The position numbers and the translations under genes are program-made. Below, piece by piece: positions 1 to 38,489 of a stretch of DNA of 38,489 nucleotides; position 1 is the stretch's first letter; every line of letters starts with the position of its first letter. The stretch is from Ktedonobacteria bacterium (lineage in GTDB: Bacteria; Chloroflexota; Ktedonobacteria; Ktedonobacterales; JACDGC01): assembly GCA_027459705.1 (NCBI GenBank), contig DAIDHM010000160.1:1-38489 (forward strand), written 5' to 3'. The notes beneath the pieces were generated by a model. It made no database searches. It was given only the letters and a program-made list of their open reading frames with translations, and had not been told where the DNA came from.

Positions 1-111
1 CCCCGGATCTGCGCCTGCCCGTTCGGCGTCCCCGCGCACCCGCCACTGCCCGTATCCCGGCAGATCATATTCCCCGCGGCGTCGTAGCACACGAGGGATT
101 GTTGCCTTATA
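1..111 (-). pseudogene. Rhs/YD-repeat protein fragment, runs off the left edge
   Basis: On the minus strand an open frame reads QSLVCYDAAGNMICRDTG and continues with a Cys- and Gly-rich stretch to the edge. The YDAAGNM motif is characteristic of Rhs/YD-repeat shells of polymorphic toxins and wall-associated proteins. I see no start codon or ribosome binding site, and the frame is already open just inside the preceding membrane-protein gene. It is therefore best read as a core scrap left by recombination. The alternative is the beginning of a displaced Rhs tip module whose toxin lies further left. Its G+C content is high, unlike the A+T-rich genes next to it. Only about 30 codons are visible, so the family call is tentative. 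Confidence 0.4.
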
Positions 112-612
112 TTACCACCGCATACGATTTCGAACTAAAAGCATGTACGTATTGATCATCGCTATGACAGTAACAATAATTGTAGAATACACACCTATAT
201 ATCCTTGAATTGGAGCAATCCAAATAATACCAACTAATACAAACCCGTAATTCATCAGAATACCAAAGATAGCAAACAGTTTGAATTCTAGCGGAAATTT
301 TTCCATCTTACCATAACGAATACTAATAACTATTGGAAGAAACTTTCCTACGAAATAGACCAAACTTAATGCCGCCATCGCCATGGTGAATATCACACTG
401 AGCGCATGAAAATGGCTCCATTCCCAAGTATTTTTGGACACTTCCGTGTAGGTACCATGCATTCCAAAGAAATACAATCCATTTTGTATTTTTCCGTTGA
501 GGGCATCTCCCCCCTGAACCAAACTCTCTATAATAAACCAATAAAAATTCACAAATCCGATAATTATACTTGCATACGCCAAGAATTGCAGGCCTGCCTT
601 TGTGGTTTTCAT
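112..612 (-). CDS. Small four-helix integral membrane protein, unknown
   Basis: This 166-residue protein has about four hydrophobic segments (roughly residues 8-28, 68-90, 109-131 and 135-158) and a basic C-terminus (RNRMRW). I recognise no enzymatic motif or named family. It lies 27 bases downstream of another small membrane protein on the same strand, so the two are probably cotranscribed. Both are clearly A+T-rich compared with the rest of the window. An Rhs scrap follows directly downstream. Paired small membrane proteins beside Rhs pieces are a common layout for immunity genes of polymorphic toxins, which is a possible role and not a demonstrated one. Confidence 0.7.
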   Translation of the reverse strand: MKTTKAGLQFLAYASIIIGFVNFYWFIIESLVQGGDALNGKIQNGLYFFGMHGTYTEVSKNTWEWSHFHALSVIFTMAMAALSLVYFVGKFLPIVISIRYGKMEKFPLEFKLFAIFGILMNYGFVLVGIIWIAPIQGYIGVYSTIIVTVIAMINTYMLLVRNRMRW

Positions 613-639
613 AGCAAACTCCTCGCTTTCGTAGGCATT

Positions 640-945
640 TCACTTGGATTGAGATATGACCATGATTAGTGCATATAATAGTAAGCTCAGAAATAGTAAG
701 AATGGTAGCCCCATAAATATCGCTAATCTTGAAATAAGAAATCTTACTATTTTTTTTCGTTCAGTTTCAATGAATGGATCAGATTGTCTTTTAAAAATAT
801 TCATATCACGGTAACTTTCTATATGCAGTAGATTTAAATAACGGGCTGCCTTTACAGTATATTGCACTACTGTAATCATCCCACCTCCAAACCATGCCAC
901 ACCTATAACATATCCGATGTTATTTATATTGAAATTGGATAGCAT
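640..945 (-). CDS. Small membrane protein, unknown
   Basis: I chose the ATG at 945 (MLSNFNINNIGY) because AAAGGA stands nine bases upstream. The GTG codons about ten codons earlier have no visible ribosome binding site. The 101-residue product has one hydrophobic segment near residues 10-32, a charged middle (YRDMNIFKRQSDPFIETERKK) and a C-terminal hydrophobic hairpin-like segment near residues 72-98. No family is recognised. It is the first gene of a two-gene A+T-rich unit with the membrane protein at 112-612. It may be an orphan immunity-type protein, given the Rhs scrap at the window edge. Confidence 0.65.
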   Translation of the reverse strand: MLSNFNINNIGYVIGVAWFGGGMITVVQYTVKAARYLNLLHIESYRDMNIFKRQSDPFIETERKKIVRFLISRLAIFMGLPFLLFLSLLLYALIMVISQSK

Positions 946-1139
946 CAGATTCTTTCCTTTCTCTCGCACCACGAATTAGCACTATGGCTCATCGAAAACT
1001 ATCACATCCGATAAAGCTTCAAATGATGGCAAGAACAATTACCTCATTGTGTATCGATGAGATCGATACGCAAGATACTTTGCCTGTTCTCCATCATCCT
1101 TTACTCTTGTGACCTCAAGAATGATCGCTGACCGATTGC

Positions 1140-1286
1140 TCACAGAAAGGTCAAAAAAATCGTCTCCGTGGCTTGTGCTTGGAGCACCTGTGGTAACAGG
1201 GATTGCAACTGGCTGGCCATTGCCTCCTCATTGATCATCAGGAATTGCCACTGATCGGGTTCTACGCTAAGTTGAAGTGTCGGCAT
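1140..1286 (-). CDS. Possible small protein of 48 residues
   Basis: A short frame beginning MPTLQLSVEPDQWQFLMI is preceded by a strong purine run (GAGGAGGAGAAGT directly before the ATG at 1286) and ends in TGA at 1140. The residue composition (Gln- and Leu-rich, acidic, with likely helical heptads) looks protein-like, and I see no membrane segment. It is too short for family recognition. It sits alone between an STM3941-like gene and the two small membrane proteins, all on the same strand. The Shine-Dalgarno sequence is the main support. A chance ORF remains possible. Confidence 0.4.
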   Translation of the reverse strand: MPTLQLSVEPDQWQFLMINEEAMASQLQSLLPQVLQAQATETIFLTFL

Positions 1287-1382
1287 ACTTCTCCTCCTCA
1301 CCGCAGTGTGCTTTCCTTATCAGCATAGCAGTAGAGGCACGCCCCTTTCTTAGGTAAATCACCACATTGCTCGGAGCCTAAT

Positions 1383-1964
1383 CTACACATCGATATACAT
1401 GCGAATATGATGTCGCTGGAGTTGATCAGGAAACATGCGCTGAAGCGTGATCATCACCGACTGAACATCTTTCATCTTGATGTTTCCTGCCGGAATGGGT
1501 AAATCGGACGGTTTGAAGGTACGGAGCATCCAGGCAGTATACCCCCGTTCGCGTTGGATGATCTTTCGTAGTTTAGGCACCGATTTCACCTTGATGGTGA
1601 GACGATGAACTCGTCCTCGAATGTCGTATCGTATCGTCTGATCCCAAAGGGCCGCGATCTCTGACCAGGCGATGAACGTTATCCCATTCATTCCATGGAA
1701 CCCATCTTCATCAATGATCAGATTAAATTTATCCCGATTAAGCAAGATCCTAAAAAAATAGTGTAAGAAGAGAACCCCCATAAATATCACCCCTACCATA
1801 AAAGTATACTCGAAAAATAAGTTAAGAAAATTTAATGTAAATCCATTTATTGCAATATCTATAGCAAACCTTAAGAATAAGAGCCCAAATAGGAGTATAA
1901 TTACCAGAACCACGTTGGAATATGGAAAATACAATCGCGGGGGGGCGCTGTGCGTTGGCTCCAT
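1383..1964 (-). CDS. STM3941-like membrane protein
   Basis: The ATG at 1964 (MEPTHSAPPRLYFPYSN) is preceded by GGAGG with six bases of spacing, so the upstream in-frame extension is rejected. The 193-residue protein has two transmembrane segments (about residues 17-38 and 50-72). A cytoplasmic domain follows, containing LIIDEDGF and ITFIAWSEIAALW. That pattern resembles the STM3941 family, a PH-like fold behind two membrane helices. The family has no firm function that I know of and often appears beside toxin loci. Codon use in the membrane part is A+T-rich, as in the island to its left. Confidence 0.6.
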   Translation of the reverse strand: MEPTHSAPPRLYFPYSNVVLVIILLFGLLFLRFAIDIAINGFTLNFLNLFFEYTFMVGVIFMGVLFLHYFFRILLNRDKFNLIIDEDGFHGMNGITFIAWSEIAALWDQTIRYDIRGRVHRLTIKVKSVPKLRKIIQRERGYTAWMLRTFKPSDLPIPAGNIKMKDVQSVMITLQRMFPDQLQRHHIRMYIDV

Positions 1965-2630
1965 GATGAGCCTCCAATTTTCACGTTTACCAGCCAGAAA
2001 AGAAAGACTGGACCACATTTCCCACGGTATGTGTTGCTTTGGTGGCCACATCGACCATGGGTGTATCAATAACCACCCAATCGACAAGTTGACCTGCAAT
2101 ATTATCGACACCGACATCTAGCACCTAATTCAGCGCGCTGGCGAACGGAACAATGCTTCTCAGTATTTACGAGCATTGACAGTATCTATCCATGTAGCTG
2201 GTCGTCGTCGTCGTGCCATTGCTCGTCACTTTCTGCTGCATTAATTTTGACCCCTCTCCCCACCTCATCTTCTTCCCCCTCTTGGTGAACGGATGAATCG
2301 CGCGCGACAATGGCTCTTAGGTCGTTCTTACCTGAGACTTCCGTCATGATAATTGACAGGATGCATCCTGTCAAGCCTCTCCCTCTCCGCAGGTAGGCAG
2401 TTGTGTGCCACAAGCATGGGGGAGACCCCAAACATCGATGCGCGTTGTGAGCACATGAGCGTCACTGGCGCTCCTGGTCGTCGTAGCGGTCGCACCTCCC
2501 GCAACCGCGGGCGTGCTGGATCTTGGGGCAAGCTCGCAGTCCTGGTTATCGCCCATGCCAGCTCATTCATCCGCACGTCCTCACGACACCGTGGCGTGAC
2601 GAGCGTTTGGGGAACAGGTCAGGCCACATG
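1965..2630. other. Intergenic stretch without a convincing gene
   Basis: Several overlapping frames are open on both strands here, but none has a ribosome binding site or protein-like composition; they are rich in Arg, Ser, Cys and Pro as expected of random G+C-rich frames. What I can support is a short CGT/GTC trinucleotide run near 2200-2215, a perfect palindrome at 2353-2374, and a candidate promoter starting at 2631. Confidence 0.5.
2353..2374. promoter_or_regulatory. Perfect 22-bp palindrome, possible operator
   Basis: The left half TTGACAGGATG is followed immediately by its exact reverse complement, giving an 11+11 symmetric site centred on ATGCAT. Such a site suits a dimeric helix-turn-helix repressor or activator. 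It lies about 415 bases upstream of the beta-propeller gene and about 390 bases upstream of the start of the STM3941-like gene. I cannot say which regulator would bind. Confidence 0.4.
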
Positions 2631-2660
2631 TTCATGCGTATCGTCCGAACTTGCTATAAT
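2631..2660 (+). promoter_or_regulatory. Candidate sigma-70 promoter for the propeller gene
   Basis: A perfect TATAAT at 2655-2660 is preceded by TGC, an extended -10 element. The -35 region near 2631-2636 (TTCATG) is weak. The next gene on this strand starts at 2789, leaving a leader of about 120 bases. The call rests on the extended -10. Confidence 0.4.
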
Positions 2661-2788
2661 CTGTGACTATGGTCACGCCGCCGTTGCATTCCAAAGAAGA
2701 CGCTGGCATAATAGCCACGTAGTCCACAGCTGTCTGTTCAGTGGCAGCGACCTTCCGCACCTGGCGGGTAGTACAGAGAGAGGCAGTT

Positions 2789-4036
2789 GTGTCAGATGCT
2801 CCATTGGCAGCGGACCTTCCGCCCGCGCAAGATAACCTGGTAACCACAGCGCGCTCGCGCGCGAACGATCCGGGTGCGCACAATCTACCCGCGGACACCA
2901 CGACCTCCGATATCAGCGGGCCGACTGAACCGCGGTTAACGGCATTTCCACAGCGGTCAACTCGCCGTTTCCGTGGTATCATCGTCATTATTACCACACT
3001 ATTTCTGGGGGGCTGGCTGCTCATCATCGCGCACCAGAGTTCCTCCACCATCATCCCGACCGTCGCGGGGTCAACGACAGGCAGCAGATCTCTCACCCCA
3101 ATAGGTCTCTCAGAAGGACCCGCGTATGCGGTTCCCGCGCTCCTGGCAAGCTACCACATCATCGTCACCGACCTGATGTCGGGCGATATCGCTGACCTCG
3201 GGCATGCGACCCTGCGCGTCAACGGCGCCCCGCATGGCCTGGCCTTCGCGACGAAGACTCACCAGCTCTGGGTCTCCAACGTTGGTGGAACGAATTCCTG
3301 GGTCTTCACCGCCACCAGCGCCGAGTCAAGTGCTGATTTTCAAGGCAACGCCCAGAGCGGACCTGGCCCGGTCCATTTCGCGTTCAGCCCTGATGGTCAA
3401 TTCGCCTATGTGACCGATTTCGCGGGATCAGCGGTGACGGTCGTCAACACCACGGCACTCCAGGTGCAAAATACCATTCCAACACCACGGGGCCCACACG
3501 CCATTGCCATCTCCGCCGATGGCCGGATGCTCTTCGTCGCTTGCCCGATTGATGGCGCCTTTGCTTTCGTCGACACGGCAAGCGCACGAGTGGTCGCGCA
3601 GGTCGCGTTTCCCGCTGGCGCGGTGCCCTATGGCGATGTGCTATCGCCCGATGGCCGGACCGTCTATGTCTCTGATGAAACGTTTGGGCGCGTCTACGCG
3701 ATCGATGTCGCGACACACACTGTAACCGACAGTGTCCAGATTGGCGCACGTCCGGCATTGATGGCCTGGATTCCAGGGACGACCCGTTTCCTTGTCGCGA
3801 ATAATGGCAGTGGTACGGTCTCGGTGGTCGAGACGCGCCCATTCCATGTGGTCGCGACGATCGCCACCGGCGGCGGACCACATGGGGTCGCCGTCACGCC
3901 CGATAGCCGTTACGCATTGGTTGCCAATACCCAGACCGATACGGTCACCGCGATTGACCTGCACACACTGACCGTCGTCGCGCAGATTCCGGTTGGTCGA
4001 TTCCCGAACGATGTCGCCGTCTTGCCACGTGCCTAG
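2789..4036 (+). CDS. Membrane-anchored YVTN-type beta-propeller protein
   Basis: The GTG at 2789 (VSDAPLAAD) is preceded by GAGAGAGG with five bases of spacing and is preferred over the GTG at 2741, which lacks a site. The 415-residue product has a cytoplasmic N-terminus and one transmembrane segment around residues 63-82 (IIVIITTLFLGGWLLIIA). A long extracytoplasmic domain of repeated blades follows, each with motifs such as FSPDGQFAYVTD, ISADGRMLFVA, LSPDGRTVYVSD and VTPDSRYALVAN. These are YVTN/cytochrome-D1-like propeller repeats, usually surface or periplasmic binding scaffolds. No catalytic residues are seen. A PKD-domain gene starts 67 bases downstream, so the two are probably cotranscribed. 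Confidence 0.85.
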   Translation: MSDAPLAADLPPAQDNLVTTARSRANDPGAHNLPADTTTSDISGPTEPRLTAFPQRSTRRFRGIIVIITTLFLGGWLLIIAHQSSSTIIPTVAGSTTGSRSLTPIGLSEGPAYAVPALLASYHIIVTDLMSGDIADLGHATLRVNGAPHGLAFATKTHQLWVSNVGGTNSWVFTATSAESSADFQGNAQSGPGPVHFAFSPDGQFAYVTDFAGSAVTVVNTTALQVQNTIPTPRGPHAIAISADGRMLFVACPIDGAFAFVDTASARVVAQVAFPAGAVPYGDVLSPDGRTVYVSDETFGRVYAIDVATHTVTDSVQIGARPALMAWIPGTTRFLVANNGSGTVSVVETRPFHVVATIATGGGPHGVAVTPDSRYALVANTQTDTVTAIDLHTLTVVAQIPVGRFPNDVAVLPRA

Positions 4037-4103
4037 TTCGCACCTGCACGCGACAGTTCGGTCAATTGCTCAACACTCAGCCAGCAGGCAATGGAGGCAA
4101 GGT

Positions 4104-5303
4104 TTGAAATATCACGAGTGGCTCAATCGCCGCTGTGTACAGTTGACGCTGGCATTGCTCAGCGCTTTGAGCATTACGTTGACCTACACCGCCATGATGC
4201 CCACACCCGTCGCGTACGCGCTCACGAACCGGCCTTTCTGCGGGCTGGGGTCTTCGGCGACCATGACCGCGAACAAGGAACCCGCGCTGGCGCACCCGCT
4301 GACCCCACAAGATCCTCCCAATACGCCCATCGGGATTTTCGCATTAGATTATAGTGTCAACCAACCTGTTGCCTTTACTGAGGATTTGTCGCGCCTCCCC
4401 ACGCCGATCGATACGAGCAAGTATTCGTGGACCTGGAGTTTCGGGGATGGTATGAAGGGCACCGGTTTTGCCACAACACATGCGTATAAGCAACCCGGAA
4501 CATATGTTGTGCGACTGGCGCTGGTCGATCCCACGAACCATCAGAACGATGATGATAATTTTGATAGCGCGGATATCACGATCATTCCGCAGGCAATCGC
4601 CAATCCTCCCGTCGCCCACGTCACGGCCAGCGCCACCTATACCACGGTTGGCGGCTCGGTGACCTATGACGCGACTGGCTCACATGCCCTGGATGGCAGT
4701 AACCTGACCTATACCTGGAACTTTGGCGATACGACCACCGCGACCGGGCCGCAGGTCACCCATACCTTCAGCATTCTGGGGCAGGGCTTCGTCGCCTTAA
4801 TCGTGCAAGATGCACGCGGGGCGAAGACCGTCGCCACCGCGCCGGTCTTCGTTGAGGTCGCGCTTCCCACCGGCCAACTCAGCGTCAGCGCGACGACCGC
4901 GCGCACCGGCGATACGCTGTCGTTCGATGCCTCAGGCTCACAGCCGATCAAGACCGATCCCAATGATAAGATTGTCAGTTACCAATGGGATTATGGCGAC
5001 GGCAGCCAACAGACGACGACCACACCTTTGACAACCCACGCCTATACCCAACCTGGCACCTACACGGTAACAATGCAGGCAATCGATCTGCACAATTATC
5101 CGGGGGTGTTTACAGTCGTTCTGCACATCATTGCCGGCGGCCCCCTGGGTCTGGGATCGCATGGTGGACTCTACATTGGGGGCGCCATCACCATCCTCGT
5201 CCTGGTCGGCCTGGCGGTAATCGGCAATTGGTATCGCGAACGGCAGCGGCAATTGGCGCTGGCCGCGCGTCGTCGGTATCGATCGCGTTCATCGCGGCGC
5301 TAG
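4104..5303 (+). CDS. Secreted, C-terminally anchored PKD-domain protein
   Basis: The start is a TTG at 4104 with GGAGG six bases upstream; the frame remains open further back into the preceding gene but without a site. The 399-residue product has a Sec signal peptide (basic N-terminus, hydrophobic core, then TPVAYA before LTNRP). Three PKD-like domains follow, marked by YSWTWSFGDGMKG, YTWNFGDTTTATG and YQWDYGDGSQQ, each with the usual Y-x-xPGTY-type partner strand. A C-terminal transmembrane helix (GGAITILVLVGLAVIGNWY) ends in a very basic tail. This is a cell-surface adhesive or structural layout. It lies between two other anchored extracytoplasmic proteins. Confidence 0.88.
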   Translation: MKYHEWLNRRCVQLTLALLSALSITLTYTAMMPTPVAYALTNRPFCGLGSSATMTANKEPALAHPLTPQDPPNTPIGIFALDYSVNQPVAFTEDLSRLPTPIDTSKYSWTWSFGDGMKGTGFATTHAYKQPGTYVVRLALVDPTNHQNDDDNFDSADITIIPQAIANPPVAHVTASATYTTVGGSVTYDATGSHALDGSNLTYTWNFGDTTTATGPQVTHTFSILGQGFVALIVQDARGAKTVATAPVFVEVALPTGQLSVSATTARTGDTLSFDASGSQPIKTDPNDKIVSYQWDYGDGSQQTTTTPLTTHAYTQPGTYTVTMQAIDLHNYPGVFTVVLHIIAGGPLGLGSHGGLYIGGAITILVLVGLAVIGNWYRERQRQLALAARRRYRSRSSRR

Positions 5304-5369
5304 CGGCTTTTTTGGCGCGAGCGGTATCCTGAAAAAGAGATTATCGCTTTGTTGGAAGGATCCACCCGC

Positions 5370-5957
5370 ATGCGCCAGACCATCGCTCCCACCGTACCCG
5401 CCCTGCATACTCTGCCAGGCATCGATGCGCTCCGCGCCAATGTCGCCCGGTTTCGCCACCTCGATCGGACTCGCCAGCAGATACTCAGTGGCCTGGCTCT
5501 CTTCGGCACGATTATTCTGCTGGCGACGCTTGCCTATGCCATCGAACCCGCGATCCCTGACGCCACCGCGCGCGCGTCGCAACCCGCGCCAGTCGCGGCA
5601 AGCCTCCCTGGTCAATATCGGCTGATGGAAACAGATGCGTCGGCCATCGTCGTGCTGCAACTCCATCAATTTGGCAATGCCATCACTGGCTCATTGGCAC
5701 AGACACTGTGCGGCACCACGAACACGACACACACCCAGAGTATCAGCGGCCAGATCCTGGGTGATGGATCGCTCAGCCTGACGGTCACTGATCCCAGCAC
5801 CGCGCAAACCACAACGACGATCTATCTGACCCAGCTGACTGACCAGGGGCTGGATCTGACGACGCAGGATGCGACTGGACATTCGGCCACACAACATTGG
5901 GCGCGTCTCAGTGCCGATGCTTTTACCGGTTATATCGCGCGTCCTTGTCAGAAATAG
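5370..5957 (+). CDS. Single-pass membrane protein with extracytoplasmic beta-rich domain
   Basis: The ATG at 5370 (MRQTIAPTV) follows GAAGGA at nine bases; a TTG seven codons earlier is less likely. The 195-residue protein has a cytoplasmic N-terminus of about 35 residues, one transmembrane helix (ILSGLALFGTIILLATLAYA) and an outer domain rich in Thr, Ser and Gln. That domain has alternating beta-like segments (GQYRLMETDASAIVVLQL, NAITGSLAQTL) and two Cys. No family is recognised. It follows the PKD gene by 66 bases on the same strand and probably belongs to the same surface-protein group. Confidence 0.7.
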   Translation: MRQTIAPTVPALHTLPGIDALRANVARFRHLDRTRQQILSGLALFGTIILLATLAYAIEPAIPDATARASQPAPVAASLPGQYRLMETDASAIVVLQLHQFGNAITGSLAQTLCGTTNTTHTQSISGQILGDGSLSLTVTDPSTAQTTTTIYLTQLTDQGLDLTTQDATGHSATQHWARLSADAFTGYIARPCQK

Positions 5958-6086
5958 TCGTGGCGCAAAATCGCGTTGCCGCTATCGACAAACGCTCCAT
6001 TCTAGGGTCTAATGAGAGGAGCGGTCCATACACTCTGTGATCGGTTACCCGCTGGTTGGTGGCCGGTAATATTGAGGAGACGAGAG

Positions 6087-8798
<2,712 letters not shown>

Positions 8799-8830
8799 AG
8801 TTCATCCGCCCCCATCGCAATAGCGCCCTC

Positions 8831-8870
8831 ATCCCCTGTCGTCTGCTTCGCGAGGCAAACGACAGGGGAT
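8831..8870. terminator. Hairpin between convergent acnA and ABC exporter genes
   Basis: The arms ATCCCCTGTCGT (8831-8842) and ACGACAGGGGAT (8859-8870) pair perfectly over 12 bp around a 16-base loop that can pair further through TGC/GCA. There is no long T run on either side. It may therefore be a bidirectional structure protecting 3' ends rather than a classical intrinsic terminator. Confidence 0.6.
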
Positions 8871-8960
8871 CTTACATAAGCTGGGCACGCAGCATCCGTC
8901 GATTCAGCTGCGAAACCGGATATGCGTGCCCATCATTATCGAGCGGAACCGCCTTCCCTC

Positions 8961-9725
8961 TTACTTCCAGCGAGTCAGAATGTTTTCGCGTTGAAACAGC
9001 TGGGCGGCCCCCCAGGTCAGGAGGACCGCAATGGGGATCAGGATCAGGTCGGCGATGATCGCGACCTGCGCGGTCAGGGCAAACTGGCCAGAGAGTTCGC
9101 CCAGGATGATCCCGGCAACCGGTACGATTGCCCAGATAGAGAGCTGTTGCGCAGTGCGTGTATCGTTGACTCGCGACGAAATCGCCGTCATCACCGACAC
9201 AGCAATCAACCCTAAGAGGGGCGTACCGGCGAAAAAGAGGATGAGCCAGCCTTCGGTAATCACATGGGCGACGACATTGGCATCCGTAAAGATCGCGAGT
9301 TCGGTGATAAACAAGCCACCACTCATCCAGGTAACGAGCACAGCTGGCAGCAAAGCGGAAAGCATTTTGCCTGCCAGCAACTGCCATCGGCGCACGGGTG
9401 TAGCCAACAGCGGCTCAAGCGTTCGATTACTCTTTTCGCCTATGATGCTATACGCCGCAATAGTGCTCGGCACAATCATCGACAACAGGATATAGAGGTT
9501 AGAGAATGCGGTTCCGACAACTGCCTGGGAGTATTCGTGCAACGATAACCCCTGGAGGGACGGAATGCTCAGCGAGCTGGCTCTTGTCCCATTGCCAATC
9601 TTTTGCAGATAAATGAATGGGATCACATCGAAGAGAATCGGCGGTAGGAGAATGCCGAACAGGAGAATTCGCTGCTGCAGGATCTCGCGGAACTCTTTCC
9701 GCAGGATCACAAAGACTTTTTGCAT
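8961..9725 (-). CDS. ABC-2 type transporter permease
   Basis: This 254-residue membrane protein begins MQKVFVILRKEFREIL, typical of ABC-2 permeases. It has about six transmembrane segments, and the first large loop lies between residues about 40 and 75. The motif IIGEKSNRTLEPLLATPV is the conserved cytoplasmic EKE-like coupling region of the family. A GAGAGG site stands four bases before the ATG. The gene begins 24 bases after the ATPase gene on the same strand, and the two should form one exporter. The substrate cannot be told from sequence; such pairs export drugs, lipids, peptides or sodium. Confidence 0.9.
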   Translation of the reverse strand: MQKVFVILRKEFREILQQRILLFGILLPPILFDVIPFIYLQKIGNGTRASSLSIPSLQGLSLHEYSQAVVGTAFSNLYILLSMIVPSTIAAYSIIGEKSNRTLEPLLATPVRRWQLLAGKMLSALLPAVLVTWMSGGLFITELAIFTDANVVAHVITEGWLILFFAGTPLLGLIAVSVMTAISSRVNDTRTAQQLSIWAIVPVAGIILGELSGQFALTAQVAIIADLILIPIAVLLTWGAAQLFQRENILTRWK

Positions 9726-9749
9726 AGCACCTCTCGCTCCTCTGCGCGT

Positions 9750-10709
9750 TTATTGGCCAATAGCCGTGGATGCGTGCTCGTTCTCCACTAACTCCAGATA
9801 TACTTCTTCGAGCGAATGCGAGGTGGGTTCAACCGAGCGAATATCTGCGCCCGCTCCTACCAGCGCCCGCACGACCTCGGGATTCTGATCATCGGGATGG
9901 GCAAGACTGATCGTGAGAATGCTTTCGGCGGCTGTCGCTTGCTGGACAAAGGGCAACGCACGGACGGCGGCGAGCCAACGCGTCGCGTCGCCGACGACAC
10001 GCACCTGGGTCCCCGCGCCAAACATACCGGCACGTAAATTTCCCGGGGTATCCAGTCGAAGGAGTTTGGAGCGAAACACGCCGATCAAATCACAAAGCTC
10101 ATCAGCCTCCGGCAAATTATGCGTGGTGAGGAAGATGGTGCGCCCCTCAGCTCGCAATTGTTTGATGAAATCGCGGACCACCCGCGCCGATTCAGGATCA
10201 AGACCGGCTGTTGGTTCGTCGAGGAAGATCACCTGGGGTTCGTGCAACAAAGCTCGGGCTATCGCCAGCTTCTGTTTCATGCCTTTCGAGAAGCCACCGA
10301 CCCTATCACCACGCCGATCCCAGAGATCGAGCAAGCGCAGATAGTGTTCGACCTGGGAGGCGGCCCGTTTGGACGGGAGATCATACATCTCCGCGAAAAA
10401 CAGCAGATTTTGCCAGGCACTCAAGCGGTCATACAACCCGGGAGTCTCGGTAAGAATCCCAATCGTCTGGCGAATCGCCTCATTCTGTTTCCCCAGGACA
10501 TAACCCGCCACTGTTGCGCTTCCGCGTGAGGTAGCGATCAAGGCTGAGAGCATCCGCACGGTGGTGGTTTTGCCCGCGCCATTGGGCCCCAGGAATCCAA
10601 AGACACTTCCTTGCGGAATGGCAAGTGTCAAGTCGTCTACCGCTATCAAGCCACCAAAGGTGCGGGTTAAGTGGCTCGTTTCGATAGCGTTCGTCGGTGC
10701 TCCTCGCAT
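9750..10709 (-). CDS. ABC transporter ATP-binding protein
   Basis: The ATG at 10709 (MRGAPTNAIETSHLTR) has an ideal AAGGAGGAGAC upstream, so the 15-codon extension is dropped. The 319-residue protein carries Walker A (GPNGAGKTT), a signature loop (VGGFSKGMKQKLAIARAL), Walker B with catalytic Glu (VIFLDEPTAGLDP) and an H-loop (TTHNL). The C-terminal hundred or so residues form the accessory domain usual in ABC-2 exporter ATPases (CcmA/DrrA type). The permease at 8961-9725 is its partner. Confidence 0.95.
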   Translation of the reverse strand: MRGAPTNAIETSHLTRTFGGLIAVDDLTLAIPQGSVFGFLGPNGAGKTTTVRMLSALIATSRGSATVAGYVLGKQNEAIRQTIGILTETPGLYDRLSAWQNLLFFAEMYDLPSKRAASQVEHYLRLLDLWDRRGDRVGGFSKGMKQKLAIARALLHEPQVIFLDEPTAGLDPESARVVRDFIKQLRAEGRTIFLTTHNLPEADELCDLIGVFRSKLLRLDTPGNLRAGMFGAGTQVRVVGDATRWLAAVRALPFVQQATAAESILTISLAHPDDQNPEVVRALVGAGADIRSVEPTSHSLEEVYLELVENEHASTAIGQ

Positions 10710-10889
10710 GTCTCCTCCTTTTTGACCTGGTGCTGCTTCCGCACACCAGGCCATGAGCTAGTGTTGGGGCGCTGGTATCTTCAGGACGGACGCATCGCGT
10801 ATTGTCTGGTCACATACCCTCGCGTCTAGAGGCGGGATTGGCGAATATCGCGGCCGGATAACACTACGCCAGTCGCGGCAATATTCTGC

Positions 10890-11108
10890 TCAGCGTAGCA
10901 CGAAGCCGAGGATCCCCAGCACTACGCCGAGGATCCCGATCACCAGAGCCTGGACTCTGGTATCAAGATTTCGGCCGAGAAAATTTCGGCGCGGCGCAAT
11001 CCCTATGAACTCGAGCAAAGCATACATGATGACTATTCCCCCGGTGACGAGCAGGATCGTAGAGATGCGGTTGTTCGTGAACACTCCTGCCAAGAACATG
11101 TATCCCAT
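10890..11108 (-). CDS. Small membrane protein of 72 residues
   Basis: The product MGYMFLAGVFTNNRISTILL... has two or three hydrophobic segments separated by a short basic loop (APRRNFLGRNLDTR). A weak AGGGGTG lies about nine bases before the ATG. No family is recognised. It stands between the LuxR regulator and the ABC exporter, all on the minus strand, with about 180 bases to the exporter ATPase start. Composition and codon use look genuine, but the short length limits certainty. Confidence 0.55.
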   Translation of the reverse strand: MGYMFLAGVFTNNRISTILLVTGGIVIMYALLEFIGIAPRRNFLGRNLDTRVQALVIGILGVVLGILGFVLR

Positions 11109-11493
11109 AGCATTTCACCCCTGGCAGCGGACCTTCCGCTTGGCTGTTTATCATTGTGGTGTCTGGGCTTCGGCGTGGTGCTGCCGTGCGAAACGTAGCC
11201 GCAGCCAACGACCGCAGGCGCGCTCCGCAAGCTCCGCGGGCGGTCCTATTCCCCGCGGATTGCTCGCCCCAGGAGCTTGCGCACTCGTCCGGTTATGGAA
11301 CTACGCCGGCAAGCTACGAGCGTTCTTTCATGCCAAAAATATCGCTCATCATCAGTATCACGCTCTGGATGCCGCGCGCGTTCAGCGCTCTGCGCATCGA
11401 CGTTTGCCGATTGCCCAAAGCGGCCAACGATTCGATCGCACACCGCATTCAGAATATACTGCCAAAAAGCGCGGCAGTCTTCCCTCGAAAGAG
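11109..11493. other. Intergenic stretch, no supported gene
   Basis: Frames are open on both strands, but none has a convincing start site or family resemblance. The G+C content matches the neighbours. It probably holds the promoter of the small membrane protein and the 3' end of the LuxR gene. I could not identify a clear -10/-35 pair or terminator. Confidence 0.4.
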
Positions 11494-14400
11494 TTAATCG
11501 GTGAGTGACCTATCCGCCGCGTACATGAGCAAATGGAATGCCCGCGCTCGGGCTACTGCCTGAGTGCGATTGGTGGCACCCAGCTTGGCCAGGATGTGCT
11601 TGATGTGGAATTTGACAGTATGCAGACTGAGTACCAGGCGCTCGGCGATCTGCTGGTTGGAAAGCCCTTCTGCCACCAGTTGGAGCACATCATGCTCTCG
11701 ATCACTCAGCGGATCCGCCAACAGGGTGCGTGGCGCTGGAAGTGCCGCGACATCGGCCTGGGGTTGCCAGGTGGAGGCAATCCCGGCCTGGATGCGCTTT
11801 AGGTAGCCAGCCGAGGCGGAGGTCCATGGAGCAACCATGGTGAGTAAGTCCGCCATCACCGCGCCTTCATCGGCAAAGATGCGCAGATAACCTTCCGGTT
11901 CAGCGAGAGCAATGATAGGTCCCAATGTGGAAAGTGCCAGCCTGGTCTTACCCTGGGCAGAGAGCGTCAGAGCGAGCAGCATTTGGACCTCGATGCGACG
12001 GCCATGAGCGCCTGTCGCAAGACAGAGTTCCAGCAAACGCTCCAACAACAGGCGTGCTTGAGCAAGCGATGCGGATTTCTGGTGGCCGCGCCCATGCGCT
12101 TGCAGCACGCGCGCCAACGCGACATAGCGCACATAGTGCGGCTTCTTCAGCGGGGTCGGGAGCCGATCATCGTAGCGCAGACCGCAGGTTGCGGCCCAGC
12201 GCAAGGCAGGCTCGATCTGGCCGCAGGCGAGGGCCAGGCGGATCGGAACCAGGATCAGCAGATCCTTCGTTGCCTGCGGAACTTGTGATTGCCCCACATC
12301 GAGTTCCTGGCGTTCCAACACTTGCCTGACCCACTCACCGTTGCCTTGCGCCAGCGCCACGCGCGCCTGAATCCCAAGCCCGAGCACCATCATGGCTGGG
12401 GTGGGATGAGCAAGCTCCGGGAGCGGTTCAAGCGCGAGGAGCTGTTGCACAGCGGACGTAGCCTCGGGCAAGCGATTCCATTCGCAGTGCAGCACCCCGG
12501 TTCGCCAATGCAGCCACTTAAGGAGCCAGAGAGGTGGGTCGCGCTGTTCACGACAGGAACGTGAAACGTCCTCATAGAGCCGTCCCAACTCGCGGAGTCG
12601 ACCCTGCTCTTCATACAAATCATCGAGACTTGAAAGGATCAGATAATTGGGGAGCTTGCCAGCAGCGGGATAGACCTTCTGCCACACCTGCTCCGAAGCC
12701 TGTAGATCACCATTGGCGCGATAGGCCGCGCCAAGGAGCACCTGCTGTCGCCACAGGGTGAAACGCGTCCAGGCCGTCTCTGGACCTGTGAGCGACTGCG
12801 TCACCTCCGCGGCGTGCGCAAGCGCCTGCGGGATCTGCCCCTGAGACAGCGCCAGAGTGGATTGATAGAGCGACAGCTCCCGTTGCAGCGCGGCCTGCGT
12901 CGCGGGATCGCTCTGCGCATGCGCCGCTAGTTGCTGTTTGAGGTGTTCAACGACCCATGCTGGGTCAAGCGGCTCGGACGTGACCAGGGGCTGTGTCCAG
13001 AGCATCGCGAGCGCGAGCGACACCGAGGCCTCGATGAGCGCTGGCGGGAGTCGATCCAGCCAGCGGCGGAGTAGCACGAGCTTTCCTTGCTCCACCAGCG
13101 ACGGCACCAGTTCTTCCAGGAGGTGTGCCGCGTAAGCCACATCATCGGCAAGCAAGGAATATTCACAGGCCTCCTCACCCCACCCATGCTGTGCATACCA
13201 GCGACTGGCGCGACGATAGAGCTCGGGCACCAGCGCTGGCTCTTGCTGTTGGAGGAGGATGCGTAGCGTTTCGGCAAAGAGCGGATGATAGCGATACCAG
13301 GTCCCGGTGTCATCCAGCGCACTGACAAAAAGATTCGTCTGGAGCAGGGTCGCAAGTTGCTGTTGGCCACCAGCCGCGCCCGTCACGCACTCGCAGAGCG
13401 GTCCGCTGAGCCGCTCCAAAACGCTGGTGAGGAGCAAAAAGCGTTGCACCTCGGCGGTTTGCTGCATGAGGATTTCTTCCCGCACGTAGTCCAGGAGAAA
13501 GCGACGGGTCTGTCCCGGCATCTGAAGGATGCGCGCGGCATCAGCTTGACCGCGCAGGGCCAGGGTCACCAATTGGATCCCCGCAATCCAGCCCTCGGTA
13601 CGCTCTGCCAACAGACGGATCGACGCGGAGTCGAGGGGGAGTCCCATCGCGCGCACAAACGCCTCGACTTCGCCTGACACGAACCCCAGCGCCTCGTGAC
13701 GCACTTCAAAAACCTGATTCCGCGCTCGCCAGTGCGCCAGCCGTGGTAAATCCGTCCGTGTGCCGATGATCACATGCAGGCGTGAGGGGAGGTGGTCAAG
13801 TAGAAACAACAGCAGAGCCTGACTGTCCGGGGTCGTGAGCTGGTGCACATCATCCACGATCAAAACGGTTTCCCCGGGCAGATAGCGATCAAGATCGTTG
13901 AGGAGGTGAGTCATGACGCGCTCGTGTTCGGAGGGATGCCAGGGCCGGTCGATCTGAGTCAGTGTACCCATGCGTTCATCAAGACGCGCCAGGGCCGCAC
14001 TGAGGGCGGACAGCAAGCGATATGGGTCATTTTCGCCTGCTTCGCACGAAAGCCATGCTACTGGCCACGAGGCCATGGCGGCCCATGCTGCCAGCAGCGT
14101 CGTCTTGCCAGAGCCAGCGGGAGCTGCGACCAGCGTCAGCGGTCCACGCAAGCCCTGCTCCAGGAGTGCGAACAGGCGCGGGCGCGCAATATGCGGCACC
14201 GGCAGACGTGGGGGAGTTATGGTGGTCTGGAGGATCATGCTCGAAGTGAGTCGCTGCGACACACTGGGAGCGAGCGTAGGTGGTTGCAGGGCTTCATCTG
14301 CGCAGTGGCTTTGGGTACTTTCACTTTCGGTTGCCAGGCGACGGGCCGCCTCACACAACTTTGCCAGCGTGAGATTGGATGAGATGCCGAGGTAACTGCG

Positions 14401-14640
14401 GGAGAGTCGTCCGCGTTTGCGCCGGTAAGCGCGCCAGTACCAGCCGCCACGCCGATTGCCAGCGGAGGCGTTGTGGGCGGTAAAGGTGCCTTCATCACAG
14501 GTAAACGTGAATGAGTTTGCCGTTGCCAGCCAGGCGAACCAGGCGGGAGTATCCAGGAGTACCACCACGCGCTGCCCCTGCTGCTCATACATGAGGCACC
14601 CGTTCTGCACAGTGCCAACGGTTGTGGAAGGTTTCTGCAT
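11494..14640 (-). CDS. MalT-type LuxR family transcriptional regulator (STAND ATPase)
   Basis: The ATG at 14640 (MQKPSTTVG) has GGAG nine bases upstream; the frame is open 55 codons further but crosses an inverted repeat and lacks a site. The 1048-residue product has four parts. First is an N-terminal module with GGWYWRAYRRKRGRLSRSYL (residues about 65-84). Second is a STAND-type NTPase with Walker A APAGSGKTT (about 173-181) and Walker B TVLIVDDVHQL. Third is a long TPR-like helical region. Last is a C-terminal LuxR helix-turn-helix (LSDREHDVLQLVAEGLSNQQIAERL). Such proteins bind an inducer, oligomerise with ATP and activate transcription. The target genes are unknown. Confidence 0.93.
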   Translation of the reverse strand: MQKPSTTVGTVQNGCLMYEQQGQRVVVLLDTPAWFAWLATANSFTFTCDEGTFTAHNASAGNRRGGWYWRAYRRKRGRLSRSYLGISSNLTLAKLCEAARRLATESESTQSHCADEALQPPTLAPSVSQRLTSSMILQTTITPPRLPVPHIARPRLFALLEQGLRGPLTLVAAPAGSGKTTLLAAWAAMASWPVAWLSCEAGENDPYRLLSALSAALARLDERMGTLTQIDRPWHPSEHERVMTHLLNDLDRYLPGETVLIVDDVHQLTTPDSQALLLFLLDHLPSRLHVIIGTRTDLPRLAHWRARNQVFEVRHEALGFVSGEVEAFVRAMGLPLDSASIRLLAERTEGWIAGIQLVTLALRGQADAARILQMPGQTRRFLLDYVREEILMQQTAEVQRFLLLTSVLERLSGPLCECVTGAAGGQQQLATLLQTNLFVSALDDTGTWYRYHPLFAETLRILLQQQEPALVPELYRRASRWYAQHGWGEEACEYSLLADDVAYAAHLLEELVPSLVEQGKLVLLRRWLDRLPPALIEASVSLALAMLWTQPLVTSEPLDPAWVVEHLKQQLAAHAQSDPATQAALQRELSLYQSTLALSQGQIPQALAHAAEVTQSLTGPETAWTRFTLWRQQVLLGAAYRANGDLQASEQVWQKVYPAAGKLPNYLILSSLDDLYEEQGRLRELGRLYEDVSRSCREQRDPPLWLLKWLHWRTGVLHCEWNRLPEATSAVQQLLALEPLPELAHPTPAMMVLGLGIQARVALAQGNGEWVRQVLERQELDVGQSQVPQATKDLLILVPIRLALACGQIEPALRWAATCGLRYDDRLPTPLKKPHYVRYVALARVLQAHGRGHQKSASLAQARLLLERLLELCLATGAHGRRIEVQMLLALTLSAQGKTRLALSTLGPIIALAEPEGYLRIFADEGAVMADLLTMVAPWTSASAGYLKRIQAGIASTWQPQADVAALPAPRTLLADPLSDREHDVLQLVAEGLSNQQIAERLVLSLHTVKFHIKHILAKLGATNRTQAVARARAFHLLMYAADRSLTD

Positions 14641-14671
14641 GCGACGATGCTCCGAGCGCAAGAGGCCAGAT

Positions 14672-14700
14672 GTTAGGGATATCCCACTCAGTTCCCTAAC
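14672..14700. promoter_or_regulatory. Inverted repeat upstream of the LuxR gene
   Basis: GTTAGGGA (14672-14679) and TCCCTAAC (14693-14700) are perfect 8-bp arms with a 13-base gap, and a nested GGGATATCCC overlaps the left arm. The site lies 32-60 bases upstream of the regulator's start codon. It could be an autoregulatory operator or a leader hairpin. Confidence 0.4.
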
Positions 14701-14946
14701 AGGGACTATAGCAGGATGGTGAGGTGACCGCAAGGATTTTTTCAAAATTGCAGTTACCAGTACCATACCTTCCCGAGTTCCTGGTTCAGATGACGCCATC
14801 TTCAATGGTCAGGTCATGCACACAGATGATACGGGAGCATCCTGGCAGGCAGAAACGTTGCAATTCCTGGACGAGACCAATGGATGGATGACTGTCGATA
14901 CATCGCATACTGCGAACAGCGCGACCGCATAACCCACTGCATAGGA

Positions 14947-15987
14947 TCAGATCCGCAACTCCTCGAAGCGCGCCAGCAAGGTCCCCAGCAGGTGTGCACG
15001 TCGCCGCAGGGTCGCGCGTGGCCCCGGCAGCGGCATGAGCGCCGCCGCTGGCGCCAGCGCCAGCCACATCAGGCGCCAACGGCGACGGACGATCCGTGCC
15101 AGCCGCTGTTCCGCGGCAGGTCCGCCGAGATAGGTGCGCGTGAAGTACAGCGCGCTGGCGAGATTGTGGCCCAGGACGCGCGGATTGATGCCCGTTGCGC
15201 GGCTCGCGCCACCTTCCAGATGGACGATGGCTGAAACTGGGACGTAGTGGACGGTGTACCCGGCCTGCCGGATGCGATAACACAGGTCAGTATCTTCATA
15301 GAACAGAAAAATACGCGGATCAAAGCCGCCCACCACGCGCAGCACGGCGCGGGGAACGAGCAGATAGCAACCTGAGAGCGTCGCGACCTCGCGCGGCGTC
15401 GCATGGTCCCAATCCGCGAACTCCTGCGCGCGCGCAGCCGCGGAGCGCCAACCGAGAAAGGCTGACGTGAAGCCAGCCGCGATGATCGCCATCGTATAGG
15501 GACCCCGGCAGGTCGGTTGAATGGTGCGATCGGCGTTGAGCACACGGCCCCCCAGTGCGCCACAGCGCTCTCCCAGCGCATCAGCCGCCGCGACGAGCGC
15601 GTCGAGCGGTTCCAGGATGATAGTGTCAGTATTCAGAAATAAGACATAGCGACCCTGGCAGAAAGGGAGAGCGCGGTTATTCCCAACCCCGAAGCCCGCA
15701 TTGGTAGTCCCCAGGACAAGTCGAACACAGGGTTGTTGGCGCGCCAGTTGATGCAACCACTCCACGCTCCCATCTGTCGAGGCATTATCAGAGATGATGA
15801 TTTCGTAGCGGAGGCGCGTCCCAGAGGTCGATAGTGACTTCAGGCAGTCGGCGATCAGTTTATGCGCATTCCAATTGACGAGTACGATCGAGAGATCGAT
15901 TGGTCCTGCCTGCGTCACGGCATCCAGGTGTTGACTCGCCGTGTCATGCTCGGAATCAATGGGTGTGGAATGTCCTTCTTCCGACAT
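14947..15987 (-). CDS. Family 2 glycosyltransferase
   Basis: This 346-residue protein has a GT-A fold opening with IDLSIVLVNWNAHKLIADCL and IIISDNASTDGSVEWL. LFLNTDTIILEPLDAL follows, providing the DxD-like metal and nucleotide-sugar site. The later FDPRIFLFYEDTDLCYRI is typical of rhamnosyltransferase-like GT2 enzymes. The first 28 residues are a polar extension. The C-terminus has amphipathic or hydrophobic helices that may touch the membrane. GGAAGAAGCTG precedes the ATG. It lies downstream of a polyprenyl glycosylphosphotransferase gene on the same strand, which suggests surface polysaccharide assembly. Confidence 0.92.
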   Translation of the reverse strand: MSEEGHSTPIDSEHDTASQHLDAVTQAGPIDLSIVLVNWNAHKLIADCLKSLSTSGTRLRYEIIISDNASTDGSVEWLHQLARQQPCVRLVLGTTNAGFGVGNNRALPFCQGRYVLFLNTDTIILEPLDALVAAADALGERCGALGGRVLNADRTIQPTCRGPYTMAIIAAGFTSAFLGWRSAAARAQEFADWDHATPREVATLSGCYLLVPRAVLRVVGGFDPRIFLFYEDTDLCYRIRQAGYTVHYVPVSAIVHLEGGASRATGINPRVLGHNLASALYFTRTYLGGPAAEQRLARIVRRRWRLMWLALAPAAALMPLPGPRATLRRRAHLLGTLLARFEELRI

Positions 15988-16132
15988 CAGCTTCTTCCTA
16001 AGCCCGTTTCATGGCCACATAGCAGCCGTTTGGAATCACTCGCCCTGGCGCAAGAGCGCTCCAACACCGGGTGATACCCTGCCAGGTTGGCCGCCCGGAC
16101 ACCTTTGCGCCGCGGACGATCAGCACTCGCTC

Positions 16133-17854
16133 TCAGTATGCCCCACGTCCGAATAGCACAACGGGGAGCGTTTTGAGCAGGATCTGCAGATCAAGGTGCA
16201 GACTCCAGTTCTCAATATAATAGAGATCCATGAGCACCATCTCTTCGAAAGTGACCTCACTCCGTCCACGCACCTGCCAGAGGCCAGTCAGCCCCGGCGT
16301 CACTTCGAGGCGGCGTTTCTCCCAGGTTTCGTAGCGAGCATATTCCTCGGGGAGCGGTGGCCGCGGCCCGACCAATGACATCTCTCCGCGCAGGACGTTG
16401 ATCAGTTGGGGAATCTCATCAATGCTCGCGCGACGAATGAAGCGGCCGACGCGAGTCACGCGCGGATCATTGCGGACCTTGAAGAGGCCACGGCCAGCAT
16501 GGTTCTGGTCAGCCAATTGGCGACGCAGTTGATGAGCGCCGGTGTACATGGAGCGGAATTTCAGGGTGGTGAAGACGTTCCCGTTGCGCCCCACTCGCGC
16601 CTGGCGGTAGATGATCGGTCCCGGCGAATCGAGCTTGATCAACAGGATCAAGAGACACCAGATCGGCGTGCCGATGATCAAGAGCAGGCTCGATCCAACG
16701 ATATCGATAACGCGTTTGATAGTGCGCTGCCAGGATGCGCTGGAGACCCGGTGCAGGTTCAGTAGCGGCAGACCCTCGACCATCTCCAATTCAATGCGCG
16801 TCAGACTGAATTCCTGCATACCGGGAACCAGACGGAACGGGACGGCATTGCGTTCACAGATGCGGATGCTGCGCGCAGTCTCGCCCATATTGGACGTTGG
16901 CAGGGCGATGATAGCTTCGCCGATTTGTTCTTCGCGTATGATCTTTTCCAGATGGTCGAGCGTCCCTAGCGCGGTAAAGCGGCCAAATTCCGCGGGACCG
17001 TCCGCATGCTCATTGATGAAACCGACAACGTGGTACCCCTGATTCGCGAGTGCGGCGAAATGCTGCATGACGATCTTGCCGGTGCGTCCCGAGCCAATGA
17101 CCAGGATGCGCGAACGACCAATGCCCAGGCGATAGACCAGCATCATGCCCAGTGCCAGCAAAATCCGCGCGCTGAACGGCACGAGGACCACCGCGGCCCA
17201 GGCGAAGATCACCACCGCGCGCGTATTCGGCGAGAGGACGAATTTCGTCGATCGTAACAGGTATTCATAGATGCTATACATCGCGAAACCGATCGCCGCG
17301 GCAGTGAAGAAGATATTGAATTGCCGCGCTAACGTTCCCGTCACTCGCAAGCGATAGAGGCCACGAGCAGTCACCAGCAGGAGCATCGAAACGACCAATG
17401 CAACCTGGAAGAGGCGCAGTGTCGTGATGGCCGCGGGAACGAATGGCGAGGCGCTGACGAACGTGATGCCTTTAAGGATATCGAAGCGCACATAGTACGC
17501 CACAAGGAAAGCGATGTTGAGCCAGAGACCATCATAACCAATTAAGAGCAATTTCCGGCCAAGCGCCCAATTACGCCGCATTACCTGATTGGACCCATGA
17601 TAGCGCGGCAACATCATGGTGGTATGAAATTGCGCGGAGTCTGGATTTTCCGCGAACTGCGGCGTGCTGCCCGCGGAATCCATCGCCTTGAGGCGCGGCT
17701 CGGTCCAATCATCCAGAACATATTGTCGAGGATGAGGAGTGACCACAGGCAACCGGGGAGTCGGCAGTGAAGGATTGGTCGTTTGGGTATCAGCCGCGTT
17801 GACCCCCGCAAGACCGGATCCTTCGGTCCGCGATGCATTTTCCTGTATTTTCAC
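16133..17854 (-). CDS. Polyprenyl glycosylphosphotransferase (exopolysaccharide initiation)
   Basis: This 573-residue protein transfers a sugar-1-phosphate to undecaprenyl phosphate, the first step of exopolysaccharide building. It has a variable N-terminal tail and four or five transmembrane helices (about residues 107-235). A Rossmann-like domain follows ([20 protein letters not shown]). The C-terminal bacterial sugar transferase domain has [20 protein letters not shown], the [13 protein letters not shown] motif, KFRSM and [16 protein letters not shown] at 17854 is the longest start, but its upstream site is poor and a start some codons later is possible. The GT2 gene downstream fits the same pathway. 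Confidence 0.93.
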
Positions 17855-18017
17855 TTACGTCTACCGCCCCTATTGCTGTCTCGCGCCCGCTACTTCTCGC
17901 AGTTTGGTATCGCTCGCGCGCAACCCGCGCATACTTCCGGACTATGCGGCCAATGCATGCATGACTCGTACCAGGACAACACTGTGTTGGATGTCGGGCA
18001 TCCTTTGTTCCGCAGGA

Positions 18018-18788
18018 TCATTGCCGCGCTACCAGTTCTTGCCGACCAAAAACCAGAAACGCCATGATCAGAGGAATGGCAATCCACGCGCAATTCACCC
18101 CTATCGTCAGTGCCAGATGCTGAGGGGTTTGCGCGAGAGCAAGCAACCGTGCGATATCGAGCAGTCCGCCGGGGAGATAGCGATTCGCATTGGGCAGGAT
18201 GCTGAGCAGACTCATGCCAATAAATGCCGCCAGACCAAAACCCGCCGCGCCGATCTGTGAGGTGAGCAATGCGCTCCCCAGGAAGGTCCAGCTGGTCATG
18301 ACGAGCAGATAGAGCCAGATTACGAGTGCCGCCGCCCAGAAGCCACCGGCCAGGCTCGCGTTGAAGAGCGGGATCGTATACCAGTAGGCGACGAGCGCCG
18401 CCAGGGCAATCCCCGCCGCCAGCACGACCGACTGCGTGAGGATCTTCGCCGCGAGGAATGCCAGCCGCGTGACGGGTTTCACCAGCACGAAGGCGGCCGT
18501 GCCGCGCTCTTTCTCGCGCGCGACGAGTCCCATGGTGATCAGGATGGCCACAAAGATCCCATTGCTGGCGACATTTTTGATGAACTGCGTCACGACATCG
18601 CTCAGCTGTGGCGGAGGCAGTTGAATCCCCGGCACACCACCGAGGGATTTGACCAACTGGGGGGTCTCTTTGGCCAGGACGGGTGAAATGAGACCAAAGA
18701 GGGTAAAGACAATCAACACAACCAGGAGCCGATTGTTTGCCAGCGCTTCGCGCCATTCTTTGCGGACCATCACTGCGAATCCGGTCAT
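18018..18788 (-). CDS. ABC-2 type transporter permease
   Basis: This 256-residue membrane protein begins with MVRKEWREALANNRLL. It has about six transmembrane segments and a large first extracytoplasmic loop (residues about 40-80). AREKERGTAAFVLVKPVTR is the conserved ABC-2 coupling motif. Its ATG overlaps the ATPase stop codon by four bases (ATGA), so the two are translationally coupled. The ATPase and a PLDc_N-type membrane protein upstream complete a three-gene operon. The exported substrate is unknown. Confidence 0.92.
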   Translation of the reverse strand: MTGFAVMVRKEWREALANNRLLVVLIVFTLFGLISPVLAKETPQLVKSLGGVPGIQLPPPQLSDVVTQFIKNVASNGIFVAILITMGLVAREKERGTAAFVLVKPVTRLAFLAAKILTQSVVLAAGIALAALVAYWYTIPLFNASLAGGFWAAALVIWLYLLVMTSWTFLGSALLTSQIGAAGFGLAAFIGMSLLSILPNANRYLPGGLLDIARLLALAQTPQHLALTIGVNCAWIAIPLIMAFLVFGRQELVARQ

Positions 18789-19792
18789 TTTGTTCCCTCC
18801 TGCGCAGCCTGCGCCAGCTTCGGCTGGGGGTCGGCCGCCGTGCCACGTCCGACAATCTGCAAGAAAATATCTTCCAGATCTGGTCGGCTCCGTTCGAAGC
18901 GCTGCAGATGCACACCTGCCGCGACCACCAATGGCAAGATGCGTTCGCTGGCACGGGTGACCGAGTGATCAGGCACCATATCACGCGCCAGCACCCGGAT
19001 GACGCCGCCCTCCAGCGTGACCCTGGTGCACCAGGCCTCAGCACGGATCTGATCGATCAGATACCCAACTGCCTGGTCCTGTCCACCCTCCGGCTCCAGG
19101 AGAAAAATGGGCTGCGCATAGCGATCGCGCAATTCGGCAACCGTCGCGGCAATCAGCAACTTGCCGTGGTCCAGGATTGCGACGTGATCACAGACACGTT
19201 CGACATCAGCCAAAATATGGGTCGACATGAAGACCGTCGTCGCACCGCGCAACTGACTGATGGTCTGGAGTAGATCATAGCGCCCCTCGGGATCGAGCGA
19301 ACTGATCGGCTCATCCAAAAAGAGCACTTCAGGGCGATTGATGAGCGCCAGAGCCAGTCCAAGACGCTGGCGCATACCGCCAGAATAGCCACTGATACGG
19401 CGGTTGGCGGCCGCCGTCAGTCCGCTCACCGCAAGCATCTCCGCGACACGCGCCCGCAGTGGCGCGCCGCGTAACCCAAACAGCTCGCCGGTGAAAGCCA
19501 GCGCCTCGCGTCCGCGCATCCAGCCATAAAACAGCGGTTGTTGTTCCAAAACGCCAATGCGGCGCCGCAATGCTACCCCACTCGATGCCACATCCAGGCC
19601 CGCGACGCGCGCGGCGCCGCCACTCGCATGTATCAGTCCGGTCAGGATATGCGTCAATGTAGTTTTTCCCGCGCCATTCGGGCCCAGCAAACCATAGATC
19701 GTGCCTGCCGGTATGGCGAGCGAGAGATCCGTAAGTGCGGCCAGCGAACCGTAACGTTTACTTAACCCAGTACACGTAATCGCGTACTCCAT
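18785..19792 (-). CDS. ABC transporter ATP-binding protein
   Basis: The ATG at 19792 (MEYAITCTGLSKRYGS) has GGAGG nine bases upstream; the 34-codon extension runs back over the previous gene and is dropped. The 335-residue protein has Walker A (GPNGAGKTT), signature (ISGYSGGMRQRLGLALAL), Walker B (VLFLDEPISSLDP) and H-loop (STHIL). A C-terminal accessory domain follows. It starts one base after the PLDc_N gene stop and overlaps the permease gene by four bases, a tight operon. Confidence 0.95.
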   Translation of the reverse strand: MEYAITCTGLSKRYGSLAALTDLSLAIPAGTIYGLLGPNGAGKTTLTHILTGLIHASGGAARVAGLDVASSGVALRRRIGVLEQQPLFYGWMRGREALAFTGELFGLRGAPLRARVAEMLAVSGLTAAANRRISGYSGGMRQRLGLALALINRPEVLFLDEPISSLDPEGRYDLLQTISQLRGATTVFMSTHILADVERVCDHVAILDHGKLLIAATVAELRDRYAQPIFLLEPEGGQDQAVGYLIDQIRAEAWCTRVTLEGGVIRVLARDMVPDHSVTRASERILPLVVAAGVHLQRFERSRPDLEDIFLQIVGRGTAADPQPKLAQAAQEGTK

Positions 19793-19793
19793 A

Positions 19794-20000
19794 CTAATAA
19801 TCCTCCCGGCCATAGAGCAGGTAGAGTAGCTGCCCGAGAGTACTGCCCAGCAAGATAACCGCCCCCCAGATGCGCTTATCACCGCCGCGCACATGGCGAT
19901 CTGGCCGCAGCAAATCTACCAAACAAAAGATCATCAAGCCAAGCCCGACAATCACGACTGGAATAATGACCATCAATAGTTGCGCGTGCGTCAAACCCAT
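19794..20000 (-). CDS. PLDc_N-type small membrane protein
   Basis: The 68-residue product has two transmembrane helices separated by a short basic loop (DLLRPDRHVRGGDKRIWG) and ends LYLLYGREDY. This matches the phospholipase D N-terminal-like (PLDc_N) fold, which in Gram-positive bacteria and Chloroflexota often stands at the head of ABC-2 exporter operons. GGGAGGAAGGCT precedes the ATG at 20000. The stop is separated by one base from the ATPase start. It may help the permease insert or signal; this role is an inference from context. Confidence 0.8.
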   Translation of the reverse strand: MGLTHAQLLMVIIPVVIVGLGLMIFCLVDLLRPDRHVRGGDKRIWGAVILLGSTLGQLLYLLYGREDY

Positions 20001-20250
20001 AGCCTTCCTCCCAAATACCCGGTGGTATCTCCGGGCTGTGTATCCGGACCAATTTCAATGTCGTAGCAAAGTAGCAAGAGATCATGCGGTAATCGTCAAA
20101 ATTGTATCAAAAATAGTTCTCATCTCCATCACGATGGCGCGAACTCGCGATGCATCGGTTATGATGACCCTAAGCACCGCGTCCCACAGAGTAGGTCGTG
20201 GAGATAGTGGGCAGAAGTTGGGGTAGTGGGCATGTATGCCTGGAGGGCTT

Positions 20251-20976
20251 ATGGGGGAGAGCGTTGCCTACACTTTGCATACTTTGGAGACCTTGCCAAC
20301 GATTTTAATCGTCGATGATGACGTGGCGATTCGGGAGTTGCTGCGCGACTTCTGCGTGGCATCCGGCTTCCAGGTTGCGCTGGCGGAGACAGGCAGCGCG
20401 GCGTTGGCGGTGCTCGACGCGCGCGCGGTCGACGCGATCGTCCTCGACATCATGATGCCCGGCATGTCTGGCTTTGATCTCGCGCGCCAGATACGTCAGA
20501 CCACTGATGTGCCAATCCTCTTCCTGAGCGCGCGCGACAGCGACGCGGATAAATTGCGTGGACTGGGCCTGGGCGGTGATGATTATATCGTCAAGACCGC
20601 GACCCCCAGCGAAGTGGTAGCACGGATCAAAGCGGTGCTACGTCGCGCGCGCCGTAGCCCGACCACCACGCCGCCGCTAGATTTCGGTCGCTTCACGTTG
20701 GATCCGCGCGCGCGCGAAGTGTTGGTCGCTGGCGCCCCGGTGACGCTCACCGCGCGGGAATATGATCTGCTCATGTTACTCGTCACGCATGCCCACCAGG
20801 TCCTGACGCACGACCAGATCTTCGAACGCATCTGGGGCGACATTGGCGACCGACACACTGTGGCGGTGCATATCAACCGACTACGCCAGAAACTGGAGCG
20901 CGATCCCGCGGAGCCAGAACTCTTCCTGACCGTCTGGGGAGTCGGCTATCGCTTTGAAGGGAGGCGCCGCCCATGA
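20251..20976 (+). CDS. OmpR-family response regulator
   Basis: The ATG at 20251 (MGESVAYTL) has GGAGGG a few bases upstream and is chosen over the in-frame start five codons earlier. The 241-residue protein has a receiver domain with acidic pocket IVDDD (residues 20-24), phospho-acceptor D66 in VLDIMMPGM and the conserved Lys in DDYIVKTATP. A winged-helix DNA-binding domain follows (LTAREYDLLMLLVTH, HTVAVHINRLRQKLE, VWGVGYRFEG). Its stop overlaps the kinase start by four bases. A 90-bp part encoding residues around D66 is copied at 22437-22526. Confidence 0.96.
   Translation: MGESVAYTLHTLETLPTILIVDDDVAIRELLRDFCVASGFQVALAETGSAALAVLDARAVDAIVLDIMMPGMSGFDLARQIRQTTDVPILFLSARDSDADKLRGLGLGGDDYIVKTATPSEVVARIKAVLRRARRSPTTTPPLDFGRFTLDPRAREVLVAGAPVTLTAREYDLLMLLVTHAHQVLTHDQIFERIWGDIGDRHTVAVHINRLRQKLERDPAEPELFLTVWGVGYRFEGRRRP
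20378..20467 (+). repeat. Source copy of a 90-bp direct repeat (response regulator)
   Basis: This stretch inside the receiver domain is repeated at 22437-22526 in the same orientation with one mismatch by eye (GACGCG here, GACACG there). It encodes the segment from the third beta strand region to MPGM, including D66. Confidence 0.95.
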
Positions 20977-22073
20977 CCTCATTCCCCGCCCCACCAGGAC
21001 TGACGCTCTCCACGCGTCGTTGGTTGCTCATCATCTGGATTGCCTATGCGTTGCTTCCAGGAGTGGGTCTTGGTATCGCCTGGTTGATTGCTTTTGCGGT
21101 GCTGCGTTCGGACCCGATGCACCATCCATTCACGCTGGCCCTGCTCGTGAGCATCGCGCTGGCGATCCAGCTTGCGGTCCCCGTCATCACCGCGCTGCTG
21201 ATCGGTCGCTTGGCGCTACGCCCGCTAGCGGCGATCGCGGCGGCGGCGCGCCAGATTGCGAGCGGTTCACTGGAGTATCATGTGCCGACCTCGCAGGTTG
21301 GCGAGATCGCTGATGTGGCGATGGCCTTCACTACCATGGGGACAGCCTTGCGCAGTTCGCTCGAGCGACAGGCGCAACTCGAAGAAGATCGCCGTTTCTT
21401 CATCGGCGCGGTGGCGCACGATCTGCGATCGCCCCTCTTCGCGCTGCGGGGCCATCTGCAAGGTTTGACGCAGGGTGTGGCGGAGACCCCGGAGCGGCAA
21501 GCGCACTACCTGGGGATTTGCCAGGCGAAAACGGATGAGATCGATCACCTGGTCGCTGATCTCTTCGCGTATGCGCAACTGGACTTCCCCGAATTTCAGC
21601 CCCAGCACCAGGAAGTGGACCTCGCCACGTTGATTGCCGAAATGCTCACCGCGCAACAGGCCGAGATCGATGCCAAACAGCTCACCGTCACCACTACTGG
21701 CCCGGCTGACTTGTTGATCGCGGGGGATCCCGCTCTGCTCCACCGCGCCATCGCCAATGTGCTCGAGAATGCGCTGCGTTATACTCCAGCATATGGCAGT
21801 ATCCGTATCGCCTGGCACGCAACAGGACCAGAGATTCTGACCATCTCTGATAGCGGCACGGGCGTCGCGCCGACCGATTTACCGCACATTTTCGATCCAC
21901 TCTACCGTGGTGAAGCATCGCGCAATCGCGCTACCGGCGGCGCGGGTCTGGGCCTGGCCATCGCACGGCGCATAGCGCGTGTCCATGGGTGGGATCTGGT
22001 CGCTACTTCGGCGGAAGATGCAGGCGGCGCGTGTTTTGGATTTGTGCGGAACCCAACAACACCAGAAGAATAA
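20973..22073 (+). CDS. Sensor histidine kinase
   Basis: This 366-residue inner-membrane kinase has two transmembrane helices (about residues 16-42 and 53-75) with almost no outer loop. A HAMP linker follows (LALRPLAAIAAAARQIASG), then HisKA with phospho-acceptor H149 in GAVAHDLRSPL. The HATPase_c domain has the N box NVLENALRYTP, G1 DSGTGVAP and G2 GGAGLGLAIARRI. The short extracytoplasmic loop suggests sensing within the membrane or through a partner, as in kinases that watch ABC exporters. The divergent PLDc_N/ABC operon at 18018-20000 is the obvious candidate partner and target, by position only. Confidence 0.96.
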   Translation: MTSFPAPPGLTLSTRRWLLIIWIAYALLPGVGLGIAWLIAFAVLRSDPMHHPFTLALLVSIALAIQLAVPVITALLIGRLALRPLAAIAAAARQIASGSLEYHVPTSQVGEIADVAMAFTTMGTALRSSLERQAQLEEDRRFFIGAVAHDLRSPLFALRGHLQGLTQGVAETPERQAHYLGICQAKTDEIDHLVADLFAYAQLDFPEFQPQHQEVDLATLIAEMLTAQQAEIDAKQLTVTTTGPADLLIAGDPALLHRAIANVLENALRYTPAYGSIRIAWHATGPEILTISDSGTGVAPTDLPHIFDPLYRGEASRNRATGGAGLGLAIARRIARVHGWDLVATSAEDAGGACFGFVRNPTTPEE

Positions 22074-22209
22074 GATGTGGCCTATGCCGCCAAGGGCACA
22101 CCTCACGCTTGAGCAAACACTGGTTTTCTCAAGCTCGCGGAGATGGCAGATGCCATCATTGTCACGATGACATCTGCCACCACAAGGCACTCTGGTTCCA
22201 GTTCCAGGT

Positions 22210-22547
22210 CTACCCTGCAATTGAGGTAACTTGAACCTGAGCGCCAGTAGGCGATATCGTACCTGGTACTACACTTGGTAGAAGCGATCTAGATGCCAAA
22301 TACACATAACTGGGCGGAGTAAGATGCTTGTCAGCATTTACAATCAACTGTGACATGTCGGAAACTGAAGCCCAGGTGATGGTAGCGGTCACAATGCGTG
22401 TCTGCGTAAAGGTGAACGGTTGCGACTCGATAGTGCCGCTGGCGGAGACAGGCAGCGCGGCGTTGGCGGTGCTCGACACGCGCGCGGTCGACGCGATCGT
22501 CCTCGACATCATGATGCCCGGCATGTAAACTGCGTCTTTCTTCCCAT
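22210..22547 (-). pseudogene. Small gene apparently interrupted by the 90-bp copy
   Basis: On the minus strand GAGGTGATGAGA stands before an ATG at 22547 that reads MGRKTQF. Then the 90-bp response-regulator segment begins and the frame stops in it. Beyond the segment a protein-like frame resumes (TIESQPFTFTQTRIV, SDMSQLIVNADKHLTPPSYV, GAQVQVTSIAG) and ends with TAG at 22210. Removing 89 of the 90 bases would join both parts into one frame of about 83 residues, beta-rich and without a clear family. This reading fits an insertion using a base of microhomology. It could also be two unrelated scraps. Confidence 0.4.
22437..22526 (+). repeat. Displaced 90-bp copy of the response-regulator segment
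   Basis: It is 89/90 identical to 20378-20467 and lies about 2.06 kb downstream in direct orientation. Read on the plus strand it gives LAETGSAALAVLD...DIMMPGM followed at once by TAA, so it cannot be a working receiver. It seems to interrupt a minus-strand gene (see 22210-22547). Confidence 0.95.
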
Positions 22548-22671
22548 TCTCATCACCTCATTATTAGATACAGGTGAATGCATTTCTCTGGCCGCAGAAA
22601 GAAAGGAGAATACACAGACCTCTTGAATAATCACCAAGAAGTTTCTGGTATTCCCCTCATGGAGATTCCTA

Positions 22672-23682
22672 CTATCCTGCGTTTGCTGATGTCGGGGATC
22701 GGTTCAGTATTGCCTCGGTGGACCTTGTCAAGCCACCCTGCCGTAGCATTTCAATGCTCACTAGCGCCAAGCCTAAAAGGCTCCAGACGCAGAGCACGAC
22801 GAAAGAGCCGGTACCTCCCTCACCATCAAAAAAGGCCGTACTGCGTAGCAGATTAATTCCGGCACCTGGCGGAAGAGCCTGGCCGATGATTGCAATGGCT
22901 TTTGGCAAGAGCGTCGGACCTGAGGAAATACCCGAGAAGGGAATCCCAACAAAGACCATCAATAGGGCACCCAGCCCTAGTCCAGCAGGTCCCAATAATG
23001 TCCCCAATCCAGCAACTGTGCTCGCAGTCGCGAAGATCATGAGTATCAACACCCCGCTATTGGCGAACCAACTGCCATCGAGAGCACCAAGCCAGCCTTG
23101 AATGAGGGCATCAGCGAGGAGTCCAGAGACGATCGCCACACTGGTCAATAGAGTAAGCCGCAGTCTGCCGGGGCGGCTCAAGACGGTCACAATGATGCCA
23201 GTCAGCATCCCAATAATGACGAGCGGCAAGACTGAGGAGGCGAGGCCTAAACCATGCGGATCCTTGGCCGTGGAGGGGACAACATCCACCACACTCAGTG
23301 CTTGGCTACCATCATGCTGTGTGCTCATAGCCGTTAGGCTCTGCGTAAGGAGTTGAGCAACGAACGCACTGTCACCCGAAGCGACGAGTAATGTTGTCCC
23401 AGTCGGGGTGATAACAATCGCACCCTCAATATCACGATGTTTAATCGCTGTTCGCGCGTCGGTTTCGGTAGCGTAGGTATGGGTGACAAACGCTCCAGGG
23501 TCTTGCGAGCGGAGTTGGGTTGTGATGGCGGCAGTGGCTGAAGTGGGCCCAACCACACCAAGCGGCAGATCACGGGGAGCCAGGTTGAGATTGGGCCAAG
23601 CGAAGGCGACGATGGCGATACCCATCAGAATCGGAATACAACTGACGGCAAGTATCAGCCGTGAGGTAGGTGATGTCGTCAT
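22672..23682 (-). CDS. YhgE/Pip- or ABC-2-like membrane protein
   Basis: This 336-residue protein has one N-terminal transmembrane helix (LILAVSCIPILMGIAIVAFAW) and an extracytoplasmic domain of about 120 residues with PLGVVGPTSATAA and IEGAIVITPTGTTLLVAS. Five or so C-terminal helices follow, containing ALPPGAGINLLRSTAFFDG. This is the layout of ABC-2/YhgE-Pip-like transport proteins (possibly DUF3533). GGGAGG precedes the ATG. It is divergent from a TetR regulator, with an operator between its -10 and start, so its expression is probably repressed by that regulator. No ATPase gene is adjacent. Confidence 0.82.
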   Translation of the reverse strand: MTTSPTSRLILAVSCIPILMGIAIVAFAWPNLNLAPRDLPLGVVGPTSATAAITTQLRSQDPGAFVTHTYATETDARTAIKHRDIEGAIVITPTGTTLLVASGDSAFVAQLLTQSLTAMSTQHDGSQALSVVDVVPSTAKDPHGLGLASSVLPLVIIGMLTGIIVTVLSRPGRLRLTLLTSVAIVSGLLADALIQGWLGALDGSWFANSGVLILMIFATASTVAGLGTLLGPAGLGLGALLMVFVGIPFSGISSGPTLLPKAIAIIGQALPPGAGINLLRSTAFFDGEGGTGSFVVLCVWSLLGLALVSIEMLRQGGLTRSTEAILNRSPTSANAG

Positions 23683-23694
23683 GCGAATCCTCCC

Positions 23695-23712
23695 AAAACG
23701 AATGTTCGTTTT
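23695..23712. promoter_or_regulatory. TetR-type operator
   Basis: AAAACGAATGTTCGTTTT is an inverted repeat of 8-bp arms around a 2-base centre. It lies between the permease -10 (23721-23726) and its start codon (23682), about where transcription would begin. A repressor bound here would block the permease promoter directly. The divergent TetR protein is the natural candidate. Confidence 0.75.
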
Positions 23713-23720
23713 CTATAAAC

Positions 23721-23750
23721 AGAATAACATGGCCTTCTCGACCTTGTCAA
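23721..23750 (-). promoter_or_regulatory. Promoter of the permease gene
   Basis: On the minus strand TTGACA (23750-23745) and TATTCT (23726-23721) are separated by 18 bases. The predicted transcription start falls at the edge of the inverted repeat at 23695-23712. The -35 overlaps that of the divergent TetR promoter. Confidence 0.55.
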
Positions 23751-23773
23751 GAGAGAACGTAGGTTTTTATAAT
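23744..23773 (+). promoter_or_regulatory. Promoter of the TetR gene
   Basis: TTGTCA (23744-23749) and TATAAT (23768-23773) are 18 bases apart. The start codon at 23780 is only seven bases beyond the -10, so the mRNA should begin at or next to the ATG (leaderless). Confidence 0.6.
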
Positions 23774-23779
23774 GGAACT

Positions 23780-24424
23780 ATGCCAAAGATCACTGCTGAT
23801 TATCGCCTTGCAAAGCGACAGGTGATATTAGATGCCGCTCGACGGTGTTTTCTCCGCGATGGAGTCCATACCACCTCCATGCAAGATATCCTTGCCGAAT
23901 CCAAGCTTTCGGCAGGAGGCGTCTATCTCTACTTCAAAAGCAAGGAAGAAATAATCGAAGCTATTGCCTTGGAAACCATCTCGGCTTTTACTAAGGGATT
24001 TGAGAACATCATATCGAACGAGCAGGCTTTTCCATTAGATATGGTGCTGGAGGATATCCTCGCATTGATGGTCGCCTCGGATCAAGAGAAGCCGCTCTTT
24101 GGTCTCGCGTTACAAATTTGGGCGATTATGCGCCGCATGCCACGGATTTTGGCGATCTTCAATGAGACGCAACTCAAATGGGAAGTGATGTTCCGGGGAC
24201 TGATTGAGCGGTATCAAGCGAATGGGCAACTGGAAGCAGATGTCCCTGCATCCGATATCACCCAGGTTATTTTTGCGCTCATTATGGGGTTTGTGACAAA
24301 AAGCGCATTACTGGGTACCATGGACACGATGACATTTCGGGCAGGTGTCCGGGCCTTATTGCGTTCCACTATTCGTTCGGTCGATATGAGTGAGTCGAGA
24401 TCAAATGCTCAGGAAAAGAGATAA
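23780..24424 (+). CDS. TetR/AcrR-family transcriptional regulator
   Basis: The ATG at 23780 (MPKITADYRLAKRQVIL) gives a 214-residue protein of normal TetR length; the frame is open much further upstream through the divergent gene, which is not meaningful. The N-terminal helix-turn-helix reads ILDAARRCFLRDGVHTTSMQ then ILAESKLSAGGVYLYFKSKE, the family consensus. The C-terminal helical domain resembles TetR_C ligand-binding domains. It probably represses the divergent permease through the inverted repeat at 23695-23712. No good ribosome binding site is seen, in line with a leaderless message. Confidence 0.93.
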   Translation: MPKITADYRLAKRQVILDAARRCFLRDGVHTTSMQDILAESKLSAGGVYLYFKSKEEIIEAIALETISAFTKGFENIISNEQAFPLDMVLEDILALMVASDQEKPLFGLALQIWAIMRRMPRILAIFNETQLKWEVMFRGLIERYQANGQLEADVPASDITQVIFALIMGFVTKSALLGTMDTMTFRAGVRALLRSTIRSVDMSESRSNAQEKR

Positions 24425-24714
24425 TTTGCTGGTGCAAGGGGCATGGCGCGGGAACACCTATCGAGGACAGTCAACAAGGCGGCTATAAAGATCGTGACTG
24501 ATCGATTTCTGAAGCTGGTACGCAAGAGAACTAAAGTGGGCATTGTCGCGCTACCAGAGTAACGGTCGGACGAAAAAACCGTCTAAATGGAGGAAAATCA
24601 AAAGCAGGATATTTGGGCGATAATCTTCTCAATTTTGAGCGAATTTTCTACGATGCAGACCATCTGAAGTAATGCTCTGTAAGACCGAGGAAGCCAATTG
24701 TAGAGCTCATTAGG

Positions 24715-24787
24715 TGGGCGGCGAGGGATTCGAACCCCCGACAGCCTGCGTGTAAAGCAGGTGCTCTAACCCCTGAGCTAGCCGCCC
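24715..24787 (-). tRNA. tRNA-Val (anticodon TAC)
   Basis: On the minus strand GGGCGGC (24787-24781) pairs with GCCGCCC (24722-24716). The anticodon arm is CCTGC-TTTACAC-GCAGG with TAC in the middle, and the T-arm holds TTCGAAT. The bases after the discriminator A are CCT, so CCA is not encoded. The tRNA-Leu gene lies 55 bases away on the same strand. Confidence 0.95.
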
Positions 24788-24842
24788 AAAACTCCATGGA
24801 CCTGCTGTGAAAATGACCTGTAGCGCGGATGCGTACAGGTCA

Positions 24843-24927
24843 TGGTGCCCTCGAGAGGACTCGAACCTCCACCCCGTTACCGGGACAGCCCCTCAAGCTG
24901 CTGCGTATACCATTCCGCCACGAGGGC
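24843..24927 (-). tRNA. tRNA-Leu (anticodon GAG)
   Basis: On the minus strand GCCCTCG-type acceptor bases pair with CGAGGGC, followed by ACCA, so CCA is encoded. The anticodon arm GCAGC-TTGAGGG-GCTGT gives GAG. A long variable arm (CCCGGTAACGGGG) marks a class II tRNA, and the T-loop reads TTCGAGT. It is followed on the same strand by tRNA-Val. Confidence 0.94.
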
Positions 24928-25267
24928 CAGTGTGCAGTGTACCGCGCGTAGCACATTGCTCCTCTAGTCTACTATCTGGCGGCCACGATGTCAAGGTACC
25001 ATGCTCCTTCATCTCCCATGTTCTGTGGTGGGGTTCTCGCCCATGAAAAGGTACCGGGGAATCAAGCATGGCTGACAAAGTGATGACAGTGAGTGAGCGA
25101 AGAACGTATCGCCAACAGCGGTGAAAGGGTGTGGTATCTATGCGCTGCTGACATGAATTGGGGTCCGCCAGCCGTAACGCGACGCGGGACGCGCTACCCA
25201 CGAGTGGCATAATGCTAACAGCCTGTGGAGCATCACGTCTTATAGGATGGACAGAAGAGGAAACACC
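24928..25267. other. Intergenic stretch upstream of the acyl-CoA dehydrogenase
   Basis: No gene is supported. It must carry the promoter of the tRNA pair on the minus strand and that of the dehydrogenase on the plus strand. The best candidate for the latter is an extended -10 TGGCATAAT ending at 25213, without a clear -35. Confidence 0.35.
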
Positions 25268-26428
25268 ATGGACTTCGCTTATAGCGCGTTACAGCAAGAG
25301 ATCCGTGCCGCGGTTCGGGAGCTTTGCCAGCAGTTCAGCCTTGAGTATTGGCGGCAATGCGATGCCAGGCGTGCCTATCCCGAGGAATTCGTACGCGCGA
25401 TGAGCGCGGCGGGTTGGTTAGGCGCCTTGATCCCCGAAGCCTATGGTGGGGGCGGATTGGGGATGGTTGAAGCTGGGATCATCCTGGAAGAGATCAACCA
25501 CTCAGGCGGATCAGGCGCGGCGTGTCATGCGCAGATGTATACCATGGGCGCGGTCCTGCGCCATGGCAGCGACGCGCAGAAGCAGCGCTATCTGCCCGCC
25601 ATCGCCAGCGGCGCGCTACGGCTCCAGGCTTTCGGCGTCACGGAGCCCAACGCCGGGTCAGATACGACGCAGATCACGACTTCCGCTCGTCGCACGGCCA
25701 ATGGCTATGTCATCAATGGCCAAAAAATCTGGACTTCGCGGTACCAGCACTCGGATCTCTATGTGCTCATCGCGCGAACCACGCCGATCGATCAGGTCCA
25801 GAAGAAGACCCAGGGGATGAGCCTCTTCCTGATCGATACGCGCGCGGCGGGCACGGCGATCCGCGCCGTCCCTATCGAGACGATGATCAATCACGAGACG
25901 AATCAGATCTTCATCACCGACCTGGAGGTTCCCGCCGACGCGCTGATCGGCGAAGAAGGCCAGGGCTTCCGTTACCTGCTGGATGGCCTCAATGCCGAGC
26001 GCATCCTGATCGCCAGCGAGTGTATCGGCGACGGTCGGTGGTTCATCGAGCAGGCCACCAGCTATGCCAGCGAACGCATCGTCTTTGGCCGGCCGATCGG
26101 CCAGAACCAGGGCGTCCAGTTTCCGATCGCGCGAGCGCATATGGCGATCGAAGCCGCTGATCTGCTGCGACTGAAGGCAGCGACGCGTTTCGACGCGGGC
26201 GAACCCTGCGGCCCCGAAGCCAATATGGCGAAATTCCTGGCCTCTGAGGCATCCTGGGAGGCGGGCGATGTCGCGATGGCGACCCTCGGCGGCTTTGGTC
26301 TGGCCAGCGAATATCATGTCGAACGGAAATGGCGCGAGACGCGGCTCTACCGCACCGCGCCGGTCGCGAACAACCTGGTGTTGTCGTATGTCGCTGAGCA
26401 TGTGCGGGGTATGCCACGATCCTATTGA
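25268..26428 (+). CDS. Acyl-CoA dehydrogenase family protein
   Basis: This FAD enzyme would oxidise an acyl-CoA to the 2,3-enoyl-CoA, passing electrons to electron-transfer flavoprotein. The ATG at 25268 (MDFAYSALQQEIRAAV) has AGAGGAAACACC upstream. The 386-residue length is normal. Visible family motifs are FGVTEPNAGSDTTQI and YVINGQKIWTSRYQHSDLYV (FAD site), ERIVFGRPIGQNQGVQFPIA and ATLGGFGLASEYHVERKWRE. The C-terminus reads YRTAPVANNLVLSYVAEHV. The usual EGTSEIQ segment is replaced by RTAPVANN, so substrate and exact chemistry are uncertain. It stands alone, converging with the PLD lipoprotein gene. Confidence 0.93.
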   Translation: MDFAYSALQQEIRAAVRELCQQFSLEYWRQCDARRAYPEEFVRAMSAAGWLGALIPEAYGGGGLGMVEAGIILEEINHSGGSGAACHAQMYTMGAVLRHGSDAQKQRYLPAIASGALRLQAFGVTEPNAGSDTTQITTSARRTANGYVINGQKIWTSRYQHSDLYVLIARTTPIDQVQKKTQGMSLFLIDTRAAGTAIRAVPIETMINHETNQIFITDLEVPADALIGEEGQGFRYLLDGLNAERILIASECIGDGRWFIEQATSYASERIVFGRPIGQNQGVQFPIARAHMAIEAADLLRLKAATRFDAGEPCGPEANMAKFLASEASWEAGDVAMATLGGFGLASEYHVERKWRETRLYRTAPVANNLVLSYVAEHVRGMPRSY

Positions 26429-26542
26429 CGTAGCGCATTGATGCTTCGCGGCGTCTGATCGCGGTGCATCGCGCTTGATCAGCTGCCATGCGGACCAGGA
26501 TGATGCGGGCGCTGACCATTGCCCCCGCGTCCCATCACAAGG

Positions 26543-27694
26543 CTATGCGCCGCCAGCGTCCTGGGCATACGTTGCGGCGAGCTGCTGGATGATGTTGGGG
26601 TTGGCGATCAAGATGCCCATCTCGCGGTTATCGTTCAGTGAGGTGCTGGACGCATTCTCAGAACCCACAAAGGCGAGCTTGTTATCGGCGATGATGATCT
26701 TGGCGTGAATGTAAGGCGCGTGGGTGGCACGGTCATTGACCTGCACGACGTGCACCCCCGCTGCCATCAGGTCCGCCTCATTCTGGCCATCAGAGTTGCC
26801 ACTGGACGGCTTCGGCACCACCAGCCCGACGTGGACGCCGCGCTGGGCGGCCGCCTTCAAGGCGTCGATGAACTGCTGATCATTCATCTCTTCCTGCTCC
26901 AACTGCAGGGTGGTCCTGGCGGAGGCGATCAGGGCCAGCAATTTTTCGCGGGCGTTGACGGGGCTGACTATCAGATTCAGGTCGCTCAGCCGGGGGGTTT
27001 GGCGATTCCAGTCGGCATTGAAGATCGCCTCGCATTCGGCGACATCGGGCGCGTCGGTATCGAAGACCATATAGTCACGGTCGGAACCATAGGACGATCC
27101 GCCCAGGGCCGTCTTGGTGAAATTAGCTGAAGAGATCACCGCGGTCTTGCCATCGAGGATCATCATTTTGGCATGCGTATAGTGGAAAGTCGGATTCGCG
27201 GTCTTGGCCGTGACACCGGCGGCATTCAGCGTGGCGATGGTCTCTTGCGGACTGACGGATCCGCTGCCATACGGATGGCCTTCCAACATGACGCGCACTT
27301 TGACGCCACGATTGGCGGCATTTTCCAACGCGTTGATGACACTGTGATCGGAGAGCAGGTAGATCTCCAGATCGATCGTCTTCTGCGCGTTCTTGATTGC
27401 ATTGACCACCGGGCTCTCGGCGGCGGCTGGTTCGATGTACAACGTGCCATCCTGATTTCCAGGACCGAGCTGGCAGTCGGCGGCGGCGGGGTTGGGCGTG
27501 CAATCGATGATCCCCGCCCCGCTACCCGGCGTGGAGTTCCCGCCTGCGGGGACCGTCGCGTTCGTTCCCGACCCGGCCGGTGTCGTCACCGTCGCGGCGC
27601 AGCCGCTCAGTAAAGCGACACCGACCAGTGCGATCAGCATGAAGGTCTGCCATGGCGCGCGTCCGCGCGTAGCCGAGGTTGCCTGTCTGCGCAT
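26543..27694 (-). CDS. Phospholipase D-family lipoprotein
   Basis: The ATG at 27694 (MRRQATSATRGRAPW) has GGAGGAG upstream. The 383-residue product has a lipoprotein signal with lipobox LLSGC, then a low-complexity Gly/Thr/Pro linker. Two HKD half-sites follow: HYTHAKMMILDGKTAVISSA and YIHAKIIIADNKLAFVGSEN, each with a downstream Asn/Ser. Two HKD motifs make a complete PLD active site, so it should hydrolyse a phosphodiester bond, in lipid or possibly nucleic acid, on the outer face of the membrane. It follows the sigma-factor gene by about 175 bases on the same strand. Confidence 0.93.
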   Translation of the reverse strand: MRRQATSATRGRAPWQTFMLIALVGVALLSGCAATVTTPAGSGTNATVPAGGNSTPGSGAGIIDCTPNPAAADCQLGPGNQDGTLYIEPAAAESPVVNAIKNAQKTIDLEIYLLSDHSVINALENAANRGVKVRVMLEGHPYGSGSVSPQETIATLNAAGVTAKTANPTFHYTHAKMMILDGKTAVISSANFTKTALGGSSYGSDRDYMVFDTDAPDVAECEAIFNADWNRQTPRLSDLNLIVSPVNAREKLLALIASARTTLQLEQEEMNDQQFIDALKAAAQRGVHVGLVVPKPSSGNSDGQNEADLMAAGVHVVQVNDRATHAPYIHAKIIIADNKLAFVGSENASSTSLNDNREMGILIANPNIIQQLAATYAQDAGGA

Positions 27695-27868
27695 TGCGTT
27701 CTCCTCCGTGGGATATCCCCGTGCATGGCGCACGTTGGGCGGCGGCGCCGCCGCTGAGTCGCGCGGCGTCTGTCGGCAGCGACTCGCCAGACCAAGTATG
27801 CCACAGACTGGTCGGTTCGGCCTGTGGCCTAGCTCACAAACCACCAGATCCGGCGGAGAACGCGGCGT

Positions 27869-28666
27869 TCACGCGGCGCGATCCAGCTTCAGCGCGGCGC
27901 GCAATTTGGCGCGCGCCAGGTGGTCCAGCTGGCGGATGCGCTCGCGGCTCTTGCCGATGGTATCGGCGATCAACTGATGGGTCTGGCCATCGGCGCGGGC
28001 CAGAATGATGTCGCGTTCCAGCGGAGCGAGGGTGGCGAGCGCCGCAGCCAGATAGTCAGGAAGCGATGGCTCGGAAAGTGGCACCGCTGGCGCGGCGGCA
28101 TATTCCAAACCGGCTTGTTCGTCCGAGGTGGGTAATGTTTCGCTGGTCTGCGGCAACGAGCGGATCTCGCGCAATTGCGATGGCGTGACGCGCGCCAGGA
28201 CGCAGAGATCCGCATCACTGGTGACGATTCCCAGGCGTGACTGCCGATCTTCAATGGCCTGGATGCGCCGTCGACGCTCGACCTGGCGCGGCGGGATGAC
28301 GATCAGATCCTGCCCGGCCAGCCAGCGCAGACAGTAATGCATCATCCAGCGGACGGCATAAGTGGAGAAAGCAGCGTCGTGGTCGGGAGCATATTTGCGC
28401 AGGGCATGCAGTAAGCCAATATTACATTCCTGCACGAGATCCAGCACGGGGAGCTGGGTGCGTCGCGCGTAGTGCAGCGCGGTGGCGAAGGCCAGGCGCT
28501 GAAAATGCGCCACCAACCGATCGCGCGCCTGGACATCGCCTGACTGGGCCAGGGGGATGAGGGTGGCGATCTCGGCCGCCGCGAGCTTTGGGGAGGTGAG
28601 CGCGTCCTCGCGATAGGCGCGCAACGCTGGCCCATCCCATATGGATTGGTTCGGTGACATAGCCAT
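27869..28666 (-). CDS. Sigma-70 family RNA polymerase sigma factor
   Basis: AAGGAG lies eight bases before the ATG at 28666. The 265-residue protein shows sigma region 2 (LVQECNIGLLHALRKYAP, then FSTYAVRWMMHYCLRWL) and a region 3-like segment (IPPRQVERRRRIQAIE and a following helix-turn-helix). Region 4 reads LAPLERDIILARADGQTHQL with IGKSRERIRQLDHLA. It is shorter than a housekeeping factor and lacks region 1.1, like group 3 or sporulation/stress-type factors. No anti-sigma gene is evident next to it; the downstream lipoprotein may be in the same transcript. Confidence 0.9.
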   Translation of the reverse strand: MAMSPNQSIWDGPALRAYREDALTSPKLAAAEIATLIPLAQSGDVQARDRLVAHFQRLAFATALHYARRTQLPVLDLVQECNIGLLHALRKYAPDHDAAFSTYAVRWMMHYCLRWLAGQDLIVIPPRQVERRRRIQAIEDRQSRLGIVTSDADLCVLARVTPSQLREIRSLPQTSETLPTSDEQAGLEYAAAPAVPLSEPSLPDYLAAALATLAPLERDIILARADGQTHQLIADTIGKSRERIRQLDHLARAKLRAALKLDRAA

Positions 28667-28897
28667 AGGTGCGGCTCCTTGTCAGGGAGACGGGCCACGC
28701 GGATATACCATCACGGGCCAAGACAACACGGAGCGGACGACGCTGGCAATTGCGGAGCAATCAGATCCCCGCGCCAGAGTGGCACCGCCATTATCTTGTG
28801 CTATACCACCGATTTGACAGGCTTGCTACACGGCGACACGCCACCGGGGCCAGTCGAGAGACTTGTGGCGGCGCAATTGAGGACTGCCGGGTAATCA

Positions 28898-29149
28898 TCA
28901 GGGGTGCAACAGTGCCTGCATGGTCATATCCACGACCCGCTGACAACAGCCTTGCACCTGGATATGCTGCTTGCCGTCCTGGAAAAGGACGGTGACCTCG
29001 GGCGTCTGGTGATGTTCTGGGCAGAGGACGTTGCGCAATTTTTGGCGCAACTGGGTCCGCATATCCTCGATGGCCATTTTGCGGAGCGGATCCGCAATCT
29101 CCTCCGGACGGATCTCCTGGCCGTTGACCTTGAGGGTCAATTTAAACAT
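28898..29149 (-). CDS. Small protein with CPEH and CC motifs, unknown
   Basis: The ATG at 29149 (MFKLTLKVNGQEIRPEE) has GGAGGGG upstream. The 83-residue protein is mixed alpha/beta, with VLCPEHHQTPEVTVL in the middle and IQVQGCCQRVVDMTMQALL at the end. The Cys/His residues could bind a metal, which is only a guess. I recognise the general pattern from uncharacterised bacterial proteins but no named domain. It lies between the DUF1801 gene and the sigma factor on the same strand. Confidence 0.65.
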   Translation of the reverse strand: MFKLTLKVNGQEIRPEEIADPLRKMAIEDMRTQLRQKLRNVLCPEHHQTPEVTVLFQDGKQHIQVQGCCQRVVDMTMQALLHP

Positions 29150-29256
29150 ACACCCCTCCATCGACGCGCAATAGCTTCACACCACGCGCTTCTCGCTCAT
29201 CCGCCGCCACCGCGGCGCCGCGCGATCCTCCCGGCTTTTTCTGGCAAGTGGCGCGT

Positions 29257-29667
29257 TCAGTCCTGGTCAGCTGCCATGCCTCCGCCATTGGGGGCGCGGC
29301 GTGGTCGCCGGGCGAGATTTTCCGCGAGGCGGAAGCGCGTGACGCTCGCTACGAGATCCAGCGGCAATGGTTCGTCAAATGGGAAGCGCAACGTGCCTTT
29401 CCCCGTGATGTATCGGGGCGCCAACTGCGCGCAATATTCGACACCGCTGGCGGTGGGGTAGAAACCGATATGATCGGTGAAGGCGGCAAAGTAGACCAGT
29501 ATACCCCGCTGCGCGAAGGCGGGCATCCGATAGGAGATCTGCTCGCGCGCTTCCGGCGCGTTCGTCTGGATCACGGTGCGCATGCTCGTCAGCAGCTCCT
29601 GAATTGGGGGAGGAAACTGGGCGATATATTCGTCGATCGAGCGTATAGTCGTGGGTGGTTCTCGCAT
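29257..29667 (-). CDS. DUF1801/YdhG-like protein
   Basis: The ATG at 29667 (MREPPTTIRSIDEYIAQF) is preceded by GAGGTGTATT, so the 26-codon extension is dropped. The 136-residue protein has the DUF1801 pattern. This comprises an N-terminal helix IDEYIAQFPPPIQELLTSMR, then EAREQISYRMPAFAQRGILV, FTDHIGFYPTASGVE, and the C-terminal GTLRFPFDEPLPLDLVASV. The family has a frataxin-like fold; B. subtilis YdhG is described as an iron chaperone. The exact role here is unknown. It follows the receiver-domain gene by 75 bases. Confidence 0.85.
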   Translation of the reverse strand: MREPPTTIRSIDEYIAQFPPPIQELLTSMRTVIQTNAPEAREQISYRMPAFAQRGILVYFAAFTDHIGFYPTASGVEYCAQLAPRYITGKGTLRFPFDEPLPLDLVASVTRFRLAENLARRPRRAPNGGGMAADQD

Positions 29668-29741
29668 AATACACCTCAGTTCTTGCGCGTGGAGCACGCC
29701 AGTCGGCATGCGGCGGTGGCATTGTCTATGAGGTCGCTCGT

Positions 29742-30128
29742 TCACCGAGCGAGTTCAGCGATTTGCTGCTCGACGATGCGTACGATCTGGTCAATGTCGA
29801 AAGGTTTGGGCACCAGTGGGATTCCCAGCATGAGCCGCATGCGTTCGAGTTTCAGCGGCAATGTCTTATCACGGGCGGTCATGACGATGAAGCGGTGGCG
29901 CTGCAAGGTGGCATTGCTCGCAATCTGCTCTAACACATAGGCGCCATCAAACTGTGGCATCATGAAGTCGAGCAGCACGATATACGGCGCGGTGGCATGT
30001 CGCAGTATGTGGAGCGCTTCCTGTCCGTCGCGTGCTTCTTCAATCGTGATCGCAGCAATCTCTTCGAGGACCATGCGTAGCGTCAAGCGGATATCATGGT
30101 CATCATCCACAATCAGTACATTAACCAA
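29742..30128 (-). CDS. Stand-alone receiver-domain response regulator
   Basis: The 128-residue protein is a single receiver domain: acidic pocket LIVDDDHDIR, phospho-acceptor Asp in IVLLDFMMPQFDG, Thr in IVMTARD and Lys in LVPKPFDID. There is no output domain, so it acts by protein contact as in CheY- or Spo0F-like proteins. The start appears to be a TTG at 30128 with GAGGTGAGGG about seven bases upstream. No kinase gene is adjacent. It heads the minus-strand run that ends in the sigma factor and PLD lipoprotein genes. Confidence 0.88.
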   Translation of the reverse strand: MVNVLIVDDDHDIRLTLRMVLEEIAAITIEEARDGQEALHILRHATAPYIVLLDFMMPQFDGAYVLEQIASNATLQRHRFIVMTARDKTLPLKLERMRLMLGIPLVPKPFDIDQIVRIVEQQIAELAR

Positions 30129-30346
30129 GCAACTACCCTCACCTCAGGCGTTCGCGCGTTGCCGCGCATACCAATGAATCCATTCAAACGCGGGATCGCG
30201 CCGCACCACCTGCTCCTATTGTCGCATAAGCATCGAAAATTCCGACAAAAGGGCCATGACAGTAATGACACGTCCTCATCGCTCATCCACGGCTGAGCAC
30301 TGTAGGGCAGTGCACATTGCGCCTACCCGTCATGAGATGGTCTGAC

Positions 30347-30658
30347 AGGGATAAACACCCATACCATGGCGTGGATGTCTATGATTCCTTCACCTACCAG
30401 GGTCACAGTGGTTGGCTCGTCTTCGGCGGCACCAGCGTCGCTGCCCCGCTCGTTGCCAGTGTCTATGCGCTGGCGGGTAATGCGAGCAGCACCACCTATG
30501 GTTCGTATCCATACAGCCATACCAGCAGGCTGAATGATGTCACGACCGGCCAGACCTCGACCTGCGGCAGTGATCTCTGCGCGGCGGTGCCTGGTTGGGA
30601 CGGCCCGACTGGCCTGGGAACCCCTAACGGCATTGGCGGATTCTCGTCTCTGTCTGCA
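30347..30658 (+). pseudogene. C-terminal remnant of a sedolisin/subtilisin-like serine peptidase
   Basis: The frame reads GVDVYDSFTYQGHSGWLVF, then GGTSVAAPLVASVYALAG with the catalytic-Ser motif, and ends GWDGPTGLGTPNGIGGF. This is the normal C-terminal end of S53/S8 family secreted peptidases. The N-terminal two thirds, with the other catalytic residues, is missing: upstream sequence is intergenic with no start signal. The frame then runs on past the normal end through a terminator hairpin. It is a decayed or transferred fragment, probably not expressed as an enzyme. Confidence 0.75.
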
Positions 30659-30666
30659 CCATGGCA

Positions 30667-30701
30667 ACGGATGGCATTCCCAGGAGGATGCCATCCGTTT
30701 T
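30667..30701 (+). terminator. Terminator hairpin behind the peptidase remnant
   Basis: ACGGATGGCAT (30667-30677) and ATGCCATCCGT (30688-30698) pair perfectly over 11 bp around a 10-base loop, followed by a short T run. It marks the original 3' end of the peptidase gene. Confidence 0.7.
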
Positions 30702-30852
30702 GCATGTATTCAATCCACCCAGGAGGGAGAGCAACCGACGCACCACCCAATGTCGACGCCGCCATTGTGCTATTCTTGTAGCGTGGCGAGGTGCACTGGC
30801 ATGACGTGCAAGCGGTTCGCGGGCATGCAGGCTGCCACTGGGAGAGAGAGCT

Positions 30853-31326
30853 ATGGATCAGGATTCGCTCATCAACTACATTATGGACACGTTTGCTGGG
30901 TGTGAGGTTGTACGGCCGACAGATGGGCCTGGCGCAGGTGACACCTTCTTCTTCTACGATCCACAACACAACATAGACCCCACTCACCGCCAGCCATTCG
31001 CTACGATAGTCACGAAGGACTATGGCGACTTCGATAAAGCCTCACAACTGCATCGCCCGGGAGTGTTTCGACTCAACATTGGCGTCAGTCGCGAGACTTT
31101 CCGCAATCTCTTCGGCTATTTGCCCAATGCGGAACGTCCGTCAGGCGCCCCCTATGATTTCGCCGCGTTGGATCAGGTGATGCCACATCCCACCTATGGG
31201 CGACAAGCCTGGATCTGTGTCCTCAATCCCAGCTCGACGACATTCGAGAACATCAAAATCTGGCTGGCCGAGGCCTACGAGATAGCCGCCGCCCGACACA
31301 GACCTACGCGCCCAGCGGCGGAATGA
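30853..31326 (+). CDS. DUF6194 family protein
   Basis: GGGAGAGAGAGCT precedes the ATG at 30853 (MDQDSLINYIMDTFAGCEV). The 157-residue protein shows the DUF6194 pattern: DTFFFYDPQHN, PFATIVTKDYGDFDKASQL, GVFRLNIGVSRETFRNLFG, YDFAALDQVMPHPTYGRQAW and ICVLNPSSTTFENIKIWLAEA. This is a small soluble protein family of unknown function found in actinobacteria and Chloroflexota. The length is typical. It is isolated between a peptidase remnant and the P-type ATPase on the same strand. Confidence 0.85.
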   Translation: MDQDSLINYIMDTFAGCEVVRPTDGPGAGDTFFFYDPQHNIDPTHRQPFATIVTKDYGDFDKASQLHRPGVFRLNIGVSRETFRNLFGYLPNAERPSGAPYDFAALDQVMPHPTYGRQAWICVLNPSSTTFENIKIWLAEAYEIAAARHRPTRPAAE

Positions 31327-31588
31327 CGAGCGCGAAGGCCAGCGGACCACACCTGAGCATGTGCGGGGTGAGATGCCCTTCCCTCGACACCACCTGCGCC
31401 GCTGTCTGCCGACCAGCATCTCGTCGTTCAAACGATCTGGCAGGGAGCCGCTGCCACAATGCGCGCGATTGGCGGATATTGTGCCAATTGAGAGCATTGG
31501 GGATGCTGATGTGCGGGCGCTGTGATCTCCCCGCCATATCGTTCGATGGGTGATGCCATGGCGATAGCGCGGTCCGCGCGACGCGTGG

Positions 31589-34138
31589 ATGGCGGCGCGT
31601 GGCGCGCCGATGGAAGGCAGGTGGGGGGCGGTGGCGATTCAGGAGCAACCCGCGCCTGTGGTGACGACAGCGGATACGATGGTGGGGCTCTCGACGGTGG
31701 CCGCGCAGGCGGCGCTGCGCACATATGGACCAAATGAGCCCGCGCCGCCGCGCCGTTTTGGCGTGATCATGCAATTGCTGCCACAACTGATCAATCCACT
31801 CGTCTTGATCTTGCTGGGCGCCAGCGTGGTGGCCGCGACGCTGGGCGAGGTCGTCAACGCGATGATCATCATCGTCATGGTGACGCTCAGCTTGCTCATC
31901 AATTTCCTGCAGACCTACCATTCGCAGCGCGCTGTGGAAGCGTTGCGTCAGCAAGTCGCGCCGACCGCGACGGTGCTGCGCGATGGCGTCTGGGGCGAGC
32001 TGGCGCGGCGGGCGGTCGTTCCCGGCGACATCATCCGCCTCGGACCCGGCGACCTCGTCCCCGCCGACGCGACGCTGCTGGAAGCCGTCGATCTGCATAT
32101 GCAGGAAGCGTCGCTGACGGGCGAATCGCTCCCCGCCCAGAAAGCTGCCCGGGCGACGAGTGCGGACGGCGCGAACCAGGCCGACGCGCAGGACCGCGTC
32201 TACCTGGGGACCTCCGTGGTCAGCGGCACCGGCATCGCGCGCATCACCGCGACCGGGAGCGCCACGACCTTCGGCGCGATCGCCACACACCTGGCGACCC
32301 GTCCGGTGGAGACTGCCTTCGAGCGCGGCATCCGCCAATTTGGCTACCTGATCATGCGGACCGTCGTCTTCCTGGTGCTCTTCGTCTTCCTGATCGGTGT
32401 CGGTTTCCAGCACAATCCCTTCGAATCGCTCCTCTTCGCGATCGCGCTGGCCGTGGGGTTGACGCCTGAGTTCTTGCCGATGATCACCACGATTACGCTG
32501 GGTCAGGGCGCTATCCACATGGCGAAACTGGGGGTCATCGTCAAACATCTCCCCGCCATGCAGAATTTCGGCAGCATCGATGTCCTCTGCAGCGACAAGA
32601 CCGGGACGCTCACTAGTGGCACATTGGATTATGCCGGGGGACGCGATGCGCTGGGCGCTGTGTCAGATCGCCCGCAACGCGTCGGCTATCTCAATAGCGC
32701 GTTCCAGACGGGCCGCAAGAGTCCCCTCGATAGCGCCATCCTGGCCCAACCCGCGCCAGACGACCTGGCTGACTATCATAAGATCGCCGAGATCCCGTTC
32801 GATTTCGAACGCCGCATGCTCTCCGTCATCATCGCCGACGCCGCTGGCGCGCGCATCATCACCAAAGGCGCGCCAGAGAGCGTCCTGCCACGATGCCAGA
32901 CGTGGGAAAGCGCGACGGGCCCGCAGCAGCTGGATGAAGCGGCCCGCCAGCGCAGCGCCGCGGCCTTCGCCGAGCTCTCCGGGCAGGGCTACCGCGTCCT
33001 GGCGGTCGCCACGGGGCCGATCGCGATAGCGGAGCGCTACACACCGGCGGCGGAACAGGATCTAGTCCTCGTGGGATACCTGGTCTTCGCCGACCCACCA
33101 CTGCCCGATATCGGGCAAACCATCAACGCCTTGCGCGACGACGGCATCGCGGTGAAGATCATCACGGGCGACAACGCGCAGGTCGCGCGGCATGTCTGCG
33201 GCCAGGTCGGCATCGCCGTCGACGAGATCCTGGAGGGAGCGGATCTCGATCGGCTGGATGATGCCGCGCTGGCGCAGCGCGTGGAGCACGTCGCGGTCTT
33301 CGCGCGCGTCTCGCCCGCGCAGAAAAATCGCATCATCCTGGCGTTGCGCCACCGCCGACATGTCGTGGGGTACCTGGGTGACGGCATCAATGACGCGCCT
33401 TCGCTGCACACCGCCGATGTCGGCATCTCGGTCGCCAGCGCCGCCGATGTCGCGCGTGACGCCGCCGATATCATCCTGACTCAACGCGACCTGCGCGTCT
33501 TGCAGACTGGCATCCTGGAAGGTCGCAAAGCTTTTGGCAACGTCATGAAATATCTGCTCATGGGGACGAGTTCAAATTTTGGCAACATGTTCAGCATGGC
33601 AGCGGCGTTCGTCTTCCTGCCGTTCTTGCCGATGCTCCCGACGCAGATCTTGCTGAACAATTTCCTCTATGACCTCTCGCAGGTCACGATTCCGACGGAC
33701 AATGTCGACGAGACCTACATACGCCAACCGCGGCATTGGGATATCCGCCTCATCCGCAATTTCATGATCAGCATCGGCCCGATCAGCTCGATCTATGATT
33801 TCCTGACCTTCGGTATGATGCTGGCCATCTTTCACGCCCCGGCCAGCCTCTTTCAGACTGGCTGGTTTGTGGAATCGCTGGCGACCCAGACGCTGGTCCT
33901 CTTCGTGATCCGCACGGCGGGCAATCCATTCCGGAGTCGCCCCAGTCGGCAATTGACGGTGACGATCCTCGCCGTCGTCGCGGGCGGCGCGCTGTTGCCG
34001 TATACTCCGCTGGCGGCGCTGCTGGGCTTCCATCCGCTCCCTGCCGTCTACTGGCTCTTCCTGACGGCGATGGTCGGCACCTACCTGGCATTGGTGCAGG
34101 TGGTGAAGGTGCGCTTGATGGCGCGCTGGGCGGCCTGA
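31589..34138 (+). CDS. mgtA: Magnesium-translocating P-type ATPase (MgtA/B type)
   Basis: This 849-residue membrane pump would import Mg2+ (P3B-type). Motifs in order are the actuator LTGES, the PEFL-type M4 segment (LTPEFLPMITTITLGQGA), the phosphorylation site CSDKTGTLTSG, nucleotide-binding ITKGAPESVLP and the hinge YLGDGINDAPSLHTADVG. The C-terminal signature runs PMLPTQILLNNFLYDLSQV then PTDNVDETYIRQPRHWD. The start is uncertain: ATG at 31589 lacks a clear site, while a GTG at 31631 sits behind a G-rich stretch. No Mg-sensing leader is recognised. It converges with the TIR-FGE gene of the DGR. Confidence 0.93.
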   Translation: MAARGAPMEGRWGAVAIQEQPAPVVTTADTMVGLSTVAAQAALRTYGPNEPAPPRRFGVIMQLLPQLINPLVLILLGASVVAATLGEVVNAMIIIVMVTLSLLINFLQTYHSQRAVEALRQQVAPTATVLRDGVWGELARRAVVPGDIIRLGPGDLVPADATLLEAVDLHMQEASLTGESLPAQKAARATSADGANQADAQDRVYLGTSVVSGTGIARITATGSATTFGAIATHLATRPVETAFERGIRQFGYLIMRTVVFLVLFVFLIGVGFQHNPFESLLFAIALAVGLTPEFLPMITTITLGQGAIHMAKLGVIVKHLPAMQNFGSIDVLCSDKTGTLTSGTLDYAGGRDALGAVSDRPQRVGYLNSAFQTGRKSPLDSAILAQPAPDDLADYHKIAEIPFDFERRMLSVIIADAAGARIITKGAPESVLPRCQTWESATGPQQLDEAARQRSAAAFAELSGQGYRVLAVATGPIAIAERYTPAAEQDLVLVGYLVFADPPLPDIGQTINALRDDGIAVKIITGDNAQVARHVCGQVGIAVDEILEGADLDRLDDAALAQRVEHVAVFARVSPAQKNRIILALRHRRHVVGYLGDGINDAPSLHTADVGISVASAADVARDAADIILTQRDLRVLQTGILEGRKAFGNVMKYLLMGTSSNFGNMFSMAAAFVFLPFLPMLPTQILLNNFLYDLSQVTIPTDNVDETYIRQPRHWDIRLIRNFMISIGPISSIYDFLTFGMMLAIFHAPASLFQTGWFVESLATQTLVLFVIRTAGNPFRSRPSRQLTVTILAVVAGGALLPYTPLAALLGFHPLPAVYWLFLTAMVGTYLALVQVVKVRLMARWAA

Positions 34139-34183
34139 TCTGGCGACCAGCCGCCCGCGACGATTCCGCGCCCCCAAAATCCT

Positions 34184-34207
34184 AAAAAAATTTTCGCGCT
34201 TCGCGCG
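34184..34207 (-). terminator. Terminator-like hairpin behind the TIR-FGE gene
   Basis: On the minus strand CGCGC-GAA-GCGCG is followed by AAAATTTTTTT. It ends the DGR locus and faces the 3' end of the P-type ATPase gene. A near-copy follows VR2 at 37631-37655. Confidence 0.55.
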
Positions 34208-34303
34208 TTTGGGGACTACCCCACCGTGATCACGTTCCCCGAACGTATCACCTCACCACCATAAAAGAAAGCAAGAAAACAAGAACATTTTAGTGAGAGC
34301 CAG
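34202..34303 (-). repeat. 3' cassette of VR1 (shared with VR2)
   Basis: This 102-base block is identical at 101 positions to 37650-37751 by eye; the one difference is T at 34253 against C at 37701. It holds the last codons (GAGSH and stop TAA), a 3' untranslated stretch and the hairpin at 34226-34251. The TR has no counterpart. It probably marks the homing site that directs one-way transfer from TR to VR. Confidence 0.93.
34226..34251 (-). promoter_or_regulatory. DGR hairpin downstream of VR1
   Basis: GTGAT and ACGTTC (one bulged base between) pair with GAACGT and ATCAC around a 3-base loop, an 11-bp stem. In the Bordetella phage DGR a hairpin downstream of VR promotes homing. Here it lies about 40 bases past the stop codon, further from VR than in the phage. 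Confidence 0.6.
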
Positions 34304-35633
34304 CCCCCACCCCACGAACCAAGCGAAAACCACAGTTGTTGAGGTAGCTGCCCACGCTGCCCCTGTCGCGGATCGCCGCGCGCGCGACCCTGGAGTAGCT
34401 GCTCCACGAACCGCCCCGCAGCACTCGCACTGATGTTTTATCACTGTTATTTTCTCGCTTATTATCAGGCTGATAGGCGGAGGCATCATAGATACTGCTG
34501 GTCCACTCCCAGACATTTCCCGCCATATCATGGCAGCCATACGGACTGGCATCTCCCTCGGCGGCATACGTCCCCACCGGTGTCGTCGTCTTCACCCGAT
34601 TGTCGGTGTTGGCGCGCTGCGCGTCGAAGTCATCGCCCCAGGGATAGATCCACGACACCTGCCGCGCCGCGTCCCAGCGCGCGGCTTTCTCCCATTCCGC
34701 CTCCGTCGGCAAGCGCCAGGGTTCTCCCGTCATCCCCGCCAGCCATTCTACGTACTTCTGCGCTTCCAGCCAGGAGACGTTCACGACCGGGTGATCCAAT
34801 AACTTGAGTTGATCGGCCCAGGTGACATTGTTCCAGGTTGGTTTGGGCGGCTCGGCGACTTTACCCGCCCGTACCGCGCAGGCATATTCCGCCACCGTCA
34901 CCGGGTATTTCCCGATGGCATAGGCCCCCGTCGTCACCTGGTGCCACGGCTCATTATCCCATGCCTGGGGATCATTCTGGCTGCCCATCCAGAATGGCCC
35001 GGCCTCCACCGCGCACACGGGCGGCAGGAGCAGCTCGACCGGTCGGCCCTGCACGGCGCGCACCTGGCCGGTGAAACCCAGTTGCGCGAGACGCGGCGGG
35101 AGCTTCTCCGGCGGAAGGGTCAGCGGCGGCGGCGCGGGTTGGGGCCGCGGCGGCGCGGGAGTCGGGACGGCCTGGCCCGCCCCCGGCAGCAGCGCGGCCA
35201 GCACCGGCGAGATCGTCCGGGGTCCGCTCGTCACGCCGAGCGCGCGGAGCAGGCCCGTCAGCGCGCGGGCATAGCCATCGCGCACCGCGTCGTAATGGTG
35301 CAGCGCCTGCCAGATGTCGGGAACCTCGTTGGCATCGCACGGGGCCATGATGAAGGGGATGACATCGCGCAGCGCCCCGCGCAATTTCTTGGCAAGCGCC
35401 GCGTTGATCTCCATCTCGACAGCAGTCGAGCGCGCGGGGAGCGAATGCGGTGTCTGGACCAACACCACCCAATCACTCACCGCCAGCCCCTGGTTCATGC
35501 GCTTGATGAAGTCGTCGTGGTCAATCTGCTCCAGGTCGACCCAGACCTCCAATCCGGCATTGCGCAGATCCTCAACGAAGGGCACGACCAGTTGATTATC
35601 TTTGTGGCTATGGCTCACGAATTTCTTTGGCAT
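34290..35633 (-). CDS. TIR-domain protein with DGR-diversified FGE-sulfatase (CLec) domain
   Basis: The ATG at 35633 (MPKKFVSHSHKDN) has AGGAG seven bases upstream. The 447-residue protein has three parts. The N-terminal TIR domain (about residues 3-140) has the SHSHKD box and WVDLEQIDHDDF; E75 in VEMEINAAL aligns with the usual NADase glutamate. A Pro-rich linker follows (about 165-200). The C-terminal FGE-sulfatase/C-type-lectin domain has [43 protein letters not shown] and CGFRLVRG. Residues 403-443 are VR1, so its binding face is rewritten from the TR. Expected role: a sensor coupled to an NAD-consuming or signalling effector. It lies 333 bases downstream of the TR, on the same strand. 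Confidence 0.95.
   Translation of the reverse strand: MPKKFVSHSHKDNQLVVPFVEDLRNAGLEVWVDLEQIDHDDFIKRMNQGLAVSDWVVLVQTPHSLPARSTAVEMEINAALAKKLRGALRDVIPFIMAPCDANEVPDIWQALHHYDAVRDGYARALTGLLRALGVTSGPRTISPVLAALLPGAGQAVPTPAPPRPQPAPPPLTLPPEKLPPRLAQLGFTGQVRAVQGRPVELLLPPVCAVEAGPFWMGSQNDPQAWDNEPWHQVTTGAYAIGKYPVTVAEYACAVRAGKVAEPPKPTWNNVTWADQLKLLDHPVVNVSWLEAQKYVEWLAGMTGEPWRLPTEAEWEKAARWDAARQVSWIYPWGDDFDAQRANTDNRVKTTTPVGTYAAEGDASPYGCHDMAGNVWEWTSSIYDASAYQPDNKRENNSDKTSVRVLRGGSWSSYSRVARAAIRDRGSVGSYLNNCGFRLVRGVGAGSH
34304..34425 (-). repeat. DGR variable repeat 1 (VR1)
   Basis: This is a 122-base counterpart of the TR at 35967-36088. Fifteen positions differ and all are adenines in the TR on the coding (minus) strand; every C, G and T is unchanged. 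It encodes RGGSW-SSYSRVARAAIRDRG and onward, where the TR would read [20 protein letters not shown]. The A-specific pattern is diagnostic of mutagenic retrohoming. Confidence 0.98.
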
Positions 35634-35686
35634 CACCATGCTCCTCGTCCCGGTCTCGCCGCCAGCACTCGGCCGATCATAGTCAC

Positions 35687-35716
35687 AGGATAGCACGCGC
35701 CTGGCTAACAGCACAA
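35687..35716 (-). promoter_or_regulatory. Candidate promoter of the TIR-FGE gene
   Basis: On the minus strand TTGTGC (35716-35711) and TATCCT (35692-35687) are 18 bases apart, with TGC directly before the -10 (extended). The start codon is about 55 bases further. If real, the TIR gene can be expressed apart from the RT-avd-TR transcript. The match is moderate. Confidence 0.35.
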
Positions 35717-35966
35717 GGGGGAAGGGTGAAGAGCAAAACGACGCGTGCCCAATCTCCCACCAGGCGTGAAACACGACGCAGGCTGAGACCCGACACGCAT
35801 CTGTTTTTATATGCCGCTGGCCAGAATACTGTCGCGAACAGCACGCTGGACCTCAGCGAGGACCTGGCCGCGCTGGCTCATCCTTTTAAGGGGACAAGCG
35901 ATTGGGCCGCGCCGATCATGATCTTGCGACATGCGCCGGTTTACTGGCCCACCCCTGGATGGTCAT
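35717..35966 (-). other. Non-coding stretch between TR and the TIR-FGE gene
   Basis: No gene is supported. It lies directly 3' of the TR in the direction of transcription, the place where the Bordetella phage DGR has a spacer RNA needed for priming cDNA synthesis. The first bases after the TR (GATGACCATCCAGGGGTGGG on the minus strand) differ from the VR 3' cassettes. A structured RNA is expected by analogy, but I could not fold it. Confidence 0.4.
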
Positions 35967-36088
35967 CCCCCACCCCACGAACCAAGCGAAAACCACAGTT
36001 GTTGTTGTAGTTGTCTACGTTGTTCCTGTTGCGGTTCGCCGCGCGCGCGTTCCTGGAGTTGTTGTTCCACGAACCGCCCCGCAGCACT
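35967..36088 (-). repeat. DGR template repeat (TR)
   Basis: This 122-base repeat lies 42 bases downstream of avd. Its coding-strand core is dominated by AAC codons, with the flanks (LRGGSW and CGFRLVRG) and an inner ARAA island written without adenine. Non-adenine bases agree with VR1 and VR2 over the full length. The left (3') boundary is the G tract, where TR continues GATGACC and both VRs continue GCTGGC, the expected IMH*/IMH difference. It is the RNA template for the reverse transcriptase and is not expected to be translated. Confidence 0.98.
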
Positions 36089-36130
36089 GCTCGGCCTGCC
36101 CTACAGACCAGTCGCTCCCACGACGCGATA

Positions 36131-36505
36131 TCACGGCGCGGAGGCGCTGGGAACTGCCAATTTGGTCTGGACGGTCCGTCGCCAGGCTTCCAACAGTCGG
36201 CCAATCTCCGTCAGGCGTTCCGAGGCGTACTCGTATTGCTTCACGGTGATAAAGGTCAATTTATGTGCCAGGCGCAGCGAGAAACGAATCTGCGCGAGCC
36301 GCACCGCGACCTCGTCCAGCTGCAGGGCGGTGGCTGCCAAGGACGTGCTCATCCCCGCGCGAATGGCCGCCTCGTGCGCCGCGAACACCTGTTGTTGCAA
36401 ATGTTCCGCGACGATGAAGCGTTGTTCGCGTGGAAACTTGGCTGTCATGGGAATGACCCAGGCGACAAAATCAAAGAGCTTGACGAACAAGGGTGATTCT
36501 TTCAT
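36131..36505 (-). CDS. avd: Avd-like DGR accessory protein (four-helix bundle)
   Basis: The ATG at 36505 overlaps the reverse transcriptase stop (ATGA), so translation is coupled and the longer frame upstream is rejected. The 124-residue protein has the length and helical pattern of Avd and related S23/IVP four-helix-bundle proteins: [60 protein letters not shown] and [20 protein letters not shown]. Avd forms a basic pentamer that binds the RT and TR RNA and is required for homing. The TR begins 42 bases downstream, the classical avd-TR order. Confidence 0.93.
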
Positions 36506-37611
36506 GGCTCCTCCTCGGCATCGGACGTCCTCACTATGAGCAACGATTCGCGCAACCGCCAGGTATAGCCGTGTGCCACATGGGCTATCCATCCCCGGAT
36601 ACGCGTCCGCATCGTCGCGATGGGGAGTTCACCAGCCTGATAGGCGCGATACATACTGCGCAGACGACGCGCGAAGGCCACGCCATTGCGGCGACGCAGA
36701 CGACGATGGGTGGGGAAGACCTGGAAACCCAGGAAAGGGAATCCCACTCGCACCGGTGTGACGGTACTCTCACGTACATGCAGAGTCATGCGTAGTTGAG
36801 AGGCAAGGAAGGCGATGATGGCCGCTTTCCAACGATGCAACGTGGCCTTATCGTTACTGAAGAGCAGGAAATCGTCGACATAGCGCAGATACGCCGGACA
36901 ACGCAATTCGCTCATGACGAAGAGGTCCAGCGGATGCAGGTAACAGTTAGCCCAGAACTGCGAGGTCTGGTTGCCAATGGGGAGGCCACGAGGTCGTAGC
37001 GCCGCGACTGTGGGATCATCGCCTGGGAAGACCACCAGAGTATATTGATCGACTAATTCTCCCACCCCACCTGCCAAAATGCGTTCACAGAGCCAGAGCA
37101 CCGCATCATCGCGCACGACGCGCGCCAGGTTGCGGCGCAAAATAGCATGATCGATGGAGGGGAAGCACTGGACAATATCACAACGCAGCACATATTTGTA
37201 GCGCCGGGCATACAGCTTCGCCTGGCGCAGGGCCTTATGGATACCCTTGCCGAGCCGATTGGCATAGGAGTGAGGGATAAAGCGTCGCTCATAGAGCGGT
37301 TCCAGAACATTGACCAGCGCATGATGGACAACGCGGTCGGCGAAAGGCGCCGCCGAGATGACGCGTGGTTTGGGGTCGGTGATGGTGAAACGACGATAGG
37401 GACCAGGCCGATAGGTCCGCGCGACGAGCCGGTCGCGTAAACGCAGGAGCCACCCTTCCAGATGATAATCAAAAGCGGCAACATCTGGCCGCGCGCGTTT
37501 GCCGCGCGCGGCCTGGCGATAGGCCTGTAATAACGCCTCAAAGGAACTGAGCCGCTCGAAAGGCGTCATTGCTGGTTCTACAGGCGCTTCATCCGGGTTG
37601 ACTGGCTCCAT
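36502..37611 (-). CDS. DGR reverse transcriptase
   Basis: This 369-residue enzyme copies TR RNA into cDNA with errors at adenines. The ATG at 37611 (MEPVNPDEAP) follows GAGAGGAG; the TTG seven codons earlier lies inside that site. Visible parts are an N-terminal region with FEALLQAYRQAARGK, motif A CDIVQCFPSID (D145), the DGR-type motif IGNQTSQ (residues 212-218, in place of the QG of other RTs) and catalytic YVDD (D246, D247). The later VGFPFLGFQVF follows. There is no maturase or endonuclease domain, and the length is typical for a DGR RT. It lies between the VR2 gene and avd on the same strand. Confidence 0.97.
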   Translation of the reverse strand: MEPVNPDEAPVEPAMTPFERLSSFEALLQAYRQAARGKRARPDVAAFDYHLEGWLLRLRDRLVARTYRPGPYRRFTITDPKPRVISAAPFADRVVHHALVNVLEPLYERRFIPHSYANRLGKGIHKALRQAKLYARRYKYVLRCDIVQCFPSIDHAILRRNLARVVRDDAVLWLCERILAGGVGELVDQYTLVVFPGDDPTVAALRPRGLPIGNQTSQFWANCYLHPLDLFVMSELRCPAYLRYVDDFLLFSNDKATLHRWKAAIIAFLASQLRMTLHVRESTVTPVRVGFPFLGFQVFPTHRRLRRRNGVAFARRLRSMYRAYQAGELPIATMRTRIRGWIAHVAHGYTWRLRESLLIVRTSDAEEEP

Positions 37612-37630
37612 CGCGCTCCTCTCCCCCTCC

Positions 37631-37655
37631 AAAAAATTTTTTCGCGCTACGCGCG
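37631..37655 (-). terminator. Terminator-like hairpin between VR2 gene and RT
   Basis: On the minus strand CGCGC-GTA-GCGCG is followed by AAAAAATTTTTT, and the RT ribosome binding site starts right after. It could limit RT expression to read-through from the VR2 gene. It is a near-copy of the hairpin at 34184-34207. Confidence 0.5.
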
Positions 37656-37751
37656 TTTGGGGACTACCCCACCGTGATCACGTTCCCCGAACGTATCACC
37701 CCACCACCATAAAAGAAAGCAAGAAAACAAGAACATTTTAGTGAGAGCCAG
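37650..37751 (-). repeat. 3' cassette of VR2 (shared with VR1)
   Basis: It is 101/102 identical to 34202-34303 and contains the last codons GAGSH, stop TAA, the 3' untranslated stretch and a hairpin. Its right end touches VR2. Together with the VR, a block of about 224 bases is common to both target genes. Confidence 0.93.
37674..37699 (-). promoter_or_regulatory. DGR hairpin downstream of VR2
   Basis: The sequence and structure are identical to the hairpin behind VR1: GTGAT, a bulged base, ACGTTC, a CCC loop, GAACGT, ATCAC. Conservation between two otherwise separate 3' ends suggests a function in homing. Confidence 0.6.
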
Positions 37752-38489
37752 CCCCCACCCCACGAACCAAGCGAAAACCACAGTCGTTGTAGCAGTTGCC
37801 TACGTTGTCCCAGCCGCGGTGCGCCGCGCGCGCGCCCCCGGAGAAGTCGACCCACGAACCGCCCCGCAGCACGTGATATTTTGTGTGATCGGCATTATCA
37901 TCACATTTTTGCTTGTCGAATGGATAGGGCAGGTAAATGGAGTGGCACCACTCCCAGACATTGCCGATCATGTCATGGCAGCCAGCGGGCGTCGTGTCGC
38001 GCGCTGCGTATGTCCCGATGCTGGTGGTCATCCCCGGGCTGCCCTGCTCGAAGATATTGGCCCGTCCGCGCTCCCATTTCGGCCCCCATGGATAGATGCG
38101 CCCATCCGTGCCCCGCGCGGCCTTCTCCCATTCCGCCTCGGTCGGCAGGCGCCAGGGTTCGCCCGTCACCTTTGCCAGCCAGGCGGCGTAATCGCGCGCG
38201 TTCTGCCAGCTCACCAACACGACAGGGTGGTCGGCGCGCTGCTGTTGCTGGATGGTCCAGGTCAGGGTCTTCTTGCGCCAGTCTTTGTTGACCGAATCCC
38301 AATCTGGGAACGTCGTATCCGGCGGGGCCTTGACCGCGGGATTGGCGGCGAGGTATTTGGCATACTCGGCGACGGTCACCGGATACGCCGCCATCTCATA
38401 GGCCGCGACATCGATGGCGTACTGTGGCTGTTCATCATCACGTGCTTCCGGGTCCTGGGCTTTATTGCTGCCCATCAGGAACTCGCCCG
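37738..38489 (-). CDS. DGR-diversified FGE-sulfatase (CLec) domain protein, N-terminus outside window
   Basis: The frame is open to the right edge, where it reads [15 protein letters not shown]; this Met is internal to the domain, so the start and any N-terminal effector lie outside. Visible motifs are [71 protein letters not shown] and CGFRLVRG, the FGE-sulfatase/C-type-lectin fold. The last 40 or so residues are VR2. It is probably a receptor and not a formylglycine-generating enzyme. It stands directly upstream of the RT and may share its transcript. Confidence 0.95.
37752..37872 (-). repeat. DGR variable repeat 2 (VR2)
   Basis: This is a 121-base counterpart of the TR. Seventeen positions differ and all are TR adenines on the coding strand. 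It encodes [20 protein letters not shown] and onward. The set of altered positions differs from VR1, so the two targets were diversified in separate events. Confidence 0.98.

Follow-up and report, generated by a model that had tools for sequence, protein, structure and literature searches.

The window, by which we mean the whole 38,489-nt stretch of DNA analysed here, carries a diversity-generating retroelement (DGR) with its genes arranged on one strand in the order target 2 - RT - Avd - TR - target 1 (Table 1). DGR-type RTs are marked by a GxxxSQ motif that replaces QGxxxSP, and LPIGNQTSQ in the RT of the window conforms to this pattern. No DGR-specific NCBIfam RT model matched this RT, the best match being a group II RT model for which it scored under the cut-off; its nearest named relatives come from Ktedonobacterales (Chloroflexota) assemblies. 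The Avd accessory protein was recovered above the cut-off in a profile search (PF22296, 6e-18), and its NCBIfam score against NF033474, 76.5 bits, falls just under the cut-off of 80. In both target proteins the match to PF03781 extends to the final residues, placing each VR at the 3' end of an FGE gene; the listed ORF of target 1 (VP1) begins further upstream than the gene itself probably does. The FGE domains of the targets match FGE structures and TvpA (PDB 2y3c) by sequence, and the varied residues are probably exposed at the protein surface. Elsewhere in the window, a 90-nt direct repeat of 99% identity (20378-20467 and 22437-22526) codes for a response-regulator-like stretch.

Table 1. 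Positions of the DGR features in the window and of the related loci elsewhere in the genome
Feature	Position	Strand	Description
Post-VR1 element	34180-34300	minus	pyrimidine tract, GGGG..CCCC, CGCGC-GNA-GCGCG hairpin, then A4T7
Target gene 1 (VP1)	34290-35774	minus	TIR_2 (PF13676) and FGE-sulfatase (PF03781)
VR1	34301-34425	minus	3' end of TIR-FGE target gene
Template repeat (TR)	35964-36088	minus	reading frame from 36087
Avd accessory protein	36131-36592	minus	PF22296 bAvd
DGR reverse transcriptase (RT)	36502-37632	minus	PF00078; YVDD, LPIGNQTSQ
Post-VR2 element	37628-37748	minus	same element as post-VR1
Target gene 2 (VP2)	37738-38487	minus	FGE-sulfatase domain; 5' end beyond contig end
VR2	37749-37873	minus	3' end of second FGE target gene
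Remote target genes	L009:529-4095, L010:317-3988, L011:2175-4184, L012:4913-6295		NACHT/AAA-HEAT-FGE and TIR-FGE
Second VR family loci	L016 (C64:1500-5355), L014 (C221), L015 (C210), L236 (C179)		

A repeat of 125 nt occurs three times in the window, and the copy at 35964-36088 is assigned as the TR because its differences from both other copies all fall at its own adenines. It aligns to VR1 and VR2 without gaps or indels, and the 16 and 19 substitutions, respectively, are all located at TR adenines. The coordinates and reading frame given in the first-pass annotation, together with the residue changes that it listed for VR1 and VR2, proved correct. Five further full VRs are present on five other contigs of the genome, making seven in all; relative to the TR these show 110 base differences, 108 of them at TR adenines, and no indel. 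Seven of the 110, at the 3' end, are a fixed A-to-C difference that belongs to the IMH/IMH* contrast: the TR carries an IMH*-type GGGGATGAC there, where every VR has GGGGCTGGC. Nine relatives show a pair of A-to-C/A-to-G differences equivalent to this contrast of ATGA in the IMH* with CTGG in the IMH. In this genome, AAC has changed at its second A in 41 of 84 instances, never to C. Lone adenines (in AGG, GTA and TAC at TR codons 12, 21, 24 and 27; 36054-36007) have changed in only one or two of the seven VRs, while GAC has changed in five of the seven and most AAC sites have changed more often than the lone adenines.

The complete remote targets comprise two NACHT/AAA-HEAT-FGE and two TIR-FGE proteins, so that a single template seems to supply variation in trans to putative immune sensors of two kinds. 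Window and remote VRs share the IMH, and all seven, including the remote ones (L009-L013), have the conserved post-VR element in common, in which a hairpin with a constant stem and a variable loop base is followed by an A/T run. The hairpin element may serve to mark the target, as a terminator, or in both roles. Several VRs or target genes are found close to the ends of contigs (C12, C134, C224 and the right end of the window), a placement suggesting that the assembly breaks at VR repeats and may lack additional targets. The genome also contains a second VR family (VLRGGSW...RLARVPVPGS, with the IMH CTGGTTCA) in four FGE genes. A search of the genome assembly for its TR found none, and the only RT trace associated with it is a fragment with a TGA at C64:3700-3924; this family belongs either to a DGR that has decayed or to one with a TR absent from the assembly.

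In its A-specific changes, IMH/IMH* pair, post-VR hairpin, combination of RT with Avd and AAC-rich TR, the present system resembles the DGR of Bordetella phage BPP-1 (mtd, avd, TR, bRT; PMC12875486, PMC3240598). Unlike the phage system, it is cellular, has the order target2-RT-avd-TR-target1 and has many remote targets. Its hairpin, which lies some 85-110 nt past the VR, consists of a 5-bp CGCGC stem with a GNA triloop, whereas the phage consensus is a 7-10 bp stem with a GRNA tetraloop, 4-34 bp after the VR. Several targets per genome, remote and degenerate loci, and fusion of FGE/CLec C-termini to TIR or NACHT/STAND domains are also found in the cellular multi-target DGRs of multicellular bacteria, as in Thiohalocapsa PB-PSB1 (Dore et al. 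2024, PMC10907252); the present case is distinct in that a single Chloroflexota genome has one intact TR/RT/Avd set to which seven VRs correspond. A further parallel is the TvpA DGR of Treponema denticola, which has an FGE-type CLec target (PDB 2y3c by sequence) and varied Asn codons.

Read in the frame of the VRs, the TR contains 17 A-bearing codons (12 AAC, two AGG, and one each of GAC, TAC and GTA), the rest being free of A. Variation is confined much as the first-pass annotation had described, with a count of 16 protein-changing codons in place of its approximate 15, the adenine of GTA being silent. Among sense codons, changes at A can produce a stop only in AAA, AAG and AGA, none of which occurs in the TR, and a full enumeration of A-to-N changes in any combination gave zero stops. 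These changes allow about 1.9e16 protein variants. The proposal that the template offers no accessible stops, originally framed for single and double substitutions, therefore holds for any number. The scaffold motifs LRGGSW, ARAA and CGFRLVRG are indeed spelled without adenine.

The first-pass annotation further held that the codons are arranged to protect the scaffold and avoid stops, and proposed enumeration against synonymous shuffles as a check. In this TR alone, zero stops were found, but the shuffles gave mixed values that do not show enrichment. Stop avoidance has a P of 0.81 under local and 0.28 under uniform codon usage; at local usage, 81% of synonymous codings are equally stop-proof, because the peptide lacks Lys and AGA is rare. 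Over the 18 codons of the three named motifs, which define the scaffold in these P-values, complete absence of A has P=0.07 at local usage (0.001 uniform), and absence of protein-changing A has P=0.42 (0.09 uniform). Stop avoidance in the single TR thus follows from the choice of amino acids, with no Lys and with Asn at the varied sites, and not from an unusual synonymous coding; arrangement of the codons against stops emerges across many TRs.

We gathered relatives of the RT from genomes and viral contigs and, from A-specific mismatches, detected TR/VR pairs de novo. Reading frames were set from VR (not TR) motifs and ORF length, five of them by hand, and two pairs were dropped, yielding 105 non-redundant TRs whose frame could be read; 85 of these had an RT gene long enough to supply a codon-usage background. 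Among the A-bearing codons of these 85 TRs, only five are stop-reachable, against 144 expected; one of the five is an in-frame TAG at the TR edge, and four of the 85 TRs retain one AAA, AAG or AGA, some at the edge. Lys accounts for 3 of 2637 TR codons versus 5.1% in the RT genes. Relative to expectation, AAG, AAA and AGA stand at 0.02x, 0.03x and 0.05x, whereas sister codons without access to a stop are depleted less (GAG+CAG 0.28x, GAA+CAA 0.22x; range 0.18-0.32x; Fisher 1e-5 and 4e-4). The bias reaches the synonymous level, AGA:AGG being 1:93 in TRs versus 210:292 in RT genes (p=1.5e-18), although the shared history of the surveyed sequences makes these p-values optimistic. After thinning of the RTs to below 60% identity (27 TRs), one stop-reachable codon remains against 50 expected, deeper thinning leaving small numbers. 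No internal stop was present among 128 VRs. The stop rule is thus strong across the 85 TRs, including the use of AGG instead of AGA.

Stop-proof template coding is an already published design rule: AAY or AAC codons have been described as permitting wide variation without stops (PMC5006420, PMC12875486), and targeted codons as avoiding nonsense, with variation located in the first two codon positions (PMC10907252). It is not universal among DGR TRs. A published exception is Treponema denticola, whose TvpA TRs, unlike the present one, use Lys codons and are not stop-proof (PMC4891356).

A second bias concerns the third position of the Asn codons. All 12 Asn codons of the present TR are AAC (P=1.3e-4; 1.5e-5 with GAC and TAC), at a local usage in which AAC and AAT are about equal (48% AAC), and in the surveyed TRs AAC:AAT is 689:171, where 54% AAC is expected. 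Stop avoidance does not account for this bias, because the 15 amino acids reachable from AAC are equally reachable from AAT, again without a stop. We consider it about an even bet that the bias instead reflects tuning of the RT error profile by the 3' cytosine. In the survey, the first and second A of AAC have changed in 70% and 50% of cases, with outcomes mostly Tyr, Asp, Ser and Gly, compared with 0.63 and 0.40 for AAT, and fewer A-to-C changes occur at the second A in AAC than in AAT. This spectrum is much like that of the BPP-1 RT in E. coli, for which a distinct AAC profile favouring Tyr, Ser and Asp has been reported (PMC12875486). Against such tuning, TTC, TCC and ATC are also raised over the T-ending codons in TRs, so part of the bias may be a general preference for C, and the VR spectra have been filtered by selection.

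Adenine is scarce in TRs even where its mutation has no consequence for the protein. At the third position of fourfold-degenerate codons we counted 40 adenines versus 179 expected (0.22x, a deficit of about 4.5-fold), and 74 of the 85 TRs lie below expectation; in the control region of the same genes, codons -50 to -8 upstream of the VR, the count is 252 versus 257 expected (0.98x). The deficit is present in all four GC quarters, and with the RTs thinned to less than 60% identity the ratio is 0.12. CTA, GTA, CGA and GCA stand at 0.06-0.24x, and it is mainly G that takes the place of A at silent sites, standing at 1.34x in TRs versus 1.02x upstream. Chance in a GC-rich genome with few Lys and AGA codons would suit the single TR, whose P values at local usage are 0.81 for stop avoidance and 0.42 for protection of the scaffold. 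The survey of 85 TRs refutes this reading, which we regard as extremely improbable: the AT-richer quarter (GC 0.38-0.53) shows the pattern as strongly or more so, with 7 silent adenines against 80 expected and an AGA:AGG ratio of 0:15 versus 135:126.

Protection of the scaffold predicts no avoidance of A at fourfold sites, because A-to-N changes there are silent; the purging of adenine from such sites therefore means that protein protection is not the whole explanation. The earlier proposal of scaffold protection is in this respect incomplete, and the preference for AAC over AAT improves neither stop avoidance nor the range of amino acids. Avoidance of AGA may partly be the same effect as the silent-adenine deficit. 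Stop avoidance nevertheless exists in its own right, because AAG, which has no third-position A, is depleted too. In literature that was mostly openly readable, we found no earlier report of the silent-adenine deficit or of the AGA/AGG contrast; the deficit is apparently new, without priority being established.

These data raise the possibility, to which we assign roughly equal odds for and against, that DGR templates are under pressure to lose adenines as such, reflecting either a balance of diversity against copying and homing efficiency or the footprint of re-founding. For the first, each additional A would be costly through cDNA-target mismatch, lower cDNA yield or frame slips, and the A-free scaffold would largely be a by-product. 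The contrast between TRs and upstream codons, its persistence after thinning and the depletion of CTA, GTA, CGA and GCA all favour such a cost, but the deficit does not vary clearly with the base that follows (0.15 vs 0.26), nor does it change monotonically along the TR. Moreover, a few synonymous TR changes left the repair frequency unaltered (PMC12875486), although added adenines were not among them. On balance, we hold a cost per adenine to be a serious candidate that falls somewhat short of an even chance. Frame slips in A runs were considered separately as the cause of the deficit and rejected, there being no clear next-base difference.

For the second, TRs would occasionally be re-founded from A-depleted VR copies, and only the adenines under selection, those of the AAC sites, would be kept; silent adenines would then vanish without counter-selection, because VR copies have already lost adenines by mutation. 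The replacement of silent A mainly by G agrees with this scenario, as A-to-G is the commonest change at AAC; A-to-G is an ordinary transition as well, however, and no re-founding event was observed here. We consider re-founding rather unlikely.

We conclude, with a probability of about 0.93, that 35964-36088 is the TR of a multi-target DGR in a Chloroflexota (Ktedonobacterales-like) genome and that its layout is stop-proof. We envision that the RT copies the TR RNA and misincorporates opposite adenines, and that in at least seven FGE/C-type-lectin genes, of the TIR-FGE and NACHT/STAND-HEAT-FGE kinds, the resulting cDNA would take the place of the VR at the 3' end. Adenines are placed at the first and second positions of the sites to vary, mostly as AAC, with Lys and AGA excluded; because of this exclusion no product can contain a stop. 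Such mutagenic retrohoming is predicted from the sequence of the locus, activity of the DGR in this organism is presumed from one assembly, and the codon layout has probably been kept by selection.

The analysis documents, in a Chloroflexota genome, a multi-target DGR feeding TIR and NACHT-type proteins that are putative immune sensors. It also puts numbers, with controls, to a rule usually drawn from single examples, that AAY codons avoid stops. The silent-adenine deficit falls outside the usual explanation and provides a testable handle on the cost of adenine to the template, which would guide template design for DGR-based directed evolution.
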